DNA of 52,445 bases from Candidatus Omnitrophota bacterium (GTDB taxonomy: Bacteria; Omnitrophota; Gorgyraeia; Gygaellales; Profunditerraquicolaceae): positions 1-52,445 of the forward strand of contig JAHIOW010000042.1 in the NCBI GenBank assembly GCA_018895075.1, read 5' to 3'. Positions 1-52,445 of the stretch are shown piece after piece. Position numbers and translations under genes: made by a program. The stretch's first letter is position 1. Each line of letters starts with the position of its first letter. Under the pieces are notes generated by a model that searched no databases, was not told the DNA's origin, and saw nothing but the letters and a program-made list of their open reading frames with translations.

Positions 1-129
1 GAATGCAAACACGCTGTCGCTTCACTTATCATCATTGACTCCAGCTTCTTACTATCAAAGAACAAAGAACTCGCTGTTGCCTTATACAACATCAAATCAG
101 AACGATTCAAAGAAAGGCTGAAAAACTAA
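1..129 (+). CDS. 3' end of an unrecognised gene (partial, 42 codons visible)
   Basis: Reading frame 1 is open from the window edge to a TAA at 127-129. The visible C-terminal tail is helix-like and lysine/arginine-rich (it ends KERLKN) after a hydrophobic stretch (ASLIIID). I do not recognise the family. It is the only plus-strand frame in this corner and is followed by minus-strand tRNA genes, so it would converge on them. Because only the tail is visible, this may be a chance open frame; the codon choice looks coding but cannot be judged over 42 codons. Confidence 0.35.
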   Translation, partial: ECKHAVASLIIIDSSFLLSKNKELAVALYNIKSERFKERLKN

Positions 130-157
130 CAAACTCCTGTTCTTCATGAAATAAAAA

Positions 158-230
158 TGGGCCGTGCAGGAATCGGACCTGCAACCCCTTGCTTAAGAGG
201 CAAGTGCTCTACCGATTGAGCTAACGGCCC
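158..230 (-). tRNA. tRNA-Lys (anticodon CTT)
   Basis: The minus strand folds into a standard 73-nt cloverleaf. The acceptor stem is GGGCCGT/ACGGCCC (7 bp) with discriminator A. The anticodon stem is CTTGC/GCAAG with loop CTCTTAA, which gives anticodon CTT (reads AAG, lysine). The T arm is GCAGG/CCTGC with loop TCCGATT. The gene encodes no 3' CCA. It is the last gene of the minus-strand tRNA cluster. Confidence 0.95.
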
Positions 231-251
231 CAATTTGCTAATGGCAAATTG
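231..251. repeat. Short AT-rich inverted repeat beside tRNA-Lys
   Basis: CAATTTGC (231-238) and GCAAATTG (244-251) are perfect 8-nt inverted arms around a 5-nt spacer, directly at the 5' edge of tRNA-Lys. A further partial copy (gcaaattgct) follows. No T run follows on either strand, so it is not a convincing intrinsic terminator. A processing or spacer hairpin is possible. Confidence 0.4.
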
Positions 252-371
252 CAAATTGCTGATGGTATTCTAACAAATAATCCAAAATTACGCAATAAGC
301 TATTCGCTATTTGCCAAAATGCGCCTGGCTGGAGTCGAACCAGCAACGCCTAGCTCCGAAGGCTAGCGCTC

Positions 372-411
372 CCTGCCTGCCCCAGCCTGCCGGCTGGCAG
401 GGGCAGGCAGG
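372..411. repeat. 40-bp GC-rich palindrome (CCTGCC/GGCAGG type) inside the tRNA-Arg-like unit
   Basis: The arms CCTGCCTGCCCC (372-383) and GGGGCAGGCAGG (400-411) are perfect inverted repeats, with further self-complementarity (AGCC/GGCT) in the centre. A shorter CCTGCCGGCAGG palindrome of the same type sits in the element upstream of ptsH (52305-52316). This suggests a dispersed family of small palindromes. Confidence 0.8.
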
Positions 412-416
412 TATCC

Positions 417-446
417 TCCGCCGAAGGCGGATCCGCCTACGGCGGA
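417..446. repeat. Two tandem 15-bp palindromes (TCCGCC-NNN-GGCGGA)
   Basis: TCCGCC-GAA-GGCGGA (417-431) is followed directly by TCCGCC-TAC-GGCGGA (432-446). The same core, ATCCGCC-NNN-GGCGGAT, forms the central hairpin of the structured repeats at 10379-10395 and 52237-52253. All copies keep the arms and vary only the three loop bases. Confidence 0.8.
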
Positions 447-506
447 AATTGAGCTATAATTATCAAATGCGCCTAGGTGGATTCGAACCACCAAAAGCCA
501 GTTCCG

Positions 507-689
507 CCCCTCGCCTTAATTCAGGCGGATCCCGAGTAAATTGTTTATCGCGCTCGGCGAGAGTCGAACTCGCAACGCCTAGCTCCGAAGGCTAGCGCTC
601 TATCCATTGAGCTACGAGCGCAAAATAATTCGGGTTTAATTCTATCCACCAAGGCTCGGGATCGAGTCTAAAACTTTACGAGGGACTCG
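507..689 (-). other. 183-nt insertion (intron or mobile element) interrupting tRNA-Arg, carrying a complete tRNA-Arg
   Basis: On the minus strand the two ends of the insertion can pair. TCCCTCG (685-679) is complementary to CGAGGGG (513-507), seven pairs including one T-G. Further inside, CTCGGGATC (655-663 on the plus strand) and GATCCCGAG (528-536) form inverted arms around the intact tRNA at 549-621, and CGAGTC (663-668) pairs with GACTCG (684-689). Leaving out the tRNA, only 110 nt remain. That is too short for a group I intron, and no group I core was recognised. Confidence 0.55.
549..621 (-). tRNA. tRNA-Arg (anticodon TCG), intact, nested in the insertion of another tRNA-Arg
   Basis: This is a complete cloverleaf: acceptor GCGCTCG/CGAGCGC, D arm GCTC-AATGGATA-GAGC, anticodon stem CTAGC/GCTAG with loop CTTCGGA (anticodon TCG, reading CGA), T arm GCGAG/CTCGC with loop TTCGACT, discriminator G. 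Its anticodon arm matches that of the damaged unit at 320-456, so those two are close paralogues. The split tRNA around it is a different lineage (D and T arms differ). Presumably this is the copy that serves CGA codons. Confidence 0.95.
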
Positions 690-726
690 AAGACTGGTGC
701 CTTATCCGTTAGGCAATAGGCGCAAT

Positions 727-1446
727 CTAAATTATCTGGCACTTATCGCCTAAAATCTCTTTGATCTTATTCAGTTTCTTATTATCCACGCAACTAATAT
801 TCTCCTCGGAGGTAACGCGCACAGGTGAATTCAGGTGTATCTTATCGGGATTCACCCTATCAATAACCGCCTTTAATCTCTTGATATGCCTTAAATCATC
901 GTTTAGCCCTCTTGCTAACATCACTTCCAGCCATATTTTACCGCGGAATTCTTTCCTGAGATTCACCAAGCCCTCAATAATATCTTCTATCTTTATCTGT
1001 GAGTGCGGACGGTCAACTTTCTCAAAACAATCTCCTGTTACAGCATCCAGAGAAGGAACGATTAAATCCGCATTGCCTATTTCCCGGCGTATTGCAGAAT
1101 CCGCTAATAAAGATGAATTTGTAATCACTGCTACAGGCAAGGAAGTCAGTCTTTTAATTTCTGTGATAAGTTGGCCTATCTTAATATTTAATGTGGGTTC
1201 ACCCGAACCGGACAGAGTGATATAGTTTATTTTTTTTGCCTCCGGGCTATTATTTTGCAACCAAAGCCTCAATTCATTCAAAATCTCTTCTATCGCGATA
1301 TACTCTTTTCTCTCTTTGGTCTTCTCTCTAGTCTTACCCAACTGGCAATAGACACAGTCAAAACTGCATGTCTTATGAGGGACCAGTGTAATCCCCAAGG
1401 ATAAACCCAATCTGCGTGAATTTAGGGGACCGTATATATATTTCAT
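727..1446 (-). CDS. Radical SAM protein, COG0731-like
   Basis: The N-terminus MKYIYGPLNSRRLG, followed by a CxxxCxxC motif (CSFDCVYC), identifies a radical SAM enzyme that binds one [4Fe-4S] cluster and cleaves S-adenosylmethionine. SGSGEPTL and NSSLL match the SAM-binding parts of the barrel. Family members usually open with MKYIYGP, so I chose the ATG at 1446. A GTG eight codons upstream (1470) is in frame, but a G-rich stretch lies between the two starts. The substrate is unknown; relatives are often called Fe-S oxidoreductases. It follows lpxI by 81 nt (57 nt from the alternative GTG start) and ends 3 nt before the split tRNA-Arg. Confidence 0.85.
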   Translation of the reverse strand: MKYIYGPLNSRRLGLSLGITLVPHKTCSFDCVYCQLGKTREKTKERKEYIAIEEILNELRLWLQNNSPEAKKINYITLSGSGEPTLNIKIGQLITEIKRLTSLPVAVITNSSLLADSAIRREIGNADLIVPSLDAVTGDCFEKVDRPHSQIKIEDIIEGLVNLRKEFRGKIWLEVMLARGLNDDLRHIKRLKAVIDRVNPDKIHLNSPVRVTSEENISCVDNKKLNKIKEILGDKCQII

Positions 1447-1527
1447 CGCCTGATAAAAACCCCCCAACACTTCCGCTTTTAGCCTTACGCTATATTGAAA
1501 GTAGTGGGGGTCAGTGATATCCTCACC

Positions 1528-2331
1528 TTATATCGCCACTATAGAAATACCCCTTTGATCCGCTAATTTGATGCTTTGTTCTTTGTCTATAAAAAGAGTC
1601 TTCTCTGCCTCAATCGCCAGACACCTGGCGCCTACCCTGATAAGATTCTTTACTGTATTTAGGCCTACTACGGGTATATCAAAACGTAAATCCTGCTTGG
1701 GTTTGCTTACCTTTACTATCGTTATACCTTCCCGCGCAATTCTACCGGCGCGCCGGATGAGATTATCAGTCCCTTCTAATGCCTCAACTGCCACTATCGC
1801 CTTTTTTTTGACGGCCACAGTCTGGCCGATATCCAGGTTTGCAACTGCCTTGGCCAGGTCTAATCCGAAATATATATCTTCCCATTCTTCGGCCCCGGGT
1901 TCTTTCTCTGTCAGCGTACCTTTCTTGACTAAAAGTTCCTCGATGAAAGTAGTAGAATTTAATAATTCCAAACCGGACTCTTTGAGTTTCTCTGCGATCA
2001 TCCCGAATATTGTATCTGCCTTTTTATCCCGTATATTTGCCAGCAGGCTTCTTAACTCCTGGTCCCTGTCTATCTCTTTATTAAATAGGCGCCAGGGAGT
2101 TATCTGGCCAGCCATGACTACTTTAGTTATGCCTTCGGCCTTAAATATTTCTAAACACCGGCGGAATTCACTCAGGCCTATCCAATAGATTTTATCTACG
2201 AATTTTTTTAATTTCCGGGATGTATCGCCTTTGATGGCTACGGCTACAATATAATAATTTCTTTTTTTTGCGGCCTGCGAAAATATAATAGGTAATTTTC
2301 TGTTTCCCGCAATTAAACCGATTCTTTCCAT
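1528..2331 (-). CDS. lpxI: UDP-2,3-diacylglucosamine pyrophosphatase LpxI
   Basis: The start MERIGLIAGNRKLPIIF and the tail with RFDIPVVGLNT match LpxI (DUF1009), which hydrolyses UDP-2,3-diacylglucosamine to lipid X and UMP in lipid A synthesis at the inner face of the cytoplasmic membrane. It replaces LpxH. About 267 aa fits the family. An upstream in-frame ATG at 2355 overlaps the lpxA stop by 17 nt and could be used; the family's conserved N-terminus favours 2331. Neither start has a clear Shine-Dalgarno site. It is the last lipid A gene of the cluster; lpxB is not in the window. Confidence 0.9.
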   Translation of the reverse strand: MERIGLIAGNRKLPIIFSQAAKKRNYYIVAVAIKGDTSRKLKKFVDKIYWIGLSEFRRCLEIFKAEGITKVVMAGQITPWRLFNKEIDRDQELRSLLANIRDKKADTIFGMIAEKLKESGLELLNSTTFIEELLVKKGTLTEKEPGAEEWEDIYFGLDLAKAVANLDIGQTVAVKKKAIVAVEALEGTDNLIRRAGRIAREGITIVKVSKPKQDLRFDIPVVGLNTVKNLIRVGARCLAIEAEKTLFIDKEQSIKLADQRGISIVAI

Positions 2332-2338
2332 AGGATTG

Positions 2339-3166
2339 TTATCTGTAGATATCATCTGCGGATTGCTCTAGGGTAATCCGCTTAGAACGACAGGAATGAA
2401 CTACGCCCCTTTGAGAGTTTTTTATAAAGTTGATCAGGCATAAAACTTCCTCGACAGGCTTTATTATCTCTTTCTCTAATTTTTCTAAGGCGTGTTTGGT
2501 AGAAAGGCCTGAGTTAAATAATACCTTAAATGCCTGCTTAAGCTGATTTATTGACTCTCGGGGGATACTATTACGCCTTAAACCTATAAGGTTCAGGCCG
2601 TAACAAACAGCGGGGTGGCCATCGCAGGTTGAATAGGGAGGGATATCTTGAATAACCTTAGAACAACCACCGATAATAGAAAACCTGCCTACTCTCGCAA
2701 ATTGATGTATCGCCGCAAACCCTCCTACAACTGCTCTATCCTCAATGGTTACATGTCCGGCCAGGGTGCCATTATTAGCAATAATACAATCATCGCCTAC
2801 TATACAATCATGGGCGATGTGGGCATAGGCCATGAAAAGATTATTGTTGCCCACAACAGTCCTGCCATTTTCTCCTGTGCCGGGATTAAACGTACAGTAT
2901 TCACGGATGATATTATGATTACCTATCTCTAAGAAACTCTTTTCGCCCTTATATTTTAAATCCTGCGGCGGGCTTCCCAGGACTGCGCCGGTAAAAATCT
3001 GGCAATCTTTACCGATACTGGTGTTGCCTTCTATTACGCAATAAGCGCCGAGCCTGGTGCCTGAACCTATGACAACATTATTTCCGATAATAGTATAGGG
3101 CCCGATTTGGACACCTTTAGCTAATTTTGCTCCTTTAGAGACTATGGCTGTGGAATCTATCTGCAT
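2339..3166 (-). CDS. lpxA: UDP-N-acetylglucosamine O-acyltransferase LpxA
   Basis: A left-handed beta-helix protein built of hexapeptide repeats (IVSKGA, LAKGVQIGPY, VIGSGTRLG and so on) with the LpxA C-terminal helical domain. The catalytic histidine is H119 in the AHIAHDC segment. It transfers a 3-hydroxyacyl group from ACP to O3 of UDP-GlcNAc, the first step of lipid A synthesis. At 275 aa it is close to the usual 255-265, with a slightly longer basic tail. It lies 8 nt after lpxC-fabZ and overlaps the start region of lpxI. Confidence 0.95.
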   Translation of the reverse strand: MQIDSTAIVSKGAKLAKGVQIGPYTIIGNNVVIGSGTRLGAYCVIEGNTSIGKDCQIFTGAVLGSPPQDLKYKGEKSFLEIGNHNIIREYCTFNPGTGENGRTVVGNNNLFMAYAHIAHDCIVGDDCIIANNGTLAGHVTIEDRAVVGGFAAIHQFARVGRFSIIGGCSKVIQDIPPYSTCDGHPAVCYGLNLIGLRRNSIPRESINQLKQAFKVLFNSGLSTKHALEKLEKEIIKPVEEVLCLINFIKNSQRGVVHSCRSKRITLEQSADDIYR

Positions 3167-3174
3167 ATCTTAAT

Positions 3175-4491
3175 CTATCCTTCAACCAAGGCAAACATCA
3201 TATCTGCCTCTGAAACTACCTTACCATCCACTAATGCCTTACCGTGTACCCGGCCTGTCTTGGATTTTATCTTATCTGCTTCTACGCGCAAGAGAAGCTG
3301 GTCACCCGGGACTACCGTCTTTCTAAATTTTATATTGTCCGCGGCAAGAAAATAGGCCAGTTTTCCCCGGTTCTCTTCCGGAGAAAGCATCATTACCCCG
3401 CCTACCTGCGCCATGGCCTCAATAATCAAAACCCCTGGCATAACCGGTTTTCCCGGAAAATGCCCTTTAAAGAAATACTCATCTTTAGTGACATTCTTTA
3501 TACCCACAGCATATTTGCCCTGCTTTAAAGATATAATCTTATCCACGAAGAGAAAAGGCGGGCGGTGAGGCAGTATCTTCATAATTGCCTCCCGGTCTAA
3601 TTCCCCTTCCTCGCCCGGATGATAACCTATACCCACGCCACCTAAAGAATATCTTTGTCTTTGCTGGTCTATCTTTTTTAAGAGTTTCAGGTTTAAGGCG
3701 TGTCCGCTTCTTAAGGCAATGATATGGCTCCTTATGGGTTGGCCGAGAAGAAACAAGTCTCCCACTAAATCCAGTATCTTATGCCGGATGAATTCGTTTT
3801 CATAACGCAATTTATTCTTGATGATGCCGCTTTTACCTACGACTATTGTATTATCATAAGTTGCCCCGCCGCCCAAACCCTGTTCTCGCAATCTGGATGC
3901 CTCATCTTCAAGGCAAAATGTACGCGCAGAGGCAAGTTCATCCTTAAATATATTGCCATTTAAATTTATCTCCATAAATTCTATCTTCAGCAAGGGGTGG
4001 TTATAATTTAAGATGTAGGAGATTTTAAAATCCTGAGAGGGTATGGCTACGATAGAAGCGTCGTCCTCTTCTACAAAGATAGGCTCTTTGAGGAAATAAT
4101 ATTGGCGCGGTTTTTCCTGCTCTACAACGCCTGCCTGAGATAAAATCTCCAAGAACTCCCGGCTACTTCCGTCCATGCCCGGTATTTCGTTATTATCAAT
4201 TTCAATTAAGATATTATCTATATCCAGGCCCGATAATGCCGCCATAAGATGCTCAATGGTATGTATCTGGATGTTATCCTTGCCCAGGGAGGTACGGCGC
4301 ATACTGGAGCCTTGAGGAAGTAAATATTCAATTGAGGCCTTAATCAGGGGAGTGGAAGCTAAATCTGTGCGCAGGAAGTTGATGCCGCTATCTACCTTAG
4401 CCGGCCTAAAGGTTATATTTACCTTATGTGCGGTGTGTATCCCCACGCCATTGATGCTGACTTCTTTTGCGATTGTCTTTTGTCTATCCAT
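3175..4491 (-). CDS. lpxC-fabZ: Bifunctional LpxC-FabZ fusion: UDP-3-O-acyl-GlcNAc deacetylase / 3-hydroxyacyl-ACP dehydratase
   Basis: Residues 1 to about 295 are LpxC, the committed zinc-dependent deacetylase of lipid A synthesis. Its expected metal ligands H81 (TIEHLMAAL), H237 and D241 ([10 protein letters not shown]) and general acid H264 (SGHALN) are visible. Residues about 298-438 are a complete FabZ hot-dog domain, with catalytic H344 (KGHFPG) and E358 (IIEAMAQ), which dehydrates 3-hydroxyacyl-ACP in fatty acid elongation. One polypeptide therefore holds both competitors for the 3-hydroxyacyl-ACP branch point. Such fusions are known from Bacteroidetes and some other diderms. It overlaps lpxD by 8 nt. 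Confidence 0.95.
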
Positions 4492-5542
4492 TACGCCGCG
4501 GATTTTCGCTGATTTTTATCTGTGCTTCTAACTGTTCTATCTTCTTTTTTAACTGCGCTATGGTATTATATAATCTAGGTAAATTATGCACACAGGCATT
4601 TATGCGTTTGGCTGTATCATGGGGTTTTGCCGGATATCCCCAGACCGTAGTCCCCGCGGGAATAGACTTACTTACCCCCGACTGGGCCATGACCACAGAA
4701 TTATCGCCGATATTGATATGCCCCACCACCCCTGCCTGGCCAGCTAAAATCACATTATTGCCCAAGGTGGTACTGCCGGAGATACCTGCCTGGGAAACGA
4801 TAAAACAATTCTCTCCTATAACTACATTGTGGGCAATCTGAACAAGATTATCTATTTTTGTGCCCCTTCCGATAACCGTTTTATCAAACCTTGCCCGGTC
4901 AATAGTAACATTAGAGCCTATCTCTACATCGTCTTCAATAACCACTGTCCCTATCTGCGGCACGCGATGATGGGTGCCGTCTACGGTCACAAAACCAAAA
5001 CCGTCTGAACCCACTACGCTACCGCTATGTATTACCACCCGGTTGCCAATAGTTATACGTTCGCGGATAGAGGCATTAGGATAAATCACGGTATTATTTC
5101 CTATCTTGGTATCATAACCCACGTAACAGCCGCTATAGATTATGCTTTTCTCTCCTATGGAAACATTATCACCTATGAATGCATAAGCGCCGATGGCCAC
5201 GCCATTTCCCAAAGACACCTTCTCGCCTAACACTGCAGTGGGGTGTATTCCTTGAGGATGCCTGCTCTCAGTAGGATTAACCAGAGACACTATCTTCACA
5301 AATGCCAAGGAGGGATTCTCTGTGCGGATGATGGGTTTGGGCGCGGTTTTTATCTCCTGCGGAGTAACAATTGCTGAGGCGCGTGTCTTTTCTATAAAAG
5401 GAAAATATTTGGGATTAGCCACAAAGGTAATGTCGCCTTCAACCGCCTCTTTTATCCCTGAGACGCCCCTAATAACAACCTGATCATCTCCTACTACCTG
5501 GCCGTTGATGAGTTCGGCTATTTCTCTTAAGGTCTTCTGCAT
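4484..5542 (-). CDS. lpxD: UDP-3-O-(3-hydroxyacyl)glucosamine N-acyltransferase LpxD
   Basis: An N-terminal uridine-binding domain (about residues 1-100) is followed by hexapeptide-repeat beta-helix and a C-terminal helix ([31 protein letters not shown]) with coiled-coil character. The catalytic His segment is [10 protein letters not shown]. LpxD adds the second, N-linked 3-hydroxyacyl chain, the step after LpxC. Its 352 aa match the family. It starts 8 nt after ompH and runs into lpxC-fabZ with an 8-nt overlap. Confidence 0.95.
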
Positions 5543-5550
5543 CTCTATAT

Positions 5551-6057
5551 TTATTCCTTATATGACTTATTCAAAATCTTAATAACCTCACCTGAAATAT
5601 CCATCTTTTTTGCCTGATAGACTAATACGCGGTCATTGAATACCAGGGTGTAACCTTCTTTTTCTGCATATTGCTTCACCGCCTCTTCAATATCCTTTAA
5701 TAATTCCTTCATCTTTTCATCTTGTTCTTTGCGCAGGTCAGTCTGTACCTGCCGGTCAAAATCCTGCAATTCCTTAATCTTCGTTTCTAGTTCGGGTTTT
5801 TTTTCTTCTTTTTGTTTATCCTGCAATAAATTCATCTTGTCTTGAAACTGTTTGACCTCATTTACCTTTTTATCCCTCTGTGTACTATAGGTGCCTTCTT
5901 TACTGGCTAAAGCTTTGTCATAGTCTTTTGTCTTGGTGTATTCATTAAAAATTCGGCTTAAATCTACAAATGCTAATTTCTCAGCCGCCAGGCTTAAGCT
6001 TGCCAACATACTGAAAACAAAAACTATTACTCCCAAACTTATAACTGCTTTCCTCAT
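5551..6057 (-). CDS. skp: OmpH/Skp-family periplasmic chaperone
   Basis: An N-terminal signal peptide ([20 protein letters not shown], cleaved near AEK) precedes a long charged coiled coil (about residues 45-130) typical of the Skp tentacles, then a short beta tail ([14 protein letters not shown]). Skp holds unfolded outer-membrane proteins on the way to BamA. Length 168 aa is normal. It sits directly between bamA and lpxD, the classic arrangement. Confidence 0.9.
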
Positions 6058-6084
6058 TTAACCCCTTCCTTTCTTTGGACTAGA

Positions 6085-8478
6085 TTAGAACCCGTGCCTG
6101 ATGCTAAAATGGAATTTACCGCTGCCTCTTTCGTCCTCTCCGGGTTCCTTATTTAAAGGTATGCCGTAATCAAGCATCACCGGGCCGATAGGCGACTTAA
6201 TCCTTACGCCCAGGCCAACCCCTGATTTTAAACCGCCTGAACCAAAATCATCTAATTGAGGCCAGGCATTTCCTATATCGTAGAAGGCAGCCACTTTAAT
6301 AAAATTTAATAAAGGATAAGTATATTCTGCATTGCCAATTAACATGGATTCTCCTCCCAGCGGGTCTTCGGACACAGCATCTATAGGGCCTATCTTTCTT
6401 TCGTCATAACCCCTTACCGTGTAAGCGCCCCCCACAAAGAACCTCTCGTATATGGGTATACTGTCAGAATCACCATAGGCATCCGCAAGCCCTATGCGGG
6501 CTCTTAATTCCAGGTTAGAGCCTCTCAACATAGGAAAATAATGCGAAGCCCGGCCAAAAAACTTTAAGAAATCTTTATCTCCTGTCAATGGCCCGCCTGC
6601 GCATTCTAAAGAGCCGCTGAATATATCGCCTTTAGAGGGGTCGAATATATTATCGCGGCTGTCATAGGTAACGCCCAACTCCATACTGCTGATGTTGTTC
6701 TTGCCATATTCATTCTTTAATGCAGACGTGGCATCCTCTGTTATATTTGTAATCTCTATGCTATCGTAACGATAGATTAAATTCCCGCGTAAATATTCGG
6801 ATAATTCTTTACCCAGCCGCAAATCTCCTCCGGTTATCTCCTCGTCGTAACCATAACCTATATCCGATTCTCTTTTATGTTCTCGCTTATAGGCATCAAA
6901 GCCAAAGGATACAGGATAATCAAAAACCCAAGGTTCAGTAAAGCTCAAATCAAAACCCTGGCCCAGAGTCCCCATTGACGCCCGCAACTTCAATTCCTGG
7001 CCATCCCCGGTAAAATATGGAAAATTCTTCCAGTCAAAATTCTTCTGCTCAATCTCCACAAATCCCACAAATTCATCTACGCTTGAGTAACCGCCGCCAA
7101 AGCTAAAAGCTCCAGTCTTGGCCTCTTTTACATCTACAACCAAATCTTTTCTATCCGGTGTTTCTGTATCTTCAGTATCATAACTTATCTCCTGGAAGTA
7201 CCCTAAGTTTTGCAGCCTCTCTTTGCTACGCCTTAGTTTTTCACCGTCAAATCTCTCCCCGGGCTTTATCCTTAACTCCCTGCGTATGACTACATCTTTG
7301 GTCTTTACGTTACCCCTGATCTTAATCTTATCTACATAGGCAATTTTATTCTCTATTATTTTATAGACGATATCGATACGGCCGGTATAAGGATTTAAGG
7401 AAATAGCTTCCTGTATCTGGACAAATATATAGCCCCGGTCAAAATATAGGCCCTGCATATTGACGATATCCCTCTTTAACGCCTCCTGGCTGAAGACCCG
7501 GCCGGGAATACACTCTTTTAATTGTCTCAGGATGGTATCTCTGGTAATATCTTTATTCCCCTGTATCGTTACATTACCGACCAGATACTTCTTACCTTCC
7601 TGGACCTTGATAGTGATATATAAAAGTTGTTTCTGGCCATAACTTTTTATTTCGTAATCAACTCCAACATCCGCAAAGCCCTCCCTATGATAGAAAGACT
7701 CCAAACGCTGGATATCCTCTTTTAATACTTCTTCCTTTAAAATGCCGGCATTAAAAGTCCAGGCCCTTTTTGTTTTCATTAATCTTAATATGCGCCTGTC
7801 AGGGTAATGCATATTACCTTCTACATAAATGTTCTTAATCCTTATCCTCCTGCCTTCTATAATCTTAAAGCGTATCCCTGCCTTATCATTCTCTTTGTCA
7901 ATGTCTACCTGGTATTCTATCTTAGCCCCGCTATAACCTATCTTTTCATATAATTTTTTAAGGGTCTTGACATCTTCGGCTAAATTAGGATAATCCAAAT
8001 ATTGCGTCTCTTTTGATTTCAGGGACTCTTTAAGTTTGTCTTCTTTGATAGTCAGGCGCCTGATCCCGGAAAAAGTAATCTTATCAATTATGGGCCGTTC
8101 TACGACTGTAATAATTATCTTTAGGCCTCTTTTGTAGTCTTGGGTATCAATCTTGATATCGCTAAAGAACCCTAAAAGATAAAGCCGCCTTAAATCGTCG
8201 CTGACGATATTCTCCTGGTACAGGCTGCCTACCCTAATCTTCATCTTAGATATAACGGTGTTGCTGCTTATATGTTTATTGCCTTTTACTTCTATAGCAG
8301 TAACTAACTTAGAGGCAACTCCTTGTTCCAGCTCAGATACAAAATCTCCTGTTTCTTGGCCAGGCGCATCCTGTTGCTGGGTAGGCTGGCCTTCCTGAGA
8401 TTGACCCTGTACAATAACAGGCGATTTAGTGGCTAATAATAAAAAAAGTAACCCGCATATAAAAATTTTTCTTTTCAT
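6085..8478 (-). CDS. bamA: Outer membrane protein assembly factor BamA
   Basis: A signal peptide (residues 1 to about 25) is followed by a Q-rich linker, five POTRA-like domains (about 55-420) and a 16-strand beta-barrel of the Omp85 family. The barrel has the conserved loop-6 motif VRGYDERKIGP and ends in an aromatic residue (IRHGF). BamA folds and inserts outer-membrane beta-barrels. At 797 aa it has the usual size. It comes 21 nt after dnaB and 27 nt before ompH. Confidence 0.95.
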   Translation of the reverse strand: MKRKIFICGLLFLLLATKSPVIVQGQSQEGQPTQQQDAPGQETGDFVSELEQGVASKLVTAIEVKGNKHISSNTVISKMKIRVGSLYQENIVSDDLRRLYLLGFFSDIKIDTQDYKRGLKIIITVVERPIIDKITFSGIRRLTIKEDKLKESLKSKETQYLDYPNLAEDVKTLKKLYEKIGYSGAKIEYQVDIDKENDKAGIRFKIIEGRRIRIKNIYVEGNMHYPDRRILRLMKTKRAWTFNAGILKEEVLKEDIQRLESFYHREGFADVGVDYEIKSYGQKQLLYITIKVQEGKKYLVGNVTIQGNKDITRDTILRQLKECIPGRVFSQEALKRDIVNMQGLYFDRGYIFVQIQEAISLNPYTGRIDIVYKIIENKIAYVDKIKIRGNVKTKDVVIRRELRIKPGERFDGEKLRRSKERLQNLGYFQEISYDTEDTETPDRKDLVVDVKEAKTGAFSFGGGYSSVDEFVGFVEIEQKNFDWKNFPYFTGDGQELKLRASMGTLGQGFDLSFTEPWVFDYPVSFGFDAYKREHKRESDIGYGYDEEITGGDLRLGKELSEYLRGNLIYRYDSIEITNITEDATSALKNEYGKNNISSMELGVTYDSRDNIFDPSKGDIFSGSLECAGGPLTGDKDFLKFFGRASHYFPMLRGSNLELRARIGLADAYGDSDSIPIYERFFVGGAYTVRGYDERKIGPIDAVSEDPLGGESMLIGNAEYTYPLLNFIKVAAFYDIGNAWPQLDDFGSGGLKSGVGLGVRIKSPIGPVMLDYGIPLNKEPGEDERGSGKFHFSIRHGF

Positions 8479-8499
8479 TTTTTTAATAATAATTTAGCG

Positions 8500-9834
8500 C
8501 TATTCTATGCGTACCAGGTTTTCAAACCGGGTATATTCTTTAATAAAGGCTAACCTCATTGAGCCTACAGGGCCATTGCGCTGCTTGGCGATAATAACCT
8601 CTGCCGTGCCCTGGTTCTGGGGCGTAGGATTATAATATTCTTCCCTTAATATCAGGGTAACCACGTCGGCATCCTGCTCTATTGCTCCGGATTCGCGTAG
8701 ATCAGAAAGTTGCGGCCGATGATCAACGCGCGCTTCTACTGCCCGGGATAATTGACTTATCGCCACTACCGGTATACTCAATTCTCGCGCCAGCGCCTTT
8801 AAGGCGCGCGAGATCTCAGAAATCTCCTGTTGTCTGTTCTCTGTCCTGCCGGTTGTGCGCATCAACTGTAAGTAATCTAAAATAACCAATCGTATATCGT
8901 GGTGCATCTTTAGCCGGCGCGCCTTTGCCCGCAGTTCCATTAGTGAAATCGCCGGAGTGTCATCTACAAATATAGGCGCCTCGGAGAGTTTGCCCGCGGC
9001 AGCAGTAAGGCGAGGCCAATCCGAAGCCGCAAGATACCCTGTCCTTACTTTATGCGCATCAACCCGGGCGTGGGCGCAAAGCATCCTCTGCACTAATTGC
9101 TCTTTGGACATCTCCACGCTAAAAATCGCCACGGGAATTTTCTCTACTACAGCTGCGTGTTCTGCAATACATAAGGCAAAGGCGCTTTTGCCCATAGAAG
9201 GCCTTCCGGCAATAACGATTAAATCTGCAATCTGAAGCCCGGAAGTTTTATTATCAAAATCTATGAACCCCGTGGGTATGCCGGTGACGTGCGCCTTGTT
9301 CTGATAAAGCCTGTCTATTGTCTCAATACTATCTTTTATGATTTCCTTCAGGTGTATATAACTACTCTGCGGCCTTATATCGCTTACTTCAAATATTAAC
9401 TTCTCCGCGTTATCTACTACCTCGCCAATATTTCCGTCACTTTCATAACACAGAGAAACAATCTTAGTAGCGTTATTTATAAGTATCCTTAAAACACTTT
9501 TTTCTTTTACAATATTAACGTAGTGGCTTATATTAGCGGCAGTGGGAACATAATTTACTAAGGCAGTCAAGAAAGTGACTCCCCCTATCCCTTCAAGCAC
9601 TCCCTTTCTTTTTAATTCATCGGCCAGAGTAATAAGGTCAACTGCCTTGTTAGCGCTATAAAGATCTGAGATAGCTGTAAAGACCTTCCTGTGGTTATCT
9701 TTGTAAAAGAAATCTGCATTTAAGGACTCTACGGCTATGGAGATGGCTGTTTCATCCATGAGCATGGAACCTAATACCGCCATCTCAGCTTCAACATTCT
9801 GAGGGGGAATCTTCTCTAAAATGATATCTGTCAT
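8500..9834 (-). CDS. dnaB: Replicative DNA helicase DnaB
   Basis: The N-terminal domain (PPQNVEAEMAVLGSML) and RecA-like C-terminal domain are both present. Walker A is GRPSMGKS (210-217), Walker B LVILDYLQLM, and the DLRESGAIEQDAD motif is intact. It is the hexameric fork helicase. No intein interrupts it (444 aa, normal length), although DnaB is a common intein host. It follows rplI by 10 nt in the widespread rpsF-ssb-rpsR-rplI-dnaB order. Confidence 0.97.
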   Translation of the reverse strand: MTDIILEKIPPQNVEAEMAVLGSMLMDETAISIAVESLNADFFYKDNHRKVFTAISDLYSANKAVDLITLADELKRKGVLEGIGGVTFLTALVNYVPTAANISHYVNIVKEKSVLRILINNATKIVSLCYESDGNIGEVVDNAEKLIFEVSDIRPQSSYIHLKEIIKDSIETIDRLYQNKAHVTGIPTGFIDFDNKTSGLQIADLIVIAGRPSMGKSAFALCIAEHAAVVEKIPVAIFSVEMSKEQLVQRMLCAHARVDAHKVRTGYLAASDWPRLTAAAGKLSEAPIFVDDTPAISLMELRAKARRLKMHHDIRLVILDYLQLMRTTGRTENRQQEISEISRALKALARELSIPVVAISQLSRAVEARVDHRPQLSDLRESGAIEQDADVVTLILREEYYNPTPQNQGTAEVIIAKQRNGPVGSMRLAFIKEYTRFENLVRIE

Positions 9835-9844
9835 TTACCCTCGT

Positions 9845-10294
9845 TTATTTTTTGACGACCCAGACCTTTAGCTGCGCAGAAACCTCTGGGTGTAATTTTA
9901 TAGACACCTCGTATATGCCTAAGGACTTTATATTCTCATTCAAAATAATAACATTTTTATCGATATCAAAACTTTCTTCTTTTAAGGCAGCTGATATGTC
10001 TTGTGCTGTTATGCTTCCATACAATTTATCTTCTTGGTCTTCGTGGGTTAAAACCGGCAGGGTTAAAGATAAATTTTCTAATCTCTCTTTAAGTTTTTCG
10101 GCATCTCTCTTAGATTTCTCTAATTGTAAAGTTTTTCTTTGTTTTTCCTGTTCTAACTTTTTGAGGTTTGCGGATGTCAGAGGGACAGCCAAGCCATTGG
10201 GTATAAGAAAATTACGGGCAAAACCATCTTTTACCTTTACGATGACACCTACCTTGCCTAATCTATCTATATCTTGATTTAATATAACTTCCAT
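9845..10294 (-). CDS. rplI: 50S ribosomal protein bL9
   Basis: The N-terminal RNA-binding domain (MEVILNQDIDRLGKVG, then GFARNFLIPNGLA) is joined by the long charged connecting helix (about 40-80) to a C-terminal domain. Length 149 aa is typical. The start codon is directly preceded by the structured repeat at 10295-10456. The bases just before ATG (TCATTTAAA) contain no Shine-Dalgarno sequence, unlike most neighbours, so initiation may rely on that element or on coupling to rpsR. Confidence 0.95.
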   Translation of the reverse strand: MEVILNQDIDRLGKVGVIVKVKDGFARNFLIPNGLAVPLTSANLKKLEQEKQRKTLQLEKSKRDAEKLKERLENLSLTLPVLTHEDQEDKLYGSITAQDISAALKEESFDIDKNVIILNENIKSLGIYEVSIKLHPEVSAQLKVWVVKK

Positions 10295-10456
10295 TTTAAA
10301 TGAGCAGACAATTTACGGAGTGAAACGACGTAAATTGTAGCTCCCTTAATATCAGATTTCACGGCGTCTGCGAATTTAATCCGCCTTCGGCGGATAAGTT
10401 CGGACATATAACTTATGTCGCTCTCCGAGCTCCATAAGTTATGTCCTCACTTATAT
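10295..10456 (-). repeat. Structured intergenic element, copy 1 (between rpsR and rplI)
   Basis: A 162-nt element fills the gap from the rpsR stop codon (its TAA, 10453-10451, lies inside) to the rplI ATG. On the plus strand: hairpin 1 has outer arms GCAGAC (10304-10309)/GTCTGC (10366-10371) and inner arms AATTTACG/CGTAAATT (10310-10317/10329-10336). Hairpin 2 is ATCCGCC-TTC-GGCGGAT (10379-10395). Hairpin 3 is GGACA-(2-nt bulge)-TAACTTATG (10402-10417) with CATAAGTTATGTCC (10433-10446). The ends (AAATGAG/CTCACTT) also pair. The copy at 52180-52344 has the same plan and the same flanking rules. Confidence 0.85.
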
Positions 10457-10714
10457 AGCGCGGGCGTAAGGTATAAGCGAAAGAAAGCGGGCGCGTTTAA
10501 TCGCCTCCATCAGCCCTCTCTGATGTTTAGTGCAATTACCTGAAATACGCCTGGAGAGGATCTTTCCTCTTTCTCTGACAAACCCTTCCATTATTTTTAT
10601 ATCTTTATAATCTATGGTTTTAACTTTATTTACACAGAAGCGGCAAAATTTTTTCCTTGTAGATAAAAATGCGTTTCGTTTCTTCTTAACGGGTATCTTT
10701 CTCTTAACTCTCAT
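10451..10714 (-). CDS. rpsR: 30S ribosomal protein bS18
   Basis: A short basic protein with the bS18 signature ([33 protein letters not shown]). The CxxC plus NCTKH cysteine/histidine set suggests a zinc-binding version. Its start ATG overlaps the ssb stop by 4 nt (ATGA), implying translational coupling. The last two codons (ATA then TAA) belong to the structured intergenic repeat, so the repeat supplies the protein's final residue and stop. Confidence 0.95.
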
Positions 10715-11151
10715 TGTATTGCGCCCTCGCTTTCTTCTAACCAGGATGTCTCTGTAGATGGTTCTTTTGAGGCTTCCTGGGACGGGGAATCCGCAAATGA
10801 CGGCTCTGCTTTTTTAGGCGCCGCCCCTAGAAACTGAACGCGCTCTACCCTTACCTCAATCACATTGCGTTTTTGCCCGGAATTATCCTCCCAGGAGCGC
10901 GACTGCAGCCTGCCTTCTATAAATACCGGGCTTCCTTTATGCAAATATTGATTGCAGGTTTCTGCCTGTTTATCCCAGACTACCCCGGTAACAAAACAGG
11001 TATCTTCTTTTAATTCCTGGGTTCTACTATCCTTGAACCTTCTGTTTACCGCAAGCCTGAGATTAACTACCGCGGTACCCTGCGGTGTATAGCGCAATTC
11101 CGGGTCCTTGGTCAGATTACCGATGAGTAATACCTTATTGAAATTAGCCAT
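10711..11151 (-). CDS. ssb: Single-stranded DNA-binding protein
   Basis: An OB-fold of about 105 residues ([45 protein letters not shown]) is followed by a disordered Ser/Glu/Pro-rich tail. The usual acidic tip ending DDIPF is not present; the protein ends ESEGAIQ. A changed tip could alter how it recruits partner proteins. It lies 60 nt after rpsF; that gap (11152-11211) is AT-rich with no clear signal. Confidence 0.93.
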
Positions 11152-11211
11152 TTTTCTCCCTCCGCTCGAAAAAGTCTTAAACTCCTAAACTGTATACCTA
11201 TAAACTCTAAA

Positions 11212-11505
11212 CTATTTATCTTGTCTTGTAATCAGGACTCTTAATATATTCTCATTAAGTTCATATAGGCGCTTTAGCTCTGATATCAGTGCGGGGTCGG
11301 TGAGGCTAAAATTCACAAGATAATATACCCCCTCTTGACATTTTTTTATGCTAAAGTATAACTTTTTTTTCTCTGACCAGATTCCTGCCTGCGATACGTT
11401 ACCTTTATTTTTAACTATGACATCGCTGATCTGATCAAATAAACCCTTCTTTTCTTCCGGCGACAACTCCGGCTTAATAATAAACATTGCCTCGTATTTT
11501 CTCAT
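11212..11505 (-). CDS. rpsF: 30S ribosomal protein bS6
   Basis: MRKYEAMFIIKPELSPEE opens a 97-aa ferredoxin-like fold typical of bS6; the segment KCQEGVYYLVNFSL and the end NILRVLITRQDK match the family. bS6 binds 16S rRNA together with bS18, encoded two genes downstream. The gene starts 2 nt after pth, consistent with one transcript. Confidence 0.95.
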   Translation of the reverse strand: MRKYEAMFIIKPELSPEEKKGLFDQISDVIVKNKGNVSQAGIWSEKKKLYFSIKKCQEGVYYLVNFSLTDPALISELKRLYELNENILRVLITRQDK

Positions 11506-11507
11506 TT

Positions 11508-12080
11508 TTATCTATCCCGTCGGTTAAAACTGTTCATACTTTCGGTTATCCCTTCCCTCGCCCACATCTTACAACAACTCCCCGCCTTTTCTAATATTTC
11601 CGGTATCCGGGCTTTCTCTTTCTTATGAAAAGGCAATAATACATATTTAGTTGGCTCCATATTTTTTCTGGGCCTGCCTATGCCGATACGCAGCCGAGAA
11701 AAATTTTGACTTCCCGCAGAATCGATTATGGATTTTAGGCCGCGGTGCCCGCCTGATGAACCGCAAGCCTTCAATTTAAGCCTGCCGAATTCTAAATCTA
11801 AATCATCACAGACAACAAGCAGGTCTTCTGGATCTCTTTTATATTTGGCTAACAGCGCGCTTACGGCAATACCCGATAGGTTCATAAAGGTCAGGGGCAT
11901 TGCCAGGACGACATTTTGGCCTTTAATCTTTATTTTAGCGCTTAATGCCAAAACCCCGCTTTCTTTTTTTAAAAAAACTCTACAAGTTTTGGCAAGGGCT
12001 TTTATTACCACAAAACCAATATTATGCCGGTGATCTTGATAAATCTTACCCGGGTTGCCCAAGCCTATGATTAATTTCAT
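11508..12080 (-). CDS. pth: Peptidyl-tRNA hydrolase
   Basis: The motifs IIGLGNPGKIYQDHRHNIGF (catalytic His in RHN/IGF region), PLTFMNLSG and GSSGGHRGLKSI are those of bacterial Pth. It releases stalled peptides from peptidyl-tRNA. Length 190 aa is normal. It lies 25 nt after rplY, a common pairing (ctc/rplY-pth). Confidence 0.95.
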   Translation of the reverse strand: MKLIIGLGNPGKIYQDHRHNIGFVVIKALAKTCRVFLKKESGVLALSAKIKIKGQNVVLAMPLTFMNLSGIAVSALLAKYKRDPEDLLVVCDDLDLEFGRLKLKACGSSGGHRGLKSIIDSAGSQNFSRLRIGIGRPRKNMEPTKYVLLPFHKKEKARIPEILEKAGSCCKMWAREGITESMNSFNRRDR

Positions 12081-12105
12081 CCTTTGATTTTACTAAGGAG
12101 CTAAA

Positions 12106-12861
12106 CTACTTTTCTTCTTTATCCTTGCCTTTATCTTTACCCTTATCCTTGCCTTTTTCTTTGCCTTTTTCTTCTTCTTTCTCTTCGCCCTCTTCAGCTG
12201 GTACTTCTTTCTTTTCTTTAATTACCTCTGGCTCCTGTCCTGCTTCACCTTCCATAGATGCTTCTACTGCTTCCTCTTTCATCGGTGCCGCCACGGACAA
12301 GACAATTGCCTCAGGGTCATTTAAAACTTTGATATTCGCAGCAACTACGATATCTTTTATATGTATGTCATCGCCAATCTTTAATTGACTGACATCTACT
12401 TCAATCTCTTTAGGGATATCAGCAGGCAAACACTCTACCTCTATCTCCCAGAGTATATGCTCTAAAGATCCTCCTTCCTGTTTTATTCCTATGGGCTCTC
12501 CTTTTGCTGCTACAGGTACATTTACCTTAACCGTTTTCAGCAAAGATATTTCGTTAAAATCTACGTGTATGATATCACCCTTGACTGGATCATATTGGAC
12601 TTCCTTGATCAGGCAAGGGTATACCTTGTCCTTCTTATCGCTCTTTAGGGCCTTGGATACAATCTTTAGGTTGATTACTATATTTTCTATACGATGCTGG
12701 TGTATCAATCTCAATAATTGCCCTTGCGCTATCTTTATGGTCTGGGTCTTTTTCCCCTGCGAGTAAAATACGCTGGGGATAAATCCTTGTTTCCTGAGAT
12801 TATTAGCCTGACTTTTACCTAATTCGTCTCTTTGTTCTACTTCTAAAAATATCTTTTCCAT
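12106..12861 (-). CDS. rplY: 50S ribosomal protein bL25 (general stress protein CTC type)
   Basis: An N-terminal bL25 5S-rRNA-binding domain (about 1-95) is followed by the TL5/CTC beta domain (about 100-190). The C-terminus is a long low-complexity tail, acidic at first and then a run of KGKDKGKD repeats ending KEEK (about 195-251). The tail is coded by a pyrimidine-rich repeat on the plus strand and is likely unstable in length. At 251 aa it is longer than usual because of this tail. It lies 10 nt after prs. Confidence 0.92.
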   Translation of the reverse strand: MEKIFLEVEQRDELGKSQANNLRKQGFIPSVFYSQGKKTQTIKIAQGQLLRLIHQHRIENIVINLKIVSKALKSDKKDKVYPCLIKEVQYDPVKGDIIHVDFNEISLLKTVKVNVPVAAKGEPIGIKQEGGSLEHILWEIEVECLPADIPKEIEVDVSQLKIGDDIHIKDIVVAANIKVLNDPEAIVLSVAAPMKEEAVEASMEGEAGQEPEVIKEKKEVPAEEGEEKEEEKGKEKGKDKGKDKGKDKEEK

Positions 12862-12871
12862 CTACCCTCGC

Positions 12872-13810
12872 TTAATCGAACAGAGAACTGACCGATTCCT
12901 CGTTATAGATTCTTTTTATCGCCTCACCCAGAAGCTCAGCCACGCTTATCACTTTAAGGCGCAGATGTTTTTTATGGTTACTCAAAGGGATGCTGTCTGT
13001 AATTAACAATTCTTCTAAATCTTCGCATTTATCTATAAGTCCTATGGCCTCCCCGGATAAAACCCCGTGCGTAATCGCTGCCCGGATACTCTTAGCCCCG
13101 GCTTTCTTGAGGGTCTGAACCGCTTCTATTAAAGAACCGCCCGTGGCAATTAAATCATCAACCACAATCACATTCTTACCCTCTACTTCGCCTAAGATAT
13201 GCATTACCTCTGCTTTTTCTGGTGAAATACGCCTCTTATCCAGGATTGCCAGGGTTGCAGAAAGCCTTTTAGCATAGGCCCTGGCCATTTTTATGCCGCC
13301 CACATCCGGTGAAATCACAACCAGGTCTTTTAGGTTTAGTTTTAAGAAATAATCTATCAAGACTCCCACCGCAAAAAGATGATCCAGGGGTATATCAAAG
13401 AAGCCTTGAATTTGGCCGGCATGTAAATCCATAGTCAGAATTCTATTTGCCCCGGCAGTGGTCAAAAGGTTAGCCACTAATTTCGCAGTAATGGGCACAC
13501 GGGGCTGGTCTTTTCTATCCTGCCTGGCATAGCCAAAATAGGGAATCACTGCGGTAATCCGGTAAGCAGAAGCCCTCTTTAAGGCGTCAATCATAATTAA
13601 AAGCTCCATCAGATTATCATTGACTAAAGGACACGTAGGTTGAATGACAAATACATCCTTACCCCGTACATTCTCATTAATCTTGACGCGTATCTCTCCT
13701 TCGCTAAACCTTCCTACGAATATATCTGAGAGTTTTACCTTAAGGTATTTACAGATATCCTTGGCTAATTCAGGATGCGCATTACCGCTAAACACCGCTA
13801 TTTTATCCAT
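12872..13810 (-). CDS. prs: Ribose-phosphate pyrophosphokinase
   Basis: MDKIAVFSGNAHPELA, the GRFSEGEIRVKI segment, the catalytic flexible loop region (YFGYARQDRK) and the PRPP-binding loop VVDDLIATGGSL identify PRPP synthetase. It makes phosphoribosyl pyrophosphate for nucleotides, histidine (hisG is nearby) and NAD (pncB is in the window). Length 312 aa is typical. It follows glmU by 42 nt. Confidence 0.96.
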   Translation of the reverse strand: MDKIAVFSGNAHPELAKDICKYLKVKLSDIFVGRFSEGEIRVKINENVRGKDVFVIQPTCPLVNDNLMELLIMIDALKRASAYRITAVIPYFGYARQDRKDQPRVPITAKLVANLLTTAGANRILTMDLHAGQIQGFFDIPLDHLFAVGVLIDYFLKLNLKDLVVISPDVGGIKMARAYAKRLSATLAILDKRRISPEKAEVMHILGEVEGKNVIVVDDLIATGGSLIEAVQTLKKAGAKSIRAAITHGVLSGEAIGLIDKCEDLEELLITDSIPLSNHKKHLRLKVISVAELLGEAIKRIYNEESVSSLFD

Positions 13811-13852
13811 CTCTACCTCTTATCCTTTAGGTTTCTATTAACAATGTTTTGG

Positions 13853-15112
13853 TTATCGTTTTCGCTCAGATATGGGCTTTGCCGGTACACCTACCACTAC
13901 ACTGCGCGCAGGTACATTTTTATGTCTAACTACCACCGAACCTGCGCCTGTTTGTGCCGCTTTGCCAATTTTAACCGGCGCCACCAATATGGTATCCGAA
14001 CCAATAAATGCCTTATCTCCTATCACGGTGACGTTCTTTTTCTTGCCGTCAAAATTTGCGGTAACGGTCCCTGCGCCTATATTGACCTGGCGGCCAATGC
14101 GGCTGTCACCCAGATAGCCAAAATGTTTTATCATTGTCTTTGCAGAGACTCTTGAGCGCACAATCTCAAGAAAATTGCCTGCTGTTACATTGTCTTTCAG
14201 GCGCGTACCTGCTCTTAAATGAACGAATGGGCCAAGCACACAATGTCTTCCAATTTTAACATCTCTTTCAATCACTGTAAAGGGATAAATCGTAGTATCA
14301 CGGCCGATCCTTACGCCATAACCGATAAAAGTAGTCTGGGGGTCGATAATAGTAATGCCTCGTTCCATTAAGCCTTCATTAATCCTCTGCTGCATAATCC
14401 TGGAGGCAGAAGCTAAATCCACACGCGAATTTATACCCAAAACCTCACGGGTATCAGAAACCTTGATACCATCTATCAGGCCGCCATTTTTATAAATGAT
14501 ACCTATGGCATCAGTAAGATAATATTCCTTTTTACGGTTATCGGCTTTTACATATCTTAAGGCGTCAAATAACCTGTCTTTATGAAAACAGATGATGCCG
14601 GTATTAATCTCTTTAATCTCTTTTTGAAAATCGTTGGCATCTTTCTCTTCAATAATTCCGCAGATACCGGCGTATTTATCCCTTAAGATGCGGCCATAGC
14701 CAGAGGCCTTATCCACCTGAGCAGTCAATAGCGTAGCATCTAAATTGTTTTCTATATGATATCCTAATAGTTTCTTTATGGTATCTTTCTTTAAGAGAGG
14801 ATTATCCGCATAAAGCACTAAAACCGTACCTCTAAAGTTTCTCAATAAGGGGAGTGTTTCTTTTAGGGCATCAGCCGTACCGCGCAGTCTCTTCTGGATA
14901 ACTACTCTTACGCCGGGTTCAAGTAATTTCTTAACCTCTTTATGTTTATGCCCAAGTACGACAATGACTCTATTAATCTTTAAATCTTTAACTAAATCCA
15001 AAACATAACTTAACATCGGCCTTCCGCAGATAGGATATAAGACCTTAGGGATTGCCGACTTCATCCTCCTGCTGCGACCTGCAGCTAAAATTATACAAGT
15101 GACATTCTTCAT
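13853..15112 (-). CDS. glmU: Bifunctional UDP-GlcNAc pyrophosphorylase / GlcN-1-P acetyltransferase GlmU
   Basis: The uridyltransferase domain opens with IILAAGRSRRMKSAIPKVL; the C-terminal half is a hexapeptide beta-helix with the acetyltransferase segment NFLEIVRSRVSAKT. The product feeds lipid A and peptidoglycan. The open frame extends 26 codons further upstream, but those codons are the tRNA-Gln gene (15124-15194) read as protein. I therefore start at the ATG at 15112 (420 aa). No Shine-Dalgarno site is visible in the 11 nt between tRNA and ATG, so tRNA processing may leave a nearly leaderless mRNA. Confidence 0.93.
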   Translation of the reverse strand: MKNVTCIILAAGRSRRMKSAIPKVLYPICGRPMLSYVLDLVKDLKINRVIVVLGHKHKEVKKLLEPGVRVVIQKRLRGTADALKETLPLLRNFRGTVLVLYADNPLLKKDTIKKLLGYHIENNLDATLLTAQVDKASGYGRILRDKYAGICGIIEEKDANDFQKEIKEINTGIICFHKDRLFDALRYVKADNRKKEYYLTDAIGIIYKNGGLIDGIKVSDTREVLGINSRVDLASASRIMQQRINEGLMERGITIIDPQTTFIGYGVRIGRDTTIYPFTVIERDVKIGRHCVLGPFVHLRAGTRLKDNVTAGNFLEIVRSRVSAKTMIKHFGYLGDSRIGRQVNIGAGTVTANFDGKKKNVTVIGDKAFIGSDTILVAPVKIGKAAQTGAGSVVVRHKNVPARSVVVGVPAKPISERKR

Positions 15113-15123
15113 TTTAGTTTTAA

Positions 15124-15194
15124 CTGGGACGTCTGGACTCGAACCAGAATAGCGAGACCCAAATTCTCGTGTCCTACCATTGGACGACATCCCA
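15124..15194 (-). tRNA. tRNA-Gln (anticodon TTG)
   Basis: A cloverleaf of 71 nt on the minus strand: acceptor TGGGATG/CGTCCCA (one T-G pair), D arm GTCC/GGAC, anticodon stem CGAGA/TCTCG with loop ATTTGGG (anticodon TTG), T arm TCTGG/CCAGA with loop TTCGAGT, discriminator G as expected for glutamine. It is wedged between spoVG and glmU in the same direction, so its excision probably cuts the polycistronic transcript. Confidence 0.95.
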
Positions 15195-15216
15195 AGATTT
15201 AATTTTCTTATTAAGA

Positions 15217-15621
15217 CTAAATACCAGGGCTCACCTGGACTTTGGCTTTCTCTTGTTGATACGCCTCTAAGACTCTTTTCTGTAAATATTCCCTGAAAGA
15301 CTGAGTTATAGGATGGGCAATATCCTTATGTTCTAATTGGGCATTGGTATTGCCTTCCGGTACTCTGACTGCGGAGACAAAAGGCAGCTGTCCTCCGCAT
15401 TGGCTGCAATATTTGCTGCGCGTTTCATTCTTAAAATTACACTTAGAGCAGGTTTGCTTTTTTATCCTCCTGGAAGGCATAGCAATGAATAAACCACTTG
15501 CGCCTTCTATTACTTTTATGTTTCTTACCACAAAGGCATTATCAAAAGTTACCGTTGCATATGCCTTTAATTTTTTATCTGGTGAATCCTTCAAGAACAC
15601 CCTAACCTCGGTTATCTCCAT
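15217..15621 (-). CDS. spoVG: SpoVG-family regulator with an inserted zinc ribbon
   Basis: Residues 1-52 (MEITEVRVFL, NAFVVRNIKVIEG, GLFIAMPSRR) and 98-125 (HKDIAHPITQSFREYLQ) are SpoVG, a small nucleic-acid-binding regulator. Between them, at the point where normal SpoVG has a few residues, sits an extra segment (about 54-97) with CSKC (58-61) and CSQC (72-75), a four-cysteine zinc-ribbon knuckle. A strong Shine-Dalgarno site (AAGGAGG) precedes the ATG. It lies between ispE and tRNA-Gln; linkage of spoVG with ispE and glmU is common in bacteria. Confidence 0.9.
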   Translation of the reverse strand: MEITEVRVFLKDSPDKKLKAYATVTFDNAFVVRNIKVIEGASGLFIAMPSRRIKKQTCSKCNFKNETRSKYCSQCGGQLPFVSAVRVPEGNTNAQLEHKDIAHPITQSFREYLQKRVLEAYQQEKAKVQVSPGI

Positions 15622-15647
15622 GAAGTTACCTCCTTATTAGCTAACCC

Positions 15648-16586
15648 TTAAGAAGTTTGTGTTACAAAGACCTGCGCTGATGTATCTTGCTTTTTAAGTT
15701 CTTCTTTAAGCTGCCTATATAAATATAGCGCCTCCTTTCTTGAAGGGACAATTCCAAAAACTGCCGGGCCACTTCCGGACATCAAGATTGATTTCAGGCC
15801 TAGATGGAGAAACTTTTCTTTGATCCGACCAACCTCAGGATATAACTTACTGGTAACCTGCTCTAAACTATTAAAGAGAACCTTCCCTATCAAGGTAAAG
15901 TCTCCCTTTCTCAATGCTAAATTTAGTATTTTAACACCATATTTTGTTCTTGTCAACCCCGTTAGATGGCCACTTTTTAGCGTACCACGACGCCTATCTA
16001 ACGGGGTCAACTTTGGCTTAAGGCTGTCCCATACTTTATAAATCCGCTCAGTGGCAACTTTCTTTTTAGGTATAACTAAGATATGCCAAAACTTCAGGTG
16101 ATTAAGGAGTCTTAATGGCCTTATCTTATCGCCGCGGCCCCTACCCTCTGCAAATGGGATATTATAGATAAAAAAAGGCACGTCGCTTCCTATCTTTCTG
16201 GCAAAGGCCACCAATTTATCCTGAGTAAGATTCAATCTCCAAAGTTTATTCAAACCCCTAAGTACAGCTGCGGCATTGCTTGAGCCGCCGCCTAAACCCG
16301 CGGCCACAGGGATACGTTTTATTATCCTAATATCCACGCCTCTATTAATCTTAGAACTGCTCTGTAATAATTTAGCAGCTCGGCAAGCAAGGTTTTTTGA
16401 ACTATCCTTGGGGATACCGGGTGAGCTGCAAATGACATTTATCTTTTTATCTTGGCGGGCTCTTAGGGTTATCTTATCGCGGAGGTTAATTCTTTCAAAA
16501 ATAGTCTTTATACTGTGGTATCTATCCTTGCGTTTGCTGAGGACTTCTAGATACAGGTTTAATTTTGCGTAAGAATTAATGACCAA
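15648..16586 (-). CDS. ispE: 4-diphosphocytidyl-2-C-methyl-D-erythritol kinase IspE, with a palindromic in-frame insert
   Basis: A GHMP kinase of the MEP isoprenoid pathway: YAKLNLYLEVL at the start, ATP loop VAAGLGGGSSNAAA, and MSGSGPAVFGI near the end. At 312 aa it is longer than the usual 280-290. The excess coincides with a roughly 20-residue segment (TPLDRRRGTLKSGHLTGLT) encoded by an imperfect palindrome at 15955-16011, apparently an in-frame insertion. It lies 7 nt after the transketolase C subunit. Confidence 0.93.
   Translation of the reverse strand: MVINSYAKLNLYLEVLSKRKDRYHSIKTIFERINLRDKITLRARQDKKINVICSSPGIPKDSSKNLACRAAKLLQSSSKINRGVDIRIIKRIPVAAGLGGGSSNAAAVLRGLNKLWRLNLTQDKLVAFARKIGSDVPFFIYNIPFAEGRGRGDKIRPLRLLNHLKFWHILVIPKKKVATERIYKVWDSLKPKLTPLDRRRGTLKSGHLTGLTRTKYGVKILNLALRKGDFTLIGKVLFNSLEQVTSKLYPEVGRIKEKFLHLGLKSILMSGSGPAVFGIVPSRKEALYLYRQLKEELKKQDTSAQVFVTQTS
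15955..16011. repeat. Palindromic element inserted in frame in ispE
   Basis: Arms CCCCGTTAGATGGC (15957-15970) and GCC-T-ATCTAACGGGG (15992-16006) form a 14-bp stem with a single bulge, with a 21-nt centre. The element is read through in frame and adds residues that IspE relatives lack. This resembles the protein-coding palindromic elements known in Rickettsia. No second copy is visible in this window. Confidence 0.7.
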
Positions 16587-16593
16587 TTTATTT

Positions 16594-17529
16594 CTATCTT
16601 CGCACGATAATCGTCAAGGCTGCCTTTTCTATATCTGCGCTGGTGAGGTTATATTCTTTTAAAAGCTCAGCCGATTCTCCTGACTGCCCAAACCTATTTC
16701 TTATGCCTATGCGCAGGACTTTGGTGGGATAATTCTCTGCTACTATCTCATCAATACTTGATGCCAGGCCGCCTATGACTGTATGCTCCTCGCAAACGAT
16801 GAGGCCGCCGGTAGAACGTGCCTGTCTTAAAACCATATCCCTGTCTAAGGGGTTAATGGTATGCAGATTAACCACGCCTGCCTTGATACCTTTTTTAAGA
16901 AGATTTCCTGCCGCCTCTAACGCTGCATCTACCATAATCCCACAGGCAATAATAGCAAGGTCCTTACCCTCCCTTAAAACCTGTGCCTTGCCTAATTCGA
17001 ATTTACCTTTATTTTCTATATTGGGCACTTTCGATCTTCCCAGGCGTATATAAAACGGGCCGTCAGTATTTGCTGCGGCTATTACCGCTTCCCCTGTCTG
17101 GCCAGCGTCGCAAGGAACGATTATCTTCATATTCGGAATTACCCGCATCAGCGCGATATCTTCCAGGGCCTGATGACTGGCGCCATCCGGGCCTACGGTG
17201 ACACCGGCATGGGTGGCAACTATCTTAACATTAAAATTATTGTAGGCAACGCTGTTTCTTATCTGGTCCCACGTCCTGCCAGTAGCAAACATGGCAAAGG
17301 TAGAAACAAATACAATCTTACCGCAGCTGGCAAGCCCTGAGGCAGTGGCCAGCATATTCTGTTCAGCCACGCCAAAATTAAAAAATCTTTCTGGGAACTC
17401 CTTGGCAAACAGGGCTGTACGTGTAGAATTAGACAAATCTGCATCCAATGCCACTATATCTTTATTTTGTCTGCCTAATTCTACCAGCGTCTTACCGTAT
17501 ATGTCACGTTGATATAGCATCTCAACCAT
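16594..17529 (-). CDS. Transketolase, C-terminal subunit
   Basis: Contains the pyrimidine-binding domain (about 1-165, with FNFGVAEQNMLATASGLA) and the C-terminal domain (about 185-311, with EEHTVIGGLAS) of transketolase. It pairs with the N-terminal subunit encoded 5 nt upstream. Together they form the split transketolase found in archaea and many anaerobes, interconverting pentose and hexose phosphates. A second in-frame ATG lies three codons in (MLYQRDIYGK); either could start. DXS is an alternative reading, but the split and small size favour transketolase. Confidence 0.92.
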   Translation of the reverse strand: MVEMLYQRDIYGKTLVELGRQNKDIVALDADLSNSTRTALFAKEFPERFFNFGVAEQNMLATASGLASCGKIVFVSTFAMFATGRTWDQIRNSVAYNNFNVKIVATHAGVTVGPDGASHQALEDIALMRVIPNMKIIVPCDAGQTGEAVIAAANTDGPFYIRLGRSKVPNIENKGKFELGKAQVLREGKDLAIIACGIMVDAALEAAGNLLKKGIKAGVVNLHTINPLDRDMVLRQARSTGGLIVCEEHTVIGGLASSIDEIVAENYPTKVLRIGIRNRFGQSGESAELLKEYNLTSADIEKAALTIIVRR

Positions 17530-17534
17530 ATTCG

Positions 17535-18371
17535 TTATTCTAACTCCTTTAATGCTCTCTCCGCCTCTTCTTTGGTCGGTGCCCGTCCATGAAAATCCAC
17601 AACATTCTCCATAAAAGAAACGCCCTTACCTTTTATAGTGTGGGCAATAATTATACAGGGTTTGGCCTTTATTGTCCTGGCCTCCTGATAAGCAGACAGG
17701 ATTTCCTTTATATTGTGTCCGTCTATCTCTATAGCATGCCAACCAAATGCCTGCCACTTAGCCAATAAGGGCTCTAAATTCATAATATCCTTAGTGGTGC
17801 CGTCGATCTGAAAACCATTATAATCTAATATGGCGCACAGATTATCACATTTATAATGGCTGGCTGCCATAGCTGCCTCCCAGATATTGCCTTCCTGGAT
17901 TTCGCCGTCACCTAAGAGCACATATACGCGGTAATCTTTTTTGTCAATTTTGGCTGCCAGGCCCATCCCTAAGGCCACAGATAAACCTTGTCCTAATGAA
18001 CCGCTGGCTACATCTACACCCGGCGTACGCCTATCAGGATGACCCTGGAGAAGCGAACCTAATCTTCTTAATGACCACAGGTGTTCTACAGGAAAATATC
18101 CGCTTTCTGCCAATACCGCATACCACAAAGGGCAACAATGGCCCTTGGACATATGGAATCTATCTCTATCCGGCCAGAGGGGATCGCCAGGATTATATCT
18201 CAATAACGCTTCTGCCGTCGCTAAATTGCCAAAATAAAGGCAGGTAATTAAATCCGCGGCAGAAAGACTTCCTCCCGGGTGGCCTGAGCCTGCCTGAGCA
18301 AGCATCTGGATGATAAGCCGCCTGATTTGTTTTGCCTTCTCTTCTAATTTCTTAATCTGGACTTCAATCAT
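17535..18371 (-). CDS. Transketolase, N-terminal (thiamine diphosphate-binding) subunit
   Basis: Shows the motifs of the PP domain: GSGHPGGSLSAADL, HMSKGHCCPLWYAVLAE, GSLGQGLSVALG, and the thiamine diphosphate/Mg site GDGEIQEGNIWEA. Length 278 aa is right for the split subunit. Its ATG overlaps the TPR gene stop by 4 nt (ATGA). Confidence 0.93.
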   Translation of the reverse strand: MIEVQIKKLEEKAKQIRRLIIQMLAQAGSGHPGGSLSAADLITCLYFGNLATAEALLRYNPGDPLWPDRDRFHMSKGHCCPLWYAVLAESGYFPVEHLWSLRRLGSLLQGHPDRRTPGVDVASGSLGQGLSVALGMGLAAKIDKKDYRVYVLLGDGEIQEGNIWEAAMAASHYKCDNLCAILDYNGFQIDGTTKDIMNLEPLLAKWQAFGWHAIEIDGHNIKEILSAYQEARTIKAKPCIIIAHTIKGKGVSFMENVVDFHGRAPTKEEAERALKELE

Positions 18372-19336
18372 TGCAATTTATTTAATTTTTCCTTAACGCC
18401 GTCTTGCCCAGAATCTAATTCCAGGGAACTCTGCCAACTTGCCTTTGCCTTCGTAAAATCTCCTACCTTAAAATAAACATCGCCTAAATGATCCTGGATA
18501 ACCGGATCTTGTAATAGCGCATTTGCTCTCTCTAACTGTTCTATGGCTTCATTAAATTTACCCTGCTTAAAATAGAGCCAACCCAGGCTATCCACATAAG
18601 CGCCATTATCAGGTTCTATCTGGAGGGCTTTTTTGATCATAATCTCTGCCTGCTCTAAATTTTTATTTTCTTGCGCATAGAGGTATCCTAAATAATTTAG
18701 AGCCTGGTGATAATCAGGTTGTAACTCCAGGACCATCTTTAACTCTTCTTCTGCCTTCTGTTTATTTTTTAATTCATCGTAGATATTGCCTAAATAAAAA
18801 TGCGCCTCCACATCAAGGGGGGACAGTTCCAGTATTAACCGGTATATATTCTCTGCGGATTCTAACTTTTTCTGCTGCAGATAAATCATACCTAAACTTT
18901 TATAAATGTCTGTGTTTTCAGGCTGGGCCTTGGAGGCGTTCATAAGCGCGGCTTCATATTCACGGTTTGCCTCTTCGACTTTGTTTTGTGAAGAATAAAG
19001 GAGTGCTAATATTGCATGCGGCTCTACTGCTTCCGGGTCAAATTTTATGGCAAGATTTAATTCTTCAATTGCCTTTACAAGCTGGTTAATCTTTATAAAA
19101 CTAGAAGCTAAGTTTAAATGAATAACTGAATTTTTATAATCTGCTTTTAAGGCCTGTTGATATTCCCCGATAGCCTTATCTATGTCGCCGAGCTCATCGT
19201 ACATCTCTGCCATGATATAATGGCTTAAGGCGACTGATGATCTCTTATCGAAAGTAAGGGCTTCTGTATTTATTAACAGGCATAGCGCCAGACAAAAAAA
19301 TAGCCATCCCCCTGCTCTTTTAAAATTATAAAACAT
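18368..19336 (-). CDS. Secreted or membrane-anchored TPR-repeat protein
   Basis: An N-terminal hydrophobic signal (GGWLFFCLALCLLINTEAL) precedes about seven tetratricopeptide repeats with typical positions (for example AIGEYQQALKADYKNSVIHLNLA and LDVEAHFYLGNIYDELKNKQKAEEEL) over residues 38-315. TPR arrays mediate protein contacts; in this position a periplasmic assembly or envelope role is plausible but unproven. The cysteine in the signal (LALC) might permit lipidation, though no clear lipobox is seen. It starts 27 nt after the bS22-like gene. Confidence 0.88.
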   Translation of the reverse strand: MFYNFKRAGGWLFFCLALCLLINTEALTFDKRSSVALSHYIMAEMYDELGDIDKAIGEYQQALKADYKNSVIHLNLASSFIKINQLVKAIEELNLAIKFDPEAVEPHAILALLYSSQNKVEEANREYEAALMNASKAQPENTDIYKSLGMIYLQQKKLESAENIYRLILELSPLDVEAHFYLGNIYDELKNKQKAEEELKMVLELQPDYHQALNYLGYLYAQENKNLEQAEIMIKKALQIEPDNGAYVDSLGWLYFKQGKFNEAIEQLERANALLQDPVIQDHLGDVYFKVGDFTKAKASWQSSLELDSGQDGVKEKLNKLQ

Positions 19337-19363
19337 TATAGGTTAAACTGCGATTGGTAGGTT

Positions 19364-19465
19364 TTAACCCCAATCCCTCTTCTTCAGATGGCGGAAACGA
19401 CGGCGCATCTTCTTTCTCTTGTGGGTCTTTATCTTCCTTTTTTTTCTCTTTCTGCCGCAAGGCAT
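19364..19465 (-). CDS. bS22-like / AURKAIP1-COX24-domain ribosomal miniprotein (33 aa)
   Basis: The 33-codon frame starts MPCGRKRKKRKI and continues THKRKKMRRRFRHLKKRDWG, a highly basic pattern shared with the AURKAIP1/COX24-domain family, which in Bacteroidetes and mitochondria is a small-subunit ribosomal component. A good Shine-Dalgarno site (AAAAGGAG) precedes the ATG. It fills the gap between hisG and the TPR gene and is easily missed because of its size. The family assignment is from recall of the motif, with no alignment run. Confidence 0.8.
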   Translation of the reverse strand: MPCGRKRKKRKIKTHKRKKMRRRFRHLKKRDWG

Positions 19466-19479
19466 ATCCTTCGCTCCTT

Positions 19480-20364
19480 TTAATATATTACCTTATTCAA
19501 CGGGTATTCGATAATCCCTTCCGCGCCTGCTTTTTTTAATTCCGGAATTAATATACGTACGACCTTTTCATCAATTATTGTCTCAATGGCAAACCAGCCT
19601 TCTTGCGAGAGGCCGGAGATAGTAGGATTTTTTAACGCCGGCAGGAGAGCGATTACCTTTTTAAGGTCTGTCTTTCTAGCGTTCATTTTTAGGCCTACCT
19701 TTTCTTCTGCAGCTATGGCGCCTTTCAATAAAACTACTATTTGCTCCATCTTGCTTTTCTTCCAGCTATCTTTATAGGCGCCTTTATTGGCGATAAACTG
19801 GGTGGTGGATTCAAGAATAGTGGCGATCTCCTGTAATTTATTTTCCCTCAGGCTGCTTCCGGTCTCGGTTAATTCTACAATAGCATCCACCAACCCGGAC
19901 CTTACTTTCACTTCGGTAGCCCCCCAGCTGAATTCTATCTCTGCCTTTACCTTATTTTTATTAAAGTATTCCTTGGTTACATTTACTAACTCCGTAGCCA
20001 CACGCCTGCCTTCCAGGTCTTTAATTGACCTAAGGCCAGAGCCTTCAGGCACTGCCAAGACCCATCTTACCTTATTTAAACTTTGCTTGGAATAAACTAA
20101 ATCCGTAATCTTTACCACATCAGATTTATTTTCCAGTATCCAGTCATTGCCGGTAATGCCGCAATCTAAAGCGCCATCCTGGACATACCTGGACATCTCC
20201 TGGGAACGCAATAGTACCGGTTGTATCTGGGGATCATCAATTGCCGGGAAATATGAACGCTGGGAAGGCAGGGAAAGATTAAAACCTGCCTTCTTAAACA
20301 TCTTAAAGGTCGCCTCTTGAAGGCTCCCTTTAGGTAGACCTAATTTTAAAATTTGATTTTTCAT
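19480..20364 (-). CDS. hisG: ATP phosphoribosyltransferase HisG (long form)
   Basis: MKNQILKLGLPKGSLQEAT opens the catalytic domains; DCGITGNDWI and the PRPP-binding region VDAIVELTETGSSLREN follow, then a C-terminal ACT-like regulatory domain (about 210-294) seen in the long, feedback-regulated form. It catalyses the first step of histidine synthesis, using PRPP from Prs. No other his gene is in the window. It has its own promoter (20405-20433) and Shine-Dalgarno site (AAAGGAT). Confidence 0.95.
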   Translation of the reverse strand: MKNQILKLGLPKGSLQEATFKMFKKAGFNLSLPSQRSYFPAIDDPQIQPVLLRSQEMSRYVQDGALDCGITGNDWILENKSDVVKITDLVYSKQSLNKVRWVLAVPEGSGLRSIKDLEGRRVATELVNVTKEYFNKNKVKAEIEFSWGATEVKVRSGLVDAIVELTETGSSLRENKLQEIATILESTTQFIANKGAYKDSWKKSKMEQIVVLLKGAIAAEEKVGLKMNARKTDLKKVIALLPALKNPTISGLSQEGWFAIETIIDEKVVRILIPELKKAGAEGIIEYPLNKVIY

Positions 20365-20404
20365 TTTTAATATCCTTTAATTGGCCTTTCGCCACAATCT
20401 GTTT

Positions 20405-20433
20405 ATTATACAAATTTAATCATGCTTTGTAAA
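20405..20433 (-). promoter_or_regulatory. Sigma70-type promoter for hisG and the downstream minus-strand run
   Basis: On the minus strand TTTACA (20433-20428) and TATAAT (20410-20405) are separated by 17 nt. The expected start is near 20398, giving a leader of about 34 nt with AAAGGAT before the ATG. It is back to back with the plus-strand promoter at 20442-20469. Confidence 0.75.
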
Positions 20434-20441
20434 GAAAAAAT

Positions 20442-20469
20442 TTGCCATATTTATATTTTCCTATATAAT
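20442..20469 (+). promoter_or_regulatory. Sigma70-type promoter for the PpiD-like gene
   Basis: TTGCCA (20442-20447) and TATAAT (20464-20469) are separated by 16 nt. The predicted start near 20476 falls inside the 27-nt repeat (20473-20499) and downstream of the in-frame TTG at 20471, which argues that translation starts at the ATG at 20558. Confidence 0.7.
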
Positions 20470-20472
20470 ATT

Positions 20473-20499
20473 GGGGACGCTCCCTTTGGTGCCACCCTT
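20473..20499. repeat. 27-nt dispersed repeat, copy 1 (5' leader of the PpiD-like gene)
   Basis: GGGGACGCTCC, four variable bases, then GGTGCCACCCTT. The same 11 and 12 nt flank a different 4-nt centre at 26664-26690. In this copy the repeat lies in the leader between promoter and start codon. Confidence 0.8.
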
Positions 20500-20557
20500 G
20501 GCAATTAGAACCTATTTTATTGCTAAGAGTTACAATGCAACTTATCACTTTAGTTAT

Positions 20558-21997
20558 ATGCTGAGGCAATTACGCGATAAAAAAACTGCAAAAAGGATAT
20601 GGATTTTCCTGGCTATCGTGATTGTACCTGCCTTTGTCCTCTGGGGTTCAGGCAGCCTTATCCGTGGCAGAGAAAAAACAAACCTCGCCGGTAAAATCTT
20701 CGGTAAGAAGGTGTCGTCTTTAGACTATCAGGATGCCCTTATCGCTGTAAAAAATCAAGCCGTTATTCAATTCGGAGATAATTTTTCAGAGGTCCAGAAA
20801 TATCTAAACTTAGAAAACAAGGCCTGGGAAAGACTGGTCTTGCTGAGCGAGGCAAAAAGACGCAGGATAAAAATAGATAACCGGGAGGTTGTTTCATTAA
20901 TCCAGAGTTATCCCTTTTTCCAGAAAGATGGCTACTTCAACCAGCAGATATATTCATCAATGCTTGAATATGTCTTCCGCACGCCCGCGCGTGTATTTGA
21001 AGAGCAGGCCCGCCAAAATATAATACTGGCCAGGCTCTACAAAGTACTTACGGATAGCGTAAGCATAAACGAGGAAGAAGTTAAAGAGGCATACCGCAAG
21101 AATAACGAAGAGATAAGCATCTCTTATATACTCAGCCTATATTCTGATTTTACCAAAGACCTAACCCCTTCCCAGGAAGAGATTAAAGGTTATTTCGCCA
21201 GTAACTCATTTAAATTTAAAAAGCCCCTTTCTTTTAATATGGATTACGCATCTCTGGTCTTGGGAGATAATGAAGACCAGGAAGCGATGAAAGATAAAAT
21301 AACAAAAATCTTATTACGTTTAAATAAAAAAGAGGAGTTTGCCGAAGTCGCCAAGGATTTTAACCTCAGCGTAAAAGAAACAGGGCTATTTACCCAAACT
21401 GATCCTATCCCCGGTATTGGTTGGTCGCCAAAAATCTTGAGTTTCATCTCCCAAGTCAAGCCGGGCGAGTTCCTGCCGCCTATATATGTGGATAAAAATT
21501 ATTATATCGCCAGGCTCAAAGAAAGAAAGCCGCCCTACATACCTGATTTTGAAACTATAGAGGATAAAGTAAGAGAAGCTTTTATAAAAGAAGAGGCCCA
21601 AAAATTATCTAAGTTAAAAATAGAAGCTTGCCTTCAAAAATTACAAGAGATATACCAGATAAATCCTAACTCCATAAATTTTGACAAGATAGCCAAGGAA
21701 TATGGCCTGCGCTCAGGCTCTACCGATCTATTTAAATACGGCAGCTATATAGAGGGGATTGGCGCTTCTGATAATTTCTGGTCTGTCGCCATTGGCTTAA
21801 AGCAAGATGAATTTAGCCCAGTTATTGATGTACCTTCCGGCCTTTATATTATTAAGTTACAATCAAAAGTACCCATAGATGAGAAAAAATTCGAAACAGA
21901 AAAGGATGGATTTGCTGAGGAGTTATTATCGCGGAAAAAAGAAGAATATTTTACTAAGTTTCTAGAGGAATTAAAAAGAAAGATTTTGACTTTCTGA
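20558..21997 (+). CDS. PpiD/SurA-like peptidyl-prolyl isomerase, membrane-anchored
   Basis: MLRQLRDKKTAKRIW is followed by one transmembrane helix (IFLAIVIVPAFVLW) and a periplasmic region with a SurA_N-type chaperone domain (about 35-180) and one parvulin-like segment (about 245-335, VKPGEFLPPIYVDKNYYIARL). This is the layout of PpiD, which helps fold exported proteins at the inner membrane. The frame is open back to a TTG at 20471, but that lies upstream of the likely transcription start, so I use the ATG at 20558 (479 aa). It is the only clear plus-strand gene besides the partial one at the edge. It ends 2 nt from the convergent ferredoxin gene, leaving no room for a terminator. Confidence 0.85.
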   Translation: MLRQLRDKKTAKRIWIFLAIVIVPAFVLWGSGSLIRGREKTNLAGKIFGKKVSSLDYQDALIAVKNQAVIQFGDNFSEVQKYLNLENKAWERLVLLSEAKRRRIKIDNREVVSLIQSYPFFQKDGYFNQQIYSSMLEYVFRTPARVFEEQARQNIILARLYKVLTDSVSINEEEVKEAYRKNNEEISISYILSLYSDFTKDLTPSQEEIKGYFASNSFKFKKPLSFNMDYASLVLGDNEDQEAMKDKITKILLRLNKKEEFAEVAKDFNLSVKETGLFTQTDPIPGIGWSPKILSFISQVKPGEFLPPIYVDKNYYIARLKERKPPYIPDFETIEDKVREAFIKEEAQKLSKLKIEACLQKLQEIYQINPNSINFDKIAKEYGLRSGSTDLFKYGSYIEGIGASDNFWSVAIGLKQDEFSPVIDVPSGLYIIKLQSKVPIDEKKFETEKDGFAEELLSRKKEEYFTKFLEELKRKILTF

Positions 21998-21999
21998 TA

Positions 22000-22182
22000 T
22001 TAACTTACCTTAATAGAATTCACCGGGCATTGTTCAGCTACTTCTCCCAGATTATGCTCAGCACAGCTTCCTGATTTAACATGGGCAATACCATCGCCCT
22101 GAATCTCGAATACCTCAGGACATGCCTGTTCGCATAAACCGCAACCCACGCACGTAGAGGCATCTACGCTTACCTTAGGCAT
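22000..22182 (-). CDS. Single-cluster [4Fe-4S] ferredoxin
   Basis: A 60-aa protein with CVGCGLCEQAC and a distant CP motif (EQCPVNSIKV), plus the DGIAHVK segment typical of monocluster ferredoxins. It is a likely electron carrier for the oxidoreductase encoded upstream (22690-25587). A Shine-Dalgarno site (GGAGGG) lies 11 nt after the ferritin-like gene. Confidence 0.92.
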   Translation of the reverse strand: MPKVSVDASTCVGCGLCEQACPEVFEIQGDGIAHVKSGSCAEHNLGEVAEQCPVNSIKVS

Positions 22183-22193
22183 AACTTTCCCTC

Positions 22194-22673
22194 CTATCTT
22201 TCCAATAAATTTTCAAACATCTCTTCATGATTAACTTCTTCGGATAATATGTGCGTTATTAACTGATATGTGACGTGGTCTTTGCCCTGTGTCTTCTTGG
22301 CAATTTTATTATACACTTCAATCGCGCCTGCTTCAGATTCGCTGACTATACGGATTATCCTGTTTATATCTGCCATGTTTTTGGGAGGCATGATATAAGA
22401 GGCGTTGGCATTCTTTTCTAAATCCATAGGATTAGCAGAGGGCAAATCCCCTAATTTGATAATCAGGTCCGCTAATTCCTGCGCATGTTCTAACTCATCC
22501 TTGGCCAGTTTGTTCAATAACCCCTGGATATCCTCATAGGACTTACCGGAAACTGTCTGCGCCATATACCAATAAAGGTAAAATGCTAACCACTCATCCG
22601 CATAGGCCTTATTTAAATCTTTTACCAGGTCCTTTAAGCTTAAATCCACGATAGCCCTTGCCTGTTTTCCCAT
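22194..22673 (-). CDS. Ferritin-like diiron protein
   Basis: A four-helix ferritin-like fold of 159 aa, with putative metal ligands in AYADEWLAFYLY, KDELEHAQEL, SESEAGAIEVY and SEEVNHEEMF (two ExxH motifs). It is closest in style to bacterioferritin/rubrerythrin-type domains without rubredoxin. Iron storage or peroxide defence would suit its place between a ferredoxin and an oxygen-sensitive oxidoreductase. The precise subfamily is unresolved. Confidence 0.82.
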   Translation of the reverse strand: MGKQARAIVDLSLKDLVKDLNKAYADEWLAFYLYWYMAQTVSGKSYEDIQGLLNKLAKDELEHAQELADLIIKLGDLPSANPMDLEKNANASYIMPPKNMADINRIIRIVSESEAGAIEVYNKIAKKTQGKDHVTYQLITHILSEEVNHEEMFENLLER

Positions 22674-22689
22674 ATCTTTCCACCTCCTT

Positions 22690-23592
22690 TTAACATTCAG
22701 TAGAGAGGTTTTTCTCGCTACTCGTTACTCTCAGATTGTATTTTTCTATGTTATGATTTGCTATCTCCTGAATCTTCTTAATCTCCTCGGGGTTGTTCAG
22801 TAAATGCTTGAATCTTCCTTGCAGTTTCAAATATTCCTCAACGGGTGAGGGTTTTATTTTACGCACCGCAATAAGTCTTGTATTTTCATATTCAACCAAA
22901 GGATAAAGCCCGGCCTCTACCGCTGTCTTTGCTACTTGCGCTGTCTGTACGGGTTCATGCCGCCAGCCCAAAGGACAGGGTACATGTATCTGTATATATT
23001 TGGGACCTTTGATGGAAACCGCCTTTTTGACTTTCCTTTGCAAATCCTGAGGAAAACCTACTGAAGCTGTAGCCACATAAGGTATCCCATGGGCATTGGC
23101 AATCTCAGGCATAGGTTTTTTGGGGCGGATATTCCCCGAGGATGCGCTACCTGCAGGGCTGGTGGTGGTATTGGCATCAAAAGGTGTAAGGCCACTGCGC
23201 TGAATTCCAGTATTCATATAAGCTTCGTTGTCGTAACAAACATAGAGTATATCCTGGCCTCTCTCAAACATGCCTGAGAGCGCCTGCAGTCCAATATCTG
23301 CTGTGCCACCATCGCCTCCCTGAGCAATGACATTAACGGTATCTTTCTTACCTAAATATATCAAAGCCGCCTCAATGCCTGAAGCCACGGCAGCAGCATT
23401 TTCAAAAAGCGAATGAATCCAGGGAACCCCCCAAGAAGACTCAGGATACTTTGTGGAAAAAACCTCCAGGCACCCTGTATTATTGGCTACAATGGTATTA
23501 GGGCCACTGGCCTCAATTACCAGGCGCGCTCCCAGTGACTGGCCGCATCCTACACAGGCAGTATGGCCTGGGGCAAAGAGCTGTCTATTCAT
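22690..23592 (-). CDS. porB: 2-oxoacid:ferredoxin oxidoreductase, beta subunit (PorB-like)
   Basis: HTACVGCGQSLGARL and the thiamine diphosphate site GGDGGTADIGLQALSGMFERGQDILYVCYDNEAYMNTG identify the beta subunit. The cysteines of the cluster (CVGC and the later C in VPCPLGW) are present. With alpha, gamma and delta it oxidises pyruvate (or another 2-oxoacid) to acyl-CoA, CO2 and reduced ferredoxin. It overlaps porA by 8 nt. Confidence 0.93.
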   Translation of the reverse strand: MNRQLFAPGHTACVGCGQSLGARLVIEASGPNTIVANNTGCLEVFSTKYPESSWGVPWIHSLFENAAAVASGIEAALIYLGKKDTVNVIAQGGDGGTADIGLQALSGMFERGQDILYVCYDNEAYMNTGIQRSGLTPFDANTTTSPAGSASSGNIRPKKPMPEIANAHGIPYVATASVGFPQDLQRKVKKAVSIKGPKYIQIHVPCPLGWRHEPVQTAQVAKTAVEAGLYPLVEYENTRLIAVRKIKPSPVEEYLKLQGRFKHLLNNPEEIKKIQEIANHNIEKYNLRVTSSEKNLSTEC

Positions 23593-24766
23593 AAGTCTCC
23601 TTTAAGAGTTCAGGTTTTAAATCAATAAACTCACAGGCCCTTTCTTTGGCAGTAAGCAGGCGAAATATCTCTTTTATAGAATCCTTGGTGATATCCCGGC
23701 CACCCAAACCAGCGACAAAACTACTGATAACCTGCGGTTGTTTCTTTTTACCGAAAAATGCCGCCTTGACCTCTACTGCCAATGGCGCGTAAGAACCCAG
23801 AGACAAGGCCTTATCCAATACCGCTACCCTGGGTATATTCTTTAATCTCTCGTAAATCTCCTGATGCGGAAAAGGCCGATAAGTGGTAATCTTCAGTAAT
23901 CCTACTTTCTTACCCTTTGCCCGCAGCTCATCCACAACCTCTTTTATTGTGCCGCAGACCGACCCCATAGCCACAATAACCCGCTGGGCATCTTTGGTGC
24001 GATATTCCTCGATAAGTCCGTGGTATTGCCGGCCGAAAACTTTAAAGAATTGGGCGGTTATTTGAGGAATTAACTTAATGACCTCTTTGTGGGTCTCCTG
24101 AATCGCGAAACGCATCTCCATATAATATTCAGGGTCAACTAATGGGCCCATGGTAAGAGGTCTTTCCGGGTCAAGTTTATAAAGGGCTGAATATGGAGGC
24201 AGGAATTTATCTACCTCCTCCTGCTGGGGCATATCTATAGTTTCTATCCCATGGGTAAGGATAAAACCATCCATACAGACCATTACCGGCAGCATTACAG
24301 ATTTGTCTTCTGCGACTCTATAACCTATTAAATGTAAGTCTACTACTTCTTGTATATCCTCTGCATAAAACTGAATGAAGCCGCAATCACGCATGGAAAC
24401 AGAATCCTGCTGGTCATTCCAGATGTTGATGGGCGCCGAAATTGCCCTGTTGGCGCAGGTAAGCATTACCGGCAGGCGTAGTCCAGCGATATTAAAAAGT
24501 ACTTCTCCCATATAGAACAACCCCTGCGAACTGGTAGCAGTATAGGCCCTGACGCCTGTGGCCACTGCGCCCAAGACCACTGATGCCGCAGAGTGCTCTG
24601 ATTCTACATTCACAAACTGGGAATTCAATTGACCATCTGCCACCATCTGAGCCAATCCCTCTACAATATGCGTCTGGGGAGTTATAGGATAAGCAGAAAT
24701 AACCCCTGGCTTGCATAATTTAACCACCCTTGTTACAGCTTGAGAACCTTCCAAAAACTCTCTCAT
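23585..24766 (-). CDS. porA: 2-oxoacid:ferredoxin oxidoreductase, alpha subunit (PorA-like)
   Basis: A 393-aa alpha subunit with GSQAVTRVVKLCKPGVISAYPITPQT at the start and ESEHSAASVVLGA in the thiamine-binding interface; the C-terminal part (MGSVCGTIKEVVDEL) is the transketolase-like domain. Pyruvate is the most likely substrate from overall likeness to PorA, but a related 2-oxoacid cannot be excluded. It lies 3 nt after porD. Confidence 0.93.
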   Translation of the reverse strand: MREFLEGSQAVTRVVKLCKPGVISAYPITPQTHIVEGLAQMVADGQLNSQFVNVESEHSAASVVLGAVATGVRAYTATSSQGLFYMGEVLFNIAGLRLPVMLTCANRAISAPINIWNDQQDSVSMRDCGFIQFYAEDIQEVVDLHLIGYRVAEDKSVMLPVMVCMDGFILTHGIETIDMPQQEEVDKFLPPYSALYKLDPERPLTMGPLVDPEYYMEMRFAIQETHKEVIKLIPQITAQFFKVFGRQYHGLIEEYRTKDAQRVIVAMGSVCGTIKEVVDELRAKGKKVGLLKITTYRPFPHQEIYERLKNIPRVAVLDKALSLGSYAPLAVEVKAAFFGKKKQPQVISSFVAGLGGRDITKDSIKEIFRLLTAKERACEFIDLKPELLKETYE

Positions 24767-24769
24767 CTT

Positions 24770-25033
24770 TTATTCCTTTAGTTCTTCCTCAATCATGGTG
24801 ATATCGGCTTTAGGGCAAATAAAAGCGCAAAGCCCGCAACCTTTACAAAATTCATAATCACAGTAAAAGGTATTCTTTTGCGCTCCCTCAATACAGTCTT
24901 CAGGACAAGTCAGGGCGCACATCTTACAGGCAATACAATCCTTCTGTAAGAATTTTGGCCTTAGTTCAGTGCGCCAAGAGCCAGTTTTGTTATTTCTGCT
25001 TGTACCTGGTTTTACATTAAGCGGGCCAAACAT
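24770..25033 (-). CDS. porD: 2-oxoacid:ferredoxin oxidoreductase, delta subunit (2 x [4Fe-4S])
   Basis: An 87-aa ferredoxin subunit with two cluster motifs, CIACKMCALTCPEDC and CKGCGLCAFICP, after a short leader typical of PorD. It passes electrons from the catalytic subunits to external ferredoxin. It lies 2 nt after porC and 3 nt before porA. Confidence 0.93.
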   Translation of the reverse strand: MFGPLNVKPGTSRNNKTGSWRTELRPKFLQKDCIACKMCALTCPEDCIEGAQKNTFYCDYEFCKGCGLCAFICPKADITMIEEELKE

Positions 25034-25035
25034 AC

Positions 25036-25587
25036 CTACCTCTTAATCTTATCTTTAATAAACTCGAATCCCTGTTTAACTGCCTGGAGATTTGCCTCCC
25101 GGGCCTTGCCGGAAAATCTTTTCTTTATTGCCTCCAGCAAGATATCCAGGTCAAATTCATTGGTGGCGCAGGCAAATGCGCCCAATAAGGCAGTATTACC
25201 TAAGGGCCGGCCTATGGTCTTTAATGCAATATCATTGGCAGGCACCAGGAAAACTTTTTGAGTTGCCTTGACCTTAGGTACCTCTATTCCTTGTTTCCCA
25301 TTTACAATAGCAATTCCTGCTTCCGCCAGCCCTAAGAAACAATTAACCCCGCGCATCAGCGTAGGATCAACAACTACAACATAATCCGGCTTATAAATCT
25401 GGCTTCTTAACCGCACTGGCCTTGAATCTACGCGCACAAAGGCATTCATCGGCGCCCCCATCCTGGCTGCGCCAAAATGCGGGAAGGCATAAGGATACAT
25501 CCCTTTTAAAAAGTAGGCGTATCCCAATAAAAATGCGGTAGTAATTGCTCCCTGGCCGGCACGGGCATGGATACGTATTTCCTTCAT
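25036..25587 (-). CDS. porC: 2-oxoacid:ferredoxin oxidoreductase, gamma subunit (PorC-like)
   Basis: MKEIRIHARAGQGAITTAFLLG is the family start. The frame continues to a TTG six codons upstream (25605), but GGGG lies at a good distance from the ATG at 25587 and the family begins here. Conserved FPHFGAARMGAPMNAFVRVD and NTALLGAFA segments follow. It is the first gene of the POR operon (order C, D, A, B, then ferritin-like and ferredoxin). Confidence 0.92.
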   Translation of the reverse strand: MKEIRIHARAGQGAITTAFLLGYAYFLKGMYPYAFPHFGAARMGAPMNAFVRVDSRPVRLRSQIYKPDYVVVVDPTLMRGVNCFLGLAEAGIAIVNGKQGIEVPKVKATQKVFLVPANDIALKTIGRPLGNTALLGAFACATNEFDLDILLEAIKKRFSGKAREANLQAVKQGFEFIKDKIKR

Positions 25588-25659
25588 CGATTTAGCCCCT
25601 TTCAAAAAAACGCCTATCTATAATACGATTTTTAAGCGAATTTGTCAAACACTTTATTC

Positions 25660-26697
25660 TTAAGGGGTTTTTCCTCTTATGGAAAAGGATACTTCTGAAA
25701 GGAGTTTGAATATCTTATCTGATTTTTGGGTGTCAAGGCTGCCTAAACCACAACTAGGGCTCAGAAGCAGGCTATTTAGCAAGGGCTCTTTGTCTAACCC
25801 TTTCTTTACTAATACATTAATACCCTCATCCAGCCTTTCTCTCAGGGAATCCGGCGTCTCTTGGCCTGAAAATTCGCTTGTCGGCACTATCCCCCAGCAG
25901 ATGATGCCGCCCCTTTTAATAAATTCCTTAAGATTATCTGCATAAAGTGTAAATTTATCTAAAAAGCCAAAGGCATCAAAATTAATTATATCTAAGGCCT
26001 TGATTTCAGTAAAGATAGACCAGTCAGTATTACCGCAACAGTGCACCCCTAACAGAACATCCGCTTTAGACTTTATACCCCCGGTAAGTTCGCTCAAGCC
26101 CTTTATCACATCCTCTCTGTTTATAGGGGTGTAAGCAGAGCCAAAAGCCCCCAGATATGGCTCATCTAAAAACATAATTATCTTTTTGGCAAACTTCTCC
26201 AAAAATCTTATCTGCCAAAGCGCTTTCATCTTCAGGCCCTCGATGATTGCCTGCATAAATACCGGCTCGTGTAAAAGCGCTTTGCCATTTTCATCCTTTA
26301 TGCTTGCGGCAAAGGTAAAAGGCCCGGTAGTATGGCATTTGAGGGACTCTACATCTTTCAATAACTCTGGCTTATCTGATAATCTTTGAGCAAATGCATA
26401 CAGGCCAGAGGCGTAATCTTGAGTTATTTTGAAATATTCTAGGTCTTGATTGATAACCTTCTCATAGAATTTCTCTAATTCTTTTACTTCTATACCGGCT
26501 AAACCCTGGCTGAATTGAGCCACCATACCCTCACGGGTATCCCTGTTGGGTAATTGCGGCCAAAAGGGAATCTGGGGTATATATTTAAAGATTAAATCTA
26601 AGGCCGCCTGGACATCCTTATGCGGCAGGCTCCCTATTCCTGTAGCCATCCCTCTCAATTTATGGGGACGCTCCTCAAGGTGCCACCCTTTAGTCAT
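25660..26697 (-). CDS. MetE C-terminal-domain-like methyltransferase (UROD/MetE superfamily)
   Basis: The core starts MATGIGSLPHKDVQAALDLIF and contains FLDEPYLGAFGS, the zinc-ligand motif GVHCCGNTDW and a late Cys in SPSCGLGS, as in cobalamin-independent methionine synthase and corrinoid methyltransferases. The true substrate is unknown. The start at 26697 has a good Shine-Dalgarno site (GAGGG) but the first 16 codons are made by a dispersed 27-nt repeat. The ATG at 26649 would give the family's usual N-terminus. Relatives without a MetE N-terminal half are common in anaerobes. Confidence 0.78.
   Translation of the reverse strand: MTKGWHLEERPHKLRGMATGIGSLPHKDVQAALDLIFKYIPQIPFWPQLPNRDTREGMVAQFSQGLAGIEVKELEKFYEKVINQDLEYFKITQDYASGLYAFAQRLSDKPELLKDVESLKCHTTGPFTFAASIKDENGKALLHEPVFMQAIIEGLKMKALWQIRFLEKFAKKIIMFLDEPYLGAFGSAYTPINREDVIKGLSELTGGIKSKADVLLGVHCCGNTDWSIFTEIKALDIINFDAFGFLDKFTLYADNLKEFIKRGGIICWGIVPTSEFSGQETPDSLRERLDEGINVLVKKGLDKEPLLNSLLLSPSCGLGSLDTQKSDKIFKLLSEVSFSIRGKTP
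26664..26690. repeat. 27-nt dispersed repeat, copy 2 (5' end of the MetE-like CDS)
   Basis: GGGGACGCTCC-TCAA-GGTGCCACCCTT is identical to 20473-20499 except for the central 4 nt. Here it is translated, on the other strand, as part of an N-terminal extension of the MetE-like protein. Both copies lie within about 85 nt of a start codon. Confidence 0.8.
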
Positions 26698-26740
26698 ATA
26701 ACCCTCGTATTTTCAATATGTTATAAATCCAACCCTGTAA

Positions 26741-27370
26741 CTAAAACCCTAAATTTTCGCCCACTAAAATAACCTTCAATCTATCCAGTATAACCTCTGC
26801 CTCAATAATTAAAATCTGGCAACACATCCTCTTGTATTCAGGGGAAAAACATATCTCCTGGCGGCAGATACCATCTTTAAGGCAAGGCGTGTTCCAGTTG
26901 TTAAGCCGCTTACAGTTAAGTGGCGTGGCATATTCCCTGGCGCGTTTTATGGCCTCATCTAAATTTGTAGTAATCTTATTTATGCCGGCGGCTACAATTA
27001 CATTTTTGGCATAAGAAATCCCGGCAATACGGTTACCGTATCCGCTGAAAAAAACCAGCTCTCCTTTTTCAGAGATAGCATTGGCAGAGGTCAAATAATA
27101 ATCCGCTCCTGCGCCCTCTCTCCTTAGTCTTAAATTTTCATCTTGACTGATGCCGGCCTTATATTGATTGAAGACCTTATTGCCGCGAGACTCCAGCATT
27201 CTAACTATGCCTAATTGGTTTAATGTAACTGAGCCTGAGATACCTACGCTGGCAGATAACGGTATAATCTCTAAAGCCTTATCAGCTGCCTGTTCTTTAT
27301 TATCACAGTACAACCCGCGAATATTTCTCTTCTGCCAATTTTTGATAAGATTATCGGCTCTCTTATCCAT
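26741..27370 (-). CDS. LUD-domain protein (DUF162/YkgG-type)
   Basis: The segments SVGISGSVTLNQLGI, ADYYLTSANAISEKGELVFF and GYGNRIAGI are typical of the LUD fold named after lactate utilisation proteins. A cysteine-rich C-terminus (NCKRLNNWNTPCLKDGICRQEICFSP, then MCC) is also present in many stand-alone members. The function of such stand-alone forms is not settled. It starts one base after pncB ends. Confidence 0.82.
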   Translation of the reverse strand: MDKRADNLIKNWQKRNIRGLYCDNKEQAADKALEIIPLSASVGISGSVTLNQLGIVRMLESRGNKVFNQYKAGISQDENLRLRREGAGADYYLTSANAISEKGELVFFSGYGNRIAGISYAKNVIVAAGINKITTNLDEAIKRAREYATPLNCKRLNNWNTPCLKDGICRQEICFSPEYKRMCCQILIIEAEVILDRLKVILVGENLGF

Positions 27371-27371
27371 T

Positions 27372-28727
27372 TTATTGTCTTTTCCCTAATTGACGCGCTA
27401 AAGTGCGTCTTAATTTCCTAAGTTGCAGACTGACAACAACCGGATATTTATATCTGGAACAAACCTCTTCTAATCTATCAGGCATGCGCCTGAGATTCTC
27501 TGTTAATCTTCTCCTGATTTTATCAAGAGAAGGGAACTTATAGATTATTTTACCCTTTTCTACCACTTTTATCAACAAGGGTATAGCATTTATCTTCTCT
27601 TTCTCAAGGCCCAGAACGTCCTTTACGAACCTCCCCTTTTTATCTTTAATCCTAAATATCTGCTTTCTGCCCGGATAGGTAACTTTACCCTTGCTTAATT
27701 TCATCGTAGGCATAAATTTACCATCCTCATCCGTAACTTCGCTTATCTTATAAATAACATCTAAAGAAGGAGCATCAATACTTGTACCCATATTTGTTCC
27801 CACTCCAAAACTATCTACAGGCGCACCTGCCTGAAGCATCTGTCTTATCTTAAATTCATCCAGGTTCCCGCTGGCAAAGATACGCACAAATTTAAGGCCT
27901 GCCTTATCTAGCATTCTTCTGGCTAATTTAGATAAGGAAATAATGTTGCCGCTGTCTAATCTTATGCCCTGCAGGCAATGCCTTTTTGCCTTAAGATAGA
28001 GGCCGGTATCTATTGCATTCTCAATGCCTTTTCTGGTGTCATAGGTATCCACAAGCAAGATTGCATCCTCGGCAAAGGTATTGCTATAGGCCAAGAAACT
28101 ATCCAGCTCATGCTTAAAAGACATCACAAAAGAATGCGCCATAGTCCCTACGACAGGTATCTTATATAATTTAGCTGCCAATACATTGGATGTGCCGCTA
28201 AATCCGGCGATATAAGAAGAGCGCGCTGCTTTTACCCCTGCGTCAGAACCATGCGTCCTTCTTAAAGAAAAATCATAAACTCTCTTCTCTTTGACGGCAG
28301 AGACTACGCGCGAGGCCTTGCTGGCAATCATAGTCTGTAAATTTATAGTGTTGAGCAGAAAACTTTCTATGATCTGGGCCTCGATAATTGATGCGGTAAC
28401 GCGCACAACGGGTTCATCGGCAAAAAATATAGTGCCCTCTGGCAGGGCCCAGGTATCCCCTTTAAATTTAAATTTGCTTAAATATTTAAGAAAACCGTCA
28501 GAGAAAATTTTCTTGCTACGCAAATAATTTATATCTTCCTTACTGAATTCTAACCTCTTTATGTAATTTAAAATATCCTCTAAACCTGCGGCAACTAAAT
28601 AAGAGCGATTTATGGGCAAGGCCCTGACAAACAAATCAAAGGTAGCCAGGGTATCCTTTTTGTAATGGAAGTAACACTCTGCCATAGTAAGCTCATATAA
28701 ATCCACCAATAAAGAGAGATTATCCAT
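27372..28727 (-). CDS. pncB: Nicotinate phosphoribosyltransferase
   Basis: MDNLSLLVDLYELTMAECYF and the later signatures SLRRTHGSDAGVKAARSSYIAGFSGTSNV, GTMAHSF and LDSGNI identify this NAD salvage enzyme, which joins nicotinic acid and PRPP using ATP. At 451 aa it is in the expected range, with a basic C-terminal extension. It begins 1 nt after the TlpA-like gene ends. Confidence 0.94.
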   Translation of the reverse strand: MDNLSLLVDLYELTMAECYFHYKKDTLATFDLFVRALPINRSYLVAAGLEDILNYIKRLEFSKEDINYLRSKKIFSDGFLKYLSKFKFKGDTWALPEGTIFFADEPVVRVTASIIEAQIIESFLLNTINLQTMIASKASRVVSAVKEKRVYDFSLRRTHGSDAGVKAARSSYIAGFSGTSNVLAAKLYKIPVVGTMAHSFVMSFKHELDSFLAYSNTFAEDAILLVDTYDTRKGIENAIDTGLYLKAKRHCLQGIRLDSGNIISLSKLARRMLDKAGLKFVRIFASGNLDEFKIRQMLQAGAPVDSFGVGTNMGTSIDAPSLDVIYKISEVTDEDGKFMPTMKLSKGKVTYPGRKQIFRIKDKKGRFVKDVLGLEKEKINAIPLLIKVVEKGKIIYKFPSLDKIRRRLTENLRRMPDRLEEVCSRYKYPVVVSLQLRKLRRTLARQLGKRQ

Positions 28728-28728
28728 A

Positions 28729-29214
28729 TTACTCTGAAATTAAAGCCTGGTATTCATTTCGGGGAAAGGCATTCCCTTTAAAACGTATGTATCCTTCTCT
28801 ATCGACAATAACATAGGTAGGCACGCCTATCAACCCATAAGCCATGGCCACTGTTTCATCTTCGTCCAAAAGGACCCTAGAGGTTAAGTGATAGTTTTTA
28901 ATAAAATCATTCACTCTATAAGCAGGCTCTCCGATATTTATAGCCAATAACTCAAAACCATCTTCTGTTAATTGCGCATAGCTATTATTTAAAAGTCTTA
29001 ATTCCTTAACGCAAAAATGACACCAGGTTGTCCAGAAAAATAAGACTGTAGGACTGCCCCTAAAATCAGAAAGACTAACCCTGTTGTTATCTAAGTCCGT
29101 CAGATTAAAATCAAAGGCCAAACTATCCGTTGTCGCTTCTGCAACTGACGGGCGGGTTAGGCAATTCCCCGCTAACCACAAAAACAAGAAAATCAAAGAT
29201 ATTCTCTTTACCAT
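28729..29214 (-). CDS. TlpA/ResA-like exported thioredoxin
   Basis: A signal peptide (residues 1 to about 26, ISLIFLFLWLAGNCLT) precedes a thioredoxin fold with active site WTTWCHFC and GVPTYVIVDREGYIRF containing the cis-Pro. A lipobox-like AGNC is visible, so it may be a lipoprotein. It probably reduces periplasmic disulfides with electrons from the CcdA homologue encoded just upstream, which it overlaps by 7 nt. Confidence 0.88.
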   Translation of the reverse strand: MVKRISLIFLFLWLAGNCLTRPSVAEATTDSLAFDFNLTDLDNNRVSLSDFRGSPTVLFFWTTWCHFCVKELRLLNNSYAQLTEDGFELLAINIGEPAYRVNDFIKNYHLTSRVLLDEDETVAMAYGLIGVPTYVIVDREGYIRFKGNAFPRNEYQALISE

Positions 29215-29885
29215 ATCAACCTTCCAGCTTTTATCAGAAAATATCCGCCCATTCCTATCAAAATAAAGCCTGCGAGTTTCTTCAGGCGCAAAGACCAGAT
29301 GTTAGACCTGGATAATAGATTAAAAAAAGTTGCGCTAAAAGTTCCTACTAAGATCAATAAGAATCCCATCCCGTAAGCAAAGACAAACAAGAGACCGGCG
29401 CCATAAAGTATATTTTGTTTACTGGCCACATAGACTAATATTGCACCTAAGGCAGGAGTGATACAAGGGCCAATTACCAGTCCTGAAACAAGGCCAAAGA
29501 TAAAAGCCGAGAGAAAACCGCCGCTCCTGTTGACTTTATTCTGCAGGCGTATTCCGGTAAAGTTTATATTTATGGCCCCTAAAAATGATAATCCGGCGAT
29601 AATACAGACGCTGCCTATAACCAAGAAAGAGATCGGATGGGCTGAAATCTGCCCGAATAATCTCCCGCTCATGGCAGCAACCAACCCTAAGAAGGAATAA
29701 GTAGTCGCCAGGCCCAAGACATAGACCAAACTTAGAGACAAACCTCTAAGGCGCGATGAGCCTGCCTCTACTCCGATAAAACCCAGGGTTACAGGAACAA
29801 GCGGATATACGCAGGGTGAAAAACTTACGATAATGCCGCCAAAAAAGGCAACTATAAAATCAATGAAATTACCCTGTAGATTCAT
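29208..29885 (-). CDS. ccdA: CcdA/DsbD-type thiol-disulfide transporter
   Basis: Six predicted membrane helices with FSPCVYPLVPVTLGF near the N-terminus and GPCITPALGAILVYV later carry the two conserved cysteines of CcdA. It moves reducing equivalents from cytoplasmic thioredoxin across the membrane to the TlpA-like partner. At 225 aa it is a minimal CcdA. It overlaps cutA by 17 nt. Confidence 0.9.
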   Translation of the reverse strand: MNLQGNFIDFIVAFFGGIIVSFSPCVYPLVPVTLGFIGVEAGSSRLRGLSLSLVYVLGLATTYSFLGLVAAMSGRLFGQISAHPISFLVIGSVCIIAGLSFLGAININFTGIRLQNKVNRSGGFLSAFIFGLVSGLVIGPCITPALGAILVYVASKQNILYGAGLLFVFAYGMGFLLILVGTFSATFFNLLSRSNIWSLRLKKLAGFILIGMGGYFLIKAGRLIW

Positions 29886-30180
29886 TTACCCACTCTAGAT
29901 ATTTTTTATTCCCGGCAACGATGCCAAGGGCGATTATCTCAGGCACTTCATAGCTATGCAGCAATTTTACTTTTTTTATTACTTTTCCCAGGAGCGCCTT
30001 TCTGGTCTTGGCTACCAAAAGCACCTCTTTTGCGCTCTCAATTTTACCTTGCCAGGAAAATACTGAATCCACGCCTGGGATAATATTTACACAGGCAGCA
30101 AGCCTGTTTTTTACCAGATACCGGGCAATACGATTCGCCTCTTTTTTGCCATGAACGGTTATAAAAATTACGATATACAT
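29869..30180 (-). CDS. cutA: Divalent-cation tolerance protein CutA
   Basis: A 103-aa ferredoxin-like trimer protein: IARYLVKNRLAACVNIIPGVDSVFSWQGKIE and the late HSYEVPEIIAL are the family signature. The physiological role of CutA is still unclear. It overlaps both flanking genes (12 nt with the flavodoxin gene, 17 nt with ccdA). Confidence 0.92.
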   Translation of the reverse strand: MYIVIFITVHGKKEANRIARYLVKNRLAACVNIIPGVDSVFSWQGKIESAKEVLLVAKTRKALLGKVIKKVKLLHSYEVPEIIALGIVAGNKKYLEWVNESTG

Positions 30181-30644
30181 TTTTTAATTAATTTAGCTAC
30201 TCTTGAGCCAAGCCTTAAGCACTGTTTAGTAGCCCGGGTATCAGGCGCTCCTATGGATACCGCGCCGTAATGGTCACCCTGGGGATCACCCTGAATAATC
30301 ATACCATGTATGAGCAGGGCATTCAAGATATCTAAAACGGTGGTCTCATTGCCCCCGCCCACATTAGCAGAAGAGGCAAATGCTGCGCCTATCTTGCCAT
30401 CAAGCCTACCATGAAACTTTACTGATTCATCTAATAATTTTTTAATCTCTGCGGCCATAGTACCGTAATAAGTAGGCGAACCAATAACTATGGCATCATA
30501 TTTTAAAAGTTCATCAACCTGCACATCTTTGACGTCCTTTATCAGCGCCTCAATACCCTCTTTCTTAATACCCTCAATAACGGATCCTGCCATCTTTTTG
30601 GTATTACCTGTTTGAGAGTAATAAATCACTAATGCCTTTGCCAT
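30168..30644 (-). CDS. Flavodoxin-like / WrbA-type NADPH-dependent FMN protein
   Basis: MAKALVIYYSQTGNTKKMA is the FMN phosphate-binding loop, followed by DAIVIGSPTYYGTMAAEIKKLLDE and AAFASSANVGGGNETT. Length 158 aa suits a flavodoxin or flavodoxin/nitric-oxide-synthase-like domain. It could carry electrons for the anaerobic enzymes in this region. A Shine-Dalgarno site (GGAGAG) lies just upstream. Confidence 0.88.
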   Translation of the reverse strand: MAKALVIYYSQTGNTKKMAGSVIEGIKKEGIEALIKDVKDVQVDELLKYDAIVIGSPTYYGTMAAEIKKLLDESVKFHGRLDGKIGAAFASSANVGGGNETTVLDILNALLIHGMIIQGDPQGDHYGAVSIGAPDTRATKQCLRLGSRVAKLIKKCIS

Positions 30645-30660
30645 GGCTACCTCTCCTTTC

Positions 30661-30897
30661 CTATTTAATCTTTACAGACTTTAATCTTCCGAACTGTGCG
30701 CAGGTATCAAATATAATCGTAGGGTCTTGAGTATGTATACATATTCTAAACTCTTTACCTTTGGTAGGATTATCTTGCGGTAGTTGATAAATCTCTAAAT
30801 TCTCTCCGCACTCTGTTATGGATTCCCTTAAGGTTTCTATTGAGGTGTTATTCTGAATATACAAGATAAATTCTAGGCAATAATTATCTTTAGGCAT
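30661..30897 (-). CDS. Hypothetical protein (78 aa)
   Basis: I do not recognise the family. The sequence alternates short beta-like and helical stretches (CLEFILYIQ, ESITECGENLEIYQL, EFRICIHT, FDTCAQFGRLKSVKI), which might be a ferredoxin-like or ACT-like fold. Three cysteines are scattered without a motif. The ATG at 30897 is preferred over the TTG one codon before it. It lies between the flavodoxin-like gene and pgeF with short gaps, so it is probably expressed with them. Confidence 0.65.
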   Translation of the reverse strand: MPKDNYCLEFILYIQNNTSIETLRESITECGENLEIYQLPQDNPTKGKEFRICIHTQDPTIIFDTCAQFGRLKSVKIK

Positions 30898-30903
30898 CAA
30901 TTT

Positions 30904-31680
30904 TTAACACCCTTTAAATATCATTTTAGCCATGGCCATCACTGACATTATTCTACCACATCCGGCGCCTTCCTTGCGATAGGAAAAGAATTCATCATTC
31001 TGGCACGATGTGCAGATATTAGAATCAAATATATTTGTATCCTTAACTCCCAGGCTTAAGGCTTCCTTCTTGTTTATCTTAACTAAATCTAGATAATAAC
31101 GGCCGCCTCTTTGTATCAGCGCATGGGGGAATAAATCACCAAACTCTTCGCCTACTTCATAGCAGCATCCTCTTATGGCCGGGCCAAAGCCCAGATATAA
31201 GTCTCCGGCCTGAATATTGAATCTCTCTCTCATCGATTGAATGGCCTTGGTGGTAATATTTTCCTGGGTACTGCGCCAGCCGGCATGAACCAGCCCTATA
31301 CCTTGTCTGTTGGGTTCATATAGAAATATGGATAGGCAATCTGCGGTAAATACGGCTAAAGGTAGATTTTTCTTATCGCTTATAAGGGCATCTGTATCAG
31401 CGATAGCGCCCTGGTAAGATAATGCGCCCTGCGCCCTATCTTTTTCTGTCACATATCTGATCTGGCTACTATGGACTTGCCTGCTACATACCAAATCGCG
31501 ATAATCAATCCCCAGTTCTTTTAAGAAATCTTTGCGATTCTCCAGTGAATCTCTGGTATCACCGTATGATAAAGACATATTCCCCAGGGCGCGCCTGCTA
31601 AAAGCGCAAACCAGGCCCTGGCCAGGACAAGGATTGAATAGATAATACTCCTTATTTACAAGCGGAAAATGCCTTTGCAT
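30904..31680 (-). CDS. pgeF: PgeF/YlmD-type multicopper-oxidase-fold protein (purine nucleoside-active)
   Basis: RQVHSSQ, AVFTADCLSIFL and GLVHAGWRSTQENI carry the His/Cys/His site of the DUF152 family, members of which act on purine nucleosides or edit peptidoglycan precursors. The frame extends to an ATG at 31713, 62 nt inside yggU. I use the ATG at 31680. An AAGGAG site just after the yggU stop suggests that initiation may be even later at a non-ATG codon, so the N-terminus is uncertain. Confidence 0.85.
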   Translation of the reverse strand: MQRHFPLVNKEYYLFNPCPGQGLVCAFSRRALGNMSLSYGDTRDSLENRKDFLKELGIDYRDLVCSRQVHSSQIRYVTEKDRAQGALSYQGAIADTDALISDKKNLPLAVFTADCLSIFLYEPNRQGIGLVHAGWRSTQENITTKAIQSMRERFNIQAGDLYLGFGPAIRGCCYEVGEEFGDLFPHALIQRGGRYYLDLVKINKKEALSLGVKDTNIFDSNICTSCQNDEFFSYRKEGAGCGRIMSVMAMAKMIFKGC

Positions 31681-31900
31681 TAATCTCAATGATTTTATTG
31701 CGGGACTTCTCACCCTTAATAATCCGGATCTGGTATCTCTTTAGATTAAAATATTCGGCTAGTAAATCTATGAGCTGCTTATTGGCAAGGCCTTGGTGCG
31801 CAGGTTTAGTTAAATATACCCTCCAGCCACCATTTTCTTTCTGAACCTTGGTCCTACTTGACTTTGGTATGACGCGGATATTTAGAATCACTTCCGGCAA
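31652..31900 (-). CDS. DUF167 / YggU-family protein
   Basis: An 82-aa protein with VIPKSSRTKVQKENGGWRVYLTKPAHQGLANKQLIDLLAEYF and the basic IKGEKSRNKIIEI segment, all family hallmarks. The function is unknown in general. It overlaps the preceding TM gene by 13 nt and pgeF by about 29 nt. Confidence 0.88.
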   Translation of the reverse strand: MPEVILNIRVIPKSSRTKVQKENGGWRVYLTKPAHQGLANKQLIDLLAEYFNLKRYQIRIIKGEKSRNKIIEINAKAFSACK

Positions 31901-32187
31901 GCAACGCGATAGGCGTCTAAGATACTATAAATACCTAATGTGCACATAAAAACTAAACTAATGGAGAATAAGACCCCGCCAAAAATAACTTGTCTGGGGA
32001 ATATAATCCTGCCTGTTAACCACAGCCCGATAAGTACGACGCTGATTATAAAAACAAGCAGATTGGCCGCAGAAAAGAAGATAATGCATAATCCTTTAAA
32101 AATCTGGCCATTGTAAAGCTGCCCCAGGCCGTTAAAGATAAAGGAAAAAACTGCTGCCAGGCCAGGGTCTTTTATATTTTGATTCAT
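31888..32187 (-). CDS. Small membrane protein, TM2/DUF-like
   Basis: The start NIKDPGLAAVFSFIFNGLGQLYNGQ resembles TM2-domain and related small membrane proteins with a G-Q-x-Y-N-G turn. Three hydrophobic segments follow (FSFIFNGLGQLY, LCIIFFSAANLLVFIISVVL, VLFSISLVFMCTLGIYSIL). No function can be assigned. It lies 10 nt after rmuC. Confidence 0.75.
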   Translation of the reverse strand: MNQNIKDPGLAAVFSFIFNGLGQLYNGQIFKGLCIIFFSAANLLVFIISVVLIGLWLTGRIIFPRQVIFGGVLFSISLVFMCTLGIYSILDAYRVACRK

Positions 32188-32197
32188 CAGCGCGCTC

Positions 32198-33130
32198 TTA
32201 TTTTACCTCTATTTCTCTGGTATCTTGCATATTGGTAAGTCTATCTGAAAATCTATCCAGTCTCTTCTGGCTATCTTCGTATTTACTCCTGGCATTGGAA
32301 AGATGGCCCCCTAGGGTGTCAAAATCATCTTTGAATTTACCTATCTCAATGGATAATGTGCTTAAATTTTTCAAGATTACCTTGGCATTCTCTTCTATCT
32401 TCAGCCCCTTAAGGCCCAGGCAGATTATCTGCAGGTACGCATAAAAGGTATTCGGAGAAACAGGGATAACTTTCTTAGAGACAAAATAGGACAGAAGGTC
32501 TTCCTTAATAATAATCTCATAATAGACGTTTTCAGCGGGGATATACATAAACGCGAAATCATAGGTGTTTTCCTGCGGCAAAATATATTTAGAAGCAACC
32601 TCATCAACTCGCGCCTTTATATCCTGAATGAATTTTCTGCGGTGGGTATTTTTTAATTGTTCATCGGGGGCCTGGAGCATCTTCTGGAAGTTTTCCAGGC
32701 TGAACTTGGCATCTATGGGTACCAAACGCTCACCCAGTTTTAACGCTGCATCCACTGCCTCGCCGGATTTAAACCTATACTGCATCTGGTAATAAGCCTT
32801 TGGCAGGACCTGCGATAACAGGTTCTCTAACAATGTCTCTCCCATCTGGCCCCTGAATTTCGGCGCGCGCAGGAGTTCCTGGAGGCTGGAGATATCTTTA
32901 CTAATCTCAACGATCTGCTGATTGGTCTTTTCTAACTTGCCCAATGATGCCTGCACATTGCCAAAGATATTCGTGGCATCGCCAATCCTTTCCCTGACCG
33001 CCCTGTTTTCCTCCTGGAGGGATTGATTCATCTGGCTCAATCGCTCATTCAACAAAGAAAATATTTTTAAAAGAATGCCTATAATAATTAAAGAAAAAAG
33101 TAAAAAAAGTGACCCCGCCAACCACGCCAT
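32198..33130 (-). CDS. rmuC: DNA recombination protein RmuC
   Basis: A membrane segment (SLFLLFSLIIIGILLKIF) is followed by a coiled coil (about 30-85) and the RmuC nuclease-like domain with FRGQMGETLLENLLSQVLP, VPIDAKFSLENFQKML and the FAFMYIPAENVYYEI segment. RmuC homologues limit rearrangements at repeats, of which this region has many. At 310 aa it is a short form. A promoter lies upstream (33188-33215). Confidence 0.9.
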   Translation of the reverse strand: MAWLAGSLFLLFSLIIIGILLKIFSLLNERLSQMNQSLQEENRAVRERIGDATNIFGNVQASLGKLEKTNQQIVEISKDISSLQELLRAPKFRGQMGETLLENLLSQVLPKAYYQMQYRFKSGEAVDAALKLGERLVPIDAKFSLENFQKMLQAPDEQLKNTHRRKFIQDIKARVDEVASKYILPQENTYDFAFMYIPAENVYYEIIIKEDLLSYFVSKKVIPVSPNTFYAYLQIICLGLKGLKIEENAKVILKNLSTLSIEIGKFKDDFDTLGGHLSNARSKYEDSQKRLDRFSDRLTNMQDTREIEVK

Positions 33131-33187
33131 TTGTCTTCTCTACCTGTATTAAGTTTTAATTACTTACTTTTTAAAATCTCTGCCTCT

Positions 33188-33215
33188 ATTATATCACTAT
33201 CCTTTTTCTTCTCAA
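33188..33215 (-). promoter_or_regulatory. Sigma70-type promoter upstream of rmuC
   Basis: On the minus strand TTGAGA (33215-33210) and TATAAT (33193-33188) are 16 nt apart. The predicted start near 33181 leaves a leader of about 50 nt. The -35 box overlaps the last bases of the ttcA-like gene. Since the gap from ttcA to rmuC is 81 nt, this probably marks a new transcription unit. Confidence 0.6.
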
Positions 33216-33931
33216 ACTAAATAATCCTTTTTTATTCTCCTTACGCTTCTAAATATATTTGTCTTTACCTCGGGACAGACCTTTTTTAAATCCTTGATAA
33301 TATTACTTATCTTTGTGCGTTTAGAAGTAACAGAATTCGGGCAGGCGCACCTCTGTTGGGGAAATCCCGCTGACTTCCCGAAGCGCGCGATCATATCTTC
33401 TTCCACATAAACCAGGGGCCGGATCAGGGTAATCTTGCCTTTAAATAACTCCTGCCTTGGCGACATCGCCGAAATCTCGCCATGAAAAAATAGATTTAAT
33501 AAAACCGTCTCTATGGTATCGTCTTTATGATGACCGAGGGCAACCTTATTACAGCCAAAGCGATTGGCAGCCTCAAACAACGCCTTTCTCCTATTCCAGG
33601 AACACCAAAAGCAAGAGATATCTTTGCGGCTCTTACCCTGCAGTATGTCTATTTTTTCAATGTGGTAGTTAATCTTATGTTTTTTAAAGTATTCAGTCAA
33701 AATCTTAGGATGATGACAGGGGTAACCCAAATCAATATGCACTGCCAGGAGTTCATATTTTATGGGCACAAATTGCCTGCGGTCAGCTAATACCCGCAGC
33801 AAAGTCAGGCTGTCTTTTCCGCCTGAGACGGCAACGGCAATCTTATCCCCGTCAGATATCAGGTTATAGTCTATGATCGCCCTGCCCACCCTCTTTGAAA
33901 TATAAAACTCCTGTCCCTCTAATACCGACAT
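33212..33931 (-). CDS. ttcA: TtcA-like tRNA thiolation enzyme (PP-loop ATPase)
   Basis: The PP-loop SGGKDSLTLL, a central CFWC (CxxC) and a third cysteine in CACPNSV match TtcA/TtuA-type enzymes, which bind an Fe-S cluster and thiolate tRNA. HHKDDTIETVLLNLFF is also conserved. TtcA (2-thiocytidine 32) is the likelier assignment from overall likeness. The 64-nt gap before pilD (33932-33995) contains no clear signal. Confidence 0.87.
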   Translation of the reverse strand: MSVLEGQEFYISKRVGRAIIDYNLISDGDKIAVAVSGGKDSLTLLRVLADRRQFVPIKYELLAVHIDLGYPCHHPKILTEYFKKHKINYHIEKIDILQGKSRKDISCFWCSWNRRKALFEAANRFGCNKVALGHHKDDTIETVLLNLFFHGEISAMSPRQELFKGKITLIRPLVYVEEDMIARFGKSAGFPQQRCACPNSVTSKRTKISNIIKDLKKVCPEVKTNIFRSVRRIKKDYLV

Positions 33932-33995
33932 CTATAGCCTTTCTATAAATAAACCGTTGGATTATTCATCACGATTTAATTTTTTGCGATTGCGG

Positions 33996-34805
33996 TCATT
34001 GGATAAAGATCAAGCGGAGAATTTTGTCAAACCAGAATATGGATAAAACTGCGGCTATTGATAAGAATGGGCCGTAAGGTATGGTGTGGTCTTTCTTGAC
34101 CATAAAGTTTATCCCCCCTACTATCAATCCAAAAAGGGGAGCCAGAAAAAATGTCAGCAACACCATCTTCCAGCCCAGGAATGCCCCAATCATAGCCAGG
34201 AGCTTAACATCCCCACCGCCCATAGAAGCAGTCTCTCCCTGAATAGGAGGTTTTTTCAGCATCTTAAAATAGATCAGGTCAAAGGTCAGGCCAGTTAAGT
34301 AGATAATCCCTCCCCCGATAACAATACCCAGAAAAGAATTGAACATAGGTGATAGGTGATAGGTGATAGGTGATAGGTTGAATCCTTTCACGGAACTTAA
34401 TATAAATCCTAAGATCATGCCGCCTATGGATATCTCATCAGGTATAATGCGCTGTTTCATATCCACAAAACTGGCAATAATCAAATTGCAAACCAGGACA
34501 ATATAGAAAAAGAAATCATAACTCAATCTATAACGGCTAAAAAAGACAACAAACATTACCGCCGTTAATAATTCAATGATTAAATACTTAAATGATATCC
34601 TGCCTTTACAGAAACGGCACCGCCCTTTTAGAAGAATATAACTTATGAATGGTATATTGTCATACCAGAAAATCTTTTTTTCGCAGAGAGGGCAATGCGA
34701 ACCCGGCCAGACTACTGATTTGCCCAGAGGCAGGCGGTAGATGCAAACATTCAAGAAACTACCCACGATAGAGCCGAAAATAAATGCCAGTATCTTTGCT
34801 ATCAT
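33996..34805 (-). CDS. pilD: Prepilin peptidase (type IV leader peptidase, A24 family), with a heptamer repeat in its coding sequence
   Basis: An N-terminal GSFLNVCIYRLP segment and two zinc-type CxxC pairs (CPLC, CRFC) precede several membrane helices. The catalytic aspartates lie in FVDMKQRIIPDE and MGGGDVKLLA. It cleaves and N-methylates prepilin-like leaders. Residues around LSPITYHLSP are encoded by a 7-nt tandem repeat (34345-34378), so the frame could shift if the copy number changes. It overlaps aroE by 4 nt. Confidence 0.93.
   Translation of the reverse strand: MIAKILAFIFGSIVGSFLNVCIYRLPLGKSVVWPGSHCPLCEKKIFWYDNIPFISYILLKGRCRFCKGRISFKYLIIELLTAVMFVVFFSRYRLSYDFFFYIVLVCNLIIASFVDMKQRIIPDEISIGGMILGFILSSVKGFNLSPITYHLSPMFNSFLGIVIGGGIIYLTGLTFDLIYFKMLKKPPIQGETASMGGGDVKLLAMIGAFLGWKMVLLTFFLAPLFGLIVGGINFMVKKDHTIPYGPFLSIAAVLSIFWFDKILRLIFIQ
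34345..34378. repeat. Tandem heptamer repeat (ATAGGTG x 4.9) inside pilD
   Basis: Four perfect copies of ATAGGTG followed by six matching bases. Since 7 is not a multiple of 3, gain or loss of one unit would change the reading frame of pilD; three units would restore it. It encodes part of a loop between two membrane helices. Confidence 0.85.
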
Positions 34806-35737
34806 GATTTATTAATCGCCTCGTTTAAGGCCTGCCGCATTGTATCCACAGGTGCCTTCTGAGCTGTCCAAAATTCAAACGCCTCTACCCCCTGATACAG
34901 AAGCATACCTTCTCCGCTTGTAGTATTTAGACCTTTTGACTTGGCATCCTTGATTAACTGGGTTTCTCTATTATACACTAGGTCATAAACAAATAAATCT
35001 TTATGAAGTAAACTTTTATCTACCACAGAGCCATCGCCCTCCTTCATACCTATAGGTGTGGCATTAACTAATAATTGAGCATCTTTTATTTTATCTGGAA
35101 TTTGCTCTCTTGAGATAAATTCCAATTTATCCTCCAAATATGAAGATTGTGGAAGTTGCAAAAAATATTTTTTTGCAGCTTCCATAACTTCAACTTTAAT
35201 ATCAGTTATATATATTTTTTCAACTTGCGCTTGCTTCCAACTTAATGCAGCAATAACAGCTCTTCCTGCGCCACCACATCCAATAAGAAGTGCATTTTTA
35301 TTCTTAGTTTCGAAATCTAAAACATTTCTTAAGGATTCTAAAAAGCCTGCGACATCAGTATTCCAATATTTTAATCCATCGCTATCTCTCTTTACTGTAT
35401 TTACAGCGCCGGATAATTTAACGTAATACAGATCCCTCAATATTAAATTTTTGTACTCAAAAGGGAAACTTTCCTCTAATATTTCTCTGGCTTTTACCTT
35501 ATGCGGAATAGTTATATTAAATCCTACTATATCTTTGGCATAAATAGAATTTCCTTCTATATCTTTCGCCAAAAAATCTTTATTCAATAAAAAACCTTCC
35601 AAATCTTCGGGTTTTACCTCAAATAATCTATATTCGGCAGATATGCCCAGGACTTTAAATGCGGCGTTGTGCATTGCTGGAGAGAGGCTATGTCTAGCAG
35701 GATAACCAATTAGGCCATAGATTACAGGCGGGGTCAT
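34802..35737 (-). CDS. aroE: Shikimate dehydrogenase
   Basis: GYPARHSLSPAMHNAAF, GFNITIPHK (catalytic Lys), SGAVNTV and GCGGAGRAVIAAL (NADP-binding) identify AroE, the enzyme that reduces 3-dehydroshikimate. At 311 aa it is longer than the usual 270-290, with extra residues near 60-80 and 100-110. Start and stop overlap leuA and pilD by 4 nt each, so the three are translationally coupled. Confidence 0.94.
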   Translation of the reverse strand: MTPPVIYGLIGYPARHSLSPAMHNAAFKVLGISAEYRLFEVKPEDLEGFLLNKDFLAKDIEGNSIYAKDIVGFNITIPHKVKAREILEESFPFEYKNLILRDLYYVKLSGAVNTVKRDSDGLKYWNTDVAGFLESLRNVLDFETKNKNALLIGCGGAGRAVIAALSWKQAQVEKIYITDIKVEVMEAAKKYFLQLPQSSYLEDKLEFISREQIPDKIKDAQLLVNATPIGMKEGDGSVVDKSLLHKDLFVYDLVYNRETQLIKDAKSKGLNTTSGEGMLLYQGVEAFEFWTAQKAPVDTMRQALNEAINKS

Positions 35738-37239
35738 TGACTTTCTATTTTATTCAGTGCGTCCAGATAAGCCCTTATTGAGGCCTCAATAATGTCGGTG
35801 CTTGAGCCTCTGCCCAGGACTGTCTTTGCCTTCGTAGAAAGTTTAAGATTTACTCCGCCCAAGGCATCTTTTCCTGAGGTAACTGCCTCTAGGCGGTAAT
35901 CTTGGAGTTTTGCCTTTATGTTACTTATCTTGTCTATGGCCTTAAAGCAGGCGTCTACCGGGCCGTCACCCGTAGAAGAGCCGATAAGGATTTCTTTCTT
36001 CTTCTGTAATTTTACCATTGCCTTGGGCGTAATCTGCGTGCCAGAGATAATCTCAAAACTAATCAGTTTCCATAAAGGTTTTACTGTCCGTAACCCATCC
36101 TCAACAATGGCAATTAAATCGCTGTCAAAGACATTTTTCTTTTTATCTACCACTTGCTTGAAGCGCACAAAGGCCTCATCCAGTTGCTGTTTGCGCAAAT
36201 GAAAACCCAATGTCTTTAACCTCTCGCTGAATGCATGCCTTCCGGAATGCTTGCCGAGCACCAGCCCTGCCCCGTAGAAACCAACATCCTGGGGCTTGAT
36301 GATTTCGTAAGTAGAACGTTTCTTTAAGACCCCGTCCTGATGGATACCGGCCTCGTGCCTAAAGGCATTGCTTCCTACGATGGCCTTATTAGGGGCGATG
36401 ACAAAACCGGTAAGTTTTGAGACCAGCCGCGAGGTCTTATAAATCTGGTTTTTCCTTATATCTGTGGTCAGGCTGCCAAAGACATCCTTTCTTGTATCTA
36501 AAGCCATGATTATCTCTTCTAAGGAGGCGTTACCGGCGCGTTCCCCGATGCCGTTTATGGTGCATTCTACCTGCTCTGCCCCCTTCTTGATTGCCTCTAA
36601 AGAATTAGCCACCGCCAGGCCTAAATCATTATGACAATGCACGGATATAACCGCTTTATTTATACTGGCTACATTATCCCTAATTGCCCTAATCAAACTG
36701 CCGAATTCCTCTGGTTCAGCATACCCCACGGTATCGGGGATATTTACTGTGGTTGCTCCGGCATCAATCACTGCCTCAATAACCCTAAACAGAAAACCTC
36801 TGTCGCTGCGCGAGGCATCTTCAGGCGAGAATTCTATATCCGGGCAATATTTTTTAGCATATTTTGTTGACCAGACTGCCAGCCGCAAAATCTCATCTTC
36901 TGCTTTTTTTAACTTGTATTGCATATGAATCCTAGAAGTTGCTAAGAATACATGGATACGCGGCCTCTTAGAAAATTTTATGGCCTGATAAGCCACATCT
37001 ATATCCTTTTTTATGGCTCGCGCCAGGCCGCAGACAATCGGCCCTTTAATAGAGGCGGCCACGCTCTTTACTGCCTCGAAATCACCTTTTGAGGATATGG
37101 GAAAACCCGCCTCAATGATATCCACGCCTAAGCTGGCCAGGGCCTCGGCAATCTCTAACTTTTCTCTCTGATTTAGAGACGCCCCCGGCGCCTGTTCTCC
37201 GTCGCGCAGAGTAGTATCGAATATAATAATTTTATCCAT
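35734..37239 (-). CDS. leuA: 2-isopropylmalate synthase
   Basis: [17 protein letters not shown] and [15 protein letters not shown] carry the metal-binding residues of the HMGL-like TIM barrel, and residues about 390-501 form the LeuA allosteric dimer domain, so leucine feedback is likely. It condenses acetyl-CoA and 2-oxoisovalerate. Length 501 aa is normal. It follows ilvC across a repeat-filled 153-nt gap. Confidence 0.95.
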
Positions 37240-37249
37240 CGTTTGTTAA

Positions 37250-37310
37250 ATGTTTAATGTACTATGTTTAATGTTTTAACATTAAACTTTAAACATTAAA
37301 CTTTAAACTA
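37250..37310. repeat. AT-rich 38-bp repeat with palindromes, copy 1 (between ilvC and leuA)
   Basis: 37250-37287 matches 49055-49092 in 37 of 38 bases (it begins ATGTTTAATGTACTATG). Both copies contain GTTTAATGT and ACATTAAAC as inverted arms and go on into further TTAAAC/ATTAAAC units. Both lie just upstream of a start codon on the minus strand (leuA here). Confidence 0.85.
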
Positions 37311-37384
37311 TTTGTTCATCCAGGGCATTGATTTAGCCGTGCCTCTGGCGTTTACGGCTAAATCACACTTTGCTCTGCAAAGTG
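37308..37384. repeat. Duplicated ilvC 3' tail plus two perfect hairpins
   Basis: The minus strand at 37327-37308 repeats the end of ilvC with one mismatch (it reads MPWMNK-stop against MPWMKK-stop). Between the two copies lie two perfect hairpins: GATTTAGCCG/CGGCTAAATC (37330-37339 / 37355-37364) and CACTTTGC/GCAAAGTG (37366-37373 / 37377-37384). No T run follows, so intrinsic termination is not the obvious role. Confidence 0.75.
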
Positions 37385-37392
37385 CATATCCC

Positions 37393-38385
37393 TTATTTCT
37401 TCATCCAGGGCATCATCTGGCGTAACTCCTGCCCCACTTTTTCTATTTGGTGTTCGTCGCCCTCTTTCAACAATCTATTAAAATTAGGCCTGCCTGCCTC
37501 ATTCTCCTTAATCCATTCCCTGGCAAATTTACCGCTCTGTATCTGTTTTAATATTTTCTTCATTTCTCGACGGGTTCTTTCTGTAATAATTCTCCTGCCC
37601 CGAGTTAAATCTCCATAGCAAGCGGTATTAGAGACGCGTCTGCGCATGCCAGAAATGCCTGTCTCCTGAATCAAATCAGTAATCAATTTTAATTCATGCA
37701 ACACTTCAAAATAAGCAATCTCCGGCTGATAACCTGCCTCTATCAGGGTATCAAACCCTGCTTTTATTAATTCGGTTACCCCGCCGCATAAAACCGCCTG
37801 CTCCCCAAAAAGGTCGGTCTCTGTCTCTTCTTTAAAAGTAGTCTCAATGACCCCGGCCTTAGTTGCGCCTAGCGCCTTAGCATAAGCCAAAGCCAATTTT
37901 AGGGCCTCTCCTGTAGCGTCTTGAAATACCGCCACCAACGAAGGTACGCCTTTGCCCTCTTCATACATCTTCCTGACCAGAGCGCCTGGGCCTTTAGGCG
38001 CAACCATAAATACATCCACTTTTTTAGGTGGTTTTATCTGTTTAAAATGGATATTAAAACCGTGGGAAAAACACAGGGCTTTTCCTTTTTTTAAGACGGG
38101 CTTGATAGACTCCTTGTAAACCTTGGCCTGCATATGGTCCTGGGTAAGTATCTGTATAATGTCCGCGCTTTTTGCTGCCTCATCTGCTGAGACAGGGATA
38201 AATCCGTCTCTTTTTGCCTGCTCGCAGTTCGGCGTTCCCTCCAGTTCTGAAATAACTACCTTGCATCCTGAATCGCGCAGGCATAAAGACTGCCCTCTTC
38301 CCTGGATACCATAACCGATAATGGCAATGGCCTTATCCTTTAATAGATTTAAATCCGCATCATTATCATAGTAAATCTTCACCAT
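37393..38385 (-). CDS. ilvC: Ketol-acid reductoisomerase
   Basis: A class I enzyme (330 aa) with nucleotide-binding [11 protein letters not shown], the MVAPKGPG segment and [19 protein letters not shown] holding the Mg ligands. It converts acetolactate to dihydroxyisovalerate. The loop after beta-strand 2 (residues 46-53, SELEGTPN) lacks the Arg and Ser residues that bind the NADP phosphate and has acidic residues instead, so NADH may be the cofactor. It follows ilvN by 11 nt. Confidence 0.95.
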
Positions 38386-38396
38386 CCTATACCTCC

Positions 38397-38873
38397 TTAA
38401 GGTGAGCCCATGGCAATCCTGCCGGTCCTTACCAGTTCTTTAACTCCGAACTTATTCAATGCCTCAAGTAACTCCTTAATCTGCCCCTGCTCACCCACTG
38501 CTTCAATAACCGCAGTATCGCCCTTGGCTTTAATCAACTTTGCTGCATATTTATTTAAGATACCTTCTAATCTGTTTTTTTCCTTGGCAGAATAATTAAC
38601 CTTGGCTAAGATAAGCTCCCTATCCACATGTTCTCTTTTAGTAAAGTCAGTAACCGTGACTATATCTATAAGTTTATTGAGTTGTTTCTTTATCTGCTCC
38701 AGTATCTTTTCGTCTTCTGCCTCCACCACCATAGTCATATAAGAAATATCCGGATCCAGCGTTTCAGAAACTGCCAGAGACGCGATGTTATAACCCCGGG
38801 CGCTGAACAACCCGGCGATACGCGCCAGCACTCCCGGTTTATTTTCTACTAATACTGATATTGTATGCCTCAC
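38397..38873 (-). CDS. ilvN: Acetolactate synthase, small (regulatory) subunit
   Basis: [34 protein letters not shown] is the ACT domain that binds valine; a C-terminal ALS_ss domain follows (about 80-158). Translation starts at GTG immediately after the ilvB stop, which implies coupling. It regulates and activates IlvB. Confidence 0.95.
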
Positions 38874-40538
38874 TTAAGCCATGCCTCCAATCATCCTGTT
38901 TATCGCCTCTCCTGCCGGAACCATAGGATAGACATTCTCTTCGGGCTCAATATGAAAGTCAATAAAGACAACGTTATCTGTAGAAATCGCCTTTTCAATT
39001 GCCGGGCGCACCTCTTCATTCCTGGTTACCTTGATACCCACCCCGCCATAACTTTCTGCCAACTTTACAAAATCAGGATTATAAATACAGGTATGGGAGT
39101 AACGCTTCTTATAAAATAACTCCTGCCACTGCCTGACCATCCCCAAATAACCATTATTTAATATCGCTACCTTCACATTTATTTTGTTGCAGACACAAGT
39201 GGCTAATTCCTGTATATTCATCTGGATTGAGCCATCTCCGGCAATATCAAATACTATTTTCCCCGGAAAACCCACTTTAGCGCCCATTGCCGCCGGAAAA
39301 CCAAAACCCATAGTCCCCAACCCGCCTGATGAAATAAAAGTACGGGGTGCAGTATATTTATACCACTGCGCTGCCCACATCTGATTCTGGCCGACCTCGG
39401 TAGTAATAATCGCCTCACCCTTAGTGGCCTCGTAAATCTGCTCAATCACATATTGCGGTTTAATTTTTCCTTTGTTTTCATAACTTAAAGGGTGCTTTTT
39501 CTTCCAGGCCTCCACAGCCTTAAGCCAGTCCGCAGTATCCGGGGCCTGCCCAAGCTCTTCCAACAGTTGTCCTAAGACATTCTTGGCATCGCCTACGATG
39601 GGCACATCCACCTTAACATTCTTGCTGATAGAAGCAGGGTCAATATCAATATGGATAATCTTAGCGTGCGGGGCAAAGGTATCAAGTTTTCCGGTAACTC
39701 GGTCATCAAAACGGGCACCTACGGCAATAATCAAATCCGAATCCATGATGGCGTGATTGGCATAAGCAGTGCCATGCATCCCCAGCATCCCCAAGGAAAA
39801 CGGGTGTGTCCCGGGGAATCCGCCTAAACCCATAAGCGTCATAGTTACCGGCGCCTGAATCTTCTCCGCTAATTTTTGCAGTTGTTCATGCGCCCCTGAG
39901 GTAATAATCCCTCCGCCGGCGTAGATAATTGGTTTTTTAGAAGAGGTAATTAGTTTTGCGGCTTTTTTAATCTGGCCAGGATGGCCAAAGTAGGTGGGTT
40001 TATAACTGCGGATATTTATTTCTTCTGGCCAGATAAATTCTGCCTCTGGCTGCTGGACATCAACAGGAACATCAATTAAAACTGGGCCGGGCCTGCCGGT
40101 TGAAGCGATATGAAATGCCTCCCTGACAATCCGGGCTAAATCCTTGACATCTTTAACCAGGTAATTATGTTTGGTTATCGGCCGGGTTATGCCGGTAACA
40201 TCTGCCTCTTGAAAGGCGTCATTGCCGATTAAGAAAGTCTTGACCTGTCCAGTAATGGCTACAATAGCTACAGAATCCATATAGGCATTGGCAATGCCTG
40301 TAGTCAGATTAGTTGCCCCTGGGCCTGAGGTAGCAATACAAACTCCGACTTTACCGGTTGCACGGGCATACCCGTCAGCAGCGTGCGCCGCTGCCTGTTC
40401 ATGGCGAGTAAGTATAAACTTGATGTCAGAATCATAGAGTTTATCAAATAAGGGTAAAACCGAGCCGCCGGGATAACCAAATATCACCTGCACGCCTTCG
40501 CGCTTCAAACACTCAATTAATATTTCTGCACCCGTCAT
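38874..40538 (-). CDS. ilvB: Acetolactate synthase, large (catalytic) subunit
   Basis: A thiamine diphosphate enzyme of 554 aa: [29 protein letters not shown] (catalytic Glu just before), and the Mg/ThDP motif [29 protein letters not shown]. It makes acetolactate from pyruvate. It overlaps ilvD by 4 nt (ATGA) and abuts ilvN. Confidence 0.96.
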
Positions 40539-42187
40539 TGAAGAACAGCTCCTTTATCCGCAGAACTAACCATCTTAGAGTAACGCCTCAGATAGCCTGT
40601 TTTAATCTTGGGCGCGACTGGTTTCCAAGCCCTAAATCTTTTTTCTATTTCAGGCTTTGTTAATTTAACCTCTAGTTTCCTGTTAGGTATATCTATGGTA
40701 ATTATATCACCGTCCTTTAATATGGCAATAGGGCCGCCACTGGCTGCCTCAGGAGAGATATGGCCAATACAAGGGCCCTTTGTGCCGCCGGAAAACCTAC
40801 CATCAGTAATTAAGGCTACGGATTCAGCCAACCCCATACCCACGATGCTGGATGTAGGAGCAAGCATCTCGCGCATACCCGGCCCACCAGCCGGGCCTTC
40901 ATAGCGGATAACAATAACCTCTCCTTTTTTTATTTTTCTACCTGAGATTGCCTTCATTGCCTCCTCTTCCCGGTTAAACACCCTCGCCCTTCCTTGAAAT
41001 CTCATCATCTTTGGGCTTACTGCTGACTGTTTCACCACTGCGCCCTCGGGAGCCAGATTACCAAACAAGACCGCGATACCCCCCTGTTTATGATAAGCGC
41101 GGCTAAGTGGCCGGATTACTTCCTCATTAGAGATTTCAGCTGTATTGGCAATATCAAATATTCTCCTGCCGCTTAAGGTCATTGTATTATTTAACTTACC
41201 CTTCAATCTCTTAAGCACTGCGGGAATACCACCAGCATATTCTAAATCCTCCATAAAATATGAGCCTGCCGGTTCTAAGTTTGTAATATGCGGCGTATTT
41301 TTGCTTATCTTATCAAAAGTTTTAAGGTCCAATTTTATTCCTGCCTCATGCGCAATTGCCATCAGATGCAAAACTGTGTTACTGGAACCACCCAAAGCCA
41401 TATCTACTACAATAGTATTCTCTAAAGATTTTCTGTTAATAATCTTTAAAGGACTGATATTTTTTTTGACCAACTCTACAATGCGCTGTCCGCTGGCCTG
41501 GGCGATCCTGCGCTTCTTGGCAGAAACTGCCAAGCTAGTTGCACAACCAGTCAAAGACATCCCCATGGTCTCAGTAATACAGGCCATGGTATTGGCAGTA
41601 TATAACCCCTGGCATGAACCTACCCCTGGACAGGCCTCCATTTCTAGACAGAGAAGTTCCTCCCTGGAAATTTGGCCTTTTTTTGCCCGGGCCAATGCCT
41701 CAAATGTATCATGCACAAAGGCAAGTTTCCTTTGTCGCAAGCGCCCGGAAAGCATGGGCCCGGCAGTAACAATGATTGCCGGAATATTCAGGCGCGCTGC
41801 TGCCATGAGCATTCCCGGGGTAATCTTATCGCAATTAGTCAGGCAGACAATGCCGTCTAACTGATGGGCATTGACCACCGTCTCAATACTATCTGCTATC
41901 AATTCTCTTAAGGCCAGAGGATAACACATCCCCAGATGCCCCATGGCAATACCATCGCAGACACCCGGCACACCGAAGAAAAAAGGCACGCCGCCGGCAT
42001 AACAAATCCCGCGCTCAATAAAACGTTCTAAGTCCCGCATCCCGATATGGCCGGGGATTAAATCCGTAAAAGAACTGGCCACGCCGATAAACGGCCTATC
42101 CAGATCTTTTCTGCTTAAACCTGTAGCGTGCAGGAGCGCGCGGTGCGGAACACGTTCTAAACCCTTTTTGATTTTATCTGAACGCAT
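40535..42187 (-). CDS. ilvD: Dihydroxy-acid dehydratase
   Basis: A 550-aa Fe-S dehydratase with the cluster cysteines in [10 protein letters not shown] and [18 protein letters not shown], and [13 protein letters not shown] later. It makes the 2-oxo acids for valine and isoleucine. It is the first gene of the ilvD-B-N-C-leuA run, 22 nt after the aldolase gene. Confidence 0.96.
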
Positions 42188-42209
42188 TATTTTTCTCCTT
42201 CTTTCTTTT

Positions 42210-43541
42210 TTAATCTGCCCCTTCAGTATCGCGTTCTATTGCTTTTACTTCCTGGTTTTTGCGCCTACGAATAATAACGCGTTTTAAAGTTACAAATTCC
42301 TCCACTAACTCTTTATTATTTATAGAATTCAGTTGTTTAAAGAGGAAATCGAACTTCTCCTCAATCTCGCCGCTAATGGCATCTCTTATATCCTGAGTGA
42401 GGCCGGTAATCTCTTTCTTAAAAGCCCCTAATGCCTTTTTGCGCGTCTTATAGATAAATTGTTCTTCGGTTTCGCCTTCTTTCTTTTCGCTTGCGCAGTT
42501 AACTTTTAACCAATCATAAATCCTGTTTTTCAAGTCCTGGGGAAAATGTTTACTTTCATAAACCATATTCTGGAATTCAGTGGCTAAGTGCACTTCGGCA
42601 GTTTCGCACTCCACAAATTTATGAAACGCCTCAGGCGGCAGGGTAGAAGCGCCGTGCTGGACTGCGCCGGACAAGCTAAACTCCTCGCGGGCAATCTTAG
42701 AGAGGCTCTTTAAGGTATCAAAATCTAATTTTACCTGGGCTACTGTGCCGTCCGGTAAAACCACGCCGCCGTGGGCAGTGCCTGTCTGGACACTTATCTT
42801 ACTGATACCTAAACGGCCCTTACGCAGCCTCTTGGAGTATCCTTGCATAAATGCGCGTAATTCCTCGGGTGTCGAGTTCTTTCCGCCTACCTCGCCAATC
42901 TCGCCCCCCACGGATACTTCTATACCGCGGGGTTGAATCTGGCGTATAAACTGTGTTAACCTGGCACAGACATCATAATTGAGATACTGCTGTTTCTTTA
43001 TATCGACTTTCTCCAAATCCACCAGAGTCGATGAGTCAATATCAATATTATAGAACCCTGACTCAATAGCCTCGCTGATTAAATTTTTTAAACCCTCTAT
43101 TTCCTTATCCGAGTTCTCTTTAAACTTTTTGGCATTGACCTGGAAATGATCACCCTGAATAAAAACCGCACCGGAAAAATTCTCTTTTATTGCCGCAGCC
43201 AAGACTGCGCTGGAATATTCTACAGGCGGCTGATCAGTATAGCCAATCTCTGACTTGGCAATTTCAAAAATGAATGCGCCAGAATTGTTTTTCTTGGCCA
43301 CCCTGAATATTGCCCGCGCCAGATCATAGGTCATGCCTCTTAAATTTATGGCCGGAACGGTAAAACCGCTCAATTTACCCTCACCCCGCGCCTGATAAAG
43401 TTGGTTCATGCTAGAAAGGTAAATCCCTTTTTTATAGGCGATATTAAGGATCTTTTTAGCCAAGTCTCTCTTAATGCTTAAATTATCGCTTAAGACTAAT
43501 TCCCGGAGAATTTTATCAATATCCAAAGGCCTCCTGCCCAT
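42210..43541 (-). CDS. Class II fructose-bisphosphate-type aldolase
   Basis: The TIM barrel has the zinc/metal histidines in [19 protein letters not shown] and [10 protein letters not shown], and the acidic [12 protein letters not shown] segment. At 443 aa it is longer than classical FbaA (about 300-360). The extra N- and C-terminal helical parts (about 1-50 and 355-443) are those of the larger ketose-bisphosphate aldolase subgroup. Its position next to pfkA supports fructose-1,6-bisphosphate as substrate. It begins 17 nt after pfkA. Confidence 0.88.
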
Positions 43542-43558
43542 AAAAAACAGTCTCCTTT

Positions 43559-44539
43559 CTATGTTAATATCTTAATCAAACGATAGAAATTATCTACCTT
43601 TAATTCCTTCTTGGTTACGGCAAATTCTAAATCCACCACATTAATATCATCTGAGATTACTCCTACTGCCTTGCCATTCTGGCCATTCATTAATAATTCT
43701 ACAGCCGCTGCGCCTAAGCGCGTGGCCAAGATCCTATCCCTGGCAGTAGGGATGCCACCTCTTTGTATATGGCCTAAAACCACTTCCCGTGTTTCCAATC
43801 CCGTCATCTCAGTAATTTTTTTTGCAATATCTTGGGCCTTGGCTATCTGCCCGTCCGGCAAGTGAGCACCCTCAGCTACGATAATAATCCAACTAACCTT
43901 GCCGCGAATATTGCCTTCTACTATCTCATCGCACATCCGCGGGAAATCAAATTTTTTCTCGGGCAAAAGAACTTCTTCTGCGCCACCACCCAGAGCAACC
44001 TGCAAGGCGATAAAACCATACTCTCTGCCCATTACTTCAATCACAAAAATCCTCTCCATTGAAGTAGAGGTATCTCTTATCTTGTCAATCGCCTCTAAGG
44101 CAGTATTTACTGCTGTATCGCAACCTATGGCGGAATCCGTTCCATTTAAATCATTATCGATTGTTCCGGGGATACCAATACAACTTAGATGCCATTTTTT
44201 TACCAGTTCTATACCGCCGCGGTATGTCCCATCACCGCCGATTAAAACCAGGCCGTCTATCTTATTCTTTTTTATCGCCTGGACTGCCCGGCGCTGGCCT
44301 TCTTCAGTTAAAAATTCATCGCAGCGTGCGGTTTTCAGCATCGTGCCGCCGCGATTGATAATATTAGAAACAGAACGGTGATTAAGTTCTTTCAATTCTT
44401 CGTTGATCAGGCCGGCATAACCACGAAATATACCTATCACCTCTATTTTATTATGCACAGCGTAACGCACCACGCTGCGTATAGCAGCATTCATTCCCGG
44501 CGCATCGCCGCCTGAAGTTAAAACTCCGATACGCTTCAT
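43559..44539 (-). CDS. pfkA: ATP-dependent 6-phosphofructokinase
   Basis: MKRIGVLTSGGDAPGMNAAIR, IGGDGTYRGG and GIPGTIDNDLNGTD identify PfkA; a glycine after GGD and PGT (instead of PKT) favour ATP over pyrophosphate as donor. The frame extends five codons to a TTG at 44554, but the ATG at 44539 overlaps the ahcY stop by 4 nt (ATGA) and gives the family N-terminus. 326 aa is normal. Confidence 0.94.
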   Translation of the reverse strand: MKRIGVLTSGGDAPGMNAAIRSVVRYAVHNKIEVIGIFRGYAGLINEELKELNHRSVSNIINRGGTMLKTARCDEFLTEEGQRRAVQAIKKNKIDGLVLIGGDGTYRGGIELVKKWHLSCIGIPGTIDNDLNGTDSAIGCDTAVNTALEAIDKIRDTSTSMERIFVIEVMGREYGFIALQVALGGGAEEVLLPEKKFDFPRMCDEIVEGNIRGKVSWIIIVAEGAHLPDGQIAKAQDIAKKITEMTGLETREVVLGHIQRGGIPTARDRILATRLGAAAVELLMNGQNGKAVGVISDDINVVDLEFAVTKKELKVDNFYRLIKILT

Positions 44540-47067
44540 GTGCCTATCTCCCAACTACAAAGATACTTTTTCTGCTCTTTAGTCAGGACATCTATCTTGA
44601 TATTCATAGATTCTAATTTCAGCCTGGCAATATCGGCATCAATTTCCTCAGGAACCTTATAAACCTCATTTCTTAATCCCTGGTGGAACTTGACAATATG
44701 CTCGACGCTTAAGGCCTGGTTGGCAAACGACATATCCATCACCTGCGCAGGATGGCCTTCTGCTGCCGCCAGATTTATGAGGCGCCCTTCGCCTAATAGG
44801 TAAATCCTGCGGCCGCCTTTTTTTAATCTATATTCATCTACAAAATCGCGAATGCGCCTTTTATTCCTGCTTAACTTCTCTAATGCCGGTATATCTATCT
44901 CTACATTAAAGTGTCCGGCATTAGCCACAATTGCGCCGTCTTTCATCGAGAGGAAATGTTCCCTGCGGATTACGCTTGCGTCGCCGGTGGTAGTCACAAA
45001 GATATCGCCGCATTTTGCCGCATCAGATATGCGCATCACCCCAAAACCATCCATAACCGCTTCTAAACCCCTGAGGGGTGAGACCTCAACCACAATAACC
45101 TGCGCACCCATCCCCTTTGCCCGCATGGCCACCCCTTTACCGCAATTATGAACTAATATACCATTTGCTACAAAACTATTAACCTTACTTACTTCTATGT
45201 CATAAATTTCTTCTTTTTCTTCTAATTTTCTTACTGACTCTAATGGAATCAATTTATAATCGTTATTAATGATTGCTCTTAATGCATCTAACAGCTTATC
45301 ATTAAGATTTGAATATTTATAATCTAAAATCCTTTTTGCTACTTCCTTCGAAATTCTTTTTTTACCATTTATATTAATCACTTTTGCATCTTCTCTACTA
45401 ACCACAACTTTGTACCTCATGTTTATCTTTCTTATAATTTCTTTGAAGTAAGGAATGCTGTCGTATTTATCAATACCTCTTGTATTTTCAAGGCCACTTA
45501 ACTCTCTTTGTTTTCTTTCCAATGAAAAACCTATTTTTTTCTTAAATATCTTTCTTGATTCTAATCCTTTTATGACCAATTCATAGCCAGATTTTGTAAC
45601 ATAAGAACAATTATCTATATTTGCAACTCGACTCCTTCTTTCTATGATGTGAGAATGTATGCCGTAATTCATTAATAGAATCTGCGTCTGTTCTATCAAC
45701 TTTTTACTGGAAGAAGATAGTCCAACAACACAGATTCTTTTACCTTTTTTCTTTCTCACCCATCCATCTGTATCAAAAAGACCCCTCAAGAAATTAGAAA
45801 CTATTTTTTCTTTAGCGGAAAAAATCGGCTCAGGTATAACTTTTTGAAAAGATTTCAGATAACCCAAGTTCAATTTAACTAATAAGTCTCTAAATTTTGT
45901 GGAATATATATCTAAATATAAGTTACTCCTGCAATCTCCTATATGAAACTTTAATTTACTTAAAGCATTTTTAAAATGTTCTTTATCTTTAGAGCTACAG
46001 GCCAGAGATACTGATCGCTTCTTTGTTACTGTCCCGTCACCAATTAAACAACCCAAAATGTAAAACAAGTCTTCGGATTTAAAACTAAAGCCGTATTTTT
46101 TAATTAAATTACTATAATCGTTTTTCCCCCATCCATTTTTATTTTTACATACAACAATATTGTCTCCCGGTATTAAATTTTCTACTTTCTTATATCTAAA
46201 GCCATCTTCCGCAAAAACTAAAACTTCGTGTTCCTTAGTTGCTCTAATACTATAACCGTCTTTTGTTTTTACCTTATAGAGCTCTTTTACTCCTTTATGA
46301 AATTTATTTACTACCTTACCATAGCCATTAAAACCTACTACCGTATCCCCAATCTCTATATCTTTTATGTCCTTAATGCCGTGGTAAGTAAATATCTTTG
46401 TATCTTTAGCAAGACACCAGCCATAACCGCAGACTACAAATTTGGAACCAGCTAATAATTTGTTAGTGGCGCGGATTATTCCATCTACGGTTGATTGTCC
46501 GGTGCCATAACGGTTATCAAATAGATGTTTGGTTTGAGCGTCATTTACCGCGATTATAGGATAACGCAACTTTCCCTGCTCTGCCAAGGCCCTTAACCTG
46601 ATTACGCCTGTAGTTGTCTCCTCGGTTCCACCGATAATATTATGGTGCATAGAAACCTGTCGCTGATGGATAGTGCTAACTAAATCTGCCCCATCATCCA
46701 TGGTAATACCAGGTTTAAATGCCAATACGGATTTAATATGTTGATAATAAGTTTTAGTATCTTCGCCTTTAATGGCGAAACAGGCAATTCTAAGCTTCTT
46801 TACCAAAGATGATGCTACATCATCCTGCGTAGATAAAGGGTTAGATGCACAAAGAGATAGATGCGCGCCGCCTGCCTTTAATACCTCCATTAAAACCCCT
46901 GTCTCGGTAGTAACGTGCAGACAGCAGGCTATCTTGATGCCTTTTAAGGGTTTCTCTTTTTTAAAACGCGTGGCAATCAAACCAAGCACAGGCATATTAT
47001 TACCTGCCCATTCAATGCGTAATGCTCCCTTCTTGGCCAGTTTTATATCTTTGATATCATAACTCAT
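44536..47067 (-). CDS. ahcY: Adenosylhomocysteinase interrupted by a LAGLIDADG intein
   Basis: Residues 1-217 and 642-843 join to a normal 419-aa S-adenosylhomocysteine hydrolase (TGVIRLRALAEQ, FDNRYGTGQS, VMDMSFANQALS), which splits S-adenosylhomocysteine into adenosine and homocysteine. The join restores the NAD-binding motif CGYGW-CGKGVA. Residues 218-641 are a 424-aa intein, so the enzyme cannot bind NAD normally until splicing occurs. metK lies 13 nt upstream, so both ends of the methyl cycle are co-expressed. Confidence 0.95.
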   Translation of the reverse strand: MSYDIKDIKLAKKGALRIEWAGNNMPVLGLIATRFKKEKPLKGIKIACCLHVTTETGVLMEVLKAGGAHLSLCASNPLSTQDDVASSLVKKLRIACFAIKGEDTKTYYQHIKSVLAFKPGITMDDGADLVSTIHQRQVSMHHNIIGGTEETTTGVIRLRALAEQGKLRYPIIAVNDAQTKHLFDNRYGTGQSTVDGIIRATNKLLAGSKFVVCGYGWCLAKDTKIFTYHGIKDIKDIEIGDTVVGFNGYGKVVNKFHKGVKELYKVKTKDGYSIRATKEHEVLVFAEDGFRYKKVENLIPGDNIVVCKNKNGWGKNDYSNLIKKYGFSFKSEDLFYILGCLIGDGTVTKKRSVSLACSSKDKEHFKNALSKLKFHIGDCRSNLYLDIYSTKFRDLLVKLNLGYLKSFQKVIPEPIFSAKEKIVSNFLRGLFDTDGWVRKKKGKRICVVGLSSSSKKLIEQTQILLMNYGIHSHIIERRSRVANIDNCSYVTKSGYELVIKGLESRKIFKKKIGFSLERKQRELSGLENTRGIDKYDSIPYFKEIIRKINMRYKVVVSREDAKVININGKKRISKEVAKRILDYKYSNLNDKLLDALRAIINNDYKLIPLESVRKLEEKEEIYDIEVSKVNSFVANGILVHNCGKGVAMRAKGMGAQVIVVEVSPLRGLEAVMDGFGVMRISDAAKCGDIFVTTTGDASVIRREHFLSMKDGAIVANAGHFNVEIDIPALEKLSRNKRRIRDFVDEYRLKKGGRRIYLLGEGRLINLAAAEGHPAQVMDMSFANQALSVEHIVKFHQGLRNEVYKVPEEIDADIARLKLESMNIKIDVLTKEQKKYLCSWEIGT
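45145..46416 (-). mobile_element. Intein (424 aa) with LAGLIDADG homing endonuclease in ahcY
   Basis: The intein begins with Cys218 (CLAKDTKIFT, block A), has block B near ATKEHEVLVF, two LAGLIDADG-type motifs (LGCLIGDGTV and LRGLFDTDGWV), and ends with YDIEVSKVNSFVANGILVHN, that is block F/G with terminal His-Asn. The next extein residue is Cys. All residues needed for standard class 1 splicing are present. The stretch looks more AT-rich than the exteins, consistent with recent gain. Confidence 0.95.
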
Positions 47068-47080
47068 AAAGACTCCTTAT

Positions 47081-48250
47081 TTATAATCTCTTTGCCTGTT
47101 TTTTCAACTCCTGGGCCTTGTCTGTTGCCTCCCAGCTAAATTCAGGTTCTGTCCTGCCAAAATGCCCATAGCAGGCAGTCTTTCTGTATATCGGACGCAA
47201 AAGGTCCAAAGACTTAATCATCCCCTGGGGCGTCAGCTCGAAGTTCTGCCGGATAAGTTTTACGAATGCGGTTTCAGAAATCTTACCAGTGCCAAAGGTA
47301 TCTACCATTATCGCTAATGGGTCAGCCCGGCCAATAACATAAGCCATGTGTATCAGGCATTTATCTGCCAGGCCACTAGCCACAATATTCTTGGCAATAT
47401 ATCTGGCCATATAGGCTGCTGAACGGTCTACCTTGGTGGGGTCTTTACCTGAAAAAGCACCCCCGCCTGGCGCCGCAGTTCCGCCATAGGTATCCACCAC
47501 AATCTTTCTTCCGGTCATACCTGTATCAGACTGCGGGCCGCCAATGACAAACTTACCTGTTTCATTGACATAGTATTTTGTATCTTTAGTAAGGTATTCC
47601 TTTAATACTGGCTTGGCAATAATATCGATCAACTCCTGGCGCGCTTTTTTGGTAATCCTTTCTTTTGTGGAATCTAATATATCTTCAGTGTGCTGGCAGG
47701 CCAAGACACAGGAATCCACTTTTTTAGGCCGGCCATCATGATATTCTACGCTTACCTGAGATTTACAATCAGGGCCGAGATATTTTAATAGCCCCTCTCT
47801 CCTGACCTGGGCTAGGCGTCGGACTAACTTATGGGCAAGCATTATAGGTAAGGGCATAAGTTCCTCAGTCTCACGGCAGGCAAAACCTATCATAAACCCC
47901 TGATCGCCAGCGCCACCGGCATTAACACCCTGAGCGATATCAGGAGATTGGCTATGGATAGTATTGATGATAGCGCAGGTATGATAATCAAAACCGTATC
48001 TGGGATGAATGTAACCTATTTCTTTTAATAAATTGCGGGTAAGGTTATGCACATCTACATAGCCTGTGGTCGTAATCTCTCCGCCCACAATCAAAAGCCC
48101 CATGGTCACATACGTCTCACAGGCCACCCGACCATAAGGGTCCTGCCTTAAGACATCATCCAGCACCGTGTCGGAGATCTGATCGCAGACCTTATCCGGA
48201 TGGCCTTCTCCTACTGACTCTGAAGTAAAAAGGTATTTATGTGCTGACAT
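47081..48250 (-). CDS. metK: S-adenosylmethionine synthetase
   Basis: [19 protein letters not shown] at the start, [16 protein letters not shown] and [19 protein letters not shown] are the three family signatures. It makes SAM from methionine and ATP. 389 aa is normal. A clear Shine-Dalgarno site (AAGGAG) precedes the ATG, 51 nt after the sugar nucleotidyltransferase. Confidence 0.97.
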
Positions 48251-48301
48251 AGCGCTTACTCCTTTTTATTGTTGATATATAAATTATTCTCCATTGCCTC
48301 A

Positions 48302-49042
48302 TCAATTTGCAAATGCCTCTTGGGCCTCTTTATAAAAGTTGTGGTGGCCGATATCGTACCAACGCCCCTGGAATACATACCCGTAAACCGCAACCTTTCT
48401 CCTTAGCCAATCTATGTATAAACCTGTAGCATCATGTTCGTTGGCCCTGGCATCTATATATTCCTTGATCATCCCTAATCTCTCTTTAAAAAAATAATAA
48501 AGGCACATTGCTACTAAGGTTGAATCCGGGCTTTTGGGTTTTTCCTTAAAATCAACAATCTTATTGTTTTTATTGAGTTTAATCACGCCGTATTTCTTGG
48601 CCATGCCTCTATCATTTATATTATAAACACCGATCGCCGGATTTGGTTTATTCCTCCTGGCAAAAGATAAAAAGCCCTTTAAATCATCGTCAAATAGGTT
48701 ATCGCCGCCAATAACCAATAAATCATCTTTAATGCCTTTTTTTACTATGGCGAAATGCATATCGCCAATTGCCCCGCGCTTCTGGCCTTCACCCTTAGTC
48801 AAATCATCTATTATGGTTATGCGCTTCTTAAGCTTTAGGTTTTTCGCCCATTTTTTAAATCTGGATATAAATTTGCTGTTTGTAATTACGATAATCTCAT
48901 CTAGCTCGCCCAGGTTTTTCAGTTTATCTATGATATAATCTATTATAGGTTTTTGACCGATCTTAAGCAGCGGCTTAGGATATTTTTTGGTTAAAGGATA
49001 TAGCCGCGTGGCATAACCCGCCGCTAATATCAATGCCTTCAT
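48302..49042 (-). CDS. Sugar-1-phosphate nucleotidyltransferase (NTP_transferase, RmlA-like)
   Basis: MKALILAAGYATRLYPLTKKYPKPLLKIG is the nucleotide-binding loop and Lys; VIGGDNLF holds the metal-binding Asp, and VDFKEKPKSP is the sugar-site segment. The sugar and nucleotide are not certain; glucose-1-phosphate with dTTP or UTP is likely. It lies next to Pgi/Pmi, which would provide hexose phosphates. Confidence 0.88.
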   Translation of the reverse strand: MKALILAAGYATRLYPLTKKYPKPLLKIGQKPIIDYIIDKLKNLGELDEIIVITNSKFISRFKKWAKNLKLKKRITIIDDLTKGEGQKRGAIGDMHFAIVKKGIKDDLLVIGGDNLFDDDLKGFLSFARRNKPNPAIGVYNINDRGMAKKYGVIKLNKNNKIVDFKEKPKSPDSTLVAMCLYYFFKERLGMIKEYIDARANEHDATGLYIDWLRRKVAVYGYVFQGRWYDIGHHNFYKEAQEAFAN

Positions 49043-49050
49043 TTTTATTG

Positions 49051-49107
49051 TTTTATGTTTAATGTACTATGTTTAATGTTTTTACATTAAACATTAAACT
49101 TTAAACA
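49051..49107. repeat. AT-rich 38-bp repeat with palindromes, copy 2 (upstream of the nucleotidyltransferase)
   Basis: 49055-49092 matches 37250-37287 in 37 of 38 bases. It contains the perfect hairpin TGTTTAATGT-TTTT-ACATTAAACA and continues into ATTAAACTTTAAAC units. It fills the 65-nt gap between the Pgi/Pmi stop and the nucleotidyltransferase start. Confidence 0.85.
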
Positions 49108-50178
49108 TTATACATTTTTGGCTAATTCGTTCTTCAGATAAGTGATTTTATCTACGGGCGTGGGGTCAATCCCATAAAGTATCGCCAGGTAAAATGAGAT
49201 AAAATCTCCTATATAAATCAGGGAAAAAATTCTACTGAGCAAATCTTCTCCCCGCGACCAAATATCTATTAATTCTACCCCTTCCTTTCTAAGTATATCG
49301 GAAGTTATATCCATCCTCTTTACTAGGCGCGGATGCATATGCTTGTCTCTAAATAGTAATATTAGAAAATTCTTAAGTAATTTTTTAGGGTTTTGCCAAC
49401 CCATGATTTCATTGTGATTCATTTCTGGAAACACATGACTTGAGGCTAGAGCCTTGGCATTTTCATTAAGCTGGCACCTCAGGCGCATTGCCGCTACATC
49501 AAAATGCATAGAAGCCGAATAGATAATTGCCAACTTATTAAATAATTTTCTCGCGATAAACTTTGCAATATTGTCCTTCTCTCCTATATGCGGATTAAGC
49601 TTACTCTTATTGAGATCCTCTAAGATTTCAAACGCCTGATGGATAGAATAACTTACGTCTTTAATCAAGCCAAGTTTTTCTAATACGCACAGGGGTATAA
49701 TGCTCAAATATCCTAATGCGCATCTGGGTGGCAGGCCTCCAGGTATCTGGATGAATGTAATATTATCATTCTGCGCATATTCTTTTAATCTACCGTCTGA
49801 AGAAACAAGAATCATGGATGCGCCTTTCTCCCTTGCCTGGTTATAGGCACTTATTGTCTCTTCTGTATTACCCGAATAACTTGATATAAATACCAGCGTC
49901 GAACTATCTATATACGCGGGTAATTCATATTCCCGGTAGACAATAATAGGCAGCTTGCTTTGAGAATACAGATAAGACTTTACTAAGTCCGCCCCGATAG
50001 CTGAACCGCCTAAACCAGCAAATACAATCTTGTTAAAATCTCTCTTCTCAAATAGTATCTCTACCGTCTTAGCTAAATCCTGGGCTGTCCTAAACTGTAA
50101 GGAAAAATCCAATAACAAACCCAACATGTTAGAACGGTCAATCCTTTTTATATTTTCTAAACTTAAAGACCCTTTCAT
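49108..50178 (-). CDS. Bifunctional phosphoglucose/phosphomannose isomerase
   Basis: A SIS-domain protein of 356 aa: FAGLGGSAIGADLVKSYL and VFISSYSGNTEETISAY are the sugar phosphate-binding loops, GGLPPRCALGYLS is typical of the bacterial bifunctional Pgi/Pmi family, and EMNHNEIMGW holds catalytic residues. It interconverts glucose-6-P, fructose-6-P and mannose-6-P. It overlaps ptsI by 4 nt. Confidence 0.92.
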   Translation of the reverse strand: MKGSLSLENIKRIDRSNMLGLLLDFSLQFRTAQDLAKTVEILFEKRDFNKIVFAGLGGSAIGADLVKSYLYSQSKLPIIVYREYELPAYIDSSTLVFISSYSGNTEETISAYNQAREKGASMILVSSDGRLKEYAQNDNITFIQIPGGLPPRCALGYLSIIPLCVLEKLGLIKDVSYSIHQAFEILEDLNKSKLNPHIGEKDNIAKFIARKLFNKLAIIYSASMHFDVAAMRLRCQLNENAKALASSHVFPEMNHNEIMGWQNPKKLLKNFLILLFRDKHMHPRLVKRMDITSDILRKEGVELIDIWSRGEDLLSRIFSLIYIGDFISFYLAILYGIDPTPVDKITYLKNELAKNV

Positions 50179-51905
50179 CCTAATATCTTCCTTAATTCTA
50201 ACTGGCTGAACGCCTCTACCTCTTTACCTGTAGACAACTGCAGGGCCTTTTGGGCAATCTCTTGGGCCTTCTTCAGGGTAACCGAACGAATTATGTATTT
50301 TACCTCTGGAATAACCTGGGGAGGCATACTAAATTCATCCAAACCTAAGCCTAAAATTATTAATATAAAGGCAGGTTCTCCGGCCATCTCACCGCACATC
50401 CCCACCCAAATTCCCGCATGATGCGCTGCCTCGATTATATTTTTAATCATCCTTAAGACAGCCGGATGCAAAGGCTCGTATAGATAGGCTACCTTTTCAT
50501 TGGCACGGTCCACTGCCAAAGAATACTGAATCAGGTCATTAGTGCCGATGCTAAAGAAATCGGCCTCCTCAGCTAAAAGGTCACAAGTCATTGCTGCTGA
50601 AGGCACCTCGATCATCGCCCCTACTTCAATATTATCATTAAAAGGTAAACCTTCCTTCCTTAGCTCCTCCTTGCAATCATCTAATATCTTGTTTGCCTGT
50701 CTCAGTTCTTCGACGCCCGAAATCATCGGATACATAAGTTTCAATTTCCCATGTACCGAGGCCCTCAATATCGCCCTCAGTTGCACCTTGAATATATCCG
50801 GCCGCGCCAGACAGAACCTCACCGCCCGCCATCCCAGAAAATTTTGCATCTCATGGGGAATTTCAAATTGCGACAAAAATTTATCGCCACCCAGATCCAG
50901 AGTGCGAATAATCACCGGGTAAGGCTTCATTTCGCTGGCTACATAGCTATAAGCCTGGTAATGTTCCTCTTCCGAGGGAAGGCCTTTTCTGTTCATATAG
51001 AAAAATTCCGTGCGGTAAAGCCCTATGCCTTGCGCACCGTGGAGTTTTACTGAACCAACTTCATCGGGCAACTCTATATTGGCGGTTATCTCAATCTGCT
51101 TACCGTCAAGAGTAAGTGTAGGAAGGTCCTTTACAGATAAAAATTTTTCTGCTATCCCTTTTAGCTTGCGCTGTCCCTCTTGATAAAATTGCAGGGTCGC
51201 CTCATCGGGATTTATGATTACATCACCCATACTGCCATCGACTATCAAGAGGTCATTTGTCTTGATCTTTAAGGTTATCCCTTCTACGCCAACTACCGCC
51301 GGTATCTCCAGGGACTTAGCCATAATTGCCGTATGGGAGGTCTTACCCCCGATATCTGTAACAAAGGCGCAGACATTTTGTTTATGCATTGCCGCCGTAT
51401 CTGAGGGGGAGAGATCATGCGCTACCAGGACCACTTTCTCTTTTAAATCCTTGAAGTCCATGCGTTTTTTACCCAAAAGATTGCGCAAGATCCTCTTTCC
51501 TACGTCATTTATATCTGCGGTGCGCTCTTTTAAATATTCGTCTTCAATCTTAGAAAATACATCAATATATTTCTTCAAGACCTCAAGAAATATATAGGCT
51601 ACATTCAGGCGTTCTTTTTTAAGGCGCGAGATAACCTCTTCAATAAGCATACGGTCTTCTAAGACTAACAGATGGGCATCAAAAATCTCAGCTTGTTCCT
51701 GCCCCATATCAGTAGCGATTCTTTTTTGTAAAGCCACGATTTCTCTGCGGGTCTGGATTAATGCCTCTTCGAATAGCTGTATCTGCACAGGGATATCCCC
51801 TTGCGCTATAGGCTCTTTAGGAATAACGAATTCTTCTTTGTCTATCCTATAGGCTGGCCCGATACTTATTCCGGAAGCTGCAGCTATACCTTTAACCTTT
51901 ATCAT
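50175..51905 (-). CDS. ptsI: Phosphoenolpyruvate-protein phosphotransferase (PTS enzyme I)
   Basis: The phosphohistidine H191 lies in DIGGKTSHTAIMAK; the PEP-binding barrel has VIIRTLDLGGDK, and the active-site Cys is in GMCGEMAG. At 576 aa it is a complete enzyme I. It transfers phosphate from PEP to HPr, encoded 10 nt upstream. No sugar-specific EII gene is in the window. Confidence 0.96.
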   Translation of the reverse strand: MIKVKGIAAASGISIGPAYRIDKEEFVIPKEPIAQGDIPVQIQLFEEALIQTRREIVALQKRIATDMGQEQAEIFDAHLLVLEDRMLIEEVISRLKKERLNVAYIFLEVLKKYIDVFSKIEDEYLKERTADINDVGKRILRNLLGKKRMDFKDLKEKVVLVAHDLSPSDTAAMHKQNVCAFVTDIGGKTSHTAIMAKSLEIPAVVGVEGITLKIKTNDLLIVDGSMGDVIINPDEATLQFYQEGQRKLKGIAEKFLSVKDLPTLTLDGKQIEITANIELPDEVGSVKLHGAQGIGLYRTEFFYMNRKGLPSEEEHYQAYSYVASEMKPYPVIIRTLDLGGDKFLSQFEIPHEMQNFLGWRAVRFCLARPDIFKVQLRAILRASVHGKLKLMYPMISGVEELRQANKILDDCKEELRKEGLPFNDNIEVGAMIEVPSAAMTCDLLAEEADFFSIGTNDLIQYSLAVDRANEKVAYLYEPLHPAVLRMIKNIIEAAHHAGIWVGMCGEMAGEPAFILIILGLGLDEFSMPPQVIPEVKYIIRSVTLKKAQEIAQKALQLSTGKEVEAFSQLELRKILG

Positions 51906-51915
51906 ATTTTAGGCC

Positions 51916-52179
51916 TTACTCCTCATTGCTGATAATCTTCTCCAGCTCCGACATAGCCATATGCGCGTCATCGCCTTCGGCTTCAATTACAATCTGGCTG
52001 TCTTTCTCTGCGCCCAACATAAGGATACCCATAATAGACTTGCCATTTATTTCTTCTTTGCCGCGCTTTACCGTTATGCGGGCATCAAATTTATTTGCAA
52101 CCTGGACAAATAATGCCGCTGGGCGGGCATGTAGCCCTTGCTTATTTTTTACTATTAACTGCTTTCTGACAACAACCAT
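51916..52179 (-). CDS. ptsH: Phosphocarrier protein HPr
   Basis: MVVVRKQLIVKNKQGLHARPAALF gives the phosphorylatable His17, and NGKSIMGILML gives Ser48, the equivalent of regulatory Ser46 phosphorylated by HPr kinase. An in-frame ATG at 52194 lies inside the structured repeat, so I start at 52179 (87 aa), where family members begin. No Shine-Dalgarno site is seen; the repeat ends directly at the ATG, just as at rplI. Confidence 0.93.
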   Translation of the reverse strand: MVVVRKQLIVKNKQGLHARPAALFVQVANKFDARITVKRGKEEINGKSIMGILMLGAEKDSQIVIEAEGDDAHMAMSELEKIISNEE

Positions 52180-52344
52180 TATAAATGAGCGCATAACTTA
52201 CGGAATAAAATGACGTAAGTTATATGCGCGAATTTAATCCGCCGAAGGCGGATAAGTTCGGACTGATAAGTTATGTCGCTTAGATTATCTTTAATATAAG
52301 GCTCCCTGCCGGCAGGCAGGCATAACTTATGTCCTCACTTATAT
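52180..52344 (-). repeat. Structured intergenic element, copy 2 (upstream of ptsH)
   Basis: A 165-nt relative of 10295-10456. On the plus strand: hairpin 1 has GCGCAT/ATGCGC (52189-52194 / 52224-52229) and AACTTACG/CGTAAGTT (52195-52202 / 52214-52221). Hairpin 2 is ATCCGCC-GAA-GGCGGAT (52237-52253). Hairpin 3 is GGAC-(2-nt bulge)-ATAAGTTATG (52260-52275) with CATAACTTATGTCC (52321-52334), its loop holding a CCTGCCGGCAGG palindrome. It runs from the last codons of the upstream gene to the ptsH ATG. Confidence 0.85.
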
Positions 52345-52445
52345 CTCTTCAATAAACCCTAAAATAGCCCTGGCTAATTTTGAAGAATCATGCCTGACCA
52401 TGCCTTCGCTCATTACGATATCGTCCCCAATCACCCGATAACCCA
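52339..52445 (-). CDS. 3' end of an unrecognised gene upstream of ptsH (partial)
   Basis: The minus-strand frame is open from the window edge to a TAA at 52341-52339. It encodes a tail containing GYRVIGDDIVMSEGMVRHDS and ending GFIEEI. I do not recognise the family. Its position before ptsH-ptsI would suit a PTS-related or sugar-metabolism gene, but that is only context. Its last codon (ATA) and stop (TAA) are inside the structured repeat, as for rpsR. Confidence 0.65.
   Translation of the reverse strand, partial: GYRVIGDDIVMSEGMVRHDSSKLARAILGFIEEI

Follow-up and report, generated by a model that had tools for sequence, protein, structure and literature searches.

How does a bacterial tRNA gene come to hold a second, complete tRNA gene inside its anticodon loop? 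The question is raised by a locus near one end of contig C37 of the 1.05-Mb, 73-contig genome of an uncultured Candidatus Omnitrophota bacterium; this contig, the whole 52,445-nt stretch that was analysed, is referred to here as the window.

A tRNA gene nested in a tRNA gene

A preliminary description had reported a tRNA-Arg(TCG) gene split by a 183-nt insert that contains a complete inner tRNA, and ARAGORN, Rfam and RNAfold bear out each of these points together with their coordinates. The outer tRNA-Arg(UCG) lies on the minus strand as two halves, 723-690 and 506-468, which join into a 73-nt tRNA with anticodon TCG and no stem mismatches; the joined sequence is accepted by ARAGORN and folds as a cloverleaf in RNAfold (-31.0 kcal/mol). 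The inner tRNA-Arg(UCG) is complete (ARAGORN, 548-622; Rfam tRNA model, 67.1 bits at 549-621), and its presence leaves 110 nt of the insert for everything else. In the window, the cargo is a type I tRNA and the outer gene a type O tRNA. The junction falls at 34/35 of the outer tRNA, or within 34-36 given an insertion point that is uncertain by 2 bp, with CG common to both junctions. Read in place, the outer gene is reported neither by plain ARAGORN, nor by ARAGORN with introns allowed, nor by cmscan. The locus is composed of the following features.

727-1470, minus strand: radical-SAM protein gene, the conserved upstream neighbour of the tRNA-Arg slot (PF04055, E=4.2e-14; present in 76 of 85 loci).
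690-723, minus strand: type-O outer tRNA-Arg(UCG), 5' half of the interrupted gene (ARAGORN on the joined tRNA; intact homologues at the same locus in relatives).
507-689, minus strand: insert of 183 nt between loop positions 34 and 35 (CTT/CGGA, with the CG ambiguity); G079 (twice), G043 and G085 have it at this position, as does G017 for the 5' side alone.
655-689, minus strand: L-end of the cassette, CGAGTCCCTCG-N10-GACTCGATCCCGAG, with hairpin CGAGTC/GACTCG; conserved in the two copies of G079, diverged in G043 and G017.
622-654, minus strand: 5' linker, A+T-rich and not conserved (identity to G079 is 55%, whereas the cargo reaches 100% and the L-end 86%).
549-621, minus strand: inner complete tRNA-Arg(UCG), the cargo (73/73 identity with the innermost tRNA of G079).
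537-548, minus strand: 3' linker, not conserved (46% identity to G079).
507-536, minus strand: R-end of the cassette, CTCGGGATCCGCCTGAATTAAGGCGAGGGG, whose hairpin TCCGCC/GGCGGA takes in the outer gene's CGGA; conserved in both G079 copies, in G043 and in G085.
468-506, minus strand: 3' half of the outer tRNA-Arg, beginning at the anticodon-loop CGGA (ARAGORN on the joined tRNA).
321-467, minus strand: third tRNA-Arg(UCG), its D-loop broken by two palindromes (372-411 and 417-446) that also occur elsewhere in the genome, its 5' acceptor strand unpaired.
158-230, minus strand: tRNA-Lys(CUU), the usual downstream neighbour (ARAGORN).

The ends of the insert have structure of their own. The 7-bp pairing between 685-679 and 513-507 noted in the preliminary description is present, one T.G wobble included. 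The L-end and the reversed R-end share the pattern CCCTCG-N14/15-GATCCCGAG, which 12 of 5000 shuffles match as well for the window copy and which is weak in the inner copy of G079; each end can also fold into its own hairpin, that of the R-end borrowing CGGA from the target. Inverted repeats of this kind are also expected of an RNA helix. In the inner copy of G079 and in G043, the L/R helices contain a C.A mismatch without compensation, which slightly favours DNA ends over an RNA helix, and conserved ends and cargo joined by free linkers would be the pattern expected of a functional cassette.

The surroundings differ between two contigs of the same genome. Contig C6 matches window positions 589-466 exactly over 124 nt and then diverges into tRNA-Lys, archease (PF01951), RtcB (PF01139) and serS, in the order seen in G079 and other relatives. 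Both contigs thus carry the part of the nest that runs from the anticodon of the inner tRNA to the 3' end of the outer one, and they branch just past the outer gene, so the window has an alternative continuation below about position 466. The first 460 bases of the window, perhaps a strain variant, contain a further tRNA-Lys, the end of one more gene, and the third tRNA-Arg, which is broken. The palindromes in the D-loop of that third tRNA-Arg are of the CCTGCCTGCC...GGCAGGCAGG and GGCGGATCCGCC types, which are dispersed in the genome. After the tRNA-Lys, window positions 1-157 and the C6 locus (L028) both have ATTTTTATTTCATGAAGAAC, the start of archease in C6; the window then enters the end of a plus-strand gene (ECKHAVASLIIIDSSFLLSKNKELAVALYNIKSERFKERLKN) that has no Pfam match, and one of the two variants looks as if something had inserted at the start of archease. 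The order tRNA-Arg(TCG), tRNA-Lys, archease, rtcB, serS behind the radical-SAM gene is found in several Omnitrophota, at L028, L067/L169 and further loci; this linkage between tRNA genes and an RNA ligase may merit separate study.

The same slot in related genomes

The preliminary description had proposed looking in related genomes for an intact outer tRNA or for the same split, and both occur in Omnitrophota relatives. An uninterrupted type-O tRNA-Arg occupies the same locus in other genera (G024, G029, G031, G044, G048 and others), and in some other relatives the slot behind the radical-SAM gene holds a type-I tRNA-Arg. None of the 73 contigs of the window's own genome contains an uninterrupted copy of the outer gene; the filled and empty sites that were compared belong to different genera. 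In G079 (Omnitrophota STC_8) the slot holds a three-level nest. From its 5' side come the 5' half of the outermost gene and an L-end, then the 5' half of the middle gene and a second L-end; the intact tRNA and an R-end follow, and the 3' side consists of the middle gene's 3' half, a degraded fragment of a tRNA with a T-loop hairpin, another R-end and the 3' half of the outermost gene. G043 (Modern_marine.mb.30) has a diverged nest whose outer 5' half is split again, and two genomes retain remnants, an R-end and outer 3' half with a T-loop insertion in G085 and an L-end and 5' half with a D-loop insertion in G017. Wherever the junction is visible, the break is at the anticodon-loop CTT/CGGA, reading CTT/GGAG in G017; the direct repeat at both junctions is CG only in the window and CGGAG in G043. 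This recurrence and homology of the arrangement across genera had gone unnoticed in the preliminary description. The uninterrupted outer tRNA in relatives and the recurring insert confirm that the nested arrangement is not a product of chance.

Identity between the window and G079 is unevenly distributed, with 100% in the cargo (73/73), 86% in the L-end, 82% in the R-end, 46-55% in the linkers and 72% in the outer tRNAs. The middle outer tRNA of G079 is, like the window copy, flawless when joined. Its paired changes (GTGCCTG/CAGGCAC and TCAGT/ACTGA) also occur in intact relatives (L117, L115), and compensatory evolution after the split was dropped as an explanation on that ground. The preliminary description had named relatives whose outer halves decay without compensatory change as evidence against its own reading; such relatives are seen, with outer halves lost or further inserted into and no compensation after the split. 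A degraded tRNA-Arg with a T-loop hairpin insertion (CCCTTCG...CGAAGGG) is common to two genera (L049, 1780-1840; L068, about 1320-1365).

Searches for further copies returned this locus and its homologues. Elsewhere in the genome there are no copies of the L- or R-end, and a search of the phylum sample and 84,980 species genomes found the ends only at these Omnitrophota loci, apart from a match in Frankia without a tRNA; G079 lies outside the class-level sample that was searched for cassette copies. Other matches to half-end patterns lie away from tRNA genes. Neither the L nor the R pattern has a match in IMG/VR, and the 11 kb downstream of the G017 L-end contain no R-end. A larger integrative element lying between L and R in G017 or G085 was also considered, and the search gave the known ends only. 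The insert itself has no coding capacity, and no integrase adjoins it.

Fragments of tRNA-Arg are frequent around the slot. Among 84 syntenic loci with an intact tRNA-Arg(TCG), surveyed within 350 nt and on both strands, 17 have tRNA-Arg fragments beside the intact gene. Of the 27 fragments, 26 lie on the side that matches their part of the gene, 5' pieces upstream and 3' pieces downstream; a marginal 16-nt match in G106 is the exception, and no fragment in the 84 loci lies on the opposite strand. At several loci the fragment and the intact tRNA are of different kinds, as in G049, where an O-type 5' half stands beside an I-type gene. No fragments were found beside the small control sets of tRNA-Ser (7), tRNA-Gln (1) and tRNA-Phe (1) genes.

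The tree of the radical-SAM gene adds a further dimension. The four nested carriers that could be placed on it are scattered, as are the carriers of the GCGCTCG-type tRNA; each distribution needs 4 label changes, of which the starred branches alone force one. For the O and I types, 74 loci require 16 changes, a figure that is rough given 27 weak branches among the 72 inner ones and a radical-SAM gene that may itself be exchanged, and a single O clade is rejected (p-AU 5e-46). Since tRNA types disagree with the tree of the flanking gene, the slot seems to turn over its tRNA repeatedly. Taken together, the loci record a precise and recurrent insertion, conserved ends, a cargo that is conserved and foreign, free linkers, one-sided fragments, and tRNA types that depart from the flanking-gene tree.

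Other irregularities were seen nearby. The neighbouring tRNA-Lys has 5' pieces of its own upstream in L036, L038, L041, L131 and L141; 10 of 45 tRNA-Lys genes have a fragment nearby, always on their own strand, and some of the matches are weak. Most of the 5' pieces break off in the D-loop, and a hairpin separates them from the intact copy. In L131 and L127, an upstream 5' tRNA-Arg scrap is followed by its own inverted copy (GCGCCCATAGCTCAA ... TTGAGCTATG), which makes a long hairpin just before the intact tRNA. In L156 and L081, about 130-150 nt separate the intact tRNA-Arg from a duplicated 3' tRNA end downstream; the two spacers are alike (ACTGCGGGGTGAC... and AGCCCC...GGGGAGCGA) and resemble a very small integrated element or RNA gene.

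A probable replacement from inside, and its alternatives

We favour, with a probability of roughly 0.6, the reading that a tRNA-Arg cassette inserts in the anticodon loop of the resident gene and takes over, while the outer gene decays. The cassette would consist of the L-end, an A+T-rich linker, a complete tRNA-Arg(UCG), a second linker and the R-end, about 180 bp in all with no protein gene, and would have been inserted precisely between positions 34 and 35 of a resident tRNA-Arg(UCG) gene. Insertion would have destroyed that gene and supplied the same decoding through the intact tRNA of the cassette. The halves of the outer gene would then erode into 5' scrap upstream and 3' scrap downstream of the new gene, and repeated rounds would produce Russian-doll nests and changes of tRNA type at one conserved slot. 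We infer that the cassette moves as DNA and that the inner tRNA is the working one. The outer gene of the window is most likely a fresh pseudogene, and the remark in the preliminary description that a dead outer gene would imply a very recent event holds good.

Several observations weigh against a cassette. Its ends occur at this slot only and form no multi-copy family of the kind expected of a transposon, for which a target restricted to the slot could account; a functional gene, too, should show an outer tRNA as flawless as that of the window; and palindromes that entered duplicated tRNAs could be the source of the D-loop cases. The mover might be an HUH/Y1 (REP-type) transposase acting in trans on the hairpin ends, or a site-specific recombinase acting via a circle junction. 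Y1 transposase genes are present in the window's genome (G000, two), G079, G043 and G017, that is, in 4 of 5 genomes with the element or its remnants, with no match in G085 (77% complete), and they are present in most controls too. Tyrosine recombinases occur in all 12 genomes tested. A serine integrase is disfavoured as the mover, as G000 has only a broken serine recombinase gene and G043 has none. No enzyme is tied to the element by the distribution of Y1, tyrosine or serine recombinases.

The flawless outer tRNAs of the window and of the G079 middle copy also agree with a real intron, in which the outer tRNA-Arg would be spliced by some nuclease together with RtcB and archease, or by a new self-splicing RNA, one transcript giving two tRNAs. 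Both cloverleafs persist when the entire transcript is folded with RNAfold (-102.4 kcal/mol), and the insert extends from the anticodon stem as a single long arm; the R+L junction hairpin has z = -4.1; and archease and RtcB are encoded two genes downstream on C6 and in relatives, but the archease-rtcB pair follows the slot also where nothing is nested. The preliminary description had suggested that the paired ends of the insert present the junctions for splicing, an idea that finds no support here: the splicing endonuclease domain PF01974 is matched in the control archaea but in 0 of 12 genomes, and the helix that adjoins the anticodon stem lacks bulge-helix-bulge geometry. The archaeal and eukaryotic-type motif has 3-nt bulges around a 4-bp helix, usually at position 37/38, whereas here a 6/3 internal loop separates the anticodon stem from the 7-bp helix. 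The same description had judged a group I intron improbable, and indeed Rfam gives no group I or II intron up to E=10. Moreover, outer genes are broken in most relatives, with broken or halved ones in G043, G085 and G017, and the L/R helices are not kept by paired changes, as the C.A mismatches in the G079 inner copy and in G043 attest. On these grounds we consider an intron unlikely, and splicing and use of the outer tRNA in the window copy appears less likely than movement of a cassette.

Anticodon loops of tRNAs are standard targets of integrases, and the locus could be the relic of one or two larger integrative elements that brought in a whole tRNA or halves of one and whose bodies have since disappeared. 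The fragments lie nearly always on the side expected of displaced halves, and tyrosine recombinases are ubiquitous in the genomes tested; yet the complete copies are similar in compact size and layout, so that independent body deletions would have to converge, and the junctions share CG only, short of the identity that tyrosine integrases need. With the state of the serine recombinase genes, the blank result in IMG/VR and the missing R-end downstream of G017 also counting against it, such a relic is distinctly unlikely. Still less probable is an origin without any mobile cassette, by local tandem duplication or recombination of tRNA-Arg at a hot spot, with REP-like palindromes dropping into the loops of redundant copies. 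Spare tRNA-Arg and tRNA-Lys pieces do have palindromes in their D-loops, both in the window and in many relatives, G003 has tandem tRNA-Arg copies, and the tRNA-Lys fragments fit as well, though some are weak matches. However, a type I tRNA inside a type O gene is not a self-duplication, the homologous L/R ends found at one position across genera enclose outer genes that differ, and a whole gene inside a loop is not a product of duplication. The branch of the assembly graph at the point where C6 diverges might suggest an artefact, a reading that is scarcely credible given that homologous nests or pieces come from other isolates and projects (STC_8, Modern_marine.mb.30) and that C6 also carries the inner-to-outer 3' junction.

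Relation to known systems and meaning

The preliminary description knew of no tRNA-in-tRNA arrangement as a bacterial gene form, and the literature that we searched, mostly outside subscription journals, likewise describes no bacterial tRNA gene with another tRNA gene nested in it. Integrative elements that target tRNA genes, REPINs, group I introns and archaeal tRNA introns each share a part of the arrangement, and for each at least one tested defining feature is lacking here. Integrative elements that target tRNA genes (prophages, ICEs and genomic islands) also use a fixed tRNA-loop position, leave a working tRNA and produce tRNA pieces as scars, but they encode an integrase, share a longer core of identity and carry a tRNA part from which the target is rebuilt; the present insert, of 181-183 bp, has a complete separate tRNA as its sole cargo, the overlap is 2 bp and the target is sacrificed. 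REPINs and BIMEs, non-autonomous sequences with two inverted hairpin-forming ends that are moved by RAYT (HUH/Y1) transposases (PMC8049555), resemble the cassette in those ends, and Y1 genes and dispersed palindromes are present in this genome. Unlike them, the cassette is not multi-copy, has ends that differ from the palindromes of the genome, carries a tRNA gene and has one target.

Group I introns of bacterial tRNA genes likewise insert precisely in the anticodon loop after U, and the U before the 5' junction and the G at the insert end (CTT^...GGGG^CGGA) fit such an intron, a match that is weak alone; the insert differs in having neither a group I core (P3-P8) nor an Rfam match in the 110 nt besides the inner tRNA. 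Among archaeal tRNA introns, an intron of tRNA-Trp nests a box C/D RNA, and introns have transposed among tRNA genes in Thermoproteales (PMC4090602). The likeness lies in an RNA gene nested in a tRNA intron and in movement between tRNA genes as DNA, whereas here there is no bulge-helix-bulge or splicing endonuclease, the RNA that is nested is itself a tRNA, with the identity of its host, and the outer genes decay. Eukaryotic tRNA-derived SINEs are also mobile sequences built around a tRNA gene, but the cassette lacks retroelement machinery and a poly-A tail, its tRNA is an intact cloverleaf, and its target is the cognate tRNA gene.

Returning to replacement by a cassette, we tentatively raise the possibility of a self-contained mobile tRNA gene, a hairpin-ended cassette with a complete tRNA as its sole cargo that homes, in other bacteria, to the anticodon loop of the corresponding tRNA and replaces the resident gene. 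If this is true, a selfish element would be rendered harmless by bringing a spare of the gene that it breaks. In practical terms, the locus is a warning for annotation, the outer gene having been missed by both ordinary tRNA finders. Whereas tRNA genes are usually viewed as passive landing sites, here a tRNA gene is apparently both passenger and target. The nesting would preserve, in physical form, the succession of replacements at one slot, and would offer a mechanism by which tRNA genes may be exchanged between bacteria with decoding kept at every step.
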